NCBI RefSeq assembly: GCF_001447995.1
Contig: NZ_LDPE01000002.1
Location: 904,201-968,200 of the forward strand
Direction of reading: 5' to 3'
DNA length: 64,000 bases
From: Maribacter dokdonensis DSW-8
GTDB lineage: Bacteria; Bacteroidota; Bacteroidia; Flavobacteriales; Flavobacteriaceae
This document shows positions 1 to 64,000 of the stretch, in pieces. Within the stretch, counting starts at the first letter, position 1. Every line of letters starts with the position of its first letter. The notes under the pieces were generated by a model. The model worked only from the letters and a program-made list of their open reading frames with translations. It had not been told where the DNA came from and did not search any database. A program made the position numbers and the translations under genes.

Positions 1-1704
1 TCTTGAAATTAAATAGTCTGGTTGGTTATTGTTATCTGTTAAAACGGTCAATTCTTTTCCATTTCTATTAAAAATTATGCGCTCCTTGGTTTTGTGCAAT
101 ACCATAGCTTCAACCTTTTCATTTGTGTTGATTTCTTGATATATCGTATAACCTTGAAAACAAAGTACACTGCCAAGACACAATAGTATTCTTTTAGAAT
201 TAAATCTTGTAAATAATTGAACTCCCATGACTAAAACTATGAAGGAGAGTATCAGCTGCACCACATCAAAAGGAATATCACTGAATATAAAGCTTTCTTG
301 CCGAGCGACCCAGGCTATAAGGTTATTCATAAACATAATAATTTTATTGTATAACCAGACGAATTGAGCGGGAAGCCAGTTGAATATAGATAGGAAAACA
401 ACCAAAATCCCCATGCCTAAAATAACACCTAATGCAGGTACGATAATTAAGTTGGAAACAAAGAACAAACCGGGAAATTGGTGAAAATAGAACAGACTAA
501 TTGGTAGAACACCTAGTTGAGCGGCTATACTTACACATAGTAATTGCCAAAAATAACGCACCACTTTATTTTTTGGAAACCACAAATCCCTAAGAATAGG
601 AAAAATCCAGAGAATGGCGAAAACCGCTGCATAGCTCATTTGAAACCCTACTTGAAATAGTAGGTTGGGATCTATGAATAATAAGATAAATAGAATGGAT
701 AATGCCAAAATGTTGAAGGTGTTGCTAGGTCTGTTTAAATACAGTGCATAGGCTACAAACGTAAACATAGTGGTGGCACGTATTATGCTGGCTGAGAGTC
801 CGGCTATAAAGGCAAATGCCCATAAAAATATGACTGATAGCAATAGGATAATAGTTCTGCCTTTAGGAATTTGTTTTAGCGGACTCAATAGAAATTGAAT
901 TAATAAAAGTAAAATACCTATATGTAGTCCAGATACGGCTAAAATATGAACGGCACCGGCTTTTTGGTAGTTGGTGTAGGTCTCTTCGGAAATATCTGAT
1001 CGTTGTCCTAATAGCAACGCTTGAATTACCCCGAATTCATCTTCACCAAAACTTTCTTTTTCAAGTTTTGAAATAATATGGTTTCGAACACTTGAAGCTA
1101 TGCCTTTTAAAGTGGTCTTTGATCTAGAGGTAATTGTAAAATGATGTTGTTCAATCTGCATTTGATGATAAATACCAATATTTTTGAGATAGTTTTTATA
1201 ATCAAATTGGTGCGGGTTTAAGGAAGGGTATATGTCGGTTAACTTTGTACGGGTCACAAATTCATCATCAATATGAAACTGTTCTCCAGAAGAATCTTTA
1301 GGAATGCTTATTAATATAGTTCCAGTGGTAGGGTGTTGACCAATACCTTTTACCGTTGCATAGTACCGATATGAAAATGGATTGGGCTTTAATACATCCT
1401 TAATTTTAAAGGACCATAAATCACTGTTGGTGTAAGTGATCTTCGTGTAATGGTCATTGTGGTTTATGGGTTGGGCATTAGTGTAACAATATGTGCCTAA
1501 AATCACAAAAATTAAGGCAGAGACAATTCCAAAAAATATAGATTTTGTGTTTTTTTCAAATAAAAATATGGCGGATAATAGTACAAAAAGAGCACCAATA
1601 AATATACCTAAGTAGAGCAAATCAAAGGAGAAAATTTTCCCAATTAAAATTCCAAGAATAAGTAATAGCGTTAATCTAATGGGAATAAACGCTAAGAGCT
1701 TCAT
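1..1704 (-). CDS. comEC: ComEC/Rec2 family DNA-uptake channel protein (3' end beyond window)
   Basis: The frame is open from the ATG at 1704 down to base 1, giving 568 residues and no stop, so the C-terminus lies outside the window. The N-terminus has two to three hydrophobic helices, followed by a soluble DUF4131-like region (about 60-230). A long polytopic competence domain follows, with the typical segment AVSGLHIGILLLLI near residue 255 and many further helices. The family forms the inner-membrane channel for single-stranded DNA in natural transformation. The gene starts one base after the stop of the NlpC/P60 gene, so the two are probably co-transcribed. Whether a metallo-beta-lactamase domain follows cannot be seen. 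Confidence 0.88.
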   Translation of the reverse strand, partial: MKLLAFIPIRLTLLLILGILIGKIFSFDLLYLGIFIGALFVLLSAIFLFEKNTKSIFFGIVSALIFVILGTYCYTNAQPINHNDHYTKITYTNSDLWSFKIKDVLKPNPFSYRYYATVKGIGQHPTTGTILISIPKDSSGEQFHIDDEFVTRTKLTDIYPSLNPHQFDYKNYLKNIGIYHQMQIEQHHFTITSRSKTTLKGIASSVRNHIISKLEKESFGEDEFGVIQALLLGQRSDISEETYTNYQKAGAVHILAVSGLHIGILLLLIQFLLSPLKQIPKGRTIILLLSVIFLWAFAFIAGLSASIIRATTMFTFVAYALYLNRPSNTFNILALSILFILLFIDPNLLFQVGFQMSYAAVFAILWIFPILRDLWFPKNKVVRYFWQLLCVSIAAQLGVLPISLFYFHQFPGLFFVSNLIIVPALGVILGMGILVVFLSIFNWLPAQFVWLYNKIIMFMNNLIAWVARQESFIFSDIPFDVVQLILSFIVLVMGVQLFTRFNSKRILLCLGSVLCFQGYTIYQEINTNEKVEAMVLHKTKERIIFNRNGKELTVLTDNNNQPDYLISR

Positions 1705-1705
1705 T

Positions 1706-2272
1706 TTATAATATTCTTGTGGCTTTTACAAAGGCTTGGTTCCAAAAACCGTCTCTTAAAGAAGAAACGGTAACACCTCTTGAAGTAGATGCGTGTATAA
1801 AGGTTATTTCATCATTATCAGTACCCACCACCATACCTACGTGGTTAATTCGTTTTGATCCACGGGTGGTCTTAAAAAATAGTAAATCTCCTTTTTCAAT
1901 ATTCTTTACGGCTATTCTATGACCTTCTTCCGCCATATGAAAAGAAGTGCGTGGCAATTGCACATCATGCTCTCCAAAAGATACATATAATAACCCTGAA
2001 CAATCCATCCCTTTTTTGGTAGTGCCACCAAATTTATATCGTGTGCCCGCAAATGAAAGAGCGGTATTGATAATGTCGTCTGCTTTTGTATTGGTCGGTG
2101 CTGGTGGGTTTATCTTGTGTTCTTTATGATAAGAAGGTTTTTCAGTATTACCCGTTCGCTCTTTATTTGCGGCGGCAACAGAGATTCTTCGTTCCTTGTC
2201 AGAACTGGAACTTTTTTTAACACCACAACTGGTTAAAAAACAAATAATTATTAAAAAGGGTAGTTTACGCAT
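1706..2272 (-). CDS. NlpC/P60 family cell-wall peptidase, lipoprotein
   Basis: This is a 188-residue predicted lipoprotein with a hydrophobic leader and a lipobox ending at Cys16 (LTSC). A low-complexity Ser/Lys-rich linker (about 17-62) leads to an NlpC/P60 domain (about 65-188). The expected catalytic triad is visible: Cys91 in MDCSG, His144 in INHVGM and His160 in FIHAST. Such enzymes cleave peptide bonds in peptidoglycan stem peptides (gamma-D-Glu-diaminopimelate type), here presumably in the periplasm from a lipid anchor. It sits between lpxB and comEC. The exact substrate is inferred from the family. Confidence 0.9.
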   Translation of the reverse strand: MRKLPFLIIICFLTSCGVKKSSSSDKERRISVAAANKERTGNTEKPSYHKEHKINPPAPTNTKADDIINTALSFAGTRYKFGGTTKKGMDCSGLLYVSFGEHDVQLPRTSFHMAEEGHRIAVKNIEKGDLLFFKTTRGSKRINHVGMVVGTDNDEITFIHASTSRGVTVSSLRDGFWNQAFVKATRIL

Positions 2273-2340
2273 AAATTAGAGAATACACTGTAATACGTGT
2301 AACTTCAAAATTATAGAATTATTTTTTAAAATAGATCTAC

Positions 2341-3462
2341 CTATGCAGTTTTAGCATTTTCAATGATCAAAGAAGCAGCATTGGAACTTGCCCCGGCACC
2401 ACCTAATTTTTTAATAAGTTCATTGTAAGATGATAGTTGTTTTGTCCTTGCTTCACCATTTAAAATAAGGGAGAGCTCTTTTTTTAAATTCTGCTTAGTA
2501 AGGTCATCCTGTATAAGTTCTTTAACAACTTCTTTTTGCATGATAAGATTGACCAGAGAAATATACTCTAAAGTAATAATGCGTTTGGCAATTTGGTAAG
2601 AGATCCAATTTGCCTTATAGCAGACTACTTGTGGTACTTTGAACAGAGCAGTTTCTAATGTGGCCGTACCGCTGGTAACAAGGGCGGCTTTAGAAACCGT
2701 AAGTAAATCATACGTTTTATTTTGAATGAACTTTACATTGGCATCTTTTAAAAATGAGGCATAAAAATCTTTATCAAGACTAGGGGCGCCGGCAATAACA
2801 AATTCATAATCTGCAAATTCAGAAGTAAGTGAGAGCATTACACTGAGCATTTTTTGAACCTCTTGTTTTCTGCTTCCGGGAAGTAATGCAATAATTGGTT
2901 TTTCAAGGTCGAGATTATTTTGTGCCCTGAACTCACTTTCATTTAATATTGGTCTATTGGCAATGGCGTCCAATAAGGGATGTCCCACAAAATTGACAGG
3001 AAAATTATGTTTCTTTTCATAAAATTCTTTTTCAAAAGGCAGTATTACATACATGTTGTCTACCGTGGCTTTAATTTTTTCAATACGCCCCTCTCTTGAT
3101 GCCCAAATTTGAGGAGATATGTAGTAATTGGTCAAGAAATTATGCTTTTTTGCCCATTTAGCAATACGTAAATTAAATCCGGAATAATCAATGAAAATTA
3201 TAGCATCCGGTTGAAATGCCGCAATATCTTGTTTACAGAACTTAATATTTTTAAAAATAGCGTTCAGGTTCATGAGCACCTCAAGAAACCCCATGAAAGC
3301 AAGCTCTTTGTAATGTTTTACCAATGTTCCACCAGCATGTTGCATTAAATCTCCGCCCCAGCATCTGATCTGGGCATCACCATCTTTTGCCATGATCGCT
3401 TTGATCAGATTAGAACCATGTAGGTCGCCCGAGGCTTCACCTGCAATAATGTAGTATTTCAT
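2341..3462 (-). CDS. lpxB: Lipid-A-disaccharide synthase
   Basis: The 373-residue product has the usual length for LpxB (glycosyltransferase family 19). It opens with the family's N-terminal signature KYYIIAGEASGDLHGSNLI, and GSRKQEV and SGTATLETALFKVPQVV match the nucleotide-sugar-binding part. The enzyme joins UDP-diacylglucosamine and lipid X to form the lipid A disaccharide at the inner face of the cytoplasmic membrane. It is encoded just downstream of surE and the small membrane gene on the same strand, the SurE-LpxB order seen in flavobacteria. No terminator is visible between these genes, so one transcript is likely. Confidence 0.95.
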   Translation of the reverse strand: MKYYIIAGEASGDLHGSNLIKAIMAKDGDAQIRCWGGDLMQHAGGTLVKHYKELAFMGFLEVLMNLNAIFKNIKFCKQDIAAFQPDAIIFIDYSGFNLRIAKWAKKHNFLTNYYISPQIWASREGRIEKIKATVDNMYVILPFEKEFYEKKHNFPVNFVGHPLLDAIANRPILNESEFRAQNNLDLEKPIIALLPGSRKQEVQKMLSVMLSLTSEFADYEFVIAGAPSLDKDFYASFLKDANVKFIQNKTYDLLTVSKAALVTSGTATLETALFKVPQVVCYKANWISYQIAKRIITLEYISLVNLIMQKEVVKELIQDDLTKQNLKKELSLILNGEARTKQLSSYNELIKKLGGAGASSNAASLIIENAKTA

Positions 3463-3463
3463 T

Positions 3464-3748
3464 TTAAAAGATTTTATAATAGAGAATTATAAAAGCGGTT
3501 AAAATGGTAGCGATCAAAACCCCTTTTGCTCTATGATCTCTTTTGATTTTTAAAAAACCAAAAAAAGCAATTAAGTTTAAAATGGCGCCCAATGCTAAAA
3601 GACTGCCAATATGCTCTTGAGTAACGGCAGCCTGAAATGTTTCGGTAATACTCAAATCAGAAAATAAAAGAATGTATAATAAAGTACCAATGGTATTAGC
3701 AATGATACCTACAATAAAACCGATTATAATTTCTTTTTTAATGTTCAT
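3464..3748 (-). CDS. Small three-helix membrane protein, unknown function
   Basis: This is a 94-residue hydrophobic protein with about three predicted transmembrane helices (near 5-27, 42-64 and 73-93) and a basic loop KIKRDHRAKG between helices 2 and 3. The ATG at 3748 is preferred. A longer form would start at a TTG at 3778, directly against the surE stop, and would only add ten residues ahead of the basic MNIKKE start. The gene lies between surE and lpxB with almost no spacing. I recognise no named family, and no function can be stated. Confidence 0.72.
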   Translation of the reverse strand: MNIKKEIIIGFIVGIIANTIGTLLYILLFSDLSITETFQAAVTQEHIGSLLALGAILNLIAFFGFLKIKRDHRAKGVLIATILTAFIILYYKIF

Positions 3749-3778
3749 TAAAGTGTTGCTTCTAAATAATATTATCAA

Positions 3779-4552
3779 TTAAAAATTCCAGGTATTCAAT
3801 TCCTGAATAACATGGTGTGCTGTTAAATCAAATTGAGTGGGTACTACTGAGATGTAACCATTGGCCAATGCCCATTCATCTGTATCTTCACCTTTGTCCA
3901 AAAGTTCAAACTCTCCCGTTAGCCAATAATAATCTTTACCCATGGGGTTGGTTCGTTTGTCAAATTTTTCTTTCCAATTTGCCTTTGCTTGTCTACATAC
4001 TTTAATGCCTTTTATTTTTTTCTTTTCTAGCTTAGGTATATTGACATTCAAAACCGTTCTTTTAGGAATGCCATTTTCTAAAGCTTGGGTAACGATCGTA
4101 GCAATAAAATCTTGTGCATGGGAAAAATCTGCATCCCAATTATAGTCACAAAGAGAGAAGCCAATAGCGGGAATGCCCTCTATACCAGCTTCAATGGCCG
4201 CACTCATGGTACCGGAATAAATAACGTTGATAGAAGAATTTGCACCATGGTTTATGCCACTGACACAGATGTCGGGTTTTTTGGGCAGTAACTCTTGCAA
4301 TGCCAATTTTACACAATCCGCAGGTGTTCCGCTACAACTATATTCTTCAATATCATCATTGTCCAAGTCTATTTTCATTTTTTTTGAAAATAGGGCGGTG
4401 TCCAAGGTAATAGCATGCCCCATACCAGATTGCGGACTATCCGGTGCAACGACCACGACATCTCCTATTTTTTTCATGATGGAGATCAGCATGCGTAATC
4501 CGGGTGCGGTAATACCATCATCGTTGGTAACTAAAATCAATGGTTTTTCCAT
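3779..4552 (-). CDS. surE: 5'/3'-nucleotidase SurE
   Basis: The product has 257 residues, normal for SurE. The metal-binding start VTNDDGI (Asp11, Asp12) and the conserved YSGTMSAAIEAG and SGINHG stretches are present. SurE proteins are divalent-metal phosphatases acting on nucleoside monophosphates and are linked to stationary-phase survival. The gene heads a minus-strand run surE, small membrane gene, lpxB, NlpC/P60, comEC. The ATG at 4552 is the first in frame and directly precedes the conserved N-terminus. Confidence 0.95.
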   Translation of the reverse strand: MEKPLILVTNDDGITAPGLRMLISIMKKIGDVVVVAPDSPQSGMGHAITLDTALFSKKMKIDLDNDDIEEYSCSGTPADCVKLALQELLPKKPDICVSGINHGANSSINVIYSGTMSAAIEAGIEGIPAIGFSLCDYNWDADFSHAQDFIATIVTQALENGIPKRTVLNVNIPKLEKKKIKGIKVCRQAKANWKEKFDKRTNPMGKDYYWLTGEFELLDKGEDTDEWALANGYISVVPTQFDLTAHHVIQELNTWNF

Positions 4553-4667
4553 AGCGTATACTTTCTGTAGTAAAAATACGTTTTTAAATATGATATGTTC
4601 CGATGGCCGTTTAACAAAAAATTAATCGCAAGCCCATTAAATGGCATGGTTTTTTCTTTACCTTAGA

Positions 4668-4699
4668 GGTTTAAGTGGCTTTTACCACTACTGTAAACC
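4668..4699 (+). promoter_or_regulatory. Interrupted hairpin in the leader of the S41 protease gene
   Basis: GGTTTA (4668-4673) pairs with TAAACC (4694-4699), and AGTGG (4674-4678) pairs with CCACT (4685-4689) around a 6-nt loop, with a 4-nt bulge on the 3' side. The hairpin ends 43 bases before the ATG. It has no T-run, so it is not a terminator. It may be a leader-RNA structure or an operator; its role is unknown. Confidence 0.35.
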
Positions 4700-4742
4700 C
4701 TCAAATTCGGAGATATTGAAAAGGAAAGTAAAAGATAATTTT

Positions 4743-6881
4743 ATGAAAAGAAATTTAGCCTACGTACTGTTATTGATGTTAGCGGCAGTTGCATCATGCA
4801 GTTTTACCAATAAGAATTTTGAAAATGACGATAAGGATAAATTATTGTTGGATCTCATCACTTACGTACTTGAAAAGGGGCATTATGAGCCAAAAGCATT
4901 GAACGACGATTTTTCCGTTCATGTATTTGAAGACTTCATAGATGTCATAGATCCTACCAAAAGATATTTTTTAGCTTCGGATATTGCCGAGTTCGAAAAA
5001 TATAAGTTTCAAATTGATGATGAAATTAAAAATACCGACATCACTTTCTTTAATATAGTTTATGAAAGATTAATGCAACGTATGAATGATGCAAAGGGTA
5101 TTTATAAAGAGGTTTTGGAAACTCCTTTTGATTATTCCGAAAACGAAAGCATCAGTATAAAATATGATGAAGAGCCTTTTGCGGCAAATAGGGAAGAGCT
5201 TAAAGAACGTTGGAGAAAGCAGTTGAAATATGCTACTTTGGGAACTTATGATTCTAAAATTTCTCACATGGAGAACAAGGAAATCGAAAGTACCGATGAA
5301 CATGATCATACTGCTCATTCACCAAAAGAAGCTGAAGAACAATCTAGAAAATCTACGGAAACTACATTGGATGAATTTTTTGATTTTGTTGGTGATTTAG
5401 AGCGCAAAGATTGGTTTGTACAATACATCAATACCATTGTAGATGAGTTTGATCCACATACCTTCTACTTCGCTCCAGAAGAAAAAGAAAAGTTTGATAC
5501 CAGCATGTCTGGTAAATTTGAGGGTATTGGGGCAAGACTTCAGAAAAAGCCGGAAGGTGCAAAGATTGTAGAGATCATTTCTGGCGGACCAGTTTGGAGA
5601 GATCAACGATTAGAAGTTGGTGACGAAATTATCAAGGTAGGTCAAAATGGTGAAGAACCTATAAATATTGTTGGTATGCGTTTAGATGATGCCATCAAAT
5701 TAATTAAAGGTGCACAAGGTACCGTTGTAGATTTAACGGTAAGAAAAGTAGATGGGTCATTAGATGTGGTTTCATTGACAAGAGATGTTGTAGAATTGGA
5801 AGAGTCATATGCGAAATCTGCCAATATTATTAAGGGACAAGAGAAATTTGGGATTATTAATTTACCAAAGTTCTATGTTGATTTTAATGATTATAGCGAA
5901 AGAAACGCAGCTACAGATGTAGCCAAAGAAGTAGAACGTTTGAAGGATGAAGGCATGGAAGGTCTTATTTTGGATTTACGTGATAATGGTGGTGGATCTT
6001 TAAAGACCGTTGTTGAAATGGCAGGTCTATTTATAAAAGATGGACCAATTGTTCAGGTTCGTTCTAAAGATAAGGGTAAAGATGTTTATGATGATAAAGA
6101 CGAAAGAATACAATGGGATGGTCCTTTGGTTATTCTTGTAAATGAATTGTCTGCATCGGCCTCTGAAATTTTAGCTGCGGCAATGCAAGATTACAAAAGA
6201 GCAATTGTAATTGGTAGTAAGCAAACATTTGGTAAAGGCACGGTACAAAATGTAATACCGCTGAACAATATGTTGCGTAGTAATGAACATGGAGATTTGG
6301 GAGCTATAAAGATTACGACCCAAAAGTTCTACAGAATTAACGGCGGTTCTACACAATTAGAGGGTGTAAAAAGTGATATCATTGTTCCAGATAGATATAG
6401 TTATATTGATTTAGGCGAAAGAGATCAATCCAATCCATTAGGGTGGGATAAGATTACTCCTGCGGATTATAAAGCTTGGGATGGTTATATAGATTACGAA
6501 AAAACTATTGCCGATAGTAAAAAACGTATGGCCAACAGTCCTCAAATTAAATTGATCGAAGAAAATGCCAAATGGTTAAAGGCTGAACAAGACGAGACGG
6601 AAATTTCTTTGAATTATGATACCTATAAAGAAGAAAAAGACAAGGATAAAGAACAATCTGATTATTTTAAAAAGCTAACGGATTACGATTCACAACTTAC
6701 CTTTCAATCTCTAGGATATGAGGAACAATTATTTACAAAAGATTCAGTTTTACGTGAAAAACGTAATAGATGGCATAAAAATCTAGCCAAAGACGTTTAC
6801 GTTGAAGAAGCGGTAAATGTTTTAGAAGATTTAAAAATGAATAACATTAAGCAAGGCAAATTGGCAAGTGTTAAGAATTAA
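4743..6881 (+). CDS. prc: Tail-specific carboxy-terminal processing protease (S41)
   Basis: The ATG at 4743 gives 712 residues and a lipoprotein-type leader (MKRNLAYVLLLMLAAVASCS); the frame extends upstream to 4641, but that would bury the leader. The order is an N-terminal alpha-helical domain, a PDZ domain (around GKFEGIGARLQKK and EIISGGPVWRDQRLEVGDEI), and an S41 catalytic core with the nucleophile in SASASEI and the lysine in GKGTVQ. A DUF3340-like C-terminal helical region follows. This is the Prc/Tsp layout. Such proteases degrade or trim periplasmic proteins from their C-termini. A His-rich insert (DEHDHTAHS) lies in the N-terminal half. A strong terminator follows. Confidence 0.93.
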   Translation: MKRNLAYVLLLMLAAVASCSFTNKNFENDDKDKLLLDLITYVLEKGHYEPKALNDDFSVHVFEDFIDVIDPTKRYFLASDIAEFEKYKFQIDDEIKNTDITFFNIVYERLMQRMNDAKGIYKEVLETPFDYSENESISIKYDEEPFAANREELKERWRKQLKYATLGTYDSKISHMENKEIESTDEHDHTAHSPKEAEEQSRKSTETTLDEFFDFVGDLERKDWFVQYINTIVDEFDPHTFYFAPEEKEKFDTSMSGKFEGIGARLQKKPEGAKIVEIISGGPVWRDQRLEVGDEIIKVGQNGEEPINIVGMRLDDAIKLIKGAQGTVVDLTVRKVDGSLDVVSLTRDVVELEESYAKSANIIKGQEKFGIINLPKFYVDFNDYSERNAATDVAKEVERLKDEGMEGLILDLRDNGGGSLKTVVEMAGLFIKDGPIVQVRSKDKGKDVYDDKDERIQWDGPLVILVNELSASASEILAAAMQDYKRAIVIGSKQTFGKGTVQNVIPLNNMLRSNEHGDLGAIKITTQKFYRINGGSTQLEGVKSDIIVPDRYSYIDLGERDQSNPLGWDKITPADYKAWDGYIDYEKTIADSKKRMANSPQIKLIEENAKWLKAEQDETEISLNYDTYKEEKDKDKEQSDYFKKLTDYDSQLTFQSLGYEEQLFTKDSVLREKRNRWHKNLAKDVYVEEAVNVLEDLKMNNIKQGKLASVKN

Positions 6882-6899
6882 AGAGTTAAATAAGCTATT

Positions 6900-6929
6900 A
6901 AAGCCGCTACATATTTATGCAGCGGCTTT
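6900..6929. terminator. Rho-independent terminator after prc
   Basis: The arms AAAGCCGCT (6900-6908) and AGCGGCTTT (6921-6929) pair perfectly around a 12-nt loop, and the T-run continues to 6935 on the plus strand. It lies between the converging prc and DoxX-like genes and mainly serves prc. Confidence 0.85.
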
Positions 6930-6938
6930 TTTTTTGAG

Positions 6939-7346
6939 TTAGATATATTTTGCGAATTGTGGTTTTCCAAATTCAGCTAATTCATTATTACTATTTCGAA
7001 TTTTTCTGCTTTGAATATAGGTCACAAAAAGTAGCACTATACATACTACTGCAGATGCACCGTTACCATCTTTCACGGCTAAATGGGCTAAGGCACCTAA
7101 GGTGTAGTTCATGAAAAAACCTGCGTATACCCACTCTAAGGTCCAGTGAGATTTGTTCAACAAAATCATGGTTAAACCAATAAACTGACAAACACCTAAA
7201 ATGTAAATAAGATATATAGGATAACCTAGTTTATTGAAGGTTTCTGAAACCGTGTCAAAATTTATGACGGAGTTAATTATAGAGCCAATTACCGCTATAG
7301 CAAAAAGCCCTAGGGCAATATAGTAGAATGTTTTTTGAGATTTCAT
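6939..7346 (-). CDS. DoxX-like family membrane protein
   Basis: The ATG at 7346 gives a 135-residue protein with about four transmembrane helices and a short polar C-terminal tail; a GTG at 7391 would add 15 residues and looks unlikely. The pattern (helix 1, loop with FNKLGYP, helix 2 with LGVCQFIGLTMIL, a Trp/Glu-containing loop, then GALAHLAV and the last helix) fits the DoxX-like superfamily. The molecular function of this subgroup is not established. It is separated from msrA by two perfect inverted repeats and is probably its own unit. Confidence 0.7.
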   Translation of the reverse strand: MKSQKTFYYIALGLFAIAVIGSIINSVINFDTVSETFNKLGYPIYLIYILGVCQFIGLTMILLNKSHWTLEWVYAGFFMNYTLGALAHLAVKDGNGASAVVCIVLLFVTYIQSRKIRNSNNELAEFGKPQFAKYI

Positions 7347-7387
7347 AATAAGTAAGATTTTAGGGTTACTATATCTCAAAAATAAAC

Positions 7388-7421
7388 TCACCTATGAAGT
7401 AAAATTGACATTCATAGGTGA
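7388..7421 (-). terminator. Likely terminator of the msrB-msrA operon
   Basis: TCACCTATGAA (7388-7398) and TTCATAGGTGA (7411-7421) are perfect 11-bp arms. On the minus strand the hairpin is followed by the T-rich GTTTATTTTTG. A second perfect 10-bp inverted repeat without a T-run (7427-7436 and 7443-7452) lies directly beside it. Confidence 0.6.
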
Positions 7422-7476
7422 GCGGAAAATTTCTATAGATAAATAGAAATTTATGATCGTTAGGCAGAAAACAGTA

Positions 7477-8019
7477 TTATTTCAGCAGCTTATCTGCATG
7501 TAGCTGCCTTAATTTTGCCAATTTAGGGTTAATGACCACTTGGCAATATCCTTGTTCAGAATTATTTTTATAATAATCTTGATGATAATCTTCTGCATCA
7601 TAGAATATGCCAAGCGAGCTTAACTCGGTAACAATGGGCTTTTCATACACCTTCTGCATTTCACTTAAGACCATATTTGCTTTTTGCTGTTGACTGGCAT
7701 TGTGATAGTAAATTACCGATCTGTATTGCGTTCCGGTATCTGCCCCTTGTCTATTCAAGGTCGTAGGGTCATGCGTGGTCATGAAGATAATCAGTATATC
7801 TTCATATGTTATTTCAGCTGGATCAAAAGTAATCTGTATAACCTCTGCATGTCCGGTAAGACCGGAACAGATTTCTCTATACGTAGGTCTTCCAGGGGCT
7901 TTGCCACCGGTATATCCTGAAACTACTTTATGAACACCTCTTACTTCTTGAAAAACGGCTTCTGTACACCAAAAACATCCACCGCCAACCGTAGCAACTT
8001 CAAAATTAGTATTATCCAT
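7477..8019 (-). CDS. msrA: Peptide-methionine (S)-S-oxide reductase
   Basis: The 180-residue protein carries the MsrA active-site motif GGCFWCTE, with catalytic Cys15, and the conserved GYTGG, GHAEV and YHQDYY segments. It reduces methionine-S-sulfoxide in proteins with thioredoxin-type electron donors. Its start overlaps the end of msrB by 8 bases. A GGAGG sequence inside the last msrB codons lies a few bases before the ATG, which is unusual in Bacteroidota, where Shine-Dalgarno motifs are rare. This suggests translational coupling of the two reductases. Confidence 0.95.
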   Translation of the reverse strand: MDNTNFEVATVGGGCFWCTEAVFQEVRGVHKVVSGYTGGKAPGRPTYREICSGLTGHAEVIQITFDPAEITYEDILIIFMTTHDPTTLNRQGADTGTQYRSVIYYHNASQQQKANMVLSEMQKVYEKPIVTELSSLGIFYDAEDYHQDYYKNNSEQGYCQVVINPKLAKLRQLHADKLLK

Positions 8020-8473
8020 TAGCTTCCTCCTTTTCTAATTGCATAGATTCAGAATTAATGCAGTACCGTAATCCGCTTGGTTCTGGTCCGTCAGGAAAAA
8101 CATGTCCTAAATGGGCATCGCAAGTATTGCACATAACCTCAACTCGTATCATTCCAAAAGAGGTGTCTTTGTGATATTTTATGGCGTTTTCTTTAATAGG
8201 TTGCGTAAAGCTTGGCCATCCTGTACCAGATTCAAACTTAATAGTTGAATCGAATAAAGGTGTGGCACAACAAATACATTCATATTTGCCTGCTTCATGC
8301 GCAGAACATAAGGCACCTGAATGCGGGGCTTCGGTTCCTTTTTTACGAGTAATTTTAAATTGTTGGGGCGTAAGTACATTTTTCCATTCCAGTTCGGTTT
8401 TTTCAACCCTTTGGTCTGGTTCAGGATTACCATTTACTGAAAAATGAATAACATCTTTCCAAGTTAACATCAT
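8012..8473 (-). CDS. msrB: Peptide-methionine (R)-S-oxide reductase
   Basis: The 153-residue MsrB has two zinc-binding CxxC pairs (Cys66/Cys69 and Cys115/Cys118), the catalytic Cys138 in LRYCINS and a potential resolving Cys56. It reduces methionine-R-sulfoxide in proteins, complementing MsrA encoded just downstream. Two consecutive ATGs (8473 and 8470) are possible starts; the first is given. AAAGGAA lies just upstream. No signal peptide is seen, so both reductases appear cytoplasmic. Confidence 0.95.
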   Translation of the reverse strand: MMLTWKDVIHFSVNGNPEPDQRVEKTELEWKNVLTPQQFKITRKKGTEAPHSGALCSAHEAGKYECICCATPLFDSTIKFESGTGWPSFTQPIKENAIKYHKDTSFGMIRVEVMCNTCDAHLGHVFPDGPEPSGLRYCINSESMQLEKEEANG

Positions 8474-8528
8474 AATATTTCCTTTCGTTTTAGACTTATT
8501 ATACTGGCTTTATTGGTCGGTAAATTGC

Positions 8529-8558
8529 TTTGATTCTTACAAAATTACGGTAATTTTG
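8529..8558 (+). promoter_or_regulatory. Bacteroidota-type promoter of the endonuclease gene, overlapping a palindrome
   Basis: TTTG (8529-8532), an 18-nt spacer and TAATTTTG (8551-8558) match the flavobacterial TTTG/TAnnTTTG promoter. The ATG at 8563 comes only four bases later, so transcription may start at or inside the start codon. The -7 box is half of a 19-bp odd palindrome (8540-8558), which could be an operator shared with msrB. Confidence 0.6.
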
Positions 8559-8562
8559 GCGC

Positions 8563-9375
8563 ATGGCATACCGTAATAAAAATAGAACTATTTATAGCGT
8601 TCTAATTCTTATTTGCGTAGTTGGTTTTTGGTTGTTTGAAAATTTTTATACCCCGGCTACGTATTCAAAAACCGATACAGATAATGGTCCCAATGATTTT
8701 CCAGAAGAGTTGTTACCCGAGTCCACCACAGGAGAAATTGTAAATCATTCATTTTTTACCCTGTCTTATAATGAACCATATGAGCAAGCAGAGTGGGTAG
8801 CCTATGTGTTGGATAAAAGTCATTTGACGTATGATGATAGAAAGCGGCCATATTTTATTGAAGACCCGTTTGTATCATCAAAATCTGCCGATTGGCGTAA
8901 TTATAAAGGGTCTGGCTATGATCGCGGGCATTTGGTACCGGCTGGTGATCGTAGGTTTTCCCTACAAGCTTATAATGAAACCTTTTATACCAGTAATATA
9001 AGTCCGCAAAATAGGGAGTTCAATGCTGGTATTTGGAACGATTTAGAGCAACAGACAAGACGTTGGGCAAAACAATATGGCACGTTGTATATATTTACTG
9101 GTGGCGTATTGGAAAAAGGTTTAGAAGAAATAGGGGAAGAGGATGTTGATGTTCCTGATCATTTTTATAAAATTATTGCCAGAAAAAAAGATGATAAGAT
9201 ATACACGCTTTCTTTTTTAATCCCCAATAAACCCCAATTCGCATCACTCAGAAATTTTGTGGTATCTGTGGAAGAAGTTGAAAAAGCTACGGGTATTGAT
9301 TTTTTTAACCAAATATCAAAAAATCAACAAAGTGCTTTTGAGGGGAGTAAAAGTACGGTGGGCTGGAAATTTTAA
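8563..9375 (+). CDS. DNA/RNA non-specific endonuclease (NUC family), membrane-anchored or secreted
   Basis: This 270-residue protein has one N-terminal hydrophobic helix (about 9-27), acting as a signal or anchor. It is followed by a NUC-type beta-beta-alpha-metal nuclease domain. The active-site motif DRGH (Asp120 to His123) is intact and continues LVPAGDRR, and the metal-ligand region ISPQNREFNAGIWNDLE contains Asn154. Family members cleave DNA and RNA without sequence preference outside the cytoplasm, for nutrition or DNA turnover. Its 3' end overlaps the convergent rodA by four bases. Confidence 0.92.
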   Translation: MAYRNKNRTIYSVLILICVVGFWLFENFYTPATYSKTDTDNGPNDFPEELLPESTTGEIVNHSFFTLSYNEPYEQAEWVAYVLDKSHLTYDDRKRPYFIEDPFVSSKSADWRNYKGSGYDRGHLVPAGDRRFSLQAYNETFYTSNISPQNREFNAGIWNDLEQQTRRWAKQYGTLYIFTGGVLEKGLEEIGEEDVDVPDHFYKIIARKKDDKIYTLSFLIPNKPQFASLRNFVVSVEEVEKATGIDFFNQISKNQQSAFEGSKSTVGWKF

Positions 9376-10655
9376 AAACCTTCTTTTAATCTATTGGTAT
9401 CTAGTCTTAAGAATACAAAAAGTAAAATTGTAAAGAATAAAAGACCGGATCCCCCATAACTAAAGAAAGGCAAGGGTATACCTATAGTAGGTAAAATACC
9501 TATTACCATTCCAATGTTGATGAAATAATGAATTAAAAGGATAGATATTACACCGTAACCGTACATACGGGCAAAGGCATTTTTTTGACGTTCCGCCAAT
9601 GAAATCAATCTTAGGAACAACACCGAGAACAGAATTATTACGGTAGCCGTACCCAAGAAGCCCCATTCTTCCCCAACGGTGCTAAAAATATAATCTGTAT
9701 CCTGTTCAGGTACAAAGTCGCCTTTTGTTCTTGTACCTTCTAAAAAGCCTTTACCAAAAAATCCTCCAGACTCAATTGCTTTTTCAGATTGGTAGGTATT
9801 GTATCCGATAGACTTTCTAATTTGCTCTAATTTTTTTGGATCTTTCTCCAATCTTAACCATAGTCCAAAACGATCTCTATGGCGTTGTTCAAAAACATTG
9901 TTGAATACAAAGTTTACCGAAAGAGAGAAAAGTATAACTGCAGCATACGTTAGGCTAAGTGGTATAACGGGAATTTTGAAAGTTTTCTTTTTTAGTGCAA
10001 ATAAAATTATGGTAAATAATACCATACCGATTACAAGCCAAACCGTACCATACATTAGGGTAATAACAAATACGAGAATTAAACTTACTAGCACTACTAA
10101 ATAATAGAGTGGTAAGCCTTCTCTAAAGATAACGAAAATTAAGGCAAAGAATACCAAGGCGCTACCAGGGTCCGGTTGTGGTATGATCAATAATGCGGGT
10201 ACTATAATAATTAGCAACGCATAAAATTGATCTTTTCTTCTTTTGATATCTGTTTGTATATCACTTAAGTATTTTGCTAATGCTAAAGCAGTGGCCACTT
10301 TAGCCAGCTCAGAGGGTTGCAAATTGAAAAAACCAAGATCATACCAAGAAGTTGCTCCGGCAATGGTTTTACCAAATACGAACAAGCCAAGTAGGGAAAC
10401 CATTGAAATAAGGTAGAAGAGACTAGAAAATCTTTCGTAAAAATTGACCTCCAATGCTAAGATAATAACAATGGTCACTAGGCTTACCCCTATGAAAAAT
10501 AGTTGCTTTCCATACCTGGTACCAATGTCGAATATGGAACTACTGTCATCTGTAAAGGTGCTGGAATATATATTGATCCAGCCAATGAGCACCAGTGCAA
10601 AATAGATGAAAACACTTAGCCAGTCTATTCTTTTGAGTATACTTCTACCAGACAC
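9372..10655 (-). CDS. rodA: Peptidoglycan glycosyltransferase RodA
   Basis: The 427-residue polytopic protein of the SEDS (FtsW/RodA) family has about ten helices and the conserved segments FNLQPSELAK, PQPDPGSALV and IPLPFFSYGGSGL. It starts with GTG at 10655 inside the last codons of mrdA (11-base overlap), and no other suitable start is near. RodA polymerises glycan strands for cell elongation in partnership with PBP2, the product of the gene directly upstream. It is the last gene of the shape cluster. Confidence 0.95.
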   Translation of the reverse strand: MSGRSILKRIDWLSVFIYFALVLIGWINIYSSTFTDDSSSIFDIGTRYGKQLFFIGVSLVTIVIILALEVNFYERFSSLFYLISMVSLLGLFVFGKTIAGATSWYDLGFFNLQPSELAKVATALALAKYLSDIQTDIKRRKDQFYALLIIIVPALLIIPQPDPGSALVFFALIFVIFREGLPLYYLVVLVSLILVFVITLMYGTVWLVIGMVLFTIILFALKKKTFKIPVIPLSLTYAAVILFSLSVNFVFNNVFEQRHRDRFGLWLRLEKDPKKLEQIRKSIGYNTYQSEKAIESGGFFGKGFLEGTRTKGDFVPEQDTDYIFSTVGEEWGFLGTATVIILFSVLFLRLISLAERQKNAFARMYGYGVISILLIHYFINIGMVIGILPTIGIPLPFFSYGGSGLLFFTILLFVFLRLDTNRLKEGF

Positions 10656-12513
10656 GCTCGTTTATTTTGAACTCCTCCCCACTGTAGGGTTTCGCGTATT
10701 CGGCTTCCAATGTTTTTTCCAACATTCTTTTTTCCAAATCCTTTCTGGAAATTTCTCCTTTTAGGTATTTCTCTATCATAAGCGTGGCAATGTGGCCAGC
10801 ATATCTAGAGCCAAAGTAGCCATTTTCAATATAAACGGCGATGGCAATTTTAGGATCGTCTACAGGTGCAAATGCCACAAAAACGGAATGGTCCGTCAAT
10901 TGGGTACGTACACCATCTATTTTGGTAAAATTCTCCGCCGTACCAGTTTTTCCTGCTACTTCTATTCCTGGTATCTGTAACCATCTTGCAGTACCGCTTA
11001 CATAAACATCTGCCATACCTTGAACTACCGGCTCAAAATATTTTGGGTCGATCGTTGTGTGCTTTGCTTCGGTAAATTTTGGTTCTGTAATATCTTTGCC
11101 TTCAATTTTCTTTAAAATGTGCGGTGTAAAATAGTGCCCTCTGTTGGCAATGGCAGCTGTCATGTTCGCTAATTGTACAGGAGTTGCCAATATTTCACCT
11201 TGCCCAATAGAATTTGAGATAATATAAGACGAACTCCATCTATTATCCCCATACCACTTGTCATAATATTCTTTACTAGGAATACGACCTCTTTGACCAA
11301 ATGGCAAATCGTAACCTAAATAATCGCCTAGACCAAAGCTTCGCATGTGTTTTTCCCACACATCCATGGCTTCATCCGTAGTTTCGAATTTTTCGAATAT
11401 TTTTCTGAAGGCACCAGCAAAATAAGCGTTGCATGATTGAGATATTCCGTTATTTAGTTTTCTTAAACCTCCACCACAGTGGCAGCCTCTTTTTTTCTTG
11501 CCCACATAAAAACCGTGATAACACTGAATGGTCGTAGACTCATCCAAAACCCCTTCTTGAAGGGCGATGAGTGCGTTCAGCGTTTTAAATGGTGATCCAG
11601 GGGGTTGCTGTGCATGAATGGATCGGTCCCAGGTAGGGTTCGCTATGGTATCGTTATAAAGTTTAGTATAGTTTTTTGAACGTTCTCTACCAACCAATAA
11701 TGCAGGGTCGTATGTTGGCCCGGAAATCATGGAGAGAATTTCTCCTGTAGCAGGTTCTATAGCTACAATACCACCTCTTTTTCCGTTCATTAGGGTTTCA
11801 CCATACTCTTGTAAGGTTTTATCTATGGTAATACTAATTTGTTTTCCTTGCTCAGGTAAAGTATCTAATTCCCCATTTTTATATGGACCAATATCTCTAT
11901 TGAATCTGTCTTTTTGTATGTATTGCACACCCTTTCTTCCTCTTAAAAGGTCTTCGTAATAACGTTCTACTCCAGTTCTGCCTTTTAATTCACCTTGTAC
12001 ATAATACTTGTTAACGGCAAGATCTCCTTCGTTTACCTCGCTTATATACCCAAGAACATTGGCTGCACTGGGTGTGTCGTAATAACGTAAAGATCTTTTT
12101 TGAATATAGAAACCTTTGTATTTACGCATTTTCTCTTGGAGCTTAGCATAATCTTGTTTTGATAGTTGAGGTACAAGTACAGAAGGAAGTCTAGGGGAGT
12201 ATACTCTTGCTTTTCTTAATTTTTCAACGAATTTCTCTTTTTCTATGCCTAAAAGCCCACAAAACTCTAAAGTGTCCAGAGCCTTTACTTCTCTTGGTAT
12301 GACCATGACGTCATAAGCAGGATCATTACCTACTAATAGATGACCATTACGATCGTATATGTAGCCACGTTCTGGATAATCATAAATAGCTTTAATTGCG
12401 GGGTCTTCTAAAACCTGTTCTGCAGAAAAACTAAAAATTTGCAAATAGGATAGCCTTCCCAAAAAGGTAATTGCGATTACAATGATAATAGATGATAAAA
12501 GAATTTTTCTCAT
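10645..12513 (-). CDS. mrdA: Penicillin-binding protein 2 (elongation transpeptidase)
   Basis: The 622-residue class B PBP has an N-terminal membrane anchor (about 3-20) and a dimerisation domain. Its transpeptidase domain has all three motifs: Ser307-x-x-Lys310 (SPFK), Ser360-Cys-Asn362 and Lys522-Thr-Gly-Thr. It cross-links peptidoglycan during elongation and works with RodA. A Cys/Gly-rich stretch (GCHCGGG, near 344-350) sits between the first two motifs. The ATG overlaps the end of mreD by four bases, so the mreC-mreD-mrdA-rodA genes form one tightly coupled operon. Confidence 0.95.
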   Translation of the reverse strand: MRKILLSSIIIVIAITFLGRLSYLQIFSFSAEQVLEDPAIKAIYDYPERGYIYDRNGHLLVGNDPAYDVMVIPREVKALDTLEFCGLLGIEKEKFVEKLRKARVYSPRLPSVLVPQLSKQDYAKLQEKMRKYKGFYIQKRSLRYYDTPSAANVLGYISEVNEGDLAVNKYYVQGELKGRTGVERYYEDLLRGRKGVQYIQKDRFNRDIGPYKNGELDTLPEQGKQISITIDKTLQEYGETLMNGKRGGIVAIEPATGEILSMISGPTYDPALLVGRERSKNYTKLYNDTIANPTWDRSIHAQQPPGSPFKTLNALIALQEGVLDESTTIQCYHGFYVGKKKRGCHCGGGLRKLNNGISQSCNAYFAGAFRKIFEKFETTDEAMDVWEKHMRSFGLGDYLGYDLPFGQRGRIPSKEYYDKWYGDNRWSSSYIISNSIGQGEILATPVQLANMTAAIANRGHYFTPHILKKIEGKDITEPKFTEAKHTTIDPKYFEPVVQGMADVYVSGTARWLQIPGIEVAGKTGTAENFTKIDGVRTQLTDHSVFVAFAPVDDPKIAIAVYIENGYFGSRYAGHIATLMIEKYLKGEISRKDLEKRMLEKTLEAEYAKPYSGEEFKINERVW

Positions 12514-13019
12514 TCTTTTTTAGTGCTGAATAACGTACTGAACAAAATGCCTAATATCAACGTGGAAATACCCACTACGACTGTTTTTTGTAAAATTAAC
12601 AAGCTATTTGCAAAGCTGAAAATTTCTAAAGTGAAGTATACCAAGTGATGTATTATAATCAATAACGCTAAAAACGTAAATTGTTGTGCCTTAGTGCTAT
12701 TGTTTAACTTAAAACTTTGAAATTCATAATTGACACCAAAGACAAAACGCATTATGGTTGGTCTTAAATAGGCTATGGTTACTGTGGCCGCTGCGTTAAT
12801 GGCAAGTGTGTCAGAGAAAATATCTACGCAAAGACCTAAGAAAAAACATAGAAGTATAAAGGTAGTTCTATTTTGTTTGATAGGATACCAGTAAAGAAAG
12901 AGAATGTAAACCAGTGGGTTTATATACCCAAAAAAATTCAATTTATTGAATACTAGTACTTGTACCAGTACCAATAAAATAAATCGGAGTACAATTAAAA
13001 ATGTCGTACTATTGATCAT
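12510..13019 (-). CDS. mreD: Rod shape-determining protein MreD
   Basis: This small 169-residue membrane protein has about five helices. It is poorly conserved in sequence but identified by position between mreC and mrdA, by length and by segments such as INPLVYILFLYWYP. MreD belongs to the elongasome and links cytoplasmic MreB filaments to periplasmic PBP2. Its ATG lies inside the end of mreC (11-base overlap). The call rests mostly on context. Confidence 0.85.
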   Translation of the reverse strand: MINSTTFLIVLRFILLVLVQVLVFNKLNFFGYINPLVYILFLYWYPIKQNRTTFILLCFFLGLCVDIFSDTLAINAAATVTIAYLRPTIMRFVFGVNYEFQSFKLNNSTKAQQFTFLALLIIIHHLVYFTLEIFSFANSLLILQKTVVVGISTLILGILFSTLFSTKKE

Positions 13020-13833
13020 TGGCCTCTGTTTCTGCTTCTAGTTCTAAAACTTCTTTGCGATTTAAATTTTTAATGATGTATATAGTCCCAATATTGGTCA
13101 TGTCATTGAACAGTTCTACATTAATAAAGTAGAAACTTTTAGAATTGTCCAAATCAAAACTTTTAATGGTTCCTATAGGTATATTCTCCGGGAAAATGCT
13201 ACTCATGGCTCCCGTTACAATGGTATCGCCAATGGTTAACGGCACCAATCTTGGAATGTCAATTAGTTGAACAACATTATAGTCGGTCGTGTTTTCCCAA
13301 ACTAAAGATCCAAAGTGGTTAGAGTTTTTGATTTTAGCGTTTATGGTAGATTTGTCACTTAAAATACTCTGCACGGTAGAAAAATTATTTGACGTGTTTT
13401 CCACGATGCCAAGAATACCTTTATCAGTTATAACACCCATATCTTGTGCAATACTATCGTTTTCACCTTTATTGATAGTTATATAATTACGTTGATCGGC
13501 ATAGCTGTTATTAATTGCCCTACCCCTAATTATTTCATAATTAACAGAAGTAGAATCTATCCTTGAAGGCGATAGTAATACGTTGTTGAATAGCCTATCC
13601 CTAAGTCGTTTGTTTTCCTCTACCAGCCTGTTGTTTTCTTCCCTTAATCCAAAATAAGAAGTTATATTATCTGAGAATGTATATATACTTCCAGTAATAT
13701 AGTTGGAGGAATTTAAAAATTTAGATTGATGGTACGAATGCGATTGAAATGTAAAAATGAATGATATAAAGAGCAAAAAAAGGTATAGTAAGAAAATCTT
13801 ATTCCTAATTAAAAAATTTATGATCTGCTGCAT
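13009..13833 (-). CDS. mreC: Rod shape-determining protein MreC
   Basis: The 274-residue bitopic protein has one N-terminal helix (about 10-30) and a coiled coil (about 60-85, EENNRLVEENKRLRDRL). A periplasmic beta-rich MreC domain follows, with conserved KGENDSIAQDMGVITDKGILG and GDTIVTGAMSSIFP segments. MreC scaffolds the cell-elongation machinery and activates PBP2. It is separated from mreB by 172 bases without a gene, longer than the other gaps of the cluster. Confidence 0.93.
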   Translation of the reverse strand: MQQIINFLIRNKIFLLYLFLLFISFIFTFQSHSYHQSKFLNSSNYITGSIYTFSDNITSYFGLREENNRLVEENKRLRDRLFNNVLLSPSRIDSTSVNYEIIRGRAINNSYADQRNYITINKGENDSIAQDMGVITDKGILGIVENTSNNFSTVQSILSDKSTINAKIKNSNHFGSLVWENTTDYNVVQLIDIPRLVPLTIGDTIVTGAMSSIFPENIPIGTIKSFDLDNSKSFYFINVELFNDMTNIGTIYIIKNLNRKEVLELEAETEANDQ

Positions 13834-14005
13834 TCACCTCTAAATTTTTACTCAATAATTGAGATTTGAAATTAACTCTCGTTAGTTAAGTTCTAACAAG
13901 TATTAACTTGTAAAACATCATCATAACCACTATTAAATGATTTTTAAACTTTACTAAAGGTTGTTTATCGTGAAGTTAAAAAGTTATTCTTAAAAAAAGA
14001 ACTTC
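13834..14005. other. Intergenic gap mreB-mreC with overlapping short inverted repeats
   Basis: The gap holds several small inverted repeats: CTCAA/TTGAG near 13852, GTTAG/CTAAC (13881-13885 and 13893-13897) and ACAAGT/ACTTGT (13896-13901 and 13906-13911). The second and third share bases, so they exclude each other. There is no T-run typical of a terminator. It could set the ratio of MreB to MreC by folding or processing of the mRNA; this is inference. Confidence 0.3.
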
Positions 14006-15034
14006 TTACTTGATCAATATACTCTTATAGCGTTCTAGATTTTTTAATGCAATACCGGTACCACGAACAACTGCACGTAAAGGATCTTCCGCGATATACA
14101 CAGGTAGATCGGTTTTTTGTGATAGCCTTCTATCCAGACCACGTAGCATAGAACCACCACCGGCAAGATAAATACCTGTATTGTAAATATCGGCAGCTAA
14201 TTCTGGTGGAGTTTGGGATAATGTTTCCATTACCGCATCTTCTACACGTAAAATAGATTTGTCAAGAGCTTTAGCTATTTCTCTATATGAAATTTGAACT
14301 TGTTTTGGCTTTCCTGTTAAAAGATCGCGTCCCTGAACCGACTTCTCATCTGGTGGAGATTGTAGGTCTTCGGTTGCCGAACCTATTTCTATTTTAATGG
14401 CTTCTGCAGTACTTTCACCTACATAAAGGTTATGCTGGGTACGCATGTAATAAATAATGTCGTTGGTAAATACATCACCTGCAATTTTAACCGACTTATC
14501 ACAAACAATACCACCAAGTGCAATTACTGCAATTTCAGTAGTACCACCCCCTATATCAACAATCATATTACCTTTTGGTTGCATAATGTCTAAACCTATA
14601 CCAATAGCTGCTGCCATTGGTTCGTGGATCAAATACACCTCTTTACCGTTAACACGTTCTGCAGATTCTTTTACGGCACGCATTTCTACTTCTGTAATTC
14701 CACTAGGAATACAAATAACTAAACGCAATGCTGGCGGAAACCATTTTTTCTTTAATGCCGGAATGTTCTTAATAAACATCATCAACATTTTCTCAGAAGC
14801 GTCAAAATCAGCTATTACACCATCTTTCAATGGTCTAATAGTTTTAATATTTTCATGGGTCTTTCCTTGCATCATGTTGGCTTCTTTACCAACTGCAATG
14901 ATTTTACCGCTAATTCTATCTCTAGCAACTATTGACGGACTGTCAACAACTACCTTGTCATTATGAATTATAAGGGTGTTCGCTGTACCTAAATCTATAG
15001 CTATTTCCTCGGTCAAGAAATCAAAAAATCCCAT
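14006..15034 (-). CDS. mreB: Rod shape-determining actin-like ATPase MreB
   Basis: The 342-residue protein is MreB in length and motifs: phosphate-1 IDLGTANT, phosphate-2 VDIGGGTTEIAV and the adenosine motif AGGGSMLRGL. MreB forms membrane-bound filaments that direct PBP2/RodA-dependent wall synthesis. It is transcribed first in the cluster. A TACTTTTG box 43 bases upstream of the ATG, next to the purH 3' end, suggests its own promoter. Confidence 0.97.
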   Translation of the reverse strand: MGFFDFLTEEIAIDLGTANTLIIHNDKVVVDSPSIVARDRISGKIIAVGKEANMMQGKTHENIKTIRPLKDGVIADFDASEKMLMMFIKNIPALKKKWFPPALRLVICIPSGITEVEMRAVKESAERVNGKEVYLIHEPMAAAIGIGLDIMQPKGNMIVDIGGGTTEIAVIALGGIVCDKSVKIAGDVFTNDIIYYMRTQHNLYVGESTAEAIKIEIGSATEDLQSPPDEKSVQGRDLLTGKPKQVQISYREIAKALDKSILRVEDAVMETLSQTPPELAADIYNTGIYLAGGGSMLRGLDRRLSQKTDLPVYIAEDPLRAVVRGTGIALKNLERYKSILIK

Positions 15035-15076
15035 ATGTGATGTTTAAATTTTAGATAAAAGGGTGTATTTCATCGA

Positions 15077-15084
15077 CAAAAGTA
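15077..15084 (-). promoter_or_regulatory. Possible -7 box of mreB (TACTTTTG)
   Basis: On the minus strand TACTTTTG fits the TAnnTTTG consensus and would give a leader of about 35 bases for mreB. A clear TTTG element at the normal distance is missing, so this is tentative. Confidence 0.4.
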
Positions 15085-15090
15085 ATGAAA

Positions 15091-16623
15091 TTAATGCTTG
15101 AAATGACGTGTGCCTGTCATCACCATTGAAATTTTGTGTTCGTTGCAATAATCTATGCTTAATTGGTCTTTTATGGATCCCCCTGGTTGTATTACACTGG
15201 TGATTCCTGCTTTATCGGCAATTTCAACACAGTCTGGGAACGGGAAGAAAGCATCACTTGCCATAACCGCACCTTTAAGGTCAAAATTAAAAGACTCTGC
15301 TTTGTGTATTGCTTGGTTCAAGGCATCTACTCTACTGGTTTGACCGGTACCACTTGCGCAAAGTTGTTTGTTTTTGGCTAAAACAATGGTATTGGATTTT
15401 GTATGCTTACAAAGTTTTGATGCAAAAATTAAATCTTCTAACTCTTGATCAGTAGGTTTAGTGGTAGTTGCATTCGTAAGGTCAGCAATGGCATCTGTTT
15501 TATGATCTTTTTCTTGAAGAAGCATACCGTTTAAACAAGTTCTTACTTGCATTTCTGGCATGTCAACTTCATTTTGGATCAAGATGATTCTGTTTTTCTT
15601 TCCTTTTAAAATTTCCAATGCCTCAGCATTGTAGCTTGGAGCTATAACTACCTCGCAGAATAATTTATGTATTTCCTCTGCTGTAGCCTTATCAATTTCT
15701 TTGTTACTGATTAAAACACCGCCAAAAGCAGATACGGGGTCACCGGCTAAAGCGTCTACATAAGCTTGGTGTAACGTGTCTCTTTGTGCTAGTCCGCAAG
15801 CATTGTTATGTTTCAAAATAGCAAAGGTTGGTGCGTCATTTTTAAACTCTAACATTAAGTTTACAGCTGCATCAACATCCAATAGATTGTTATATGATAA
15901 TTCTTTACCGTGAAGCTTGGAGAACATTGCATCAAAATCACCAAAGAAGAATCCTTTTTGGTGAGGGTTTTCTCCGTAGCGTAAAACCTTACCGGAAGTT
16001 TCACTGACTTTAAGCGCGGCTAAATCATGGTTTTGGTTGAAATAATTGAAAATAGCAGTATCGTAGTGGGAGGAAACATTGAAAGATTTAGCAGCAAAAC
16101 GCTTTCTATCTTCTAGGCTAATGTTTCCGTTATCTGCAGAAATAACTTCAAGAAAATCAGCATAATCTTCCATAGAGGAAACGCAGGTAACATCTTTAAA
16201 GTTCTTGGCTGCGGCACGTATAAGCGAAATACCACCTATATCTATCTTCTCAATGATATCTTGCTCAGAAGCACCACTGGCAACCGTTTTTTCAAACGGA
16301 TACAGATCCACAATAACAATGTCTATTTGCGGAATTTCAAACTCTGCCAACTGTGCAACATCACTTTCGTTATCCTGTCTGTTTAAAATACCGCCAAATA
16401 CTTTTGGGTGTAAAGTTTTAACTCTTCCTCCTAAAATAGAAGGGTAGCTTGTTACATCCTCTACGGGAACAACGTCTATTCCTAAATCAGTGATGAATTT
16501 TTCGGTTCCTCCAGTGGAGTAAATAGTGATTCCTAATTCTTGAAATTTTCTTACTATCGGCTCTAATCCGTCTTTATGAAAAACTGAAATTAAGGCTGAA
16601 GACGCTTTTTTTACACTGCTCAT
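15091..16623 (-). CDS. purH: Bifunctional AICAR formyltransferase / IMP cyclohydrolase
   Basis: The 510-residue product has an N-terminal MGS-like IMP cyclohydrolase domain (about 1-150, with STGGTEKFI and GGRVKTLHPKVFGGIL). The C-terminal AICARFT domain (about 150-510) has KLRYGENPHQ-type and LKHNNACGLA segments and ends FPDCVEIADKAGITSVIQPGGS. It performs the last two steps of IMP synthesis. The domain boundaries and length are normal. It lies upstream of mreB on the same strand with a 56-base gap. Confidence 0.96.
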   Translation of the reverse strand: MSSVKKASSALISVFHKDGLEPIVRKFQELGITIYSTGGTEKFITDLGIDVVPVEDVTSYPSILGGRVKTLHPKVFGGILNRQDNESDVAQLAEFEIPQIDIVIVDLYPFEKTVASGASEQDIIEKIDIGGISLIRAAAKNFKDVTCVSSMEDYADFLEVISADNGNISLEDRKRFAAKSFNVSSHYDTAIFNYFNQNHDLAALKVSETSGKVLRYGENPHQKGFFFGDFDAMFSKLHGKELSYNNLLDVDAAVNLMLEFKNDAPTFAILKHNNACGLAQRDTLHQAYVDALAGDPVSAFGGVLISNKEIDKATAEEIHKLFCEVVIAPSYNAEALEILKGKKNRIILIQNEVDMPEMQVRTCLNGMLLQEKDHKTDAIADLTNATTTKPTDQELEDLIFASKLCKHTKSNTIVLAKNKQLCASGTGQTSRVDALNQAIHKAESFNFDLKGAVMASDAFFPFPDCVEIADKAGITSVIQPGGSIKDQLSIDYCNEHKISMVMTGTRHFKH

Positions 16624-16715
16624 TGTATGATGCTTAAATGTTTTTAATAAGCAAGCAAAAGTAATTTTTTTGCGGTTACAAAATGGCGTAGTTTATCAAC
16701 AAAAACCCTAAAGTT

Positions 16716-17165
16716 TTAAAGAATTTTGGCTACTTCAAAATTAACGAATTCCAAAAAGGTCTCATCTGCCTTTGTAAATGGGTCTGGAGTATTGGAATCT
16801 ATGTCTATTTGCCCAATGTTTTCACCATTTAAAAATAAGGGTATAACTATTTCTGATTTCACGGTAATACTGCAGGCTATATAGTTGTCTTGGGCCTGTA
16901 CATCTGGCACCACAAAATTTTCATTACTTTCTGCAACCTGCCCGCAAATGCCTTTGCCAAAAGGAATAATGGTATGGTCTGTTGGTGCACCGGCGTATTG
17001 GCCTAGTTTTAGCTCGCGCTTATCCCCGTTTTTAAAATAAAACCCTACCCAATCATAATGTGGTACTTCGGCTTTTAGAAGTTCACAAATGGCTAGCATT
17101 TTTGCATCTGGAGTTTTGTTTGAGTCTATAATGGAGCTTACTTGAGGGCGCAATAAATTGAACAT
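16716..17165 (-). CDS. GAF-domain protein, free methionine-R-sulfoxide reductase-like
   Basis: The ATG at 17165 gives 149 residues. A TTG frame extension to 17180 would lie inside the -7 promoter box and is rejected. It is a single GAF domain with the fRMsr pattern PFGKGICGQVA and ACSITVKSEIVIPL. These two cysteines correspond to Cys94 and Cys118 of E. coli YebR/MsrC, while the position of Cys84 is His. The family reduces free methionine-R-sulfoxide. With MsrA and MsrB this makes three methionine-sulfoxide enzymes within 10 kb. Activity without the third cysteine is plausible but unproven. Confidence 0.8.
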   Translation of the reverse strand: MFNLLRPQVSSIIDSNKTPDAKMLAICELLKAEVPHYDWVGFYFKNGDKRELKLGQYAGAPTDHTIIPFGKGICGQVAESNENFVVPDVQAQDNYIACSITVKSEIVIPLFLNGENIGQIDIDSNTPDPFTKADETFLEFVNFEVAKIL

Positions 17166-17177
17166 ACCTTTTTTTGA

Positions 17178-17206
17178 CAAAAATACATATTGTTATTGTG
17201 TAACAA
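17178..17206 (-). promoter_or_regulatory. Promoter of the GAF/fRMsr gene
   Basis: On the minus strand, TTG (17204-17206), an 18-nt spacer and TATTTTTG (17178-17185) match the Bacteroidota promoter. The ATG follows 12 bases after the -7 box. This decides the start codon at 17165. Confidence 0.6.
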
Positions 17207-17221
17207 TAGACTCTAAAACAA

Positions 17222-17253
17222 AAAAAGAGGATGTATTTAAACATCCTCTTTTT
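17222..17253 (-). terminator. Terminator of the lipoprotein gene
   Basis: The perfect 12-bp arms 17222-17233 and 17242-17253 (AAAAAGAGGATG and complement) enclose an 8-nt loop. On the minus strand a T-rich stretch follows, so it ends the gene at 17277. Confidence 0.85.
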
Positions 17254-17276
17254 AACTATTTGATTATGATTTAAGA

Positions 17277-18374
17277 TTATGGTTGAATCTTTACATCGAA
17301 TTCAATAAAGTCGTTATTGTTGAAGCCAGGTTCTATGGCTGTAATTTTAATTAAACCTTTTTTGCCGTAGTTATCTACAAATTCAATAATATCGCCTACA
17401 CTTAAGTTCGTGATTTTTTGGGCGCTAGAACTTGTAATAAAATTTAATTCACTGTTTAAGGCTATTGCATCAAATGCAGTGACATCTATTGTTGTAGAAG
17501 TTGCAAAAAACATTTGGTTCAATGTTTCGGTAGCGGCATTCTCTTCCTCTGCGCCAGGCTTAAGCCCTTCTACATCAAATCCAAAAGAAGCATCATATTG
17601 TTCCGTTGAAGCAAAAGAAGCGTTGTCGCCGGCAGAAGGGCCGGAAGCACCGTAGTAGTATCCAAAATCCCAGAAAGCTCTAAACTCAGGTCCCACATCA
17701 ATTCTATATACAGTTTCATTTAATAGGGAAAAGAAAGATTCCGTTGATCCATCTTGTGCAGGTGCAAATAGTTTAATATCTGTAAATTCCCTAACTGCAG
17801 CTACAGGGTTTGCGCCTGTACCTACGGTAACTGTAATTTGACCTACTCCTAATGCCAATCTTTTTGAGCTATCTCGAAAATCACCTTTGCCTGTAGTGGT
17901 CCAAAATGAGTAAACAATTTCACCGTTTTCAATATCTGGTACAGGAAGTGGAAATGAAAAATCTATTTCTTTCTTGGTGGCGCCATCTAAATCTATAGAG
18001 CCGTCTGCTTTCAGTGCTTTGTCAAGATCATCACTTTCCAAATCAAAAGAACTAAAAGGCATTTCACCTTGACCTAAGTAATTTTGTGTAATATACATTC
18101 TACGTTGAGTAGTGGCATCTGAGGTAAAAATAACCCTACCGGTTACATTCGTGCCCGCTTCTCCGCTAGCAGAGGCAGAAGTTATGTTCGATGAAGGTAC
18201 GGCCTCATTGAAAACTATTGTTGCTACCTCCGGTTCATCAGTGTCATCGCCATCATCACCGCCAGTGTTATCTGGTATTGGGGTGTCAAAAACAGATCCG
18301 TCGTCTGAACTACAACTGCCTATAAAAAGCGCAATAGTGCAAATAAGAAAAGTGGTTTTTAATTGTTTTTTCAT
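17277..18374 (-). CDS. Putative secreted lipoprotein, unknown function
   Basis: This 365-residue protein has a lipoprotein signal (LFIGSC, lipidated Cys at about 21) followed by an acidic Ser/Asp/Gly-rich linker containing DNTGGDDGDDTDEP, common behind flavobacterial surface-lipoprotein anchors. The remainder is beta-rich and Gly/Asn/Asp-rich, with no catalytic motif I recognise. Its own terminator lies downstream, and the next gene upstream is divergent, so it is a single-gene unit. Surface exposure is inferred from the acidic linker. Confidence 0.7.
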   Translation of the reverse strand: MKKQLKTTFLICTIALFIGSCSSDDGSVFDTPIPDNTGGDDGDDTDEPEVATIVFNEAVPSSNITSASASGEAGTNVTGRVIFTSDATTQRRMYITQNYLGQGEMPFSSFDLESDDLDKALKADGSIDLDGATKKEIDFSFPLPVPDIENGEIVYSFWTTTGKGDFRDSSKRLALGVGQITVTVGTGANPVAAVREFTDIKLFAPAQDGSTESFFSLLNETVYRIDVGPEFRAFWDFGYYYGASGPSAGDNASFASTEQYDASFGFDVEGLKPGAEEENAATETLNQMFFATSTTIDVTAFDAIALNSELNFITSSSAQKITNLSVGDIIEFVDNYGKKGLIKITAIEPGFNNNDFIEFDVKIQP

Positions 18375-18544
18375 AATTGTTAAAAATTTAGTTATTGGTT
18401 ATTACGTTAATGTGTTCAGTGCTTTTAACTTGAAAAAAGTTTTTATCGTATATGTTTTGCAATATTTCTTAATGAAATTACTAGGGATTTAATGTCTTGT
18501 ACTAAATTTCATTAAATATGTGATTTTTAATTTTTTATAATCTG

Positions 18545-18552
18545 TAACTTTG
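18545..18552 (+). promoter_or_regulatory. -7 box (TAACTTTG) directly before the HYC_CC_PP gene
   Basis: TAACTTTG fits TAnnTTTG and ends five bases before the ATG at 18558. No good TTTG element was found about 19 bases upstream. If real, the mRNA would be leaderless or nearly so. Confidence 0.4.
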
Positions 18553-18557
18553 TAGTC

Positions 18558-18971
18558 ATGAAAAATTTGTTTCATAAGCTGTTTTCCTTGACAATGGTAT
18601 TTCTGTTGTTGTTGTCCACTATTTCGTGGACGGTAGAGAAGCATCTTTGTATGGGGCGTGTTATGGATGTTGGTGTATTTACAAATGCAGATGATTGTTG
18701 TTTGGGATTAGATGCTTTGTCAACAAGTGATGAGCCAATTGAAGATAAAAAGCCTTGTTGTGACAATGAAGTGTTTACCATGCAAGGGCAAGATGATTTG
18801 ACTTATCATGAAACAGATTTAGATTTCCCTTTAAAGATATTTTTGTATTCTTATGCAAGGACCTATGTAGGCTTGTTTGTAGAAACGGAATATGATATTC
18901 TTTGTAATGTGAATCCTCCTCCTATACTCACTGAGGATTTACATATTCTTCACGAAGTTTTTTTAATTTGA
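18558..18971 (+). CDS. HYC_CC_PP family Cys-rich secreted protein
   Basis: The 137-residue protein has an N-terminal hydrophobic leader (about 9-25). The cysteine signatures KHLCMG, DDCCLG and KPCCDN and a proline run NPPPI near the C-terminus match the Bacteroidota family named after its HYC, CC and PP motifs. The first motif reads HLC here. Members are typically encoded beside TonB receptors and heavy-metal domain proteins, as here, which suggests a role in copper or related metal handling at the envelope. Direct biochemical evidence for the family is not known to me. Confidence 0.75.
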   Translation: MKNLFHKLFSLTMVFLLLLSTISWTVEKHLCMGRVMDVGVFTNADDCCLGLDALSTSDEPIEDKKPCCDNEVFTMQGQDDLTYHETDLDFPLKIFLYSYARTYVGLFVETEYDILCNVNPPPILTEDLHILHEVFLI

Positions 18972-19150
18972 TTCCAATTGATAATGGTATTTAATGCCAT
19001 GTCGTAAATGGTAGATACCCGTTAAAAGTTAAATATTCCTTGCTGGAACTCATGTAGGTGGCATGGTCTCAATATTTAAATTTTATGTCTTAGTGTACAG
19101 GATGCACAGATTAGGGAATAAATGAAATGAAATACTTCGAAAAAAAAATA

Positions 19151-21442
19151 ATGAATAAATATATAGTAATACTAATAACGGCTATGCTGCCTGCTTTTAT
19201 ATTTTCGCAAGAACAAGAAAAGGTGGACGGTGTGGTCTTAGATTCAGAAGGCTCAAATGCGCTTAGTCTTTCTGGTGCCAATGTGTATTGGCAAGATTCC
19301 CAAACGGGAGTGGTAACTAATTTTGATGGTAAATTTTCCATACCTTATTTAAGAGGGCATAATAAATTAATTATTAGTTATGTAGGTTTTGAAAGTGATA
19401 CGTTGGTTATAAATGAACCTAAGACAATTCGTATTAGTTTAAAGCCTTCAAATGAGCTAGATGAGGTGGTGGTGCAACAAGAGCGTGATGCTATTCAGAA
19501 AACCTATTTTAGTCCGCAGAATGTGATTACGGTAAATAGCGATGAACTTTTAAAAGCGGCCTGTTGTAATTTGGCGGAAAGTTTTGAAACCAATCCGGCT
19601 ATTGACGTGAACCTGTCCGATGGGCTAACGGGAACCAAGCAAATTGAAATGTTAGGTTTAACCAGTCCGTATTTATTGATAACCCAAGAAAATATTCCAA
19701 TGGTGCGCGGTGCATCGCAAGCTTATGGCTTAACGTTTACACCAGGTACATGGATAGAAAGTATTCAAATAACCAAAGGGGCTGGTAGTGTTGTTAATGG
19801 CTATGAAAGTATTTCAGGGCAAATAAATACAGAGCTCGTAAAGCCGTTAACCGATAATGCCGTATTTGTAAATGGATATGTAAATCAAAATGGGCGTTAT
19901 GAATTGAATACCCATTTCAATAGAAAGTTAACGGAAAAGTTGAGCACAGGACTTTATGTTCATGGTAATACCAGAACGCAAAAAGAGGATGACAATAATG
20001 ACGGATTTTTAGATGCACCCTTGGGTAAGCAATTAAATGTAATGAACAGATGGCAATATCAAGATGCCGAAAAAGGATGGGTTAGTTTCTTCAATATTCG
20101 TTTTTTGAATGATGAAAAACAAGTAGGGCAAGTGGATTTTGAGCCAGATACGGATAGAGTAGATGGTGGAAATAGGTCACAGAGCGGAGCCGAAGTTCCT
20201 GCACTGAGCGAAGCCGAAGTGTGGGGAAGTGAAATCAATACCCGCCGGTTTGATACGTCAATTAAGTTAGGTTATGTTTTTCCGGAATTGCCTTTTCAAA
20301 GTCTAGGTTTTCAAACTTCTTACAGTTTACATAAACAAGATTCCTACTTTGGATTTAGAACCTATGATATTACCCATGAAAGTTTGTATAGCAACCTCAT
20401 ATTCAATTCCATTATAGGTGATACTAGAAATAAGTTCAAAACCGGTATTACTTTCGCTTACGATGGTTATGATGAATTGGTGTCGGCAACAGATTACTCT
20501 AGAGTAGATAATTCTGTAGGTGCATTTATGGAGTACAGTTATGAGAATTTAGAAAAAGTGAGTTTAACCGCAGGTTTACGTGTAGATAATCATAATAGAT
20601 TGGGAACATTTGTGACACCTAGGTTTCACATTAGATATACACCATGGGAAAAAGGAAGTTTACGGGGGTCTTTTGGTAGAGGTAAAAGGGCAGCCAATAT
20701 TTTTGCCGAGAATCAGCAGCTATTTGGCTCTGCAAGAACCATCAATATTGCCAGTACAGATGGTGAAGTTTATGGTTTGGAGCCGGAAGATGCATGGAAT
20801 TATGGAGTAAGTTTTTTGCAAGGATTTAATTTCTTGAACAAAAAAGGTGATATTACTTTAGATTATTACATCACTGATTTTAAGAATCAGGTAGTAGTAG
20901 ATTGGGAGAACCCTCAGGAAGTTTCTTTCTACAATTTAGATGGTGATAGTAGTGCCAAGAGTTTTCAGGTTGAGGTGAATTATGAACTATTACCACGGTT
21001 AGACTTAAGAACATCATATAAATTCTATGATGTTTCAACAGACTATAGAAGCGGAAATCTTCAAAAACCCTTACTGGCGCAACATCGATTTTTTGTTAAT
21101 TTAGGGTATGAAACCGAAGCCAAGGAGAACGGATCTCAGTGGAAGTTTGATTATACCTTGCATAGTATGGGTAAGAAAAGACTACCGGATACAAGTAGCA
21201 ACCCTGTAGCGTACCAGTTGGCTGAGTATTCATCGCCTTATAACCATATGAATGCTCAAATTACCAAGGTGTTCTCAAAAAGTGTTGAGGTATATGTAGG
21301 AGGTGAAAATCTTTCTGATGTACAGCAAGACAACCCTGTTTTAGGGGCAGATGATCCGTTTGGTCCAAATTTTGATACTACAATAGTGTTTGCGCCAATT
21401 ATGGGTAGAATGTTCTATGCGGGCTTTAGATTTAAAATTTAA
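19151..21442 (+). CDS. TonB-dependent outer-membrane receptor, probably metal-related
   Basis: The ATG at 19151 is chosen because it gives a clean signal peptide (MNKYIVILITAMLPAFIFSQ); the frame could start at 19127. The protein has about 763 residues: a carboxypeptidase-like regulatory domain (about 25-105), a plug with a CC pair in ACCNLAESFE, and a long beta-barrel ending in YAGFRFKI. TonB receptors import metal chelates or large nutrients using the proton motive force. Flanking HYC_CC_PP and HMA genes point to a metal substrate. A repeat-derived 16-residue insert occupies a likely surface loop at 20178-20220. Confidence 0.92.
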   Translation: MNKYIVILITAMLPAFIFSQEQEKVDGVVLDSEGSNALSLSGANVYWQDSQTGVVTNFDGKFSIPYLRGHNKLIISYVGFESDTLVINEPKTIRISLKPSNELDEVVVQQERDAIQKTYFSPQNVITVNSDELLKAACCNLAESFETNPAIDVNLSDGLTGTKQIEMLGLTSPYLLITQENIPMVRGASQAYGLTFTPGTWIESIQITKGAGSVVNGYESISGQINTELVKPLTDNAVFVNGYVNQNGRYELNTHFNRKLTEKLSTGLYVHGNTRTQKEDDNNDGFLDAPLGKQLNVMNRWQYQDAEKGWVSFFNIRFLNDEKQVGQVDFEPDTDRVDGGNRSQSGAEVPALSEAEVWGSEINTRRFDTSIKLGYVFPELPFQSLGFQTSYSLHKQDSYFGFRTYDITHESLYSNLIFNSIIGDTRNKFKTGITFAYDGYDELVSATDYSRVDNSVGAFMEYSYENLEKVSLTAGLRVDNHNRLGTFVTPRFHIRYTPWEKGSLRGSFGRGKRAANIFAENQQLFGSARTINIASTDGEVYGLEPEDAWNYGVSFLQGFNFLNKKGDITLDYYITDFKNQVVVDWENPQEVSFYNLDGDSSAKSFQVEVNYELLPRLDLRTSYKFYDVSTDYRSGNLQKPLLAQHRFFVNLGYETEAKENGSQWKFDYTLHSMGKKRLPDTSSNPVAYQLAEYSSPYNHMNAQITKVFSKSVEVYVGGENLSDVQQDNPVLGADDPFGPNFDTTIVFAPIMGRMFYAGFRFKI
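20178..20220 (+). repeat. Two 19-bp direct repeats inserted in frame in the TonB receptor gene
   Basis: Copies at 20178-20196 and 20202-20220 (core GAGCGRAGCCGAAGT) match at 17 of 19 positions with a 24-bp period, exactly eight codons, encoding SQSGAEVP then ALSEAEVW. The sequence resembles the short GAGCGGAGTCGAAG-type repeats scattered through flavobacterial genomes. Confidence 0.7.
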
Positions 21443-21464
21443 TTTATCAATTAATATACATATT

Positions 21465-21830
21465 ATGAAAACAACTATTTTATCCATTGCAATGATGCTA
21501 ATTGCCGTGATAACCTATGCACAAGAGAAGAATAAGAAAATGACATTTGATGTCAATGGTAAATGCGCCATGTGTAAAGAGCGTATTGAAGAAGCTGCGC
21601 TGAATGTGAAAGGGGTAAAGTATGCAAATTGGAGCATACCAACGCACCAGTTGGATATTATAATGGATGAGCGCAAAACCGATGCAATGAAAATAAAAAC
21701 GGCTATCGTTGCCGTTGGTCATGATACCAAAGAATTAAAAGCCACAGAAGAAGCTTATAATAGTGTACATCCTTGTTGTAGATATAGGGAAGACAATTCT
21801 GATGATGGTCAACATCATGATGGTAACTAG
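21465..21830 (+). CDS. Secreted heavy-metal-associated (HMA) domain protein
   Basis: The ATG at 21465 gives 121 residues with a cleavable signal (MKTTILSIAMMLIAVITYAQ). The frame extends into the TonB gene, but that start would hide the signal. The mature part is one HMA fold with the metal motif GKCAMCKERIEEAA (CxxC). It is followed by a short tail rich in Cys, His and Asp (HPCCRY, DDGQHHDGN). Such domains bind Cu(I), Zn or similar ions. The 22-base spacing behind the receptor suggests one operon with a metal-carrier role in the periplasm. Confidence 0.88.
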   Translation: MKTTILSIAMMLIAVITYAQEKNKKMTFDVNGKCAMCKERIEEAALNVKGVKYANWSIPTHQLDIIMDERKTDAMKIKTAIVAVGHDTKELKATEEAYNSVHPCCRYREDNSDDGQHHDGN

Positions 21831-21967
21831 ATAATTGCTTTGTTTAGAGTGAGGTTTTGAAAAGAAAAAAAATGGGTGAAATTTTAGTTAATCTTTTGCC
21901 AACAAAATAATCACCGATCAAAATCTGAAATACATTAGCTATAGATTTATTTTTAAATTCTATACCA

Positions 21968-22066
21968 ATGGCACAAGCAAAATCAGCAGGGAAACCAGCT
22001 GCAAAGCCTGCACCGGCAAAAGCTGGTAAAAAGGCTGCTCCAAAAGCTGCTCCTAGAAAGAAGTAG
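21968..22066 (+). CDS. 32-residue Lys/Ala/Pro-rich basic peptide
   Basis: An ATG-to-TAG frame encodes MAQAKSAGKPAAKPAPAKAG followed by KKAAPKAAPRKK. It is almost entirely Ala, Lys and Pro, like the tails of histone H1-type or Hc1-like nucleoid proteins. It has its own leader region and a strong terminator 41 bases downstream, which argues that it is a real, separately expressed gene. A role in nucleic-acid binding is inferred from composition alone. Confidence 0.6.
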   Translation: MAQAKSAGKPAAKPAPAKAGKKAAPKAAPRKK

Positions 22067-22106
22067 TCTAGTTATTGCCTTTAGAAGGCATACTGTTTTG
22101 GACATG

Positions 22107-22140
22107 AAAACCACCTTCTGTAAATAAAGAAGGTGGTTTT
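22107..22140 (+). terminator. Terminator of the small basic peptide gene
   Basis: Perfect 13-bp arms, AAAACCACCTTCT (22107-22119) and AGAAGGTGGTTTT (22128-22140), are followed by further T residues to 22143. Confidence 0.85.
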
Positions 22141-22166
22141 TTTGTTGCTCATATTTAAAATGAAAA

Positions 22167-22196
22167 AAACCGCTCTTGATATTTCAAGAGCGGTTT
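22167..22196 (-). terminator. Terminator of groL
   Basis: The perfect 13-bp arms 22167-22179 and 22184-22196 (AAACCGCTCTTGA and complement) have a 4-nt loop and are followed on the minus strand by a T-run. It faces the terminator at 22107-22140 from the opposite strand. Confidence 0.85.
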
Positions 22197-22203
22197 AAAT
22201 TTT

Positions 22204-22231
22204 AAAGTCCCCTTTGGGGATTTAGGGGCTT
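22204..22231. repeat. Short G/C-run repeat at the groL stop codon
   Basis: AAAGTCCCCTTTGGGGATTT followed by AGGGGCTT has a TCCCC/GGGGA hairpin (22208-22220) and a third GGGG run. It abuts the groL stop. It looks like a dispersed intergenic element of flavobacteria rather than part of the terminator, which lies farther downstream. Confidence 0.4.
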
Positions 22232-23929
<1,698 letters not shown>

Positions 23930-23984
23930 CTATTTCGTGAAAATTAAAAGGTCTTAGGTTTTATGCCCAAGCCAAATGCTATTT

Positions 23985-24263
23985 TTAGATAATAGCTAGA
24001 ATATCACTCTCTCTCATCATCAAGTAGTCCGTACCTTCTAATTTTAATTCGGTACCGGCGTACTTTCCGTAAAGAACTGTATCTCCAACTTTAACGGTAA
24101 CACTGTCATCTTTTGTACCAGGACCCACAGCAACAACTTTACCTTTCTGTGGTTTTTCTTTTGCGGTATCAGGAATGTAAAGTCCAGATGCAGTTTTAGT
24201 CTCAGCTGCCATTGGCTCAATAAGAACTCGGTCTGCCAATGGTTTGATATTAACTTTAGCCAT
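23985..24263 (-). CDS. groS: Co-chaperonin GroES (Hsp10)
   Basis: The 92-residue GroES has the mobile loop region [19 protein letters not shown], the roof loop and [21 protein letters not shown] C-terminal part (here AGTELKLEG). It caps GroEL. It is transcribed before groL with a 118-base gap. The region upstream (to secG) contains the secG terminator, so groS-groL should have its own promoter; I found only a weak TACATATG candidate. No CIRCE element was recognised. Confidence 0.98.
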
Positions 24264-24353
24264 AATTATTAATTTTTAAATTGATTTTTAGTTTTGTGCA
24301 TATGTAAAGGCAGAAATTATGCCATTGCCTTTTTACTGACAAATTGTAAACAA

Positions 24354-24384
24354 AAAATGCCAGCTTGTCATAAGCTGGCATTTT
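24354..24384 (-). terminator. Terminator after secG
   Basis: AAAATGCCAGCTT (24354-24366) and AAGCTGGCATTTT (24372-24384) are perfect arms with a 5-nt loop, followed on the minus strand by TT. It separates the miaB-secG operon from groS. Confidence 0.85.
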
Positions 24385-24406
24385 AAAATATATTGTAGTG
24401 TGTAGT

Positions 24407-24766
24407 CTATAAACTATCTGAAGGCGTAGCTTCATTTGTTACTGGTGGTGTTACCTCTTCAGGTAATGTTTCAGGAACTACGGTTTCAATGTCGTCACCT
24501 TGTAATAATTTAGAATCTGCATCGCCAAAATTGCCTTTAAGTGCAATGTTAGATGCTAAAATTAAAACTATTAATAAACCAGCTAGCGTCCACGTACTCT
24601 TATCTAAAAAGTCACCTGTTTTTTTTACTCCGCCAACTACTTGGTTTCCACCTCCGCCAAAAGAAGAGGAAAGTCCGCCACCTTTTGGGTTCTGTACCAT
24701 GATCACTAATACCAACAATAAGCAAACGACTATGATAAGTATTAGGAAAATTGAAAATGTACTCAT
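24407..24766 (-). CDS. secG: Preprotein translocase subunit SecG
   Basis: The 119-residue protein has two transmembrane helices (about 3-22 and 58-77) around the conserved loop VMVQNPKGGGLSSSFGGGGNQ. An acidic C-terminal tail (about 80-119) follows, longer than in E. coli but common in Bacteroidota. SecG assists the SecYEG channel in protein export. It is the last gene of the run miaB, sigma54 activator, lptE, TPR-like gene, secG, and a terminator follows. Confidence 0.93.
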   Translation of the reverse strand: MSTFSIFLILIIVVCLLLVLVIMVQNPKGGGLSSSFGGGGNQVVGGVKKTGDFLDKSTWTLAGLLIVLILASNIALKGNFGDADSKLLQGDDIETVVPETLPEEVTPPVTNEATPSDSL

Positions 24767-24772
24767 TCTAAA

Positions 24773-25888
24773 TTATTTATTATCTTTTCGTAATTTTTCT
24801 ACCGCCTTAATTCGGTCTGCAAAGAAACTACTTTTTTCTGGATATTTCAAACTTAAAATTTTGTAGGCCTGAATAGCGTTTTTATACTTTTTTTGTTCCA
24901 GGTAAACCCTTGCTAAAGTCTCTGTCATTAGCTCGTTCTGGTTAATGGTAGATGACTGTGAAATGTCTATGGTTGTACTTTGTTCCGTAGGTACAATTTT
25001 AGGGTTGGAAGCTATGAACTTGTCAATACGATCATATTTCTTTTTGATGGCCTCGTTTTTTACCCTTGGTTTTTTTACAGGTTTATCTGTTGTCTTTTTT
25101 TCTTTGACACTGTCTGTATTTTGACTTTCTGCCTCTACCTTGTTTTCTGCAATAACCGTTTGTTGCTTTTTGGTGTCGTCCTCTTTTGAAGGAGTGGAAT
25201 CTTCTTCAACTGATTTTTCTAATGGTTTTTTGGAGGCAAGGCTTAACCACTCTGAAAAAGAATACTTCTCTTTGGCATCAAAAGTTAGAGGTTTACCAAT
25301 GTCTAGCGCATTTTCTTCTTCGGTATTATCAGGGTTTTTAGATTGAAACAACTCCGGGTCCAAAATCTGCTCTGCATCTTTTTCGTCTTGTGGTAGGGGG
25401 TTGTCTTGAGATGGTGTAATAAAAGAAGGTGTAGGTGCTTCTTCAATAGGATCATTTAGATCTTCAGTTTCTTCAGTGGGGCTACTTTCATTTGTGGTAA
25501 TTACTTCATCAGAAATGTCAAGAGAATCTGTGTTTTCTTTAGGTTCAGTTGAATGAACTAGTGTTAGGTCTTTATTTTCTTCTTGAACTTCAATGGCGTT
25601 ATTGACCTCAATTTCGGCAATAGTTGCAGTAGCTGTATCATATTGTAAAAAGTCTCTAGATGTAATGAAATCAAAAAGCACATCTCTATCTGTCGTAAAA
25701 GCAGCCGTTGCTTTTAGAGCTTTGTTGTATTTGTAGCTGTTTAAGTTTTTGAGTCCTTTTAAGTGAAGTGCCCGTGCAGCTTGAAAATAAGGATACTCGG
25801 CTATAATATCTTCTAAATGTTTGGTATGAATGGGTTCTACCACTTTGGTAGGGTTTTCTAGAAAATATGTAAAGTCCTTAACGTTCAT
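24773..25888 (-). CDS. TPR-like protein with an acidic disordered middle
   Basis: The 371-residue protein has a helical N-terminal part (about 1-90), then a long Glu/Asp/Ser/Thr-rich low-complexity region (about 90-270) and a basic stretch (KPVKKPRVKNEAIKKKYDR). The C-terminus is a tetratricopeptide-like helical pair containing ETLARVYLEQKKYKNAIQAY and ILSLKYPEKSSFFADRI. No signal peptide is seen. The gene is sandwiched between lptE and secG with 4- and 6-base gaps, an arrangement I know from flavobacteria, but its role is not established. Confidence 0.75.
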   Translation of the reverse strand: MNVKDFTYFLENPTKVVEPIHTKHLEDIIAEYPYFQAARALHLKGLKNLNSYKYNKALKATAAFTTDRDVLFDFITSRDFLQYDTATATIAEIEVNNAIEVQEENKDLTLVHSTEPKENTDSLDISDEVITTNESSPTEETEDLNDPIEEAPTPSFITPSQDNPLPQDEKDAEQILDPELFQSKNPDNTEEENALDIGKPLTFDAKEKYSFSEWLSLASKKPLEKSVEEDSTPSKEDDTKKQQTVIAENKVEAESQNTDSVKEKKTTDKPVKKPRVKNEAIKKKYDRIDKFIASNPKIVPTEQSTTIDISQSSTINQNELMTETLARVYLEQKKYKNAIQAYKILSLKYPEKSSFFADRIKAVEKLRKDNK

Positions 25889-25892
25889 GTAA

Positions 25893-26429
25893 TTACCAGT
25901 CTGCCAAAGAGGCGTTGAAAATATCTTGGGTTAGTCTTTCAAAAATTACCTCGTGGGCTTCACTTTTTATAGTTGCTAACTGTGTGTCTGCAGGGTAGTC
26001 GTAAAAGAAAGAAAAGCTTTGGTCAAACGCGGCATCTTCTTTCAACTGATTGTAGAACCTGACTTTAACCCGTATAGAAAGCCTGTTTTGCGCTGCTGTT
26101 TGCGCTGCAGTTGCAGACATTGGTGAAATTTTATATTCTGTAATTTCACCTTCGTATAGTAAATCTGGATTGCCCGTACTGATCAATTCTAAGCTGGTTT
26201 GGTTTTGAATTCTATCTTGCAATGCAAGTGTGAAGTCTCTATCCATACCAGGTTCAAAAGTAGAACCAGGACTTTGAGTGGCATAATTTTGAAAATAATT
26301 GACCTTAAAGGTTTTTGCTTCACCCACATTTCCGCCAGTGAAATTGTATACACCACAACTTAAAAATAAAAATACAGGAAGTAGGTATAGTATGGATTGT
26401 TTAAGATATCTCATTGAAATGCGATTCAT
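25893..26429 (-). CDS. lptE: LptE-family LPS-assembly lipoprotein
   Basis: The 178-residue lipoprotein has the lipobox FLFLSC. Its LptE-like core includes FKVNYFQNYA, an FTLALQDRIQNQTSLELIS-type segment and GEITEYKISPM. LptE plugs the LptD barrel and assists LPS insertion in the outer membrane. The ATG at 26429 follows the sigma54 gene by six bases; an ATG at 26414 would give a slightly more compact signal peptide. Bacteroidota LptE is divergent, so the name rests on family resemblance and operon position. Confidence 0.78.
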   Translation of the reverse strand: MNRISMRYLKQSILYLLPVFLFLSCGVYNFTGGNVGEAKTFKVNYFQNYATQSPGSTFEPGMDRDFTLALQDRIQNQTSLELISTGNPDLLYEGEITEYKISPMSATAAQTAAQNRLSIRVKVRFYNQLKEDAAFDQSFSFFYDYPADTQLATIKSEAHEVIFERLTQDIFNASLADW

Positions 26430-26435
26430 TTAATG

Positions 26436-27722
26436 TTAAAGGTCGTATTGTTTTATTTTGCGGTAAAGTGTGCGCTCAGAAATACCTAACTCAGTTGCGG
26501 CTGCCTTTCTTTTCCCTCTGTTTCTTTCTAATGACTTTTTAATCAATTCTACCTCTTTCTCCTGTAAAGATAGGGTTTCTTCTTCTTGAATTTCTTCGGC
26601 AAAATGATATTTGTCTTCGTAAGAATCTTGAATAATAGATGCTTCTTCGTTTTTAGGTTCGGGTAAGTGCAGAACGTTTAAAGAATTATCATCTTGGGTG
26701 TCATGATCAAAATCAACATCCTCATCATCTTCATTACCATAGATTTTACGTATAAGGTTTTCATTCTCTTTTTGAACTTTTTGAGAATCATTGTTCTTAA
26801 GTAGCTCCATGGTCAACTTCTTAAGATCGTTAAGGTCACCTTTCATATCGAACAAAACCTTGTATAGGATTTCTCTTTCGTTGCTGAAATCACTTTCAGA
26901 TTTAGAATTGGAAACTACCGCAGGTAAATTGCTTGTATTGTTATTAGGTAAATATCCGTGCAGGGTAGATGCTGTAATGGCTCTGTTTTCTTCAAGGACA
27001 GACACTTGTTCAGCAATATTCCTTAACTGACGTATGTTACCCGGCCACCTATATTTGGTAAGTAAAGAAACGGCATGGTCATCTAGTCTGATCGTGGGCA
27101 TCTTGTATTTCTGACTAAAATCTGATGCAAATTTTCTGAACAATAAATGAATATCGTCTTGGCGTTCACGTAAAGGTGGTATGTTGATTTCAACGGTACT
27201 TAGTCGGTAATAAAGATCCTCGCGAAAGCGTTCTTTTTTAATCGCCTCGAACATATTAACATTTGTGGCGGCAACAATGCGTACATCTGTTTTTTGAACT
27301 TGGGAGGAGCCAACTTTTAAAAATTCTCCGTTCTCCAATACACGTAATAAACGAACCTGCGTGGTTAAAGGTAGCTCGCCAACCTCATCTAAAAATATGG
27401 TGCCGCCATCGGCAACTTCAAAATAACCACTTCTGGTTTGCGTAGCACCTGTGAAAGCACCTTTTTCATGACCAAAAAGTTCACTGTCTATGGTGCCTTC
27501 CGGTATGGCTCCACAGTTGACCGCAATATATTTAGCATGCTTTCTGTGAGAAAGCGAATGAATAATTTTTGGTATCGATTCTTTACCTACACCGCTTTCA
27601 CCGGTAACCAAAACAGAAATATCTGTTGCGGCAACCTGCATTGCTTTTTCTAGAGCACGATTCAATTTTGGGTCTTGCCCAATAATTTCAAAACGTTGTT
27701 TTATACTTTGTATGCTTTCCAT
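26436..27722 (-). CDS. Sigma54-dependent transcriptional activator without a receiver domain
   Basis: The AAA+ domain starts almost at the N-terminus: Walker A GESGVGKE (41-48), GAFTGA (88-93) that contacts sigma54, Walker B FLDEVGEL and the arginine finger region. After it comes an acidic linker (about 310-375). A Fis-type helix-turn-helix follows (EVELIKKSLERNRGKRKAAA then TELGISERTLYRKIKQYDL). It lacks an N-terminal receiver, PAS or GAF sensor, so its control is unclear; the acidic linker could serve. It is encoded between miaB and lptE, which hints at control of envelope genes, but no target is known. Confidence 0.9.
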   Translation of the reverse strand: MESIQSIKQRFEIIGQDPKLNRALEKAMQVAATDISVLVTGESGVGKESIPKIIHSLSHRKHAKYIAVNCGAIPEGTIDSELFGHEKGAFTGATQTRSGYFEVADGGTIFLDEVGELPLTTQVRLLRVLENGEFLKVGSSQVQKTDVRIVAATNVNMFEAIKKERFREDLYYRLSTVEINIPPLRERQDDIHLLFRKFASDFSQKYKMPTIRLDDHAVSLLTKYRWPGNIRQLRNIAEQVSVLEENRAITASTLHGYLPNNNTSNLPAVVSNSKSESDFSNEREILYKVLFDMKGDLNDLKKLTMELLKNNDSQKVQKENENLIRKIYGNEDDEDVDFDHDTQDDNSLNVLHLPEPKNEEASIIQDSYEDKYHFAEEIQEEETLSLQEKEVELIKKSLERNRGKRKAAATELGISERTLYRKIKQYDL

Positions 27723-27741
27723 ATAAAATGGCTACTAAAAG

Positions 27742-29187
27742 TTAATTATTGTCAGAATACCCAACAGCAAGACCTTTTAAGGTTGCTGAAGTGCAATCAT
27801 TGATTTGAACATTTACAAAATCCCCTATTTTGTAGTTTTCCTTAGGAAAAACAACCACGGTGCTTTGAGAGTTTCTGCCCATCCACTCATTTTCGGATTT
27901 TTTAGAGGTTCCTTCGATCAGGACTTCTTGAATTTTACCTACGTGCTTTTCCGTTCTAAATTGACAGTGGCTTCTTTGTAGGGCTATAATTTCAGAAAGA
28001 CGTCTTTTTTTTATAGGTTCAGGAACATCATCTTCCATTTTTCTACCTGCTAAAGTACCTGGTCTTTCAGAGTAGGCGTACATATAACCAAAGTCATATT
28101 TTACATATTCAAGCGCTTTTAAGGTGTCGGCATGGTCTTCCTCTGTTTCTGTTGGAAAACCGCTAATGATATCTTGGGAAATAGCGCAGTCAGGTATTAT
28201 TTTTCTAATGTTATCTATGAGTTCAAAATACTCTTCAATAGTGTGTAAGCGGTTCATTTCCTTAAGAATACGATTGCTTCCACTTTGAACGGGTAGGTGA
28301 ATATGGTTGCAAATGTTCTTATGTGCCGCCATAGTCTTTATAACATCCAAGGTCATATCTTGAGGGTTGGATGTTGAAAAACGTATACGCATTTTAGGGT
28401 AGGCAAGTGCTACCAAATCTAAAAGCTTAGAGAAATTGGTAGCGGTGGCTTTTTGCATTTCAGATGCATTTTCAAAATTTTTCTTAAGTCCGCCGCCATA
28501 CCATAAATAACTATCTACATTTTGACCAAGTAATGTAATTTCTTTAAAGCCCTTTTGCGAAAGCTCTTGTATTTCGGTAAGAATGGACTGTGGGTCTCTA
28601 CTTCTTTCCCTACCTCTGGTAAAAGGGACTACGCAAAAGGTGCACATATTATCGCATCCTCTGGTGATAGATACAAAAGCCGTTACGCCGTTGGTGTTTA
28701 ATCTAACCGGTGCAATATCACCATAAGTTTCATCTTTGGAAAGAATGACGTTAACGGCATCTCTGCCAGAATCTACTTCTTTAATCAGGTTGGGTAGATC
28801 TTTGTAGGCATCTGGTCCAACGACCATGTCCACTATTTTTTCTTCATCTAAAAGCTTGTCTTTTAATCTTTCTGCCATACAGCCAAGAACACCAACTTTT
28901 AAATGGGGTCTAGATTTTTTTACTTTATTGTATTCCGTAAGTCTTTTACGTATAGTCTGTTCAGCTTTATCTCTAATAGAACATGTATTTACAAGTACTA
29001 AATCTGCTTCTTCTAACGTTTGGGTGGTGTTAAAACCTTCGGTCGCTAGTATAGAAGCTACAATTTCACTGTCCGAAAAGTTCATGGCACAACCGTAACT
29101 CTCAATATAAAGATTACGTTTGTTCGTCTCTTTTCCTTCTACTACCAAAGTTGTGCCCTGCACATTTTCGTCTATGGTTTTCTCCAT
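27742..29187 (-). CDS. miaB: tRNA-2-methylthio-N6-dimethylallyladenosine synthase
   Basis: The ATG at 29187 gives 481 residues; an extension to 29244 is not conserved-looking. The N-terminal UPF0004 domain has its three cluster cysteines (SYGCAMN, NTCSIRD, GCMAERL). The radical-SAM domain has the CxxxCxxC motif in [19 protein letters not shown], and a C-terminal TRAM domain follows. MiaB adds the methylthio group at A37 of tRNAs reading UNN codons, using two 4Fe-4S clusters. It heads the run leading to secG. Confidence 0.95.
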
Positions 29188-29337
29188 TTTTGTAATACGT
29201 TGCGTATAAAATAATTTGGATGGCAAAGATACTATTATAATCAAAAATATGACAAGATGACATGATTATTTAGGTATAGTTTAAGCTTTGCGCTTATTAA
29301 TTATTTAGATTTAACTTTAAAATAACCACTTACTCCT

Positions 29338-30066
29338 ATGAATTTAGAAAACCTTGCACAGCACATACAAAGTAGACCAGATCTAGATTTTGGTACCATT
29401 TTTAGCAGATCAATAGAACTTTTTAAAAAAGTGTGGCTACAAGGCTTCATTACATTATTGTTGACATTTGTAGTTATACTGCCATTTTATATTTTGTTTT
29501 ACGTGCCAATGATAGCTGCCGGAATTACGGATCGTGAAGCGCTGGAACAGAATGAACTTCCGCCAATGATGGTCATTGCAATGGTAATTTTGCTTCCTGT
29601 TTTGCTGTTGGCTATTACCACTATGGCGTTGGCGTTGAATGCGGCTTTTCTAAAGATTTGTAAGCAAAAGGATATGGATGAGGTAGCTAATGATGACTAC
29701 TTTTATTTTTTTAAGGAAGGTAGATTGGGTAAAGTATTCATTTTGTCCTTATATCTTTTAGGACTCTCACTTTTAGGTGGGCTTGCTTGTGGGTTAGGTG
29801 TGTTCTATTTGATAGTGCCTATGTCATTACTACCCGCTTTTTTAGCGTTCTCAAATGATCTGTCACCACTAGAAATGGTTAAGGCAAGTTTTACGTTAGG
29901 CAACAAAAATTGGCTGGTTATTTTTGGTCTGGTATTGGTCATGTCGTTTGTGGCACAATTGGGCTTTGTTTTGTGTTGTATTGGTGTATTGTTTACTGTA
30001 ATGTTGAGTAAAGTACCTGCATACTATATGTATAAGGATGGTGTAGGTTTTAATGAGGTGTCGTAA
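29338..30066 (+). CDS. Polytopic membrane protein, unknown function
   Basis: The 242-residue protein has about five to six helices and a soluble amphipathic N-terminus (FGTIFSRSIELFKKVWLQGF). It resembles the flavobacterial membrane proteins with a repeated F(S/T)L(G)NKNW helix start (SFTLGNKNWLVIFGLVLVMS) that stabilise multi-helix bundles. No catalytic motif is visible. It stands alone between miaB and an LVIVD lipoprotein gene, about 75 bases from the latter. I can give no function. Confidence 0.7.
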   Translation: MNLENLAQHIQSRPDLDFGTIFSRSIELFKKVWLQGFITLLLTFVVILPFYILFYVPMIAAGITDREALEQNELPPMMVIAMVILLPVLLLAITTMALALNAAFLKICKQKDMDEVANDDYFYFFKEGRLGKVFILSLYLLGLSLLGGLACGLGVFYLIVPMSLLPAFLAFSNDLSPLEMVKASFTLGNKNWLVIFGLVLVMSFVAQLGFVLCCIGVLFTVMLSKVPAYYMYKDGVGFNEVS

Positions 30067-30140
30067 ATTTAACTAGTTGATAACGCAACTATTAGCGGTA
30101 GCTTTAATCTATAGGGTACAACCGTTTAAATTTAAAGACC

Positions 30141-31406
30141 ATGAGAAATTTCTTTTTTGTATTGTGTGTAATTGCCACATCGGTATTGGTGTCATGTGAT
30201 GATGACGGACCGTATGAAGATTACCTTGTAGCTAGACCAATTTTACAAGATGCAGTTTCTTTTAAGGCAGAAGCCGTAGCCGTTACGGAACCTGTGCCCA
30301 TTGTGACTTCGGGCAAGATATACGCTTACGGAGATTATATTTTTGTGAATGATGTAAATCAAGGTTTTCATGTCATAAATAACCAAAATCCTTCAAACCC
30401 AGAGCCTATCGCATTTATTAAATTGGAAGGCAACAATGATATATCTATTAAAAACGATAAGATATATGCGGATAGCTATGGTGATTTGGTGATTTTCGAT
30501 ATTTCGGATATAAATAATATCACCTTAACCAGTCGTATTGTCAATGCCATATATAATAATGATGTTTGGATGTTCAATACAGAATTTCCACAAGCCGATT
30601 TTTATGAATACGGAGATATTGATTATGATAAAGATATTGTAGTTGGCTGGGAAGTAAACACGGAAAGGCGCCCTGTAAAGGAGTATGAGGCCAGGTTTGA
30701 TAGCATCGATGGTGTTTTTGCAGATGTAGCCGAAAATTTTAATAATCAATCGCCAACAACAGGGCAGAGCGGTTCTTTGGCTCGTTTTAAGATTATTGGC
30801 AATTATCTATACGTGGTAGATTATAGTGATATTAACATATTTGATATTACCGATGTAGAAAATGTAAAGGTGTTGGATGATGTGCAAGTAGCTTGGGATA
30901 TTGAGACTATTTATAATCAAGGTGATATACTATTTATCGGAGGTTCACAGGGCATGTATATTTATAGTATTGAAAACCCTCAAAAGCCAGAGTTTATTTC
31001 AGAATTTAGGCACGGTACTGCCTGTGATCCCGTAGTCGTTGATGGTGATTATGCATATGTAACGCTAAAAGGCGGTAATTTTTGTGGCACTGCGGAAAGT
31101 GGTCTTTACGTTGTAGATGTGTCCAACTTGGAAAATCCAGAATTAAAAGTGATTTATCCAATGGTCGGTCCAAACGGTTTGGGAATAAAAGGAGATACCT
31201 TATTTGTGTGTGACGGTACTGCTGGTTTAAAAGTGTATGACAAGAGCAATGCTCCTAATATATCTTTAATCAACACTTTTGAAGATATTGTTGCTTATGA
31301 TGTTATACCATTATCATCATCTCTTTTGATGATTGGAGAAGGTACCTTGTATCAATACGAATATGTAAACAATGATATTAGGCTGTTAAGTACATTACAG
31401 CTGTAA
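30141..31406 (+). CDS. LVIVD-repeat beta-propeller lipoprotein
   Basis: The 421-residue lipoprotein (lipobox VLVSC, Cys about 19) has a series of beta-propeller units of the LVIVD type: YGDYIFVNDVNQGFHVINN, GDLVIFDISDINNITL, GNYLYVVDYSDINIFDITDVENVKV, YAYVTLKGG, GLYVVDVSNLENPEL and GLKVYDKSN. Such propellers usually sit at the cell surface and bind other proteins or polymers; no ligand is known. An acidic DDDG patch follows the lipidated cysteine. A strong terminator follows the gene. Confidence 0.85.
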   Translation: MRNFFFVLCVIATSVLVSCDDDGPYEDYLVARPILQDAVSFKAEAVAVTEPVPIVTSGKIYAYGDYIFVNDVNQGFHVINNQNPSNPEPIAFIKLEGNNDISIKNDKIYADSYGDLVIFDISDINNITLTSRIVNAIYNNDVWMFNTEFPQADFYEYGDIDYDKDIVVGWEVNTERRPVKEYEARFDSIDGVFADVAENFNNQSPTTGQSGSLARFKIIGNYLYVVDYSDINIFDITDVENVKVLDDVQVAWDIETIYNQGDILFIGGSQGMYIYSIENPQKPEFISEFRHGTACDPVVVDGDYAYVTLKGGNFCGTAESGLYVVDVSNLENPELKVIYPMVGPNGLGIKGDTLFVCDGTAGLKVYDKSNAPNISLINTFEDIVAYDVIPLSSSLLMIGEGTLYQYEYVNNDIRLLSTLQL

Positions 31407-31424
31407 AATTATGAAATGGTTAAA

Positions 31425-31457
31425 AAAAAGGGGAGGCATTTATAGCCTCCCCTTTTT
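31425..31457 (+). terminator. Terminator of the LVIVD lipoprotein gene
   Basis: The 13-bp arms AAAAAGGGGAGGC (31425-31437) and GCCTCCCCTTTTT (31445-31457) with a 7-nt loop end in a T-run. Confidence 0.9.
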
Positions 31458-31570
31458 ATTTCGTAAGCTTTAGCTGTTGAAGGCGAGCAATTGGTTTGTT
31501 TATAGCTGTGAATTTCATGAAATTACGAGCGTATCTCTGTTGAAATATGGGAAAAAATAAATTCCTGAAA

Positions 31571-31600
31571 TTTCAAAGTATAATTTTTAGTATACATTTG
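31571..31600 (+). promoter_or_regulatory. Probable topA promoter
   Basis: TTTC (31571-31574), an 18-nt spacer and TACATTTG (31593-31600) fit the Bacteroidota pattern with one change in the upstream element. The ATG at 31619 follows after 18 bases. Confidence 0.5.
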
Positions 31601-31618
31601 TAAGTATAAACAAGGTTG

Positions 31619-34108
31619 ATGGCGAAAAATTTAGTAATTGTTGAGTCTCCTGCAAAGGCCAAGACTATAGAGAAGTTTTTGGGTAAGGATTTTAAGGTAG
31701 AATCGAGCTTTGGTCACATTGCAGATTTACCTTCTAAGGAGTTGGGAGTAGATGTAGAGAATGATTTCACCCCTAAATATATAGTAGATAAAGAAAAGAA
31801 GGCTTTGGTTAAAAAGCTTAAAGGTCTTGCGGATAAAGCAGAAACTATATGGCTTGCGAGTGATGAGGACCGTGAGGGAGAAGCCATTTCATGGCACTTG
31901 GCAGAAGAATTGGGGCTAGATAAGAAAAAAACAAAAAGAATTGTTTTTAACTCTGTAACCAAGGCTGCAATTCAGAAGGCAATAGAGAATCCGCGAGAAA
32001 TCAACTTTAATCTTGTAAATGCACAACAAGCTAGGCGAGTTTTGGATCGTTTGGTAGGTTATCAATTATCTCCGGTACTTTGGAAAAAAATTAAACCAGG
32101 TCTTTCTGCCGGTCGTGTACAATCTGTAGCCGTAAGGTTGATCGTAGAACGAGAAAGGGATATTGAGGCGTTTGAGCCACAAGCATCATTTAAGATCGCT
32201 GCAGAATTTAAGACTGAAGAAGGTAGTGTGTTTTCTGCCAAGCTGAATAAAACCTTTGCTTCTGAAAAAGAGGCCAAGGCATTTTTAGAAAAGAATATTT
32301 CTGCAGATTTCTCGGTAAGCAAATTAGATAAGAAACCAGCAAAGAAATCGCCTTCAGCGCCGTTTACAACATCAACATTACAGCAAGAGGCATCAAGGAA
32401 ATTGTATTTTTCTGTGGGTAGAACCATGCAGGTGGCACAACGTTTATATGAAGCAGGTTTAATTACCTATATGAGAACGGATAGTGTAAACTTGTCCAAT
32501 GAAGCATTGGCTTCGGCAAAAGAAGCTATTATAAAGAACTATGGTGAATCTTATAGCGAGACTAGAAATTTTACCGGTAAATCTAAAGGGGCGCAAGAAG
32601 CCCATGAGGCCATTAGACCTACTGATATGGGCAATCAGTCCCCATCATTAGAACGTGATCAATCTAAGTTATATGATTTAATATGGAAACGTACGGTTGC
32701 ATCTCAAATGAGCGATGCACAGTTAGAGCGTACCAATGTAAAGATCAAGACCAATAAACATTCAGAAGAATTCACGGCGAACGGTGAGGTGATAAAATTC
32801 GACGGATTCTTAAAGGTGTATATGGAAGGCGTAGATGATGAAGATGTTGCCGAAGAACAAGAAGGTATGTTGCCCGCCATGAAAGAAGGTGAGCGTTTGC
32901 TAAATAATTTTATCTCTGCGACGGAACGCTTTACAAGACCGCCATATAGATTTACAGAAGCCTCTTTGGTTAAAAAGCTAGAAGAGCTGGGCATTGGTAG
33001 ACCATCTACATATGCCCCAACAATTTCTACGATCCTTAATAGAGGTTATGTGGAAAAAGGTACAATTGAGGGTACAGAACGTAAGTATCAACAATTGATT
33101 TTAACATCAAATAAAATAGAAGAAAAGAACCTTAGTGAAAATGTAGGTTCGGACAAAGGAAAAATGGTACCTACGGATATAGGTATGATCGTTACCGATT
33201 TCTTGGTAAGTAATTTTGCCAATATATTAGACTACAACTTTACCGCACAGGTAGAAGAAGATTTCGATGAAATAGCTTCTGGTGATGAAGATTGGAAGAA
33301 AATGATGAAAGACTTTTATAAAGATTTTCATCCAAATGTGGTAGATGTTGAAGAAAATGCGGATCGCGCAAGTGGCGAAAGAATTTTAGGTAAAGATCCT
33401 AAGAGTGGTAAACAAGTATCTGTACGTTTAGGTAGATTCGGGCCAATGGTTCAAATTGGTACCGTAGATGATGAAGAGAAGCCAACATTCGCCAGTTTAT
33501 TGCCAGAGCAATCTTTGAATACCATTACTTATGAAGAAGCAATGGATCTGTTTAAGCTTCCTAGAAAATTAGGGGTTTATGAAGGAGAAGAGGTATTGGC
33601 CAACGTGGGTAGATTTGGACCTTATGTAAAATTCGGCGATAAATTTATTTCTATGGACAAAGGGGAAAGTGCCTTTGAAATAGAGATGGATAGAGCAATA
33701 GAATTAATAGTTGCCAAGCAAAAAGCGGACGCGCCAATTGCGATGTACGAAGAAAAAGAGGTTACCAAAGGCGTTGGTAGGTTTGGTCCGTTCATAAAAT
33801 GGAACGGTATGTTCATCAACGTTAATAAGAAGTATGATTTTGACAACTTATCAAATGACGATATTGTTGAGCTTATTGAAGTTAAAAAACAAAAAGAAAT
33901 AGATAAGGTTGTTCAAAACTGGGAAGAAGAAGGTATTCGCATAGAAAAGGCCAGATGGGGGCGCCATAATGTTATTAAGGGCAAGATCAAGGTTGAATTG
34001 GCTAAAACGGTAGATGTTACCAAAATGTCGTTGGAAGAAGCTCAGAAATTAATTGAACAAAAAACACCAAAGAAAAAGACAAAAGCCAAGGCTAAGAAAA
34101 AAAAGTAA
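31619..34108 (+). CDS. topA: DNA topoisomerase I (type IA)
   Basis: The ATG at 31619 is chosen over the adjacent TTG and gives 829 residues. It has an N-terminal TOPRIM domain (LVIVESPAKAKTIEKFLG, and ASDEDREGEAI with the acidic metal site), a type IA core with catalytic Tyr284 in ITYMRTDSVNLS, and C-terminal topoisomerase repeats with GRFGP motifs (three visible). A Lys-rich tail follows. There are no zinc-finger cysteines at the C-terminus, as usual in Bacteroidota. It relaxes negative supercoils. Confidence 0.97.
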   Translation: MAKNLVIVESPAKAKTIEKFLGKDFKVESSFGHIADLPSKELGVDVENDFTPKYIVDKEKKALVKKLKGLADKAETIWLASDEDREGEAISWHLAEELGLDKKKTKRIVFNSVTKAAIQKAIENPREINFNLVNAQQARRVLDRLVGYQLSPVLWKKIKPGLSAGRVQSVAVRLIVERERDIEAFEPQASFKIAAEFKTEEGSVFSAKLNKTFASEKEAKAFLEKNISADFSVSKLDKKPAKKSPSAPFTTSTLQQEASRKLYFSVGRTMQVAQRLYEAGLITYMRTDSVNLSNEALASAKEAIIKNYGESYSETRNFTGKSKGAQEAHEAIRPTDMGNQSPSLERDQSKLYDLIWKRTVASQMSDAQLERTNVKIKTNKHSEEFTANGEVIKFDGFLKVYMEGVDDEDVAEEQEGMLPAMKEGERLLNNFISATERFTRPPYRFTEASLVKKLEELGIGRPSTYAPTISTILNRGYVEKGTIEGTERKYQQLILTSNKIEEKNLSENVGSDKGKMVPTDIGMIVTDFLVSNFANILDYNFTAQVEEDFDEIASGDEDWKKMMKDFYKDFHPNVVDVEENADRASGERILGKDPKSGKQVSVRLGRFGPMVQIGTVDDEEKPTFASLLPEQSLNTITYEEAMDLFKLPRKLGVYEGEEVLANVGRFGPYVKFGDKFISMDKGESAFEIEMDRAIELIVAKQKADAPIAMYEEKEVTKGVGRFGPFIKWNGMFINVNKKYDFDNLSNDDIVELIEVKKQKEIDKVVQNWEEEGIRIEKARWGRHNVIKGKIKVELAKTVDVTKMSLEEAQKLIEQKTPKKKTKAKAKKKK

Positions 34109-34167
34109 TCTATTTTTAAGTCTTTATAAGAGTGTAGTATTTTTATGATTTCTAAACCTATTCAATA

Positions 34168-35325
34168 ATGGCCTTTGATTTTTTAGTTCCGGTATCGGAC
34201 AAAGTTTTAGCCCATAATGAGTTATTACCAAGTCAATCTATTGGTAAAAACACCTATATACATACTGAAAAGGATGGTTTGCCGGTATTGGCAAATGCCA
34301 CAGTAGCCATTTTAGGGGTAAGGGAGTCTAGAAATGCATATGAGAAAAAACACGAAAAGCTAGATGTTTCCGCTATACGATTACAGTTCTACAAACTTTT
34401 AATAGGAAATTGGAACGCAACTATTGTAGATCTGGGGGATATAGAAGAAGGCGCAACTGTAGAGGATACTTATTTTGTAGTAAAAGAAGTAGTTGCCGGT
34501 TTACTTGAAGAAGATATCATTCCTATCATTTTAGGAGCTACACAAGATATTACATATCCTGCATACAGGGCTTTTGATGGTATTAGGGATATGATCAACC
34601 TGGTAGCTATTGATAGCAGGTTCGATTTTGGTATAGAAGATGAGCTTATATCTTCGCATTCCTACATGAGTAAAATCATTACGGACAAACCTAATAACCT
34701 TTTCAATTTTTCAAATATTGGTTATCAAAGTTATTTTAATGCCCAGGAAGAAATAGATCTTATGGAGCGTTTATTTTTTGATGCCTATAGACTTGGTGAG
34801 GTTGCAAATGATATTTCTTTGGCAGAGCCTGTGCTAAGAAATGCGCACATGGTAAGTTTAGACTTGCGATCTGTAAAAGCAAGTGAAATTTCTATGTCGG
34901 CAAATTTCTCTCCAAACGGATTTAATGGTAGAGAAATATGTGCAATATCCAGATATGCCGGTATCAGTGATAAAGTGTCTGTTTTTGGATTGTACGAAAT
35001 GGAGAATACCGTACAATCACAACAGCTAATAGCACAAATAATATGGTACTTTATAGAAGGTATCAATTTTAGGATTAAAGAATCTCCATACACCAAAACA
35101 GATGATTTTGTTAAGTATAACGTACCTAGCGAAGATGAAGAGTTGGTGTTCTACAAAAGCTTATTAACAGAAAGATGGTGGACAGAAGTGCCATCTATTT
35201 TTACTTCACATACTAAAGCCAATACACCTGCGTTATTACCTTGCACCGAGAAGGATTATGTAGACGCATGTAATCAACAGATTCCTGAAAGGTGGTTCAA
35301 GGCCTATAAGAAAGGCTTTAATTAA
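34168..35325 (+). CDS. Arginase/formimidoylglutamase-fold protein with a degraded metal site
   Basis: The 385-residue protein follows the ureohydrolase fold, but the metal ligands are changed. GGGHE/GGDHS reads GATQD (123-127, His to Gln), DAHxD reads DSRFD (149-153, His to Arg), and DxD reads DLR (232-234, Asp to Arg). Three of six usual Mn ligands are missing, so hydrolysis is doubtful despite the usual annotation as formimidoylglutamase. It directly precedes gldK, a neighbourhood I recall from other flavobacteria, suggesting a structural or regulatory role tied to gliding/type IX secretion. That link is inference. Confidence 0.8.
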   Translation: MAFDFLVPVSDKVLAHNELLPSQSIGKNTYIHTEKDGLPVLANATVAILGVRESRNAYEKKHEKLDVSAIRLQFYKLLIGNWNATIVDLGDIEEGATVEDTYFVVKEVVAGLLEEDIIPIILGATQDITYPAYRAFDGIRDMINLVAIDSRFDFGIEDELISSHSYMSKIITDKPNNLFNFSNIGYQSYFNAQEEIDLMERLFFDAYRLGEVANDISLAEPVLRNAHMVSLDLRSVKASEISMSANFSPNGFNGREICAISRYAGISDKVSVFGLYEMENTVQSQQLIAQIIWYFIEGINFRIKESPYTKTDDFVKYNVPSEDEELVFYKSLLTERWWTEVPSIFTSHTKANTPALLPCTEKDYVDACNQQIPERWFKAYKKGFN

Positions 35326-35447
35326 CATAATTTTTTTTAAAGCATTAAAAGACTTTAATACAATATTTTATATAAAACCTAGTTTTAGTTGTTAGAATAA
35401 ATTATTGTATTCTGAGTTTAAACCATAATCGAAATTTAACCTAAAGT

Positions 35448-36812
35448 ATGAAGAAGCTATTGTTATCCTCTATAGCGTTTGTTTTTTTACTCACAAGTTG
35501 TGGGTCTAAACAGAAAGGTGAGCTAACCGGAGTCCAGGGAAAAAAGTGGTATCCAGAAAAACCATATGGAATGGAACTTATCCCAAGGGGTTCTTTTATC
35601 ATGGGTAAGAGTGAGGAAGACCAAGGAAAATTATTGAATGCACCAACTAAGACAGTTACGGTACGTTCTTTTTACATGGATGATACTGAAATTACCAATA
35701 GTGAGTATCGTCAGTTTGTAGAATGGGTAAAAGATTCTATTGTTAGAACCAAGTTGGCCATTTTAGCAGATGAATTAGGTATTGGTCCAGAAGAAGGTGG
35801 TATTGGTGATTATGCATTTAAAGATGCAGATACAACAAGAGCATCTGTATATGATAAATATATGTTGGATAATTACTCTGGTATGGGCGAAACAGGATAC
35901 GAAGGTAGAGCGTTGAGCAAAGATGAAGACCTAGTGTGGGACACATCGGACTATCCAGATGAGTATTATACCGAAATTATGGATTCTATCTATTTGTCTG
36001 AAGAAGAATCTTATAATGGTCAACGTACTATTGACGTTAAGCAATTAAAATATAAGTACAGCTGGATGGATATTGAAGCTGCGGCAAGAGCATCTGTAAA
36101 AGGAAATACTAGCCGTAAAGACTTTATCAGAACAGAAGAGGTAGAAATTTATCCGGATACTACGGTATGGATCAGAGATTTCTCATACTCGTACAATGAG
36201 CCTATGCACAATGATTATTTCTGGCATGATGCGTATAGCGAATATCCTGTAGTAGGTATTAGCTGGCAACAGGCAAAAGCATTCTGTAATTGGAGAACCA
36301 AGTTCAAGAATGATGATAATAAGAGTCGTGGAAAGCAGTTCGTAAACCAATTTAGACTTCCAACAGAGGCAGAATGGGAATATGCGGCAAGAGGTGGTAT
36401 CGAAGGTGGTACTTATCCTTGGGGTGGACCATACGTTATTAGTGATACAGGTTGTTTTATGGCAAACTTTAAACCACAACGTGGGGATTATGCAGCAGAT
36501 GCCGCTTTATATACGGTAGAAGCTAAATCTTACGAGCCAAATGATTATAACATGTATAATATGGCCGGTAATGTATCTGAGTGGACAAACTCTAGTTACG
36601 ATCCAAGTGCTTACGATTATGTTTCAACAATGAACCCTAACGGAGGTGATCAATCTAACACAAGAAAAGTTATTAGAGGAGGTTCTTGGAAAGATGTAGC
36701 ATACTTTTTACAAGTAAGTACAAGAGACTTTGAGTATGCAGATTCAGCTCGTAGTTACATAGGTTTCAGAACAGTACAAGATTATATGGGTGAGGAAGAC
36801 TCAACACAATAA
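35448..36812 (+). CDS. gldK: Gliding motility / type IX secretion lipoprotein GldK
   Basis: The 454-residue lipoprotein (lipobox LLTSC, Cys about 18) has a formylglycine-generating-enzyme-like (SUMF1) fold: PYGMELIPRGSFIMGKSEED at the start and WEYAARGG, NVSEWTNSSYDP and VIRGGSWKD near the end. In flavobacteria GldK forms, with GldN, the periplasmic ring of the type IX secretion system attached to the outer membrane. It is the first gene of gldK-gldL-gldM-gldN. The fold is used structurally; no FGE activity is expected. Confidence 0.97.
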   Translation: MKKLLLSSIAFVFLLTSCGSKQKGELTGVQGKKWYPEKPYGMELIPRGSFIMGKSEEDQGKLLNAPTKTVTVRSFYMDDTEITNSEYRQFVEWVKDSIVRTKLAILADELGIGPEEGGIGDYAFKDADTTRASVYDKYMLDNYSGMGETGYEGRALSKDEDLVWDTSDYPDEYYTEIMDSIYLSEEESYNGQRTIDVKQLKYKYSWMDIEAAARASVKGNTSRKDFIRTEEVEIYPDTTVWIRDFSYSYNEPMHNDYFWHDAYSEYPVVGISWQQAKAFCNWRTKFKNDDNKSRGKQFVNQFRLPTEAEWEYAARGGIEGGTYPWGGPYVISDTGCFMANFKPQRGDYAADAALYTVEAKSYEPNDYNMYNMAGNVSEWTNSSYDPSAYDYVSTMNPNGGDQSNTRKVIRGGSWKDVAYFLQVSTRDFEYADSARSYIGFRTVQDYMGEEDSTQ

Positions 36813-36897
36813 ATAATAATATTAACAGTTTTATAATAAATTCAAATTCATTTTTTAACCAAATCTTTTTTATTAAACCTTAAATTAAATTAAAATC

Positions 36898-37554
36898 ATG
36901 GCACAGTCAAAATCCACAAAAAAATTATTTAACATGGCCTACGGCCTTGGAGCATCAGTTGTAATTATCGGTGCATTATTTAAAATTCTTCACTGGGAGT
37001 TAGGACCTTTAAATGGTGGTATTCTTCTAGCGATAGGTCTTATAACAGAAGCACTTATTTTTGCGATCAGTGCATTTGAACCAGTAGATGACGATTTAGA
37101 TTGGTCATTGGTATACCCAGAATTAGCTGGTGGTGAGAGCAAAGCTCCTAAGAAAGCACAAGCTGCTACAGAAGTAAAAGAAGCAGAGGCATCTTTATCT
37201 AAGAAATTGGATGACTTATTAAAAGAAGCTGGTGTAGATGCAAATCTTATGGAAAGCTTAGGTACTAGTATCAAGAACTTTGAAGGTGCTGCTAAAGGTA
37301 TCGCTCCAACTGTTGATGCAATGGAGTCTACTAAGAAATATTCAAGCGAAATGGTTCAAGCTGCAGCTCAAATGGAGTCTTTGAACAGTCTTTATAAAGT
37401 ACAATTGGAAAGTGCTAGCAAACAAGCTTCAGTTAATGAAGAGGTTGTTCAAAATGCAAGTGCACTTAAAGATCAAATGGCATCTTTGTCTACAAACCTT
37501 TCTTCATTGAATGGTGTATATGGTGGTATGTTATCTGCAATGAGCAAAAACTAA
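36898..37554 (+). CDS. gldL: Type IX secretion motor subunit GldL
   Basis: The 218-residue protein has two transmembrane helices near the N-terminus (about 13-31 and 39-58) and a long cytoplasmic helical tail. The charged residues required for the proton-driven GldL-GldM rotary motor in Flavobacterium johnsoniae (K27, H30, E49) appear here as Lys29, His32 and Glu51. GldL uses the proton motive force to power secretion and gliding. A segment Ala/Lys/Glu-rich (about 80-105) links membrane and coiled-coil parts. Confidence 0.97.
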   Translation: MAQSKSTKKLFNMAYGLGASVVIIGALFKILHWELGPLNGGILLAIGLITEALIFAISAFEPVDDDLDWSLVYPELAGGESKAPKKAQAATEVKEAEASLSKKLDDLLKEAGVDANLMESLGTSIKNFEGAAKGIAPTVDAMESTKKYSSEMVQAAAQMESLNSLYKVQLESASKQASVNEEVVQNASALKDQMASLSTNLSSLNGVYGGMLSAMSKN

Positions 37555-37610
37555 TTTGGATTTTTACCGACCCGAATCAATTATTAATTAAAAATCTAAA
37601 TTAAAAATCC

Positions 37611-39170
37611 ATGGCAGGAGGAAAACAATCACCACGTCAGAAGATGGTCAACTTAATGTATTTGATCTTCATCGCAATGTTGGCGTTAAACATGAGTAAA
37701 GAGGTGCTAGCGGCATTCGGTATAATGAATGAAAAGCTAGAGACTTCTAACGAAAAGACAACAGCAAGTAACAATGCGTTCTTGGAAAGTCTTGGAACTA
37801 AAGCATCTGAAGATGCTGCAAAGTATGACAAGTTATATCAAAATGCTCAGCAGATCAAAGCAATGTCTCAAGAGTATTATGATTATTTGGAAGGACTTAA
37901 AAAAGGTATGATGGAAGGGATCGAAGATCCTAAAGATTATGCTCGTATGGATATGTCCGATTACTTAGACCAGAAATTATTTCAAGGTGAAAATTTATCG
38001 GAAGACGGTAAGAAGTTCATGAGTAACCTAACAGGTTATAGAGATCAAGTTGCTGCAATAGTACCAGCTGCTTTAAAGCAATCTGTTATCGATCGTTTCC
38101 AAACAGGAGATGAGAACGGTAAAGTTGAAAAAAGAGACGGTACAAAGCAAGATTGGATCAACTACCACTACGAAGGGTATCCTTTAGTAGCATCTTTGGC
38201 TAAATTAACACAGTTACAAGCTGATGTTAAGATAACTGAAGAAGCAGCTTTGAAATCTATGTTGGCAGGTGAGTTGACCGAGCAAGTTTCTTTAAAGAAC
38301 TTTGCAACATCTCTTTCGGCTACTAAATCTGCATACTATGCAGGTGAAAAGTACGATGGTAAGATCATTATCAGCAAAACTGATAATTCTTCTACTCCAG
38401 TAAGAGCTGAGTTGACTTTAGATGGAAGAAAATTATCTGAAGGTTCTGATTATAAATTAGAGGCAGGTGGTGTTAAAATGTTGATTGGTTCTGGTTCTGC
38501 CGGTGATCATGAAGTAAAAGGTACTATCTACTTTAAGCAAGACGGTGAAGAAATTCCTGTTGAGGTTAATAACTCTTTCGCAACGATTTCTAAGCCAAAT
38601 GCTGCTTTGATCGCTGCAGATAAAATGAATGTTGTTTATAGAGGTGTTGCTAACCCAATGTCTATCTCTATACCAGGTATACCTAACAATAAGGTTAGAG
38701 CATCTGCTCCAGGTCTTAAAGCGGTAAGTGGTAGTAAGTATGTAATGACACCAGGTACTGGTAGAAATGTTACTATTACAGCTTCAGGTACATTGCCAGA
38801 TGGTCAGTCTGTATCTTCTAAGTCTGAATTCAGAATTAAGGATATTCCAAGGCCAGAAGGTAGCATAAGCAAGCAAACAGGTAGTCTTAAACTTCCAAAG
38901 AGAAATGTTGAGATCGCTACTATAGGTGCTGGTTTAGAAGACTTCGATTTTGATTTGAACTTAGCGGTAAGCGGTTTCAAATTCAAAGTACCAGGTCAGC
39001 CAACCGTTTCTGTTAGAGGAAACAAAATGAATGCTAAGGCTAAACAAGCTTTATCACGTGCTAAAAGAGGAGATGTTGTACAAATATTCGATATCGAAGC
39101 TTATATCACAAACAATAAGAGTTACAAGTTAAAGAAAGTATCTCCAGTAGTAGTGGAGATTACAAACTAA
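37611..39170 (+). CDS. gldM: Type IX secretion motor subunit GldM
   Basis: The 519-residue protein opens with GGKQSPRQKMVNLMYLIFIA, the single inner-membrane helix that sits in the GldL ring. It continues with a helical domain (about 35-220) and three beta domains that span the periplasm to the GldK-GldN ring. Length and N-terminus match F. johnsoniae GldM. It transmits motor rotation or torque to the outer-membrane complex. Spacing to gldL is 56 bases. Confidence 0.97.
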   Translation: MAGGKQSPRQKMVNLMYLIFIAMLALNMSKEVLAAFGIMNEKLETSNEKTTASNNAFLESLGTKASEDAAKYDKLYQNAQQIKAMSQEYYDYLEGLKKGMMEGIEDPKDYARMDMSDYLDQKLFQGENLSEDGKKFMSNLTGYRDQVAAIVPAALKQSVIDRFQTGDENGKVEKRDGTKQDWINYHYEGYPLVASLAKLTQLQADVKITEEAALKSMLAGELTEQVSLKNFATSLSATKSAYYAGEKYDGKIIISKTDNSSTPVRAELTLDGRKLSEGSDYKLEAGGVKMLIGSGSAGDHEVKGTIYFKQDGEEIPVEVNNSFATISKPNAALIAADKMNVVYRGVANPMSISIPGIPNNKVRASAPGLKAVSGSKYVMTPGTGRNVTITASGTLPDGQSVSSKSEFRIKDIPRPEGSISKQTGSLKLPKRNVEIATIGAGLEDFDFDLNLAVSGFKFKVPGQPTVSVRGNKMNAKAKQALSRAKRGDVVQIFDIEAYITNNKSYKLKKVSPVVVEITN

Positions 39171-39234
39171 ATAAATGGAATGATACCGGGTAAGCCCTAT
39201 GGTCTTGCCCGGTTAATTTTAAAGTGAAACAAAC

Positions 39235-40122
39235 ATGAATTGGAAAAATGTTTTAGTAATGGGAGCGGTAACAATGTTACCTTTATCAATGATGGCCCAG
39301 GCAAATGTATTGAACGCAAAGAAACCTAGTGAGGTTGGTATTCGTACAGAAGCTCAAAAGGCTGTGGATAATGATGCTCCATTAGAATATGGTTATGTAG
39401 ATGATAGGGATATACTTTGGTCTAAAACTTTATGGGAGACCATTGATTTAGATGAGAGAGTAAACTTCCCATTATACTACCCAACAGATACTATGGATAT
39501 TGGACCAGATAGAAGGTCATTATACCACGTACTGGTTAAAAATTTAAAAAGTGGAAAATTAGATACTTATACAGATTCTTATTTTACACAAAAAAGAACT
39601 TATGCAGATTTAAAAGATGCCTTGCAAATGGTTGATACCCTAGATTATGGGTATGAGCAAATGAATGCAGGTGAAGCTGTTTCTGAAGAGTATATTACTC
39701 GTAGAACTATTTCTGCAGCGGATATTGAAGAATATCATATAAAAGGAATTTGGTATTTTGATAAAAGACAAGGAGAGTTAAAGTACCGTCTTTTAGGTAT
39801 TGCTCCTGTTGCTCCGGATGTTAACTTTATGGACGACGAAAATCCAGATATGGTTGAGCTTTTTTGGGTATGGTACCCAGATGCGCGTGAAATGTTGCAC
39901 GAGGCTAAACTATTTAACTCCCAGAATTCTGCACAACCCATATCATTTGACATGTTGTTGAATGCACGTAGGTTTGATGCTGTTATTTATAAAGAAGATA
40001 ACGTTCAAGGAGATAGAAATATTGATGATTACATTTCTGATAATGCTTTGTTCCAATTGTTGGAAGCAAAAAGAATCAAAGAAACTATTAGAGATAAAGA
40101 ACAAGACATGTGGGCTTATTAA
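39235..40122 (+). CDS. gldN: Type IX secretion periplasmic ring protein GldN
   Basis: The 295-residue protein has a cleavable signal (MNWKNVLVMGAVTMLPLSMMAQ). It shows the GldN hallmarks DDRDILWSKTLWETIDLDE, YPTD, GIWYFDKRQGELKYRLLGIAP and ELFWVWYPDAREMLH. GldN partners GldK in the ring under the outer membrane and is required for secretion. It closes the operon, and a terminator follows 26 bases later. No second gldN/gldO copy is present in the window. Confidence 0.97.
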   Translation: MNWKNVLVMGAVTMLPLSMMAQANVLNAKKPSEVGIRTEAQKAVDNDAPLEYGYVDDRDILWSKTLWETIDLDERVNFPLYYPTDTMDIGPDRRSLYHVLVKNLKSGKLDTYTDSYFTQKRTYADLKDALQMVDTLDYGYEQMNAGEAVSEEYITRRTISAADIEEYHIKGIWYFDKRQGELKYRLLGIAPVAPDVNFMDDENPDMVELFWVWYPDAREMLHEAKLFNSQNSAQPISFDMLLNARRFDAVIYKEDNVQGDRNIDDYISDNALFQLLEAKRIKETIRDKEQDMWAY

Positions 40123-40148
40123 GCTTGCTGAAAATCCAATTCACATAA

Positions 40149-40178
40149 AAAAGACCCGATCTACAGATCGGGTCTTTT
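40149..40178 (+). terminator. Terminator of the gldKLMN operon
   Basis: AAAAGACCCGAT (40149-40160) pairs with ATCGGGTCTTTT (40167-40178) around a 6-nt loop, with T-rich sequence after it. Confidence 0.88.
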
Positions 40179-40207
40179 GTTTTATATACTGTTTCATACA
40201 TTGTAAG

Positions 40208-40215
40208 TACATTTG
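40208..40215 (+). promoter_or_regulatory. -7 box (TACATTTG) directly before the FAD oxidoreductase gene
   Basis: TACATTTG fits TAnnTTTG and ends four bases before the ATG at 40220. The usual TTTG element is not at the expected distance. A leaderless or near-leaderless mRNA is implied if the box is used. Confidence 0.45.
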
Positions 40216-40219
40216 TGGT

Positions 40220-41263
40220 ATGGTAGATTATATGATTGTTGGTCTAGGTTTGGCAGGTACTGCCTTTTGTGAAAACCTACGCAGAAATAATAAGACTTTC
40301 GTAGTGTTTAATGACCGTTCGCAAACATCCTCTAGGGTTGCAGGTGGTTTGTACAATCCTATAATTTTAAAAAGGTTTACACTCTCATGGCGGGCAGATG
40401 AGCAATTACCTGTGGCTACGGAATTTTATAGCGGGTTAGAGCAATTTTTAAATGTAAGGTTTGATGAAAAATTAAATGTACTCCGAAAATTCGCTTCTAT
40501 TGAAGAGCAAAATTTGTGGTTTGAAGCTGCCGATAAAAACAAGTTAAAGCCCTTTTTGGATGTTGCCTTGGCGCAAAACGATAATGCAGCCCTTAACATC
40601 CCTTTTCAATTTGGTAAAGTATTACAAACAGGTAAACTGGATACTAAATTCTTATTTGATACTTATGAGAAATGGCTAAGTGAAAATGATAAAATTTACG
40701 CACAGACATTTCATTATGAGCAATTGAAAATTGAAGAGAATTGTGTTGTATATCAAAATGTAAAAGCTAAAAACATTGTATTTACCGAAGGGTACGGTAT
40801 GGTGTGTAATCTGTTTTTCAATTATTTGCCAATGCAGGGGTCTAAAGGAGAATATATTGTAATCAAGGCAAAAGATTTAAATGAGAGGAATATTATTAAA
40901 TCATCTATTTTTTTAATTCCGCTTGGTGATGATCTATACAAAGTGGGTGCTACCTACAATAGAGAACAAAAAGACAATATTACTACAGAGAAAGCCAAGA
41001 ATGAACTTATAGAAAAACTTAATGGCCTTTTAAAGTGTAATTATGCCGTGGTTGATCATGTAGCAGGTATGAGACCTACGGTAAAAGATAGAAGACCATT
41101 GGTGGGGCAACATCCTAAACACAAAAACTTATGGGTGCTGAACGGTTTTGGATCTCATGGTATTACCATTGCACCGTGGGCGGCCAAATCTCTTTATGAT
41201 CATATTGAAACAAAAGCACCGCTATTGGCAGAAATGGACATAGCCCGGTTTACTAATGACTAG
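40220..41263 (+). CDS. FAD-dependent oxidoreductase (DAO/glycine oxidase-like)
   Basis: The ATG at 40220 gives 347 residues and places the dinucleotide-binding motif (MIVGLGLAGTAFCENL) at the N-terminus; the frame extends into gldN but that part is not protein-like. Further marks are SRVAGGLYNPIILKR, PMQGSKGEYIVI and a C-terminal VGMRPTVKDRRP-type segment (AGMRPTVKD) with GFGSHGITIAPWAAKSL. This is the D-amino-acid oxidase superfamily. The substrate is unknown. Its 3' end overlaps the convergent DUF983 gene by 11 bases. Confidence 0.85.
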   Translation: MVDYMIVGLGLAGTAFCENLRRNNKTFVVFNDRSQTSSRVAGGLYNPIILKRFTLSWRADEQLPVATEFYSGLEQFLNVRFDEKLNVLRKFASIEEQNLWFEAADKNKLKPFLDVALAQNDNAALNIPFQFGKVLQTGKLDTKFLFDTYEKWLSENDKIYAQTFHYEQLKIEENCVVYQNVKAKNIVFTEGYGMVCNLFFNYLPMQGSKGEYIVIKAKDLNERNIIKSSIFLIPLGDDLYKVGATYNREQKDNITTEKAKNELIEKLNGLLKCNYAVVDHVAGMRPTVKDRRPLVGQHPKHKNLWVLNGFGSHGITIAPWAAKSLYDHIETKAPLLAEMDIARFTND

Positions 41264-41648
41264 TGTTGTGTAAAGTAGCCTTGGCATCATACTTCACGAA
41301 CATATTGATCCAAATATTTCTAGAAATTCTCATGATTACAGGCATAAAAACGACCAGGGTTCCAATTATCGCAATAAAAGTGGTGATGAGGCTAGCTCCA
41401 AGAAAAAGATTGGCAATGACAAAAGCTGCAACGGCAAAAGCAATACCTACTGCATAACTAACATACATAGCGCCATAAAAGAAAGAAGGCTCAATTTTAT
41501 ATTTTAGGTCGCAATGACCACATCTATCATGCATTTCAAAAATTTTGCCCATATGATATGGGTTTTTGTCCACATACATACTTTCTTTATGGCATCTGGG
41601 GCAACTTCCTGTTAAAATACTGTAGAGTTTGTTTCCTTTTTTTAACAT
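41253..41648 (-). CDS. DUF983 family zinc-ribbon membrane protein
   Basis: The ATG at 41648 is preferred over the TTG at 41654 and gives 131 residues. Two cysteine pairs at the N-terminus (GSCPRCHKES and DRCGHCDLKY) form a probable zinc ribbon, followed by FFYGAMYVSYA and two transmembrane helices. This is the DUF983 layout. Function is unknown, although a role near heme or respiratory proteins has been suggested for relatives in other bacteria. It is a single-gene unit, convergent with the FAD enzyme. Confidence 0.85.
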   Translation of the reverse strand: MLKKGNKLYSILTGSCPRCHKESMYVDKNPYHMGKIFEMHDRCGHCDLKYKIEPSFFYGAMYVSYAVGIAFAVAAFVIANLFLGASLITTFIAIIGTLVVFMPVIMRISRNIWINMFVKYDAKATLHNTSH

Positions 41649-41733
41649 TTGCAAAACTTTATACTAAGGTACGATTTTAAGGCATTTTTCTTGTCTTATA
41701 TCTATTTGAAGAAAAGATAATTAAGCATGTATG

Positions 41734-41754
41734 TATAGATAATTTTTATCTATA
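41734..41754. promoter_or_regulatory. Perfect palindrome 29 bases before the ABC-F gene
   Basis: TATAGATAA (41734-41742) and TTATCTATA (41746-41754) are perfect 9-bp arms around TTT. There is no T-run, so it may be an operator or leader hairpin acting on the ABC-F gene. Confidence 0.35.
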
Positions 41755-41783
41755 TCCAAGGCTAACAAGAAGAATTAGAATTT

Positions 41784-43694
41784 ATGTTAAACGTTCACAA
41801 CCTATCTGTCTCTTTTGGAGGAGAATATCTATTTGAAGAAATTTCATTTCGCTTAAATGCCGGTAATAGAGTAGGGTTAGTAGGTAAAAACGGTGCAGGT
41901 AAGTCAACCTTATTAAAACTGCTTAATAAGGATATGGCTTTGGATACCGGAGTAATTGCGGTTGAAAAAGACATAAAAATTGGTTTTTTAAGACAGGATA
42001 TAGATTTTGTTCAAGGCAGGTCGGTTTTAGAAGAGGCTTATCAAGCTTTTGAAGAGATCAAAGCTCTAGAGTTAAAGTTAGATGAGATTAACCATCAATT
42101 GGCAGAGCGTACAGATTATGAATCAGAATCGTACAATCAATTAATAGTAGATTTAAGTGATATTACCCAACATTATGAAATTTTGGGAGGATATAACTAC
42201 CAAGGAGAGACAGAAAAAATACTGCAAGGTTTAGGTTTTAAAAGAGAGGATTTTGATAAAAAGACCGAAACTTTTTCCGGTGGATGGCGAATGCGTATAG
42301 AACTTGCAAAACTACTGCTGCAAAGTAATGACGTGTTGCTCTTAGATGAGCCTACCAACCACTTGGATATAGAATCCATTATTTGGTTTGAGCAGTTTTT
42401 AAATAATTATACCGGTGCTGTTGTAATTGTTTCTCATGATAAAATGTTCTTGGATAATGTAACCAATAGAACCATAGAAATATCTTTAGGTCGCATATAT
42501 GATTATAATAAGCCATACACCCAGTATTTGGTTTTAAGGAATGAAATCAAACAACAACAAATTAATGCACAGAAGAATCAAGAGAAAGAGATTCAGCAAG
42601 CAGAGCGTTTAATAGAGAAGTTTAGGGCAAAATCTACCAAGGCTTCTATGGCGCAATCCTTAATAAAGAAGCTTGATAAAATTGAACGTATTGAAGTTGA
42701 TGAAGATGACAACAGTGTTATGAGTCTGCGTTTTCCTGTATCCGTCACCCCTGGCAAGGTAGTGGTTGAGATAGAGGAGCTTTCTAAGTCTTACGGTAAG
42801 AATTTGGTTTTAAACGATATTAATTTGCTCATTGAACGTGACAGCAAAACGGCTTTTGTTGGGCAGAACGGACAAGGAAAATCTACCCTGGCTAAAATTA
42901 TAGTTGGTGATCTGGAACATGAGGGTCACTTAAAATTGGGGCATAACGTGCAAATAGGATATTTTGCTCAGAACCAGGCAGAGTATTTAGATGGTAATAA
43001 GACCATACTTGATACCATGATAGATGCCGCCAATGAAAAGAATAGAAGTAAGGTTAGAGATATTTTAGGGTCATTTTTGTTTAGGGGAGATGAAGTTGAT
43101 AAATACGTTAAAGTTTTGTCCGGTGGTGAGCGTAACCGTTTGGCTTTGGCAAAGATGTTATTGCAGCCATTTAACGTACTTGTAATGGATGAGCCTACCA
43201 ATCACCTGGATATCAAATCTAAAAATGTACTAAAACAAGCCTGTTTAAATTTTGAAGGCACCTTAATTTTAGTTTCTCACGATAGAGACTTTTTACAAGG
43301 ACTTACCAATAAAGTCTATGAGTTTAAAGACCAAAAGATTAGAGAATATTTGGGCGATGTAGATTTTTACTTGGAGCAACGCAAAGTAGAGGATTTTAGG
43401 GCAATTGAGAAAAAACAGACCGTTGTTGCCGAAAAGGAGAAGCCAAAAGCAACCACATCATTTCAAGATCAGAAAAAAATAAAGAGTTTAAAAAATCAAT
43501 TAAGCTCTGTAGAGAGTAAAATTGGTTCTTTAGAAAAGGAGATCAATGAGATCGACCATAATTTGTTGGTAGACTATGATGCTACTATCGCTGAGCCTAA
43601 TTTCTTTGATGGATATCAAGCCAAAAAGAAGAAATTAGAGACGTTAATGCAAAAGTGGGAAACGCTAACTATTGATATTGAGGAGTTAACATAA
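41784..43694 (+). CDS. ABC-F family ATPase (ribosome-associated type)
   Basis: The 636-residue protein has two ABC domains in one chain and no membrane part. Walker A sites are GKNGAGKST (about 38-46) and GQNGQGKST, signature motifs are FSGGWRMRIELAK and LSGGERNRLALAK, and Walker B motifs both precede DEPTNHLDI. A charged linker (about 245-295) lies between the domains, and a C-terminal coiled coil (about 555-636) follows. This fits the Uup/EttA-like ABC-F group that binds the ribosome E site; subgroup and antibiotic protection cannot be told from sequence reading. Confidence 0.93.
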   Translation: MLNVHNLSVSFGGEYLFEEISFRLNAGNRVGLVGKNGAGKSTLLKLLNKDMALDTGVIAVEKDIKIGFLRQDIDFVQGRSVLEEAYQAFEEIKALELKLDEINHQLAERTDYESESYNQLIVDLSDITQHYEILGGYNYQGETEKILQGLGFKREDFDKKTETFSGGWRMRIELAKLLLQSNDVLLLDEPTNHLDIESIIWFEQFLNNYTGAVVIVSHDKMFLDNVTNRTIEISLGRIYDYNKPYTQYLVLRNEIKQQQINAQKNQEKEIQQAERLIEKFRAKSTKASMAQSLIKKLDKIERIEVDEDDNSVMSLRFPVSVTPGKVVVEIEELSKSYGKNLVLNDINLLIERDSKTAFVGQNGQGKSTLAKIIVGDLEHEGHLKLGHNVQIGYFAQNQAEYLDGNKTILDTMIDAANEKNRSKVRDILGSFLFRGDEVDKYVKVLSGGERNRLALAKMLLQPFNVLVMDEPTNHLDIKSKNVLKQACLNFEGTLILVSHDRDFLQGLTNKVYEFKDQKIREYLGDVDFYLEQRKVEDFRAIEKKQTVVAEKEKPKATTSFQDQKKIKSLKNQLSSVESKIGSLEKEINEIDHNLLVDYDATIAEPNFFDGYQAKKKKLETLMQKWETLTIDIEELT

Positions 43695-43706
43695 TTCAGT
43701 TTTGTC

Positions 43707-43756
43707 TCACCACAGATTTAGATAGTTTCACCACAGATTTAGCTACTTTCACAACA
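43707..43756. repeat. 21-bp tandem repeat between the ABC-F and LRR genes
   Basis: TCACCACAGATTTAG occurs at 43707-43721 and 43728-43742, and a decayed third unit (TCACAACA) starts at 43749. The period is exactly 21 bp. Similar CACAGATT repeats occur between genes in many bacteria. Confidence 0.6.
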
Positions 43757-43855
43757 TAGCAGGGTAAATCAACGATAAAATTTCAGTTTTCAACGTTATT
43801 AGTTCAAATTTGTAGGATAATTCCTAGTTGAATACATTTACCAAACCACCATCAT

Positions 43856-44731
43856 ATGAAAAAACTATACTATTTAAGTTTCAGCTTATTATTTCTGACA
43901 ACAGTTTGTTTTGCAGAAGTATCTAAAAAAGAGAAAAAAGCATTAATTGATCTTTACGAAACTACCAATGGTAAGCATTGGGTAAAGAAATGGGATCTGA
44001 ATGCACCAGTTTCTAAATGGCACGGTGTTAAGGTAGAAAATGACAAGGTAGTTGAAATCAACTTGTTTCATAATAATCTTATGGGGTCTTTATCCTCGCA
44101 AATAGGTGACCTTGAGAACCTAAGAGTATTGAATCTTGCATTTAATTCAATAACAGGTAAGTTACCGGTAGAAATTGAAAACCTATCCAATTTAAAAATA
44201 TTAAAGTTAGAAATGAACAGGCTAAATGGTGAACTACCAGAAGGTATTGGTAGCTTGTTACAACTAGAGGAACTTTCTGCTTTCAATAATTTTTTCACAG
44301 GGGAGATTCCTTCTACGGTTGGTAATTTAAAAGGATTAAAGGTGCTTAACCTTTCTAGTAATGAATTCATTGGTGATATACCAAGTTCATTGGGTGCGTT
44401 ATCTCAATTAGAGACTTTGGGTCTTTTTGAAAATAGATTAGAAGGAGCTATTCCAAGAGATATGGGTAACCTTAGTAATTTAAAGGAATTGGTATTGGCG
44501 AACAATAGACTTATAGGTGATATTCCCAACGAGTTTTCACAACTGGCTAGCCTAGAGGTATTTCAAATTCAGAACAACAATTTTAGTTCTTTTAAAGCTT
44601 TAGAGCTTTTGGAAACTAAAGAGTATTTGGTTTTTGATTACGATAAAGAAGACGATAAAATAGAATTTAAGGATATAAACTTCAGTAGAACCAGAATGGC
44701 GGATACGAAGTTTGAAGATATAGAAGAGTAA
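43856..44731 (+). CDS. Secreted plant-type leucine-rich-repeat protein
   Basis: The 291-residue protein has a signal peptide (about 1-19). An N-terminal cap resembling plant LRR-NT regions follows (ALIDLYETTNGKHWVKKWDL then KWHGVKVENDKVV). It has about seven 24-residue repeats with the plant-type consensus LxxLxxLNLxxNxxxGxIP. The C-terminus ends with RTRMADTKFED, also found in its neighbour. No type IX sorting domain is visible. Such repeats mediate protein or glycan binding outside the cell. It is 56% or so alike by eye to the next gene, so the pair is a tandem duplication. Confidence 0.85.
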   Translation: MKKLYYLSFSLLFLTTVCFAEVSKKEKKALIDLYETTNGKHWVKKWDLNAPVSKWHGVKVENDKVVEINLFHNNLMGSLSSQIGDLENLRVLNLAFNSITGKLPVEIENLSNLKILKLEMNRLNGELPEGIGSLLQLEELSAFNNFFTGEIPSTVGNLKGLKVLNLSSNEFIGDIPSSLGALSQLETLGLFENRLEGAIPRDMGNLSNLKELVLANNRLIGDIPNEFSQLASLEVFQIQNNNFSSFKALELLETKEYLVFDYDKEDDKIEFKDINFSRTRMADTKFEDIEE

Positions 44732-44764
44732 GAGTAGTTTACACTTTTAGTTAGTTTGGTGAAA

Positions 44765-44792
44765 GAAAGAGATGTTGAACAGCATCTCTTTC
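44765..44792 (+). terminator. Terminator after the first LRR gene
   Basis: GAAAGAGATG (44765-44774) and CATCTCTTTC (44783-44792) form a perfect 10-bp stem with an 8-nt loop followed by TTGTTTTTG. Confidence 0.75.
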
Positions 44793-44942
44793 TTGTTTTT
44801 GTACCATAAAGGTTCAGCTATATATCATAAATGTATTTTTTGCACGTTATAATAAAAGTACTTTTTACACTAAAGTAGGTTTGTACTTGTTTAAGCTGTG
44901 AAATGTGTATTTAAAAAGCCCCCAAACCTTAATATTTTCAGT

Positions 44943-45827
44943 ATGAAAAATGTTATTAATTTTACCTGCATAGTGCTTTTCATGACCTGTAGTTATTTGG
45001 TCAATGCACAAATACCTGAAAAGGAGAAACAATATTTAATAGATTTCAATAATAGCACCGTTGGTGAACAGTGGCAGCGTAAATGGGATTTGAAGTCCGA
45101 TCCAGCAACTTGGCATGGAGTTGAGGTTGCAAACGGTCATGTTGTTGGTTTAAAATTATATCGCAACAATTTAACTGGTGCTATTCCAAATGGTATTTCC
45201 GCGCTTTCTCATTTAAAATCATTGAACCTTGCTTTTAACGTGATTGAAGGTGAACTGCCTAAAGATTTGTTTAGTTTACAAAAGCTGTCCTCATTGCGTT
45301 TAGAAATGAACAAAATATCAGGGACTTTGCCCCAAGATTTTTCAAAAATGGCAGCATTGGAAGAACTTTCTATGTTCAATAATCTGTTTCAAGGTGAAAT
45401 TCCTGAGGGTATCGGTGAAATTTCTAATCTAAAGACCTTAAACCTTTCCAGTAATTATTTAGAAGGAAGTTTGCCCAAGTCGCTTGAAAAACTTGAGAAA
45501 TTAGAGCGTTTAGAGTTATTTGGTAATAAGTTGGCAGGAGCAATTGAAGTAGATTTAGGACGTTTGGTGAACTTAAGGGAAATAATTCTTTCTTATAATA
45601 AATTTGAAGGCGATTTGCCTAGTGGTATGGCAACATTGAGTAACCTAGAATTTGTACAATTGCAAGGCAATGATTTTAGGTCTCTAAACTCATTGTTAAG
45701 AATGCAAAGTACTAAACTTGCCGTGTTTGATAGTGATGACGAATTTTTGAATTTAAAATTTGGTACAGGCGAAATAAATAGAACACGTATAGTAGATACC
45801 AAATATGAAGATGCAAAGCGAAATTAA
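44943..45827 (+). CDS. Secreted plant-type leucine-rich-repeat protein, paralogue
   Basis: The ATG at 44943 gives 294 residues with a signal peptide ending about VNAQ; the frame extends upstream to 44898 but would bury the signal. It repeats the layout of its neighbour: cap (YLIDFNNSTVGEQWQRKWDL, TWHGVEVANGHVV), about seven LxxLxxLNLxxNxxxGxLP repeats and the tail RTRIVDTKYED. A terminator separates the two genes, so they are separately transcribed copies. Partners are unknown. Confidence 0.85.
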   Translation: MKNVINFTCIVLFMTCSYLVNAQIPEKEKQYLIDFNNSTVGEQWQRKWDLKSDPATWHGVEVANGHVVGLKLYRNNLTGAIPNGISALSHLKSLNLAFNVIEGELPKDLFSLQKLSSLRLEMNKISGTLPQDFSKMAALEELSMFNNLFQGEIPEGIGEISNLKTLNLSSNYLEGSLPKSLEKLEKLERLELFGNKLAGAIEVDLGRLVNLREIILSYNKFEGDLPSGMATLSNLEFVQLQGNDFRSLNSLLRMQSTKLAVFDSDDEFLNLKFGTGEINRTRIVDTKYEDAKRN

Positions 45828-45848
45828 ATAGCTTAAAAATACTAAGGG

Positions 45849-45872
45849 AAAGGGATGTGAGAGCATCCCTTT
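45849..45872 (+). terminator. Terminator after the second LRR gene
   Basis: AAAGGGATG (45849-45857) and CATCCCTTT (45864-45872) form a perfect 9-bp stem with a T-run behind it. Confidence 0.82.
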
Positions 45873-46256
45873 TTTGTTTTATACCTACCGTAAAGTCAAT
45901 ATTTTTTATGATTACTTTAACCATAAAGGCTTTCAATGCCAGAAGTGTTTTTTTGTAGTTTCGCCGATGATTAAATGATTTCCAAAAAATTCTAGTTAAA
46001 GTCTATTTAAAAAAGCTATTCTGTTTTAACAATATTTTGATGATTACCCTATAAGGTATAGACATTTCACTCGTTGATAGTAAGTGCTTTTTTTGAAACT
46101 TTTGTACAAAACGGCATGTTGATTTAAGCTGAGATTGTTTCAAAGTCGTTTCACTCTTGAATTTGGTCGTTTCATTTAATCATCATCATCCTAAGGGATA
46201 TTAAAAAGTACTTTTGATCCTGTGTTTTTTGAAATACGCTTATAAATTATAATAAA
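45873..46256 (+). promoter_or_regulatory. 384-base control region of the RND efflux operon
   Basis: No gene is seen here. It contains a perfect 12-bp palindrome TTTTGTACAAAA (46100-46111) and three GTTTCA words at 46137, 46148 and 46169, spaced 11 and 21 bp, that is on one face of the helix. Two of them belong to the longer GTCGTTTCA (46145-46153 and 46166-46174). These look like regulator-binding sites for the operon starting at 46257, but no regulator gene is adjacent. Confidence 0.4.
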
Positions 46257-47387
46257 ATGCGAAAAATTATTTTTACCGTACTAGGTATTTTACTAATTGT
46301 AGTATCCTTTTTTTTAGCGGGTTATATTATTGATAGTAAGAAAACATTCAAACCCAAATCTGAGAAAGTAGTAAAAACAGTATTTACCGAGGTCGTTGAA
46401 AATGGTACGGTACCAATTATAGTATCGGCAAATGGTAATTTAACCGCTAAACAACGCGTAGAGCTATATGCGGAGGTTCAAGGAGTCTTCAAAAAGGGGA
46501 GCAAATTGTTTAAAGAAGGTCAGTCTTTTCGTAAAGGTGAGACCATTATAAATATAGATGCAGATGAATACGCGGCAAGTGTGCAGTCTGCCAAAAGTAA
46601 TCTCTTCAATCAATTAACGGCGGTAATGCCAGATTTACGTTTAGATTACCCGGACATTTACTCAAAGTGGCAAGACTATCTTACCAATTTTGATATGTCT
46701 AAAAGTACTCCGGCGTTACCGGAAATGGTTACTGAAAAAGAAAAGTTCTTCATCTCTGGGAGAGGTATTTTAACCAGCTATTATAATGTTAAGAATTTAG
46801 AACAAAGATTATCCAAATACCGTATTGTGGCACCATTTTCCGGAGTACTGACCGAGACTTTGGTTACAGAAGGTACTTTGGTAAGATCAGGTCAAAAACT
46901 AGGGGAGTTCATTAATACCGAAGTTTATGAATTGGAAGTTGCCATAAGTAAAAGATATACGGATCTATTGAAAGTGGGCGAATCTGTAGAACTAACAAAT
47001 TTGGATGATAACAGCACATATAAGGGCAAGGTTACTAGAATCAATGGAAGTATTGATCAAGCCACACAAACCGTAAATGCATATATAGAGGTAGAAGATA
47101 AGAATCTAAGAGAAGGAATGTACTTAGAGGCAGATCTTGATGCTAAAAAAGAGGAGAATGCTATTGAGGTGGATAGAGGTCTATTATTGGAAGATAACAA
47201 GATTTTTGTAGTAAGGGATTCTATACTTGACGTCATAGATGTAGAGCCCGTTTATTTTTCAGATAAACGTGTAGTTCTTAAGAATGTCCCCAATGGTGTT
47301 ACTATAGTGTCAAAGCCAATAAGCGGAGCTTATACCGGTATGGCAGTTAAAATTTATGCTGAACAACCAGAAAATACTAAAGGATAA
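46257..47387 (+). CDS. RND efflux periplasmic adaptor (membrane fusion protein)
   Basis: The 376-residue protein has an N-terminal membrane anchor (about 5-27). A beta-barrel/lipoyl half-motif follows (GNLTAKQRVELYAEVQGVF), then a short helical hairpin (about 100-180), the second lipoyl half (YRIVAPFSGVLTETLVTEGT) and membrane-proximal domains. Adaptors connect the inner-membrane pump to TolC. The stop overlaps the pump start by one base (TAATG), so the three genes are translationally coupled. Substrates cannot be predicted. Confidence 0.92.
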   Translation: MRKIIFTVLGILLIVVSFFLAGYIIDSKKTFKPKSEKVVKTVFTEVVENGTVPIIVSANGNLTAKQRVELYAEVQGVFKKGSKLFKEGQSFRKGETIINIDADEYAASVQSAKSNLFNQLTAVMPDLRLDYPDIYSKWQDYLTNFDMSKSTPALPEMVTEKEKFFISGRGILTSYYNVKNLEQRLSKYRIVAPFSGVLTETLVTEGTLVRSGQKLGEFINTEVYELEVAISKRYTDLLKVGESVELTNLDDNSTYKGKVTRINGSIDQATQTVNAYIEVEDKNLREGMYLEADLDAKKEENAIEVDRGLLLEDNKIFVVRDSILDVIDVEPVYFSDKRVVLKNVPNGVTIVSKPISGAYTGMAVKIYAEQPENTKG

Positions 47388-50300
47388 TGCGTAAACTGAT
47401 TGAATATTTTATTCGGTATCATGTTGCCGTAAATGTCGTAGTAATATCCTTTGCCCTATTTGGTATCGTTGGTGCAAAGGCATTGAAATCTTCTTACTTT
47501 CCACTAACGGATTCTAAGAATATTTCTATCACCATTACCTATCCAGGTGCTTCGCCACAAGAGGTGGAAGAAGGTATTGTTCTAAAGATAGAAGATAACC
47601 TAAAAGGACTTGAAGGCGTTGATCGTGTAACCTCTACCTCAAGAGAAAATAGTGGTACGATCAATGTGGAGATAGAAAAAGGGGAAAATATAGATTTCAT
47701 GCTGTTGGAGGTCAAGAATGCGGTAGATAGGGTGCCTACCTTTCCAACAGGTATGGAGCCTTTGATCGTTTCTAAGTTAGAGACCGTTCGCCAAACCATA
47801 TCATTTGCCATAAGTGGAGAAAATATTCCGTTGGCAACATTAAAAAGTGTAGGTAGGGAAATTGAGAATGATCTACGTGCAATGGACGGTATATCTCAAA
47901 TAGAGATTTCTGGTTTTCCAGATGAGGAAATTGAAATAGCCGTGAACGAGAATGACCTTTTGGCATACGGACTTTCATTTACAGAAGTTGCAAGTGCAGT
48001 TGGTAATGCCAATATACTTGTGACCGGTGGTAATATTAAGACTGATGCCGAAGAGTATTTAATACGTGCCAATAACCGTTCGTATTATGGTAGTGAGTTA
48101 AATAACCTTGTGGTTAGGGCGGATCAATCAGGTAACGTAATTCGTCTAAAAGACGTGGCCGTAGTAAGGGATCGCTTTGCAGAAACGCCAAATGCAAGTT
48201 ATTTTAATGGCAATTTATCTGTTAGTGTCTCTATCACAAGTACCAATAATGAAGATCTTATTGTAGCGGCCGATCAGGTGAATGAGTATGTTGATGTATT
48301 CAATGAAAAGTACAATAACATTAAATTGGATGTTGTTTCCGATCAATCTATCACACTTAATCAAAGAACGCAACTATTAACCGAAAATGCCATTATGGGT
48401 ATGGTATTGGTGTTGATATTCCTATCACTTTTCTTGAATACAAGATTGGCGTTCTGGGTAGCCTTTGGTTTACCGGTAGCGTTTTTAGGAATGTTTGTTT
48501 TTGCGGGATTCTTTGATGTTACCATTAATGTACTGTCGTTATTTGGTATGATTATCGTAATTGGTATTCTGGTAGATGATGGTATTGTAATTGCAGAGAA
48601 CATCTATCAGCATTATGAAAAGGGTAAATCTCCTGTTCAAGCAGCTGTAGACGGTACTATGGAGGTATTGCCTCCAATTATTTCCGCTATTATAACCACT
48701 ATTCTGGCATTCTCTATTTTCTTGTTTTTAGATAGTAGAATTGGGGAATTCTTTGGTGAAGTATCCGTAATCGTTATTTTAACATTGGTGGTGTCATTGG
48801 TAGAGGCATTGGTCATATTACCTGCTCACTTGGCACATTCAAAAGCATTACAGCCTATAGATACCAAGCCAAAAAGCGGATTCGCAAATGCATTTGCCAA
48901 ACTTAGGGTAATCAATGAGTTTGGAGATAGATTAATGGTATGGATGCGTGATAATCTTTATACTCCCGTATTGAGATTTTCAATGAATCATAAAATATTT
49001 ATGTTCGCTGTTTTCGCTTCGGCATTCATATTAACGTTAGGTTCTGTTGGTGGTGGTATTATTAGAACGGCTTTCTTTCCAAGAATTGCCAGTGACCGTG
49101 TGGGTATAGAGCTAGAAATGCCAAACGGAACCAATGAGAAAATAACAGATTCTATTATTTCATTTATAGAGGAGAAAGCAATCATAGTAAATCAAGAACT
49201 GTCCGATAAATATTTTCCTGAAGGCGATAAAATGGTTTTTGAAAATATGATCAGAAGATTGGGACCGGGGTCTTCATCTGCGGTATTGACCATTAACCTA
49301 TTACCAGGCGAAGAAAGACCTAATGAGATTTCTGCGGATATGGTTACCCGTAGATTGGAAGAATTGGTAGGTCCGGTTTTAGGAGTAGAAAGTTTGATCT
49401 ATGGTTCTGGTGGTAATTTTGGAGGATCGCCTGTATCGGTATCCTTATTAGGGAATAATATAGAGCAATTAAAGGCTGCAAAGGTTGAGCTTAAAGAAAT
49501 TCTTACTAAAAACCCAAGATTAAAGGATATTGCCGATAATGATCCTGCCGGTATTAAAGAAATCAGATTGACCTTAAAGGAAAATGCCTATTTACTTGGT
49601 TTGGATCTTCAAGCTTTAATGACCCAGGTTCGTGCCGGTTTCTTTGGTGTACAGGCACAACGTTTTCAAAGGTCGCAAGATGAGATTAGGGTTTGGGTGC
49701 GCTATGATAGAGAAGAGCGTTCTTCAATTTCCAATTTAGATGATATGAGAATTGTAACTCCGTCTGGTAAGCGTGTGCCATTAAGCGAGGTTGCAGATTA
49801 TACTATTGTTCGTGGAGATGTAGCCATCAACCGTTTAGAAGGCAGGCGGGAAATTCAGGTATCCGCAGATATGAAAGATGTAAAGGATAGTCCTACGGAA
49901 ATCATGACAGAGATTCAGAACGTACACATGCCGGAAATACAATCTAAATATCCAACGGTAAGTGCTTCTTATGAAGGGCAAAATAGAGAATTGGAGAAGT
50001 TGACAGGATCTTTAAAACTGGTTGGTTTTACGGTAATCCTTTTAATATACATCACAATTGCATTTACGTTTAGAAGTTTCAGTCAGCCGTTAATGTTATT
50101 GTTATTGGTGCCATTTAGCTTTACCGCAGTTGCTTGGGGTCACTGGATTCATGATTTTCCTATAAACGTACTTTCTATATTGGGTATCATTGCATTGATC
50201 GGTATTATGGTAAATGATGGTTTGGTACTCATAGGTAAGTTCAATTCTAATTTAAGGGAAGGTATGTCTTTTGACAACGCCATTTTTGAAGCCGGTAAAT

Positions 50301-50647
50301 CAAGATTTAGGGCAATTTTCTTAACATCGGTAACCACGATCGCCGGTTTAGCTCCATTAATGTTAGAGACCAGTAGACAGGCGCAATTCTTAAAGCCAAT
50401 GGCAATTTCCATTGCTTATGGTATTGGTATTGCTACGGTGCTTACCTTATTGATGTTGCCATTGTTTTTATCGTTCAGCAATAACCTAAAAGCACAGAAT
50501 CTATCTTTCGCTTCGGGTCATAAGATTACGAAAGAAGAGGTAGAAAGAGCGATCAAGGAAAGAAAGGAAGCTGCGCATTTAGAAGGCCATACGCAACATG
50601 CAATAGAAGATGGTGCACAAACACATAAGAATCTAGATAAGTTATAA
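47387..50647 (+). CDS. RND efflux pump, inner-membrane transporter (AcrB-like)
   Basis: The 1086-residue transporter has the RND plan of 12 helices and two large periplasmic domains: TM1 near 11-30, FFDVTINVLSLFGMIIVIGILVDDG around TM4 with the proton-relay Asp pair in VDDGIV, and the second-half equivalent GIIALIGIMVNDG. A His-containing C-terminal tail (HLEGHTQHAIEDGAQTH) is unusual. It belongs to the HAE1-like branch by pattern. It is encoded between its adaptor and TolC partner with one-base overlaps on both sides. Confidence 0.95.
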   Translation: MRKLIEYFIRYHVAVNVVVISFALFGIVGAKALKSSYFPLTDSKNISITITYPGASPQEVEEGIVLKIEDNLKGLEGVDRVTSTSRENSGTINVEIEKGENIDFMLLEVKNAVDRVPTFPTGMEPLIVSKLETVRQTISFAISGENIPLATLKSVGREIENDLRAMDGISQIEISGFPDEEIEIAVNENDLLAYGLSFTEVASAVGNANILVTGGNIKTDAEEYLIRANNRSYYGSELNNLVVRADQSGNVIRLKDVAVVRDRFAETPNASYFNGNLSVSVSITSTNNEDLIVAADQVNEYVDVFNEKYNNIKLDVVSDQSITLNQRTQLLTENAIMGMVLVLIFLSLFLNTRLAFWVAFGLPVAFLGMFVFAGFFDVTINVLSLFGMIIVIGILVDDGIVIAENIYQHYEKGKSPVQAAVDGTMEVLPPIISAIITTILAFSIFLFLDSRIGEFFGEVSVIVILTLVVSLVEALVILPAHLAHSKALQPIDTKPKSGFANAFAKLRVINEFGDRLMVWMRDNLYTPVLRFSMNHKIFMFAVFASAFILTLGSVGGGIIRTAFFPRIASDRVGIELEMPNGTNEKITDSIISFIEEKAIIVNQELSDKYFPEGDKMVFENMIRRLGPGSSSAVLTINLLPGEERPNEISADMVTRRLEELVGPVLGVESLIYGSGGNFGGSPVSVSLLGNNIEQLKAAKVELKEILTKNPRLKDIADNDPAGIKEIRLTLKENAYLLGLDLQALMTQVRAGFFGVQAQRFQRSQDEIRVWVRYDREERSSISNLDDMRIVTPSGKRVPLSEVADYTIVRGDVAINRLEGRREIQVSADMKDVKDSPTEIMTEIQNVHMPEIQSKYPTVSASYEGQNRELEKLTGSLKLVGFTVILLIYITIAFTFRSFSQPLMLLLLVPFSFTAVAWGHWIHDFPINVLSILGIIALIGIMVNDGLVLIGKFNSNLREGMSFDNAIFEAGKSRFRAIFLTSVTTIAGLAPLMLETSRQAQFLKPMAISIAYGIGIATVLTLLMLPLFLSFSNNLKAQNLSFASGHKITKEEVERAIKERKEAAHLEGHTQHAIEDGAQTHKNLDKL

Positions 50648-52011
50648 TGAGTAAAGTAAGATTCATCACATTATTGATATTTCTCCCTGTTTGTTCAATT
50701 TTTGCACAAGAGAAAACACTCTCAAAAGAAGAAGCTGTAGCTAAGGCATTGGAGAATAATTTTGGAATTGAGATTGCAAAAGGTCAGGTTGATATTGCCG
50801 AGAATAATGCCAGTGTGCTCAACTCCGGCTATTTGCCAACGTTAACGGGTACTGCCGCTGCTACATATAATAACAATAATACCACTACGGAATTCCCAGG
50901 GCAGTTCAATGATGATGGTAGTGCTAGAGATGATATTTCCATTGATGGTGCAGAGAGCCAAAGATACAGTGCGGCTTTAAACCTTAATTACACTTTGTTT
51001 GATGGTTTGGGTAGGTACTATAACTATAAAAGACTAAAAGAGCAGTATCAGTTAAGTACCTTACAGGCACGTGAGACTATTGAGAACACCATGATCCAAA
51101 TGTTTACGGTCTATTTTGAAATTGCCCGTTTAACTGAAAATAGAAATGTACAAAAGCAAGCTTTGGAGATTTCTAGGGATAGGATCTCAAGGTCGGAATA
51201 TTCTTTTGAATACGGACAAAACACCAAATTGGATATTTTGAACGCACAGGTAGATATGACCAATGATAGCATTGCATTATTGAACACTGAGCAGCAATTG
51301 GCCAATGCAAAGCGTGATCTAAACGTAGTGTTGAATCAAGATTTAAGTTCACAATATATGGTAGATACCACAGTGGTCTTTATACCTAAGTTTCAGATTG
51401 TGGAGTTTATGGATCAGGCTATTGCCAATAACGTGGCCGTACTACAGACAGAGACCAATTTGAACATTAATGCCTATGACATTAAAGTAAATAAGTCTGG
51501 GTATTTGCCTACTATTGGGCTAACGGGTTCTTACGGATGGAACAGAAACCAGAATGCTCCTTCTGCATTTTTAACGGGAGCGGTTTTTCCGGGTACAAAT
51601 TCTAACGTTGGTAATTATGCATTGGGTGCCAGTTTAACATGGAATCTTTTTGATGGCGGTAGTACAACGGTAAGCGTAAAGAATGCGAAAATTGCCTATG
51701 CCAATCAAGAATTGTTAAGAAAGCAGGTAGAGCTAGAGGTAAATCGTGATATGCAGAACGCCATGGCGTTATATGAGAATCTACTGAAAATATATCAAAT
51801 ACAAGAACAGAACGTATTTACCAATGAGAATAACTTTGAACGTTCAAAAGAGCAGTTTCAGTTAGGTAGTATTACGTCCATAGAATTTAGACAGGCACAG
51901 ATCAATTTATTGAATGCGCAGACCAATAAGAATTTGGCAAAATATGATGCTAAGCTGGCAGAACTACAATTGTTGCAGCTAACTGGGCAGTTATTGAATA
52001 TAGAATTGTAA
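50647..52011 (+). CDS. TolC-family outer-membrane efflux channel
   Basis: The 454-residue protein has a signal peptide (about 1-20). Two OEP repeats follow, each with a long helical hairpin and a barrel strand pair (YSAALNLNYTLFDGLGRYYN and YALGASLTWNLFDGGSTTVS, the LFDG turns being typical). It forms the exit duct for the adaptor/RND pump encoded upstream. The start overlaps the pump stop by one base. No terminator was seen directly behind it; two small genes follow on the same strand. Confidence 0.94.
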   Translation: MSKVRFITLLIFLPVCSIFAQEKTLSKEEAVAKALENNFGIEIAKGQVDIAENNASVLNSGYLPTLTGTAAATYNNNNTTTEFPGQFNDDGSARDDISIDGAESQRYSAALNLNYTLFDGLGRYYNYKRLKEQYQLSTLQARETIENTMIQMFTVYFEIARLTENRNVQKQALEISRDRISRSEYSFEYGQNTKLDILNAQVDMTNDSIALLNTEQQLANAKRDLNVVLNQDLSSQYMVDTTVVFIPKFQIVEFMDQAIANNVAVLQTETNLNINAYDIKVNKSGYLPTIGLTGSYGWNRNQNAPSAFLTGAVFPGTNSNVGNYALGASLTWNLFDGGSTTVSVKNAKIAYANQELLRKQVELEVNRDMQNAMALYENLLKIYQIQEQNVFTNENNFERSKEQFQLGSITSIEFRQAQINLLNAQTNKNLAKYDAKLAELQLLQLTGQLLNIEL

Positions 52012-52033
52012 GGGGCAATTAATTACGAAAGAC

Positions 52034-52702
52034 ATGTATAGCGATAGAACAAATAGCGAACTCATAGAGATAATGAACCAACATTCATTGCTCACTTTTG
52101 AAGCGCAATTAAGTTTACAAGAGGAGTTGCAAAAACGTGCTGTTGTTGTGGACCTTAGTGATTTAAACACCACCATTGCAAATAAAAGGGCACAGATCCA
52201 GAATTTAGAGTATTTGAAGGATTTTGGTTTTCAAGCAAATAGAAACGTTGACGGATTTACCGTTACAAGAACTCAAAAAGCATTGTTTACAGATGTTTTA
52301 GCGGTTATTGTTGGTCTTTTGGTGTTTCTTTTGGGCGTGTACGGTTGTATCAATTTGGTATACACCTTTATAAATGGAGATGAACTGGATGTTTTTACTT
52401 TGGCATATAAATTTGCCATGGCAGGTTTAATTTTTATTGGCTTCAGTTTTTTTAGTGGGTTACAACGACTTTTCGATTTTTATGGATTTGAGTTACGTAA
52501 GGCGAACGGTTCAATAACCTTAAAAAAACGCTTTGATGTAAAGTTGGAAGAAGTGAAGATAAACGCTACCGATATTCACTTGGAAGAGGATGAGGATATC
52601 TTGGCAATAAAATTAGGTCATGAGACCATTTTTACTTCAAATGGCGGAAATCTTATACAAACTCTTACCTTACAAGAATTGGCAAAAGAGCTGAAAGCAT
52701 AA
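52034..52702 (+). CDS. Two-helix membrane protein, unknown function
   Basis: The 222-residue protein has a soluble helical N-terminus (about 1-75) and two predicted transmembrane helices (about 88-113 and 126-147). A soluble C-terminal part with charged beta-type segments (FELRKANGSITLKKRF, LGHETIFTSNGG) follows. It is 22 bases behind tolC and 9 bases before a CPXCG gene. I do not recognise the family. Confidence 0.65.
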   Translation: MYSDRTNSELIEIMNQHSLLTFEAQLSLQEELQKRAVVVDLSDLNTTIANKRAQIQNLEYLKDFGFQANRNVDGFTVTRTQKALFTDVLAVIVGLLVFLLGVYGCINLVYTFINGDELDVFTLAYKFAMAGLIFIGFSFFSGLQRLFDFYGFELRKANGSITLKKRFDVKLEEVKINATDIHLEEDEDILAIKLGHETIFTSNGGNLIQTLTLQELAKELKA

Positions 52703-52711
52703 CCATTTTCT

Positions 52712-52894
52712 ATGTTCGAGCATTATTTTCAATGTCCGTATTGCTGGGAAGAAGTTTCCATGCTTCTAGACCCATCTATTGCGCAACAGACTTATGTAGA
52801 AGATTGTGAAGTATGCTGTAACCCGATCGAGGTTACTCCGCAATTTCAAGAAAGTGAACTTGTAGCGTTTAATGTTCAGAGTATAGAACAGTAA
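52712..52894 (+). CDS. CPXCG-motif zinc-ribbon small protein
   Basis: The 60-residue protein has two cysteine pairs, QCPYCWEE (11-14 region) and DCEVCCNP, forming a probable zinc ribbon, and an acidic body. It matches the CPXCG-containing small proteins found in many Gram-negative bacteria. Function is unknown. Its stop codon directly abuts the stop of the convergent GIN-domain gene, with no space for a terminator. Confidence 0.82.
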   Translation: MFEHYFQCPYCWEEVSMLLDPSIAQQTYVEDCEVCCNPIEVTPQFQESELVAFNVQSIEQ

Positions 52895-53572
52895 TTACTC
52901 GGGTATGGCAATCTTGCCACCAAAGGTATCATCCTTGTCCACTGATTTTGGATTTCCATATACTGTAATGGAACCACCAGCTTTTACTTTTGCAATAACG
53001 GCCTCACTGGCATAAACTTCGGCACTGCCACCAGATAGCACTATTACGGTACTGTTTTTAGTCTTTAGCCCCTTGTTAAAAAGTTTGCCTCCGGTATTGA
53101 TCATGACCTCTTGGTTGGTGCTGGTACCCGAAAGTTTTATCTCACTACCACTGGTGCTTTTGGTAGATACATTGTTATAGGCAATATTTAAGGTGATGGT
53201 GCTGGCATCTTGTGCTTCGATCGCTAAATCTGTACCAATGACCAATCCTGTAGATATAATTCTAGAATTCTTATTGGCATCTATTATCGATAATGCTTCG
53301 GTATAATAAAGTTTAAGGCTTAAGGTAGAATTTAATACAGATTCCCCAGAACACATTTTTAAGCGTAAACGTGCATCGTTTTCGGTAATGCTAAGGTCTT
53401 TTTTGTGTTCAAGAGGTATTTCGATCTTGTTTTCCTCGCCTTTTACCAGGGTAACGCTAATTCTATCATACACCTGTAACTCGGTAAAGTTTTCTAAAGG
53501 AATAATAGCGTTGTTTTGAGCAACTAAAAGGGTAGTGCAGAAAAGAATAGTAAAAAACAGCAAAGATTTCAT
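52895..53572 (-). CDS. Secreted GIN-domain (DUF2807) protein
   Basis: The 225-residue protein has a signal peptide (about 1-18, ending VAQ). A right-handed beta-solenoid-like GIN domain follows, with repeating short strands (TEALSIIDANKNSRIISTGL, SKSTSGSEIKLSGTS-like, GGSAEVYASEAVIAKVKAGG, SITVYGNPKSV). Such proteins are common, poorly understood envelope proteins of Bacteroidota, once called autotransporter adhesin head. The divergent neighbour begins 163 bases upstream of its ATG. Confidence 0.83.
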   Translation of the reverse strand: MKSLLFFTILFCTTLLVAQNNAIIPLENFTELQVYDRISVTLVKGEENKIEIPLEHKKDLSITENDARLRLKMCSGESVLNSTLSLKLYYTEALSIIDANKNSRIISTGLVIGTDLAIEAQDASTITLNIAYNNVSTKSTSGSEIKLSGTSTNQEVMINTGGKLFNKGLKTKNSTVIVLSGGSAEVYASEAVIAKVKAGGSITVYGNPKSVDKDDTFGGKIAIPE

Positions 53573-53735
53573 GAAGCGTTGGCAATTAGATTACAAAGTT
53601 AAGATACAATTTGATTTTAAGCACCATGCGGTAGTAAATCATAAAACTCCTTTTTTTAAGTTAAAAAACGCCTTGGTCAGCTTTAGGTTTTACAGTTTTG
53701 CTATCTTATACTATAGTTTAATCATCTCTTGGTTC

Positions 53736-56051
53736 ATGAAAAGGAAATATCTTTTGGTCACACTTTTTGTAATAGTTGGCATTGTAGGTTTTGCAGGGGT
53801 ACAATATCTGCCAACATCGGAAAATGAAGGTGTTTCCGTAGCTCTGGATTCCGTTTCTACTAGAAGGGATTTACGCAGGTCGTTCTTTGATAAAAGAGAG
53901 ATATTAGTGGTGTATGGGGCAAAGGACCCCAACTTGCAACAGGAATATCAAAAACTTCTGGAAGAGCTTTCAACACAAGAGCTTACTCGTTCTAGACGCA
54001 GTGTAAAGGTGAGTTTTAAATCGGTAGAGGAGGTTGATCAAGAAGAATTTAAGACATCTATTGTTTATTTGGTGGGTGCCGTAAATGAAAACCCTTTCAT
54101 TAAAAAATATATGGCCAATACGCCGTTTCAAATTTCTGAAACCGATATAACCATAGGGACTAAGAGCATTCCAAATAACAATTCAATTTTAGGCGTTTGT
54201 TTTTACCCAAGTCCGGTGGACTCAAAATTACCTTTCGCATATTTAACAGGAACCGATGCCAAAGAAGTGTTTGAACTTTTTGCCGATAAGGTAGCAGAAA
54301 GAGGTCAGTCGTTTTACCGTCAGAATTTAGAATATGAGGTATATGAGCAGAAAGAACGATTGGTTATGGGCGATTTTAATACCCGTTGGGGAATTGAAGG
54401 GTCTACTTTCTTTGATTTCGCCACAGGTACAAGAGTGTTATTGGATACCGAGGAGTTTAAGTTTATAGACCATCAAAAAGCGATCGATACCGCTGATGTA
54501 ACTAAAAAATTAAAAGAGGTCAAAGCGGCCAAGGCCAAAGTGGTCAATTTTGTTGGTAACGGCAATGTCCCAAAAATCACCTATAACTTTTATACCTGTA
54601 CAGAAGAGAAAGGTTTAATGACAGGCAATACCGATCACTCTACTTTTGATCCCGCAACAAATGCCGTACATACTATTGTCAACAATATATATGCACATAA
54701 TAATATAGGTAGGGACAATGCATTGGTTTTATACAACCTAATTGGGGAGAGTAGTAAAACCATATTTAATGTAGGTCTACCTATTTATTTTACGGATACT
54801 TGGCAAATGAAAGGCTATAAGTACTGGGCGGCAAGATTGGTAGAATCTGAAAATACGTATACCGTAGCAGAGCTATTGGACAATTCATTTTTAGAAATGG
54901 AATCTTCATTGATCAGGGATTGTATGGCAGGTGCTTTCACAGATTTTCTGGTCAAGACTTGGGGTAAGGATCGGTACTTGAAACAATATAAGAACGTATC
55001 GCTTTCTGATGCTGAGAAAAATAGATTGAACGTAAAATGGCAACAGTATTTAGAGCAGTTGCCAAAAGCGCATCCTAAAATCCAAAAGCAAGCAAAGACA
55101 TTACCCTATCTAAAAGGTTTTAATTTTGCACATGAAGGTTATAGTATTTACAACGGTTACGGTTCTCAAAAAGCGACCGAATCTCTTTTAAAACAAAAGA
55201 ATATGGGCAGTAATGCCATGGCCATTGTACCCTATACGGGTATTAATGATATTAATACACCAACCCCTTTACACTTTAGTGATAATGCCGGTAGTGAAAA
55301 TGATGATGCCGTGGTACATGCCGTGTCCATGGCAAGTAAAATGGGCATGTATACTTTGCTAAAGCCACAGATATATGTAGGTGGAAGCTGGCCAGGTGGT
55401 ATAGATATGCCTACGGATGCCCAATGGGATAAATTTCATGATTATTATTATAGATGGATTCGTCATTACGCCTTCTTGGCAGAAATTCATGGGATGGATG
55501 CCTTATGTATTGGTGTGGAATTTACAAAGGCCACTTTGGCAAGACCAGATGCTTGGCGCCAAATGATCAAACAAACCCGTGCACTTTACTCAGGTAAGAT
55601 TACTTATGCCGCCAATTGGGGCGATGAGTTCGAGAAAATCGAGTTTTGGGACGATTTAGATTTCATTGGGTTGAACTCCTACTATCCATTAAGTAAAAAA
55701 GACAATCCTACCAATGCCGAAATGAGCTTAAGGTTCGATACGGTGAAGACAAAAATTAAAAAAGTATATGACCGCTTTAAAAAGCCAATAGTTTTTACCG
55801 AAATCGGATTCAGGAGTATAGATACCCCTTGGAAGAATCCGCATGCTGAGGCAGATGAAACTATCAATGAAGAGGCACAGCAAAGGTCTTATGAGGTTAT
55901 ATTTAAGGGAATTCAAAATGAGCCATGGTGCCAGGGCATACTATGGTGGAAATTTCCTAGCTACATAGAATACCGTGGCGAGCATAACAATGCGTTTACC
56001 CCAAATAATAAATTGGCAGAGGAAACGGTTAGGGAGTGGTTCACCAAGTAG
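53736..56051 (+). CDS. Secreted two-part protein with C-terminal GH113-like domain
   Basis: The ATG at 53736 starts a membrane anchor or signal (MKRKYLLVTLFVIVGIVGFA). An upstream extension to 53535 overlaps the divergent gene and is rejected. Residues about 55-470 form a region I do not recognise, possibly peptidase-like helical. Residues about 480-771 resemble glycoside hydrolase family 113: LLKPQIYVGGSWPGGI, DALCIGVEFTKAT (acid/base Glu candidate), ITYAANWGDEFEKIEFWDDLDFIGLNSYYPLS and VFTEIGFRSID (nucleophile Glu candidate). GH113 enzymes act mainly on beta-mannans, so a polysaccharide target is likely. Confidence 0.8.
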   Translation: MKRKYLLVTLFVIVGIVGFAGVQYLPTSENEGVSVALDSVSTRRDLRRSFFDKREILVVYGAKDPNLQQEYQKLLEELSTQELTRSRRSVKVSFKSVEEVDQEEFKTSIVYLVGAVNENPFIKKYMANTPFQISETDITIGTKSIPNNNSILGVCFYPSPVDSKLPFAYLTGTDAKEVFELFADKVAERGQSFYRQNLEYEVYEQKERLVMGDFNTRWGIEGSTFFDFATGTRVLLDTEEFKFIDHQKAIDTADVTKKLKEVKAAKAKVVNFVGNGNVPKITYNFYTCTEEKGLMTGNTDHSTFDPATNAVHTIVNNIYAHNNIGRDNALVLYNLIGESSKTIFNVGLPIYFTDTWQMKGYKYWAARLVESENTYTVAELLDNSFLEMESSLIRDCMAGAFTDFLVKTWGKDRYLKQYKNVSLSDAEKNRLNVKWQQYLEQLPKAHPKIQKQAKTLPYLKGFNFAHEGYSIYNGYGSQKATESLLKQKNMGSNAMAIVPYTGINDINTPTPLHFSDNAGSENDDAVVHAVSMASKMGMYTLLKPQIYVGGSWPGGIDMPTDAQWDKFHDYYYRWIRHYAFLAEIHGMDALCIGVEFTKATLARPDAWRQMIKQTRALYSGKITYAANWGDEFEKIEFWDDLDFIGLNSYYPLSKKDNPTNAEMSLRFDTVKTKIKKVYDRFKKPIVFTEIGFRSIDTPWKNPHAEADETINEEAQQRSYEVIFKGIQNEPWCQGILWWKFPSYIEYRGEHNNAFTPNNKLAEETVREWFTK

Positions 56052-56243
56052 TGAATGCATCCAAAAAAACAAAAGTATACTCATTGTTTAAAAGCATCAG
56101 ATTGGTAGTGCTCAAGTACTAAGTACTTCAAAATTATTCCCGCTTTACATCCACCAAAAATAATTCATAACTGTCTAAAGCTGTTTTAGATGGCAAATTC
56201 GACAGTTGAGTCACTAATATTATCTGCCTGCGGTATTGCTCAA

Positions 56244-56251
56244 TATCTTTG
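56244..56251 (+). promoter_or_regulatory. -7 box (TATCTTTG) upstream of the acidic repeat gene
   Basis: TATCTTTG fits TAnnTTTG and would give a leader of about 36 bases for the gene at 56294. No convincing upstream TTTG element at the usual spacing. The rest of the 242-base gap 56052-56293 shows nothing recognisable. Confidence 0.4.
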
Positions 56252-56293
56252 GGGTATAGAAAAACAATTCTAAAAACTTAAAATTATAAAATC

Positions 56294-56677
56294 ATGAAAA
56301 ACATTAAAATTTTATCGGCGGTAGTCATAGTGGCCGTCACCTTTATATCATTTAAAGGAGTACAGAAACAAAAGGAAGCAGATAAGGCAGAAATCACTGC
56401 TATTTTTGAAGATTGTGTTATTGATCTAGAAGCGCAGTTAGAAGCATCTTTAGAAATGGGCAAATTAAACGCCAATGAAATAGAAGTGGTAGAGATGGCC
56501 GAAGAAGTAAACTTAGGTTTTGACACCTTTGAATATTTGCCCCTTGATTTTGATCCCTATGCAGGTGCTAATTTATCTGATATAGATTTTGAAATTTTTG
56601 AAGAGGAAGAAATAGTGGAATTAGGTTTTGAAACTGCGGCATATTTGCCAAACAATTTTGACGCCTATGCACTTTAA
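56294..56677 (+). CDS. Small acidic secreted protein with two internal repeats
   Basis: The 127-residue protein has an N-terminal hydrophobic segment (about 4-19) and a very acidic body. A 17-residue unit with consensus LGF(D/E)TxxYLPxxFDxYA occurs at 74-90 and again at 110-126, at the very C-terminus, separated by a Glu/Asp-rich linker. I know similar YLPxxFDPY stretches from flavobacterial hypothetical proteins but no function. It has its own leader and terminator, so it is a single-gene unit before the LytS/LytR pair. Confidence 0.7.
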   Translation: MKNIKILSAVVIVAVTFISFKGVQKQKEADKAEITAIFEDCVIDLEAQLEASLEMGKLNANEIEVVEMAEEVNLGFDTFEYLPLDFDPYAGANLSDIDFEIFEEEEIVELGFETAAYLPNNFDAYAL

Positions 56678-56699
56678 GAAGTTAGTGTAGTTTAAATGT

Positions 56700-56731
56700 A
56701 AGTTGGTCTTTGCTTTTGCGAAGGCCGGCTT
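56700..56731 (+). terminator. Terminator of the acidic repeat gene, rich in G-U pairs
   Basis: AAGTTGGTCTTTGC (56700-56713) and GCGAAGGCCGGCTT (56718-56731) form a 14-pair stem with four G-U pairs and a TTTT loop, followed by TTTTT. Confidence 0.78.
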
Positions 56732-56765
56732 TTTTACGTTTTACAAATTCAAAGTTATTATTACG

Positions 56766-56773
56766 GTATATTT
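56766..56773 (+). promoter_or_regulatory. -7 box (TATATTTG) before the histidine kinase gene
   Basis: TATATTTG fits TAnnTTTG and lies 28 bases before the ATG at 56802. The upstream TTTG element is not clear. Confidence 0.42.
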
Positions 56774-56801
56774 GAGAAGTACCATTTAGAAAAGAGATTA
56801 C

Positions 56802-57836
56802 ATGGCATTGACAAAGGTTAAACAGGGCGAAGTAGTAAAAACGGCCCTACTTATAGGTATTTTGGTATCGTTGCCAAAAACGATCTATCTATATAATGGT
56901 ATTATGGAGGGGAATTTAAATTTCTCCATGTCATGGGTAACTGATTTTTTATATAGATATCTATTTTTCTTCTGTTTTTCTTGGTCGGTCATTCAGTTAA
57001 ATGCCAATATAGATTATGATGGTTTAAAATGGCCACCGTTTTTAAAATGGCTATTAATACTGATCATAAATGTAGTATCGCTATTTGTAGTGGTCAAGGT
57101 GATTATTGCGTTTTATCCTTTGGTAAATGGCAGGGTATTGGAATCTCACGAAGAAGGTTGGGTCAATTTCACCTTCATCAATCTATCAATTGTTTTGTTT
57201 TTTATAGCTAGGTTATTACGGGTAAGTACGGATAAGCAAGAAAGTAGAATAGAAAATGAACAGTTGAAACAAAAAAATTTGGAGAATGAGCTTGCCGCCC
57301 TTAAAAACCAGATAGATCCACACTTTCTGTTCAACTCCTTAAACTCGTTATCGTCATTAATTCGTGAGAATGAAAAAGCTACGCAGTTCGTAAATAAGCT
57401 TTCATACATGTACCGCTACATTTTGCAGAGTAGCGAAATCAATTTGGTGCCCGTTAAAGACGAGCTTAAGTTTTTACGTAGCTATATTTATTTAATGGAA
57501 ACCCGTTACCGCGATCGTATAAGAATAGAGGTAGATATAGATGAAAAACTCTTAGATCGTAAAGTGCCACCATTGGCTTTGCAATCGTTAGTGGAGAATT
57601 CTGTAAAGCATAATGAGATATCATCTACCAACCCGTTGACCGTTAAGGTGTATTCTACAGAAGAATCGTTGTTTGTGGAAAATCCTATTCGTACGCGTAG
57701 TACCGTGGCAGAAGGTATGGGCACGGGCTTGTACAATTTAAAGAAACGCTATTTGCTTTTACTAAAGAATGAAGTTAAGGTAAGCACCCAAAATGATATA
57801 TTTAAAGTAGAATTGCCCTTAAACCGACCGGCATGA
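56802..57836 (+). CDS. LytS/YehU-type sensor histidine kinase
   Basis: The 344-residue protein has about four N-terminal helices (about 13-135) and a coiled coil (about 145-165, ENEQLKQKNLENELAALKNQ). The His_kinase domain follows, with the phospho-acceptor motif IDPHFLFNSLNSLSSLI. A HATPase domain comes last, with NSVKHN (N box) and GMGTGLYNLKKRY. It senses an unknown signal in or near the membrane and phosphorylates the LytTR regulator whose ATG overlaps its stop (ATGA). The sensor part is not recognisable as a named domain. Confidence 0.93.
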   Translation: MALTKVKQGEVVKTALLIGILVSLPKTIYLYNGIMEGNLNFSMSWVTDFLYRYLFFFCFSWSVIQLNANIDYDGLKWPPFLKWLLILIINVVSLFVVVKVIIAFYPLVNGRVLESHEEGWVNFTFINLSIVLFFIARLLRVSTDKQESRIENEQLKQKNLENELAALKNQIDPHFLFNSLNSLSSLIRENEKATQFVNKLSYMYRYILQSSEINLVPVKDELKFLRSYIYLMETRYRDRIRIEVDIDEKLLDRKVPPLALQSLVENSVKHNEISSTNPLTVKVYSTEESLFVENPIRTRSTVAEGMGTGLYNLKKRYLLLLKNEVKVSTQNDIFKVELPLNRPA

Positions 57837-58594
57837 AAGTAATAATTGTAGAAGATGAACTTGCCGCTAGTGATAACTTGGCGTATCTGCTGACCAAGAT
57901 CGATCCAAATATTGAGATCGTTACGGTGTTAGATACCGTTAAGGCTGCCATAGATTTTTTCAGTAATCCATTTGAAGGTATTTTGGTGTTTATGGATATT
58001 CACTTGGCAGACGGTATTTCATTTGAGATTTTTGATCAGGTCACTATTAACATCCCTATTATATTCACCACCGCTTATGACCAGTATGCGTTAAAGGCAT
58101 TTAAAGTGAATAGTATTGATTATCTGTTGAAGCCTATTGATCAAGAAGAGCTTTCAGATGCCTTGGATCGCTTTAATGCCCAAAATCAAAAAAAGGGTAT
58201 GGACGAGCAGCAGATGCAAAGTCTCTTACATTTAATACAGACCAAGCCCAATAGGTATAAACAAACATTTTTAGTGGGTATCGGTGATCAATTGTTGCCT
58301 ATTAAAACTGCGGATATTGCCTATTTTTATATAGATACCGGTGTGGTAAAAGCGGTTACGGTGCAAGAGCGTTCGTATGTTTTGGATATCAAGTTAGAGG
58401 AAGTGGAAGAGGCACTTGACCCAACACTTTTCTATAGGGCAAACCGGCAATTTATATTACGTAGAGAAGCTATTGTGACTATAAAACTACACTTTAACAG
58501 TAAGCTGTTGGTAGAAGTCCATCCGCCGTGTAGTGAGCGTATTGTAGTGAGCAAGGCAAAAGCATCGGATTTTAAAAGTTGGGTAGGTAGGTGA
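57833..58594 (+). CDS. LytTR-family response regulator
   Basis: The 253-residue protein has an N-terminal receiver with acidic pocket EDE near the start, phospho-acceptor Asp in VFMDIHLADG, and FTTAYDQYALKAF with Lys in LLKPID. The LytTR DNA-binding domain (about 145-250) has YFYIDTGVVKAVT and FYRANRQFILRREAI. It acts with the LytS-type kinase encoded four bases overlapping upstream. Targets are unknown, but the acidic repeat gene upstream is a candidate. Confidence 0.94.
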   Translation: MKVIIVEDELAASDNLAYLLTKIDPNIEIVTVLDTVKAAIDFFSNPFEGILVFMDIHLADGISFEIFDQVTINIPIIFTTAYDQYALKAFKVNSIDYLLKPIDQEELSDALDRFNAQNQKKGMDEQQMQSLLHLIQTKPNRYKQTFLVGIGDQLLPIKTADIAYFYIDTGVVKAVTVQERSYVLDIKLEEVEEALDPTLFYRANRQFILRREAIVTIKLHFNSKLLVEVHPPCSERIVVSKAKASDFKSWVGR

Positions 58595-58712
58595 AAGTAA
58601 AATTTTTATTTTTCATCAAAACATGTAACAATTTGCACAAAAATGCTACATATAGGCGTAGTTAATTATCAAAATCGTCCAAAACATGCAAAAACACATT
58701 CAGCCTCTTACC

Positions 58713-58907
58713 ATGAAAATTTTAAAATACTTTATTCTTGCTGTTGGTATTTTAGGTTTAGCGGCAACACTTTTAAATGTGTTCTATTTTAAAGATACAT
58801 CAAGTAGCAATTTCGGTAGTTTTATGAGCTGTGTATATTTAATATTCATCTCTTTTAGATTTGAAAAGATGATCACCTGGCTAAATTCCAAACTAAAAAG
58901 AGCTTAG
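58713..58907 (+). CDS. 64-residue membrane protein
   Basis: The ATG at 58713 gives MKILKYFILAVGILGLAATL at the start and two hydrophobic segments (about 5-21 and 34-50) with a basic end (KLKRA). A start at 58686 would add nine polar residues. It is 118 bases behind the response regulator on the same strand and could belong to its operon. Family and function unknown. Confidence 0.55.
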   Translation: MKILKYFILAVGILGLAATLLNVFYFKDTSSSNFGSFMSCVYLIFISFRFEKMITWLNSKLKRA

Positions 58908-58929
58908 CGACCAGCACGCAGCGAAAACG

Positions 58930-58993
58930 CACTTACTCACCAACAAACTAGTTCACTAACCCACTAAATCACTAATAAACTAACCCACTAACA
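58930..58993. repeat. Eight perfectly phased 8-bp repeats (CACTAACA-like)
   Basis: Units start at 58930, 58938, 58946, 58954, 58962, 58970, 58978 and 58986, for example CACCAACA, CACTAACC, CACTAAAT, CACTAATA, AACTAACC, CACTAACA. Most differ from CACTAACA by one to three bases. The array ends at the DUF2130 stop codon. Confidence 0.7.
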
Positions 58994-58994
58994 A

Positions 58995-60233
58995 CTAATC
59001 ATCAATCTCCGCATCCGGAAGGTCAAGAATCGTTGAGGTAGATAATGAGTTACCGGCAATACCTTTAATAGAACCAAACAGCACGTTAATATTCTCTTGA
59101 ACGCCCCAAATTTGCTTTTCCCTAACCGCAAAATTCTTGTATGCGGCTTTTTTCTCGTAGTTCAGTTGCTTGATCATAGAATCATAGTTTTCAATAATTC
59201 TATTAATGTTCTGTACAAACTCGTTACTGGTAAGATAAGAATATAAAAGTTCCATTTTATCGCCCTTGTTCTCGTCAGATGATTTGATCGATTGTGTTTT
59301 TAGCAGCAACTCGCGCAGCACCAGTGATACACTTTTTACCTCGTTGAACCCACAGATCCATACACCGTTCTTCTCCCCAAAGCGATCCATATCTGGTGGA
59401 AAGGTCTCAGTAACGATTACCGCAATATCTGCCTTGCAATTGATCTGGTCTTGCTTCAGCTTATTGATCCAATCATTACTGAAGTTTTTGGTACGCTTGC
59501 TCTCATATACGATAGAACCACAGGTCTGCTGAAGGGAGTTAATGACCGTTTGTATACAATCTGCCCCGCGAATACCCTTGCCAACCTCGTCTATATTATC
59601 AAAAGGGTAGGTGTTACGTAGCAACTCTTCTAAGGCAAGTTCTTGTATTTCGCCCTGCATTTGCATAGAACCTTGTTCGGCCTTACGCTTCATTTCATCA
59701 ATAAGTTTCTTTTGATCGTCCAGTTGCTTTTGGTATTCCTTCTCTTTCAGCGCCATGGCCTCACGCTCTTTTGCCTTGGCTTTTTCTTCTATGATAGATT
59801 GCTTCTCTAGCAGCTCTTTTTGCACGTTCATCTTCAGTTCCTCGGCTTTCTCCTTTAATTCGTTCTCACGTTTTAAAAGATCGATCTCTTGGGCGCGCAA
59901 AGCTCTGTTCTCCTCTTTCTTTTTCTCGTTCTCTTGTTGTAGGGCACGCAATTGCTGCTCAAAAGATTCGTTGGTCTGCTTTTGTATTTTTTCAGATTCC
60001 TTGGCAAGACGTTGCGCCAGCTTCTCTTTAAAAAGCTCGTTCTCTTTTTCTTTCTTTTTCTCGAACTCTTCTACCTCAAGTTCAAGCTTTCTACGTTCTT
60101 TATTGAATTTCTCTGCCTGCTCTGCTACTTTACGTTCGTATTCAGCCTTAAAATGAGCCTGCATTTTGCCAGAAAGCGCCTCTTCAACATCAAACTCATG
60201 CGCACAATTCGGACATTTAATTTTATCTACCAT
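58995..60233 (-). CDS. DUF2130 protein: zinc ribbon, coiled coil, nuclease-like C-terminus
   Basis: The ATG at 60233 gives 412 residues. The N-terminus has a CPNC motif (KIKCPNCAHEF). A very long charged coiled coil (about 25-205) follows, then the DUF2130 domain (about 210-412). The latter has GSIVYESKRTKNFSNDWINK, with E-x-K after an acidic residue (ADC), and KADIAVIVTETFPPDM. This resembles the PD-(D/E)xK nuclease fold, but activity is unproven. The family is widespread and uncharacterised. It is a monocistronic unit on the minus strand. Confidence 0.85.
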   Translation of the reverse strand: MVDKIKCPNCAHEFDVEEALSGKMQAHFKAEYERKVAEQAEKFNKERRKLELEVEEFEKKKEKENELFKEKLAQRLAKESEKIQKQTNESFEQQLRALQQENEKKKEENRALRAQEIDLLKRENELKEKAEELKMNVQKELLEKQSIIEEKAKAKEREAMALKEKEYQKQLDDQKKLIDEMKRKAEQGSMQMQGEIQELALEELLRNTYPFDNIDEVGKGIRGADCIQTVINSLQQTCGSIVYESKRTKNFSNDWINKLKQDQINCKADIAVIVTETFPPDMDRFGEKNGVWICGFNEVKSVSLVLRELLLKTQSIKSSDENKGDKMELLYSYLTSNEFVQNINRIIENYDSMIKQLNYEKKAAYKNFAVREKQIWGVQENINVLFGSIKGIAGNSLSTSTILDLPDAEIDD

Positions 60234-60401
60234 GTTCAAATATCATTTGTAACTATAAAAATACAGAACCCAAATTAGGCATACAATCTTTAGGCGATAA
60301 TCCAATCAGAAATGCACTATGTTATTGTTGGCGGACTGACAATTGTCATAGAATAAACAGCCGTTAGAAATTACATTTACCGCAATTAAAATGACCAAAC
60401 T

Positions 60402-60530
60402 ATGATAACAATAAATCTTCCCTTGGTGAACTGGAGCAATGGTGTAGTGATGATTGCCGTATTTGCCGGTGTCTGCATTGCCCTGGTAGGTATTGTACTT
60501 TCTATTATGAATACCGATAAAAAGAAGTAG
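60402..60530 (+). CDS. 42-residue single-helix membrane protein
   Basis: A small ATG-to-TAG frame encodes MITINLPLVNWSNGVVMIAV then FAGVCIALVGIVLSIMNTDKKK: one transmembrane helix with a basic C-terminal end. The composition and the clean helix make it a credible small protein, too short for usual gene callers. It lies in the 305-base gap between DUF2130 and DinB genes, on the strand opposite to both. Function unknown. Confidence 0.55.
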   Translation: MITINLPLVNWSNGVVMIAVFAGVCIALVGIVLSIMNTDKKK

Positions 60531-60538
60531 GAGTAATA

Positions 60539-61075
60539 TTATTGATACAAAACGTACCGTGGTGGCGTAAGACCGTTCAAGCGCATGGCAACCAACATTT
60601 GCCCTCTATGGTGGGTAATATGGTCTGCCAACAGCATACATATTTGCCTTTTAGAGCGATCCAGCCCAAAATAGTCCAAATGATCATCCAATGCTTTGGG
60701 GTCAAAATCCTTTAATAAGGCAATGGCTTCGGTAAAGGTTTGGTCTATACGTGCCATCATTTCCGCCTTGGTCTTATGGGCAGGTTTAAAAACGGTATCG
60801 GTTTGGTAAACACGGGCTTCACGACCACCTAAAAGCGACTGGCTATGCCAATCTAGCGCAAAACCAATGTGCATTAGATGCTCGGAGAAGCTCAAAGATT
60901 CTGCCGTGGCTTTGTAACCATATTTTTCTTCGGGCATCATTTCTGCGACTAAGAGCAAATACTTGCGGGAGTTCTCCAAACGCTCCATACTATCTTCTAG
61001 AAATTGATCTTGTTGGGCAACCAATGTTGTTTTGGTACATAGGATGAGAGAGATAAATAGAATTGTTTTTTTCAT
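60539..61075 (-). CDS. Secreted DinB-family protein
   Basis: The ATG at 61075 gives 178 residues with a signal peptide (about 1-20, ending VAQ); the frame could extend to 61099. The body is a four-helix DinB bundle with the three metal-binding histidines expected (SEHLMHIGFALDWH and LADHITHHRGQM). Most DinB-like proteins are metal-dependent thiol-type transferases or have no known role. The export signal is notable for the family but common in Bacteroidota. It is paired with the secreted protein gene 29 bases upstream. Confidence 0.85.
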   Translation of the reverse strand: MKKTILFISLILCTKTTLVAQQDQFLEDSMERLENSRKYLLLVAEMMPEEKYGYKATAESLSFSEHLMHIGFALDWHSQSLLGGREARVYQTDTVFKPAHKTKAEMMARIDQTFTEAIALLKDFDPKALDDHLDYFGLDRSKRQICMLLADHITHHRGQMLVAMRLNGLTPPRYVLYQ

Positions 61076-61104
61076 GATGAGCGATGATGAAGTGAACAAC
61101 TAAT

Positions 61105-61608
61105 TTACTCCATTTGTTGCAGTGAACAGCCATTTTTACGCTCTTCTTGGGAGAGAATCCAAACATTGATGACTTTTTGGTCTAAGTCATTTTCTTCATT
61201 TGGCATTACAAGGTCTATGGTCGCAATACTTTCTGTTGCAATGGTATAGGTATCAAGATCCAATAGATAGCCGTTAACATACACCGGATTATTTTCTTCC
61301 AAATTAAAAAAGGCATTGAGTTGTGTTTGCGTTTTAAAGGGTATCTTCTTTTTTAGTTTGGCAAACAAAATACCGTTTGCCGTAAGATTATAAAAATGCG
61401 CTTTGCGGCTAGGTTTTTCCTTTATCACTGCTATATCTTCAATGTCTTCCTTTGAAGTGATGATGTTTTTATTGGCGATAATATGCTCGTCAATCAAGAG
61501 CAGAGGACAGTTGATTTTTGCTGCCTGTGGGAGTTTATTGAAACTGTTTTGGGCATTGCTGGTAAGGTGAAATAAGAACAAAAGATATGTAGCGTAGATA
61601 GTTTTCAT
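61105..61608 (-). CDS. Secreted protein, unknown function
   Basis: The 167-residue protein has a signal peptide (about 1-19). The mature part resembles beta-rich Bacteroidota proteins with a carboxypeptidase-regulatory-like start, including the phrase PVYVNGYLLDLDTYTIA where a TonB-plug-like short segment would name an interaction. I do not recognise a family. It precedes the DinB gene in the same direction and probably shares its transcript. Confidence 0.6.
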   Translation of the reverse strand: MKTIYATYLLFLFHLTSNAQNSFNKLPQAAKINCPLLLIDEHIIANKNIITSKEDIEDIAVIKEKPSRKAHFYNLTANGILFAKLKKKIPFKTQTQLNAFFNLEENNPVYVNGYLLDLDTYTIATESIATIDLVMPNEENDLDQKVINVWILSQEERKNGCSLQQME

Positions 61609-61633
61609 AGGGAATCATAGATTACATTAATTA

Positions 61634-61765
61634 TTATTCACCTTGGCATTTGGTACAATTTAATTCTTTCCTTCTCTTTTTAAGTTTTTCTTGTTCAAAA
61701 TTGGAGTGGGATTTGTGACGGTCTTGTCTATTAATAGTTATATAGGTTAGCACAAAATTTTGCAA
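61634..61765 (-). pseudogene. Possible remnant or small ORF ending in a CxxC motif
   Basis: On the minus strand an open frame of 43 codons (TTG at 61765, stop at 61634-61636) reads FVLTYITINRQDRHKSHSNF, then EQEKLKKRRKELNCTKCQGE. The Lys/Arg-rich helix plus CTKC end looks protein-like, but no ATG exists and a stop lies just upstream. Its 5' part lies inside the attC-like palindrome, so it may be the next, truncated cassette ORF. Low confidence. Confidence 0.3.
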
Positions 61766-61842
61766 GTAAACAGTAAACTAAAATCCGTAAGGATTTTTAG
61801 AGGTAAACAAGAACAAGCAATTATTTATAGTCAGTGTTGTGC
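61750..61842 (-). repeat. Imperfect 93-bp palindrome, attC-like, at the 3' end of the orphan gene
   Basis: GCACAA (61750-61755) and TTGTGC (61837-61842) are inverted ends. The centre is a hairpin AAAATCC/GGATTTT (61780-61786 and 61791-61797) with loop GTAA. Its outer end overlaps the orphan gene stop. Size and layout fit an integron-type recombination site read on the minus strand, though the ends deviate from the classical RYYYAAC/GTTRRRY boxes. Confidence 0.45.
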
Positions 61843-62529
61843 GTTCGTTTTTATTTTTCGGTCAATTTCATCCAATTCATCAATCGTATGAAATCCATTA
61901 TCTCCTTTTTTCGTTAATCTTGTTTTTATTTTTCCAGCAGACCAAAATATAAAATCCAATTTTTTCATTTCGGACAACTTATTGTCTGTAAAAATTTCGT
62001 CAAAAAGTCCAATTGTTTCTGGTATCAAATTTTGTTTAATTATTTGCTCGTAACCATTTTGAATTTTTTCAAGTTGGTCTAAATATTTATCTAATTTAAT
62101 TTCAAATTCCGATTGATATGGTCTTGTCATAGAAAACATTTTCGCAACTTCGCTGTCGTAAATAGGCATTATGTCGTCAATTGTGTTAAACATCTTCGTT
62201 GCGAATGAAAATTGCAAAGTGTTTTGTCCTTTTCTGTTCGGAAATGAGTAAAGTCTGCGTAATACTTTTTCATAGTCAAACTGTTTTTCATTCCGATTTT
62301 CTTCTAAAATCTCGAAATATTCTTTTTTAAATTCAGGTGTTAATCCAGCGTTGTCAATTCTGTAAAAACTCCTGAAAACAAATTGGAATAAATAATTTTC
62401 ATTGACATTTGATTCTTTAAACTCCTTTTTTAGAAAGTTGTAAACATCAACGCTTTCTTGGTCAATGTTCTTAATGATTTCCGTTGAATGTTTTTCAATC
62501 CATTCGGATATTTCCGTTATTTTATTCAT
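61831..62529 (-). CDS. Orphan accessory protein, unknown, in cassette-like setting
   Basis: The 232-residue protein is rich in Lys, Glu, Ile, Phe and Asn and predicted mostly helical. It has no signal peptide, no membrane helix and no catalytic motif I recognise. Recognisable phrases such as LRRLYSFPNRKGQNTLQFSF and WSAGKIKTRL suggest a conserved but uncharacterised family; the start ATG at 62529 is clear. The gene is flanked by GTTGTGCGT (61836-61844) and ACGCACAAC (62575-62583), and its stop lies within the palindrome. This is how single-gene cassettes are organised. Function unknown. Confidence 0.65.
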   Translation of the reverse strand: MNKITEISEWIEKHSTEIIKNIDQESVDVYNFLKKEFKESNVNENYLFQFVFRSFYRIDNAGLTPEFKKEYFEILEENRNEKQFDYEKVLRRLYSFPNRKGQNTLQFSFATKMFNTIDDIMPIYDSEVAKMFSMTRPYQSEFEIKLDKYLDQLEKIQNGYEQIIKQNLIPETIGLFDEIFTDNKLSEMKKLDFIFWSAGKIKTRLTKKGDNGFHTIDELDEIDRKIKTNAQH

Positions 62530-62574
62530 TTAATTTTTTATCAATTTCCAATTTCAGAATATTGCTGTTAAATG

Positions 62575-62700
62575 ACGCACAACGGTCTTGTATATGAAAA
62601 GTAGCGGATTTTCACGCACTAACTTTTCGGATTATTACTGACCTTTATTTTATTATTTATCTTTTGTTTAAGCACCAAAATCGCTATTTTTTATATACGT
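62575..62700 (-). repeat. Second attC-like imperfect palindrome, interrupted by the IS110 element
   Basis: The outer left arm ACGCACAAC (62575-62583) is followed by GTATATGAAAAGTAGCGGATTT (about 62595-62616), which is inverted and slightly changed at 62681-62699 (AAAATCGCTATTTTTTATATAC, read in reverse). The expected right end GTTGTGC is missing after 62700. The remaining arm would continue beyond the element at about 63996. Confidence 0.5.
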
Positions 62701-62745
62701 CTTAAGTTTGATTCTCAGTAAATTGTTGATATAACTAGAAAGAAC

Positions 62746-62887
62746 AAAAGAGAGAATTAAGGTTACTATATACGGTGAAGCTTTAGACTTCGACAACATT
62801 GATAATCCTCTCTCTTTTACTACTTAGATCACGTTCAGTTCTGTGAGACCTTAGATCTCGTTTTCAAGTTGTTGTGAGCAGAAGTAG
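62746..62887 (+). ncRNA. Candidate bridge RNA of the IS110 element
   Basis: Two successive modules can be folded. First: stem 62746-62759/62803-62818, apical hairpin GAAG/CTTC (62777-62780/62788-62791) with loop CTTTAGA. Second: stem CTACTT/AAGTAG (62820-62825/62882-62887) plus TCAC/GTGA (62829-62832/62874-62877), hairpin GAGA/TCTC (62845-62848/62856-62859) with loop CCTTAGA. The internal loops hold 8-nt words that match the left flank (TATATACG) and the right end (TCAGTTCT). This is the known design of bridge RNAs with target- and donor-binding loops; the folding was done by eye. Confidence 0.6.
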
Positions 62888-62912
62888 CCGGTTCTTTCGT
62901 AAAACATATCTT

Positions 62913-63881
62913 ATGAATAAATATAAAGAAACTTTTGGAGTCGACATCAGTAAAGATGTCTTTGATGTACATGGTAGTAACAAAGGTCACGACCAGTATA
63001 AGAACGATGAAACTGGATTTAAGAAATTCCTTAAGGAACTGCCCAAATGTTCATTGGTCGTTATGGAAGCTACCGGTTATTATCATTATAGACTTGCCCA
63101 GTTTCTTTACAAAAATGGGGTAATAGTTTCAGTAGTAAACCCATTATCCGTAAAACGTTTCATTCAAATGAAACTGGCTAAAGTAAAAACGGATAAGAGC
63201 GATGCCAAGGCTATATGTGAATATGCACTGGTCAACGAGGTACCTATTTACAATGCCTTGACGGATATCCAGAGCGAATGCTTACAGTTGTTCCGGTTAT
63301 TGGATATCTATTTAAAACAACGTACCGCGACCAAGAACAAGATACACGGAGAAGCTGTTCTGGGCATACCTTCAAAGTTTGTTTATCGTTCCTTGATACG
63401 TAATAAGAAACTGCTCAATAAAGAGGTAGCCGCTATCGAATCAAAGATTCTGTCATTGGTAAAAGAGGACCAACAGGAGCAATTGACTTTATTGATGTCA
63501 ATACCCGGTATAGGTCAAAAGACTGCATTGTTCCTAATAGTGGTCACCGATGGGTTCAATAAGTTCGAAAATGCGGCACAGCTTTGTAGCTATGTAGGTA
63601 TAACCCCAACGATACGGGAATCGGGGAGCAGTGTGAGAGGTCGTGCGCGAATAAGTAAGGTCGGCAATAGAAAACTTCGCAACCTATTATTTCTATGTTC
63701 TTTTAACGCTTGTAAGCACAATAGGGCATGCAGAGAGGTTTATGAGCGGATCGTGAACAGGGGAAAGAGCAAGAAACTGGCACTGATAGCCGTTGCCAAC
63801 AAACTTTTAAAGCAGTCTTTTGCCATTGCAAAATCTGGCAGGCCATATGATGAAACTTACGTTTCAATATTGCCTAGATAA
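62913..63881 (+). CDS. IS110-family transposase (RNA-guided recombinase type)
   Basis: The ATG at 62913 gives 322 residues; a GTG at 62874 would run through the candidate RNA and is rejected. The N-terminal RuvC-like DEDD domain has Asp11 (GVDISKD), Glu52 (MEATG), Asp94 and Asp97 (TDKSDAKA). The C-terminal Transposase_20 domain has IPGIGQKTALFL and RESGSSVRGRARISKVGNRK, which carries the serine nucleophile region. IS110 enzymes excise and insert the element through a circular form, guided by a bridge RNA in characterised members. The gene is intact. Confidence 0.95.
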   Translation: MNKYKETFGVDISKDVFDVHGSNKGHDQYKNDETGFKKFLKELPKCSLVVMEATGYYHYRLAQFLYKNGVIVSVVNPLSVKRFIQMKLAKVKTDKSDAKAICEYALVNEVPIYNALTDIQSECLQLFRLLDIYLKQRTATKNKIHGEAVLGIPSKFVYRSLIRNKKLLNKEVAAIESKILSLVKEDQQEQLTLLMSIPGIGQKTALFLIVVTDGFNKFENAAQLCSYVGITPTIRESGSSVRGRARISKVGNRKLRNLLFLCSFNACKHNRACREVYERIVNRGKSKKLALIAVANKLLKQSFAIAKSGRPYDETYVSILPR

Positions 63882-63906
63882 ATAGAAGCTAGATCGAATA
63901 AAAAAA

Positions 63907-63938
63907 GCTCAAAGAATCAAGTTATTGAATCTATGAGC
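63907..63938. other. Interrupted hairpin in the right end of the IS110 element
   Basis: GCTCA (63907-63911) pairs with TGAGC (63934-63938), and inner AGA/TCT and TCAA/TTGA pairs close a GTTA loop. There is no T-run on the plus strand. It may stop or process the transposase mRNA or shape the element end. Confidence 0.4.
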
Positions 63939-64000
63939 CTGAAATAATATTGTCTCGGATTAAAGAAGAATTTGTTTGTTTTTTATCTCAGTTCTTTGTT

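Follow-up and report, generated by a model that had tools for sequence, protein, structure and literature searches.

The described systems closest to the locus analysed here include the IS110 elements IS621 and ISEc21. In the excerpts of the IS621 reports used here (PMC11208160, PMC11208158), the left end of IS621 encodes an RNA with two internal loops, pairing is with the bottom strand for the left guides and with the top strand for the right guides, a promoter arises across the joined ends and REP repeats serve as targets. The core of IS621 consists of positions 8-9, the top-strand cut falls between 9 and 10, and sharing of the core by target and donor is reported for IS621 and related orthologues (excerpts of PMC11208158). 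For ISEc21, the part of PMC11187229 used here describes a seekRNA of the IS110 type from an upstream non-coding region, insertion without duplication, a bottom-strand match that lies 5' of the top-strand match, a promoter across the joint as in IS621, a natural re-direction in its relative ISMch6 and a linear target inside IS3-family genes. Excerpts of that source describe IS1111-group elements with subterminal inverted repeats and an RNA that is usually located downstream, among them ISKpn4, an RNA-guided DEDD element in cassette recombination sites.

We analysed a window of 64,000 nucleotides from Maribacter dokdonensis DSW-8 which carries an IS110 element at its right edge (Table 1). As a whole, the comparisons are best explained by a left end that very probably encodes a bridge RNA guiding the recombinase to its target and to the element's own joint. 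The predicted RNA resembles that of IS621 in its location, its two internal loops and the strands its guides would pair with, and the element resembles IS621 in having its junction at the position of the top-strand cut, a promoter motif across the joined ends and repeats as targets. With ISEc21 it shares the upstream non-coding region, the absence of a duplication, the order of the two matches and natural re-direction, and with ISKpn4 the use of cassette sites. Unlike IS621 as described in those excerpts, target and donor do not share a CT core (the donor has TT, the target NN), the right guides of both loops have UU next to them, which would not pair with the core of the donor, the junction promoter motif is of the Bacteroidota type, and the targets are attC-like cassette sites, not REP. 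The cassette target and several re-directions set it apart from ISEc21 as described there, and the upstream RNA from the IS1111 group.

Table 1. Features of the element, its predicted bridge RNA and the neighbouring cassette, in window positions.
Feature	Positions	Strand	Remarks
Integron-like cassette beside the element	61836..62583	-	start box GTTGTGCGT.. at 62571-62583, complement at 61836-61848
Left half of target	62692..62700	+	TATATACG plus position 9 (T)
IS110 element	62701..63996	+	CTTAAG (left end) to CAGTTCTT (right end)
-7-like half of junction promoter motif	62703..62710	+	TAAGTTTG
Predicted bridge RNA region	62738..62898	+	covariance model, 160 positions, 190.3 bits
Outer stem, 5' strand	62738..62745	+	pairs with 62891-62898; helix 1, 96.0% of cells paired
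Target-loop basal stem	62746..62755	+	pairs with 62809-62818; helix 2
Left target guide TATATACG	62767..62774	+	matches left flank 62692-62699
Target-loop hairpin	62776..62792	+	GAAG/CTTC plus U-G; helix 4, both sides changed in 3/5 pairs
Right target guide CAACA	62794..62798	+	loop-1 3' strand; complement of TGTTG, positions 10-14
Donor loop	62829..62877	+	closed by 62829-62833 with 62873-62877; helix 6
Left donor guide TCAGTTCT	62835..62842	+	matches right end 63988-63995
Donor-loop hairpin	62844..62860	+	UGAGA/UCUCG; helix 7, both sides changed in 3/5 pairs
Right donor guide TTTTCAAG	62861..62868	+	its AAG would pair with CTT 62701-62703
Outer stem, 3' strand	62891..62898	+	pairs with 62738-62745
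IS110 recombinase, 322 aa	62913..63881	+	Pfam PF01548, PF02371; NF033542
-33-like half of junction promoter motif, TTG	63972..63978	+	completed by TAAGTTTG when the ends abut
Right half of target	63997..64000	+	first bases TGTT, then contig end
Target sequences			TATATACGNTGTTG, TATATACGGTGTTG

The boundaries of the element follow from comparison with other copies and with unoccupied sites. Four contigs of the same genome begin exactly at position 62701, and joined flanks aligned to unoccupied sites without gain or loss of a base. The window stops four bases past the element, at a contig end, so that the right flank of this copy beyond TGTT is out of sight; it can be read at seven other right junctions of the genome, which holds 14 more whole or partial matches to the element, with contigs breaking there. 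All eight left junctions of the genome finish in TATAYAC or TTTATAC followed by two further bases; all seven right junctions fit (TGTTG four times, TGTTA three times). Joined flanks and unoccupied repeats together read TATAYAC-NN/TGTTR (the slash marks the junction). TGTT is in place in 129 of 138 junction-spanning alignments, which link 42 of the 70 copies queried to 28 distinct unoccupied junctions; one alignment that lacks TGTT involves an occupied site. The counts of 24, 66 and 28 empty sites or junctions given here and below derive from different search patterns. A scan of left ends for any dinucleotide before TAAGT gave CT 54 times, CC twice and AT once, with 16 left ends unscored and two CG hits that are flank artefacts.

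Abutted ends, CTCAGTTCTT directly followed by CTTAAG, occur in tandem in one genome (G157), where a pattern search of 299 family genomes found its only two sites. These are not circles: both are tandem insertions, with an internally deleted derivative of 54 bp as the second unit, and they confirm the ends of the element. The derivatives, left end fused to right end, lie around base 1500 on the minus strand of L216 and L217, in tandem with a full right end. In another genome (G001, L063 at 3885-3960), an exact doubling of 75 bp of the left end follows the element's own guide TATATACGG. A self-targeted second insertion (plus deletion) was considered for this doubling, and slippage between the 9-bp TATATACGG copies in flank and guide fits equally; the doubling was left out of the evidence, and the second left end that it contains was removed from the core count.

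The recombinase exceeds the cut-offs of PF01548 (DEDD_Tnp_IS110), PF02371 (Transposase_20) and NF033542, and among PDB sequences only IS621 (8wt6) and ISCro4 (9t56) matched it at E 1e-3. The latter is a sequence relative at E 4.1e-30, compared by this match alone. E52, D94, D97 and S237 line up with IS621 catalytic residues (8wt6, E 4.9e-31; residue names as in the excerpts of PMC11208158), and D11 was placed by eye, indicating a DEDD RuvC-like plus Tnp recombinase with a catalytic serine, as in IS110 elements. The non-coding stretch upstream of the gene (212 bp) is longer than that downstream (115 bp), the reverse of the IS1111-group arrangement.

The first-pass annotation had proposed, at 62746..62887, two modules with the apical loops CTTTAGA and CCTTAGA. 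Both hairpins, GAAG-CTTTAGA-CTTC and GAGA-CCTTAGA-TCTC, are present at the positions given, each follows an eight-base loop word and GT, and the reappearance of the two words (TATATACG in the left flank, TCAGTTCT in the right end) was confirmed by reading. The modules and their coordinates thus stood; the RNA is somewhat longer than proposed, with an 8-bp outer stem that encloses both. Covariation, which had been named as a check, was assessed in an alignment of 73 distinct left ends (A1), its structure being written from the window's own fold together with the alignment; rows with insertions in the RNA (L037, L086, L098, L099, L142) and a duplicate (L077) had been left out. In A1, 96.9% of the cells are paired and both sides have changed in 17 of 42 pairs, with at least one such pair in each of the seven helices. 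The innermost pair of helix 2 varies between AU, GC and CG, and two pairs of helix 6 show both-side changes in 25 and 21 sequences. Cells with both sides changed numbered 133, compared with 29.0 in shuffles (0/500 as high) and 9-22 with slid partners. RNAalifold alone returned 25 pairs, 11 of them with compensatory changes. Folded as a single sequence, the window copy is as stable as its shuffles (z 0.04), and stability by itself would have missed the RNA. A covariance model built from A1 (R1) gave the window copy 190.3 bits and the next match in the window 17.9, and scored above 90 bits at 28 of a set of 29 loci, eight of which contain an A1 row letter for letter; the one missed (L207) begins at a contig edge. 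None of nine other IS110/IS1111-type loci matched R1 at E up to 1, and no Rfam family matches the RNA region. These results point to a structured non-coding RNA with two internal loops in the left, upstream end, as in IS110 elements. Four copies (L086, L098, L099 and L189) carry short inverted repeats such as TCCCGATAGCTATCGGGA in the predicted RNA, just past the start of the right target guide.

The left target guide comprises the eight bases of the loop-1 5' strand that precede a two-base linker and the hairpin. The proposal that this word varies with the left flank was borne out: over 110 rows (105 by script and five by hand, seven false left ends having been removed) the guide matched positions 1-8 of its own flank at 7.03 of 8 bases, compared with 6.07 for permuted flanks. 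With one pair for each of 17 guide types the values were 7.12 and 4.84, and for 49 distinct guide-flank pairs 6.57 and 5.21 (0/20000 permutations in all three comparisons; the permutations ignore relatedness). Several guides have been re-targeted. ATTAACCG in L187 matches its own flank 8/8, as do TTTAGGTT (L041, L056, L079) in L041 and TATAGCCG (L132, L141) in L132; GTTAAGCA in L157 matches 7/8, and GTCTACCG is found in L211. Out of eight positions, these five guide types, all distant from TATAYACG, agree with their own flanks at 6-8 and with the common TATATACG at 1-6. In the TATAYAC group itself, flanks do not strictly follow the T/C difference between the guides TATATACG and TATACACG; L191 has the guide TATATACG and sits at TATAGTCA, and L094, L124 and L150 match their sites poorly on the left.

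Both left-hand guides had been recognized in the first-pass annotation; the right target and right donor guides had been missed. Among 87 right flanks of at least five bases, 53 read TGTTG, 27 TGTTA (one mismatch to the guide) and seven otherwise. In L157 the right target guide is AAACA and the right flank TGTTT, so that covariation of loop 1 with the target is seen for the left guide across guide types and for the right guide in this one element type.

In loop 2, the left donor guide repeats the eight bases of the right end exactly in 87 of 91 rows (as TCAGTTCT in 86), in keeping with the earlier suggestion that this word stays fixed to the element end, and guide and end have changed alike in L187 (TTAGTTCT) and L131 (TCAGATCT). 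Mismatches occur in L196 (guide TTAGTTCT, end TCAGTTCT), in L188, L189 and L201 (guide ACAGTTC., end ACAGTACT) and in L041/L056 (guide TCAGTTCA, end TCAGTTCT). The usual right donor guide pairs at four of the five positions 10-14, with a mismatch at 13, and the forms in ..TTAAG pair at all five. In L041/L056, the one element type in which covariation of this guide is seen, it ends in TAGG and the left end reads CCTAAG, both having changed together.

The location of the structured left end 5' of the recombinase gene and its conserved fold would also suit an RNA regulator, for instance of recombinase translation, with protein-DNA contacts choosing the target and the loop words matching by chance or descent; RNA-guided activity is here a prediction from sequence. 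We consider this extremely improbable. Five divergent guide types match their own flanks far better than they match TATATACG, the altered right guide of L157 is mirrored in its right flank, and two donor-guide changes are mirrored in the ends of L187 and L131. A recombinase that reads a folded, single-stranded attC-like hairpin, the RNA match then reflecting attC-like sites common to the clade, is also very unlikely. The targets are indeed cassette sites with arm-like halves, always entered at the same half, and the IS1111-type element ISKpn4 has been described at an attC fold, and ISPa11 at a REP (part of PMC11187229). Against this, the guide types go to distinct sub-classes of sites, which they match base by base, and, as in IS621, the left half-site and the right half-site each have a guide of their own that matches them. 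A bridge RNA with separate target and donor loops, as originally proposed, is supported by both the covariation and the guide-flank match.

The crossing point could be placed from both ends. Left ends retain the target through position 9 and right ends retain the donor TT at positions 8-9; of 126 right ends that the pattern search gave, 118 read TTCTTTGT, and one of the eight others is not a right end (the pattern overlooks variant ends such as that of L108). The junction between positions 9 and 10 coincides with the top-strand cut of IS621, indicating the same geometry. It also accounts for a peculiarity remarked upon at the outset, that the target match ends one base before CT: the guide pairs with positions 1-8 and the extra base is position 9. 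CT occupies positions 10-11 on the donor side and is thus not a shared core. In 69 copies, the donor core TT is joined to target GT (24), GG (18), AT (11), AA (5), TT (3) or others (8); neither base is common to both in 27 copies and both are in three, and the CT dinucleotide that target and donor share in bridge-RNA systems of the IS110 type is absent. Cores TG and CT at positions 10-11 had been considered and were dropped in light of the IS621 cut position. Conversion of target position 9 to the donor T at insertion was likewise too weak to claim: 69 of the 105 filled sites have T there, as do 31 of the 66 empty ones (p 0.017, uncorrected for relatedness).

The relaxed core, as distinct from the bridge RNA, could be an artefact of how the junctions were placed, with a shared core lying in another register. 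Most targets have C at position 7, like the donor, and position 9 is donor-like T at the filled and empty frequencies just given. We regard this as unlikely, since left junctions hold target bases through position 9, the donor TT stands at 8-9 in nearly all pattern-found right ends, the tandem copies read CTCAGTTCTT directly followed by CTTAAG, and the left-end scan gave mostly CT. On sequence grounds we therefore classify the element as a putative IS110 bridge-RNA system with a relaxed core, in which unlike cores would be tolerated by the mechanism rather than repaired from a rare like-core event. It is quite possible, although we would stop short of calling it probable, that this Flavobacteriaceae clade has abandoned the shared core altogether, that RNA pairing alone sets the crossing point and that the guides have diversified to sub-classes of cassette sites in a family of integron-like arrays that has had little recognition, making the element a guided parasite of integrons. 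Target and donor would then need no common base at the junction. A shared core restricts the sequences that bridge recombinases can address, and holding CT constant could, according to the excerpt of PMC11208160, limit the addressable sequence space; a natural clade that joins unlike cores and includes several natural re-targetings would be a ready test set for whether a core is needed.

In the mechanism that we propose, the element would excise as a circle with abutted ends, and the joined ends would act as a flavobacterial promoter of the sigma A type from which RNA and recombinase are transcribed. Bound by the recombinase, the RNA would pair through loop 1 with the target bottom strand at positions 1-8 (TATATACG) and with the top strand TGTTG at positions 10-14 (CAACA), and through loop 2 with the right end (TCAGTTCT) and the left end CTT (..CAAG). 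The recombinase would then cross both DNAs between positions 9 and 10, leaving no net change in the target, as judged from flanks and unoccupied sites. Transcription, RNA binding, the circle and the order of strand exchange are steps that we infer.

For the junction promoter, we take the TTG box and its spacing to TAnnTTTG to be parts of flavobacterial promoters. When the ends were abutted in silico, 46 of 73 elements had TTG 17-23 bases ahead of TAnnTTTG, compared with 4 of 108 integrated left ends; a first count had given 46 of 74 joints and 4 of 109 integrated ends, with the motif in 1.5% of mononucleotide shuffles. Loosening the last bases of the motif weakened the contrast (70 of 73 joints and 21 of 108 integrated ends). 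Sigma-70 scans gave two sites, compared with 5.2 expected. According to the part of PMC9723704 used here, TAnnTTTG is the -7 box of flavobacterial sigma A. A promoter across the abutted ends, as in IS110 elements, is thus present as a motif.

The unoccupied targets are repeats of about 140 bp, each after a single gene and in tandem on one strand. Complementary ends of one cassette are a sign of integron cassettes, and the match of start and end box within a cassette was taken as such. The ends in question are long and specific to the cassette. In 28 cassettes, start and end box of one cassette agree at 6.32 of 7 positions (range 3-7), compared with 2.64 when both boxes are taken from one site and 2.52 after permutation (0/5000). 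In 24 sites, the complement between the two arms of one site is, with few exceptions, at random level. For the cassette beside the element, the start box was found by script and the end box by eye. Judged by eye, 24 of the 28 cassettes show a break in the box complementarity at one and the same place, with A in the start and G in the end. Tandem one-strand cassettes with complementary ends are characteristic of integrons, and judged by these features the targets are attC-like sites of integron-like cassette arrays. The guide would consequently place the element between cassettes, where insertion is presumably harmless.

In a single-contig genome (G001, L218), a run of one-strand cassettes begins next to a tyrosine recombinase of 375 aa. 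The eight regions compared were chosen for having such a recombinase; in six (L218, L219, L222-L225) it is 58-100% identical to that of L169 and reads towards same-strand sites, and L220 and L221 have a weaker relative (44% and 41%) that likewise does so. In the genome of the window (L222), an IS110 copy lies in the first cassette site after the recombinase. The recombinase of about 375 aa passes the cut-off of NF040815. With the IntI-type model TIGR02249 it reached 218.8 and 208.3 bits (cut-off 265), and none of 36 genomes exceeded that cut-off. Bacteroidota are among the phyla with integrons (PMC9668308), and the part of the IntegronFinder 2.0 report used here names Salinibacter ruber as the only new complete integron in Bacteroidetes (PMC9024848). 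The targets also point to integron-like arrays in this group. Literature searches of titles and abstracts found no paper on these flavobacterial cassette arrays or on an IS110-type element at flavobacterial cassette sites.

IS110/IS1111-like elements of 351 aa, each with a long non-coding region downstream, are also present in the genome of the window (L183, L185 and L186). Their left flanks, and in L186 also the right flank, resemble the same attC-like sites. Two RNA-guided groups may therefore use the same attC-like targets. IS1111-group elements at integron attC sites were reportedly described by Post and Hall in 2009. A second IS110 subfamily (L177, L178 and L181; 357 aa where whole) has the right end ACAGTACCTA, and in L177 and L178 the right-end word is also found in the upstream region (GGACAGTACCTAGGTCC).
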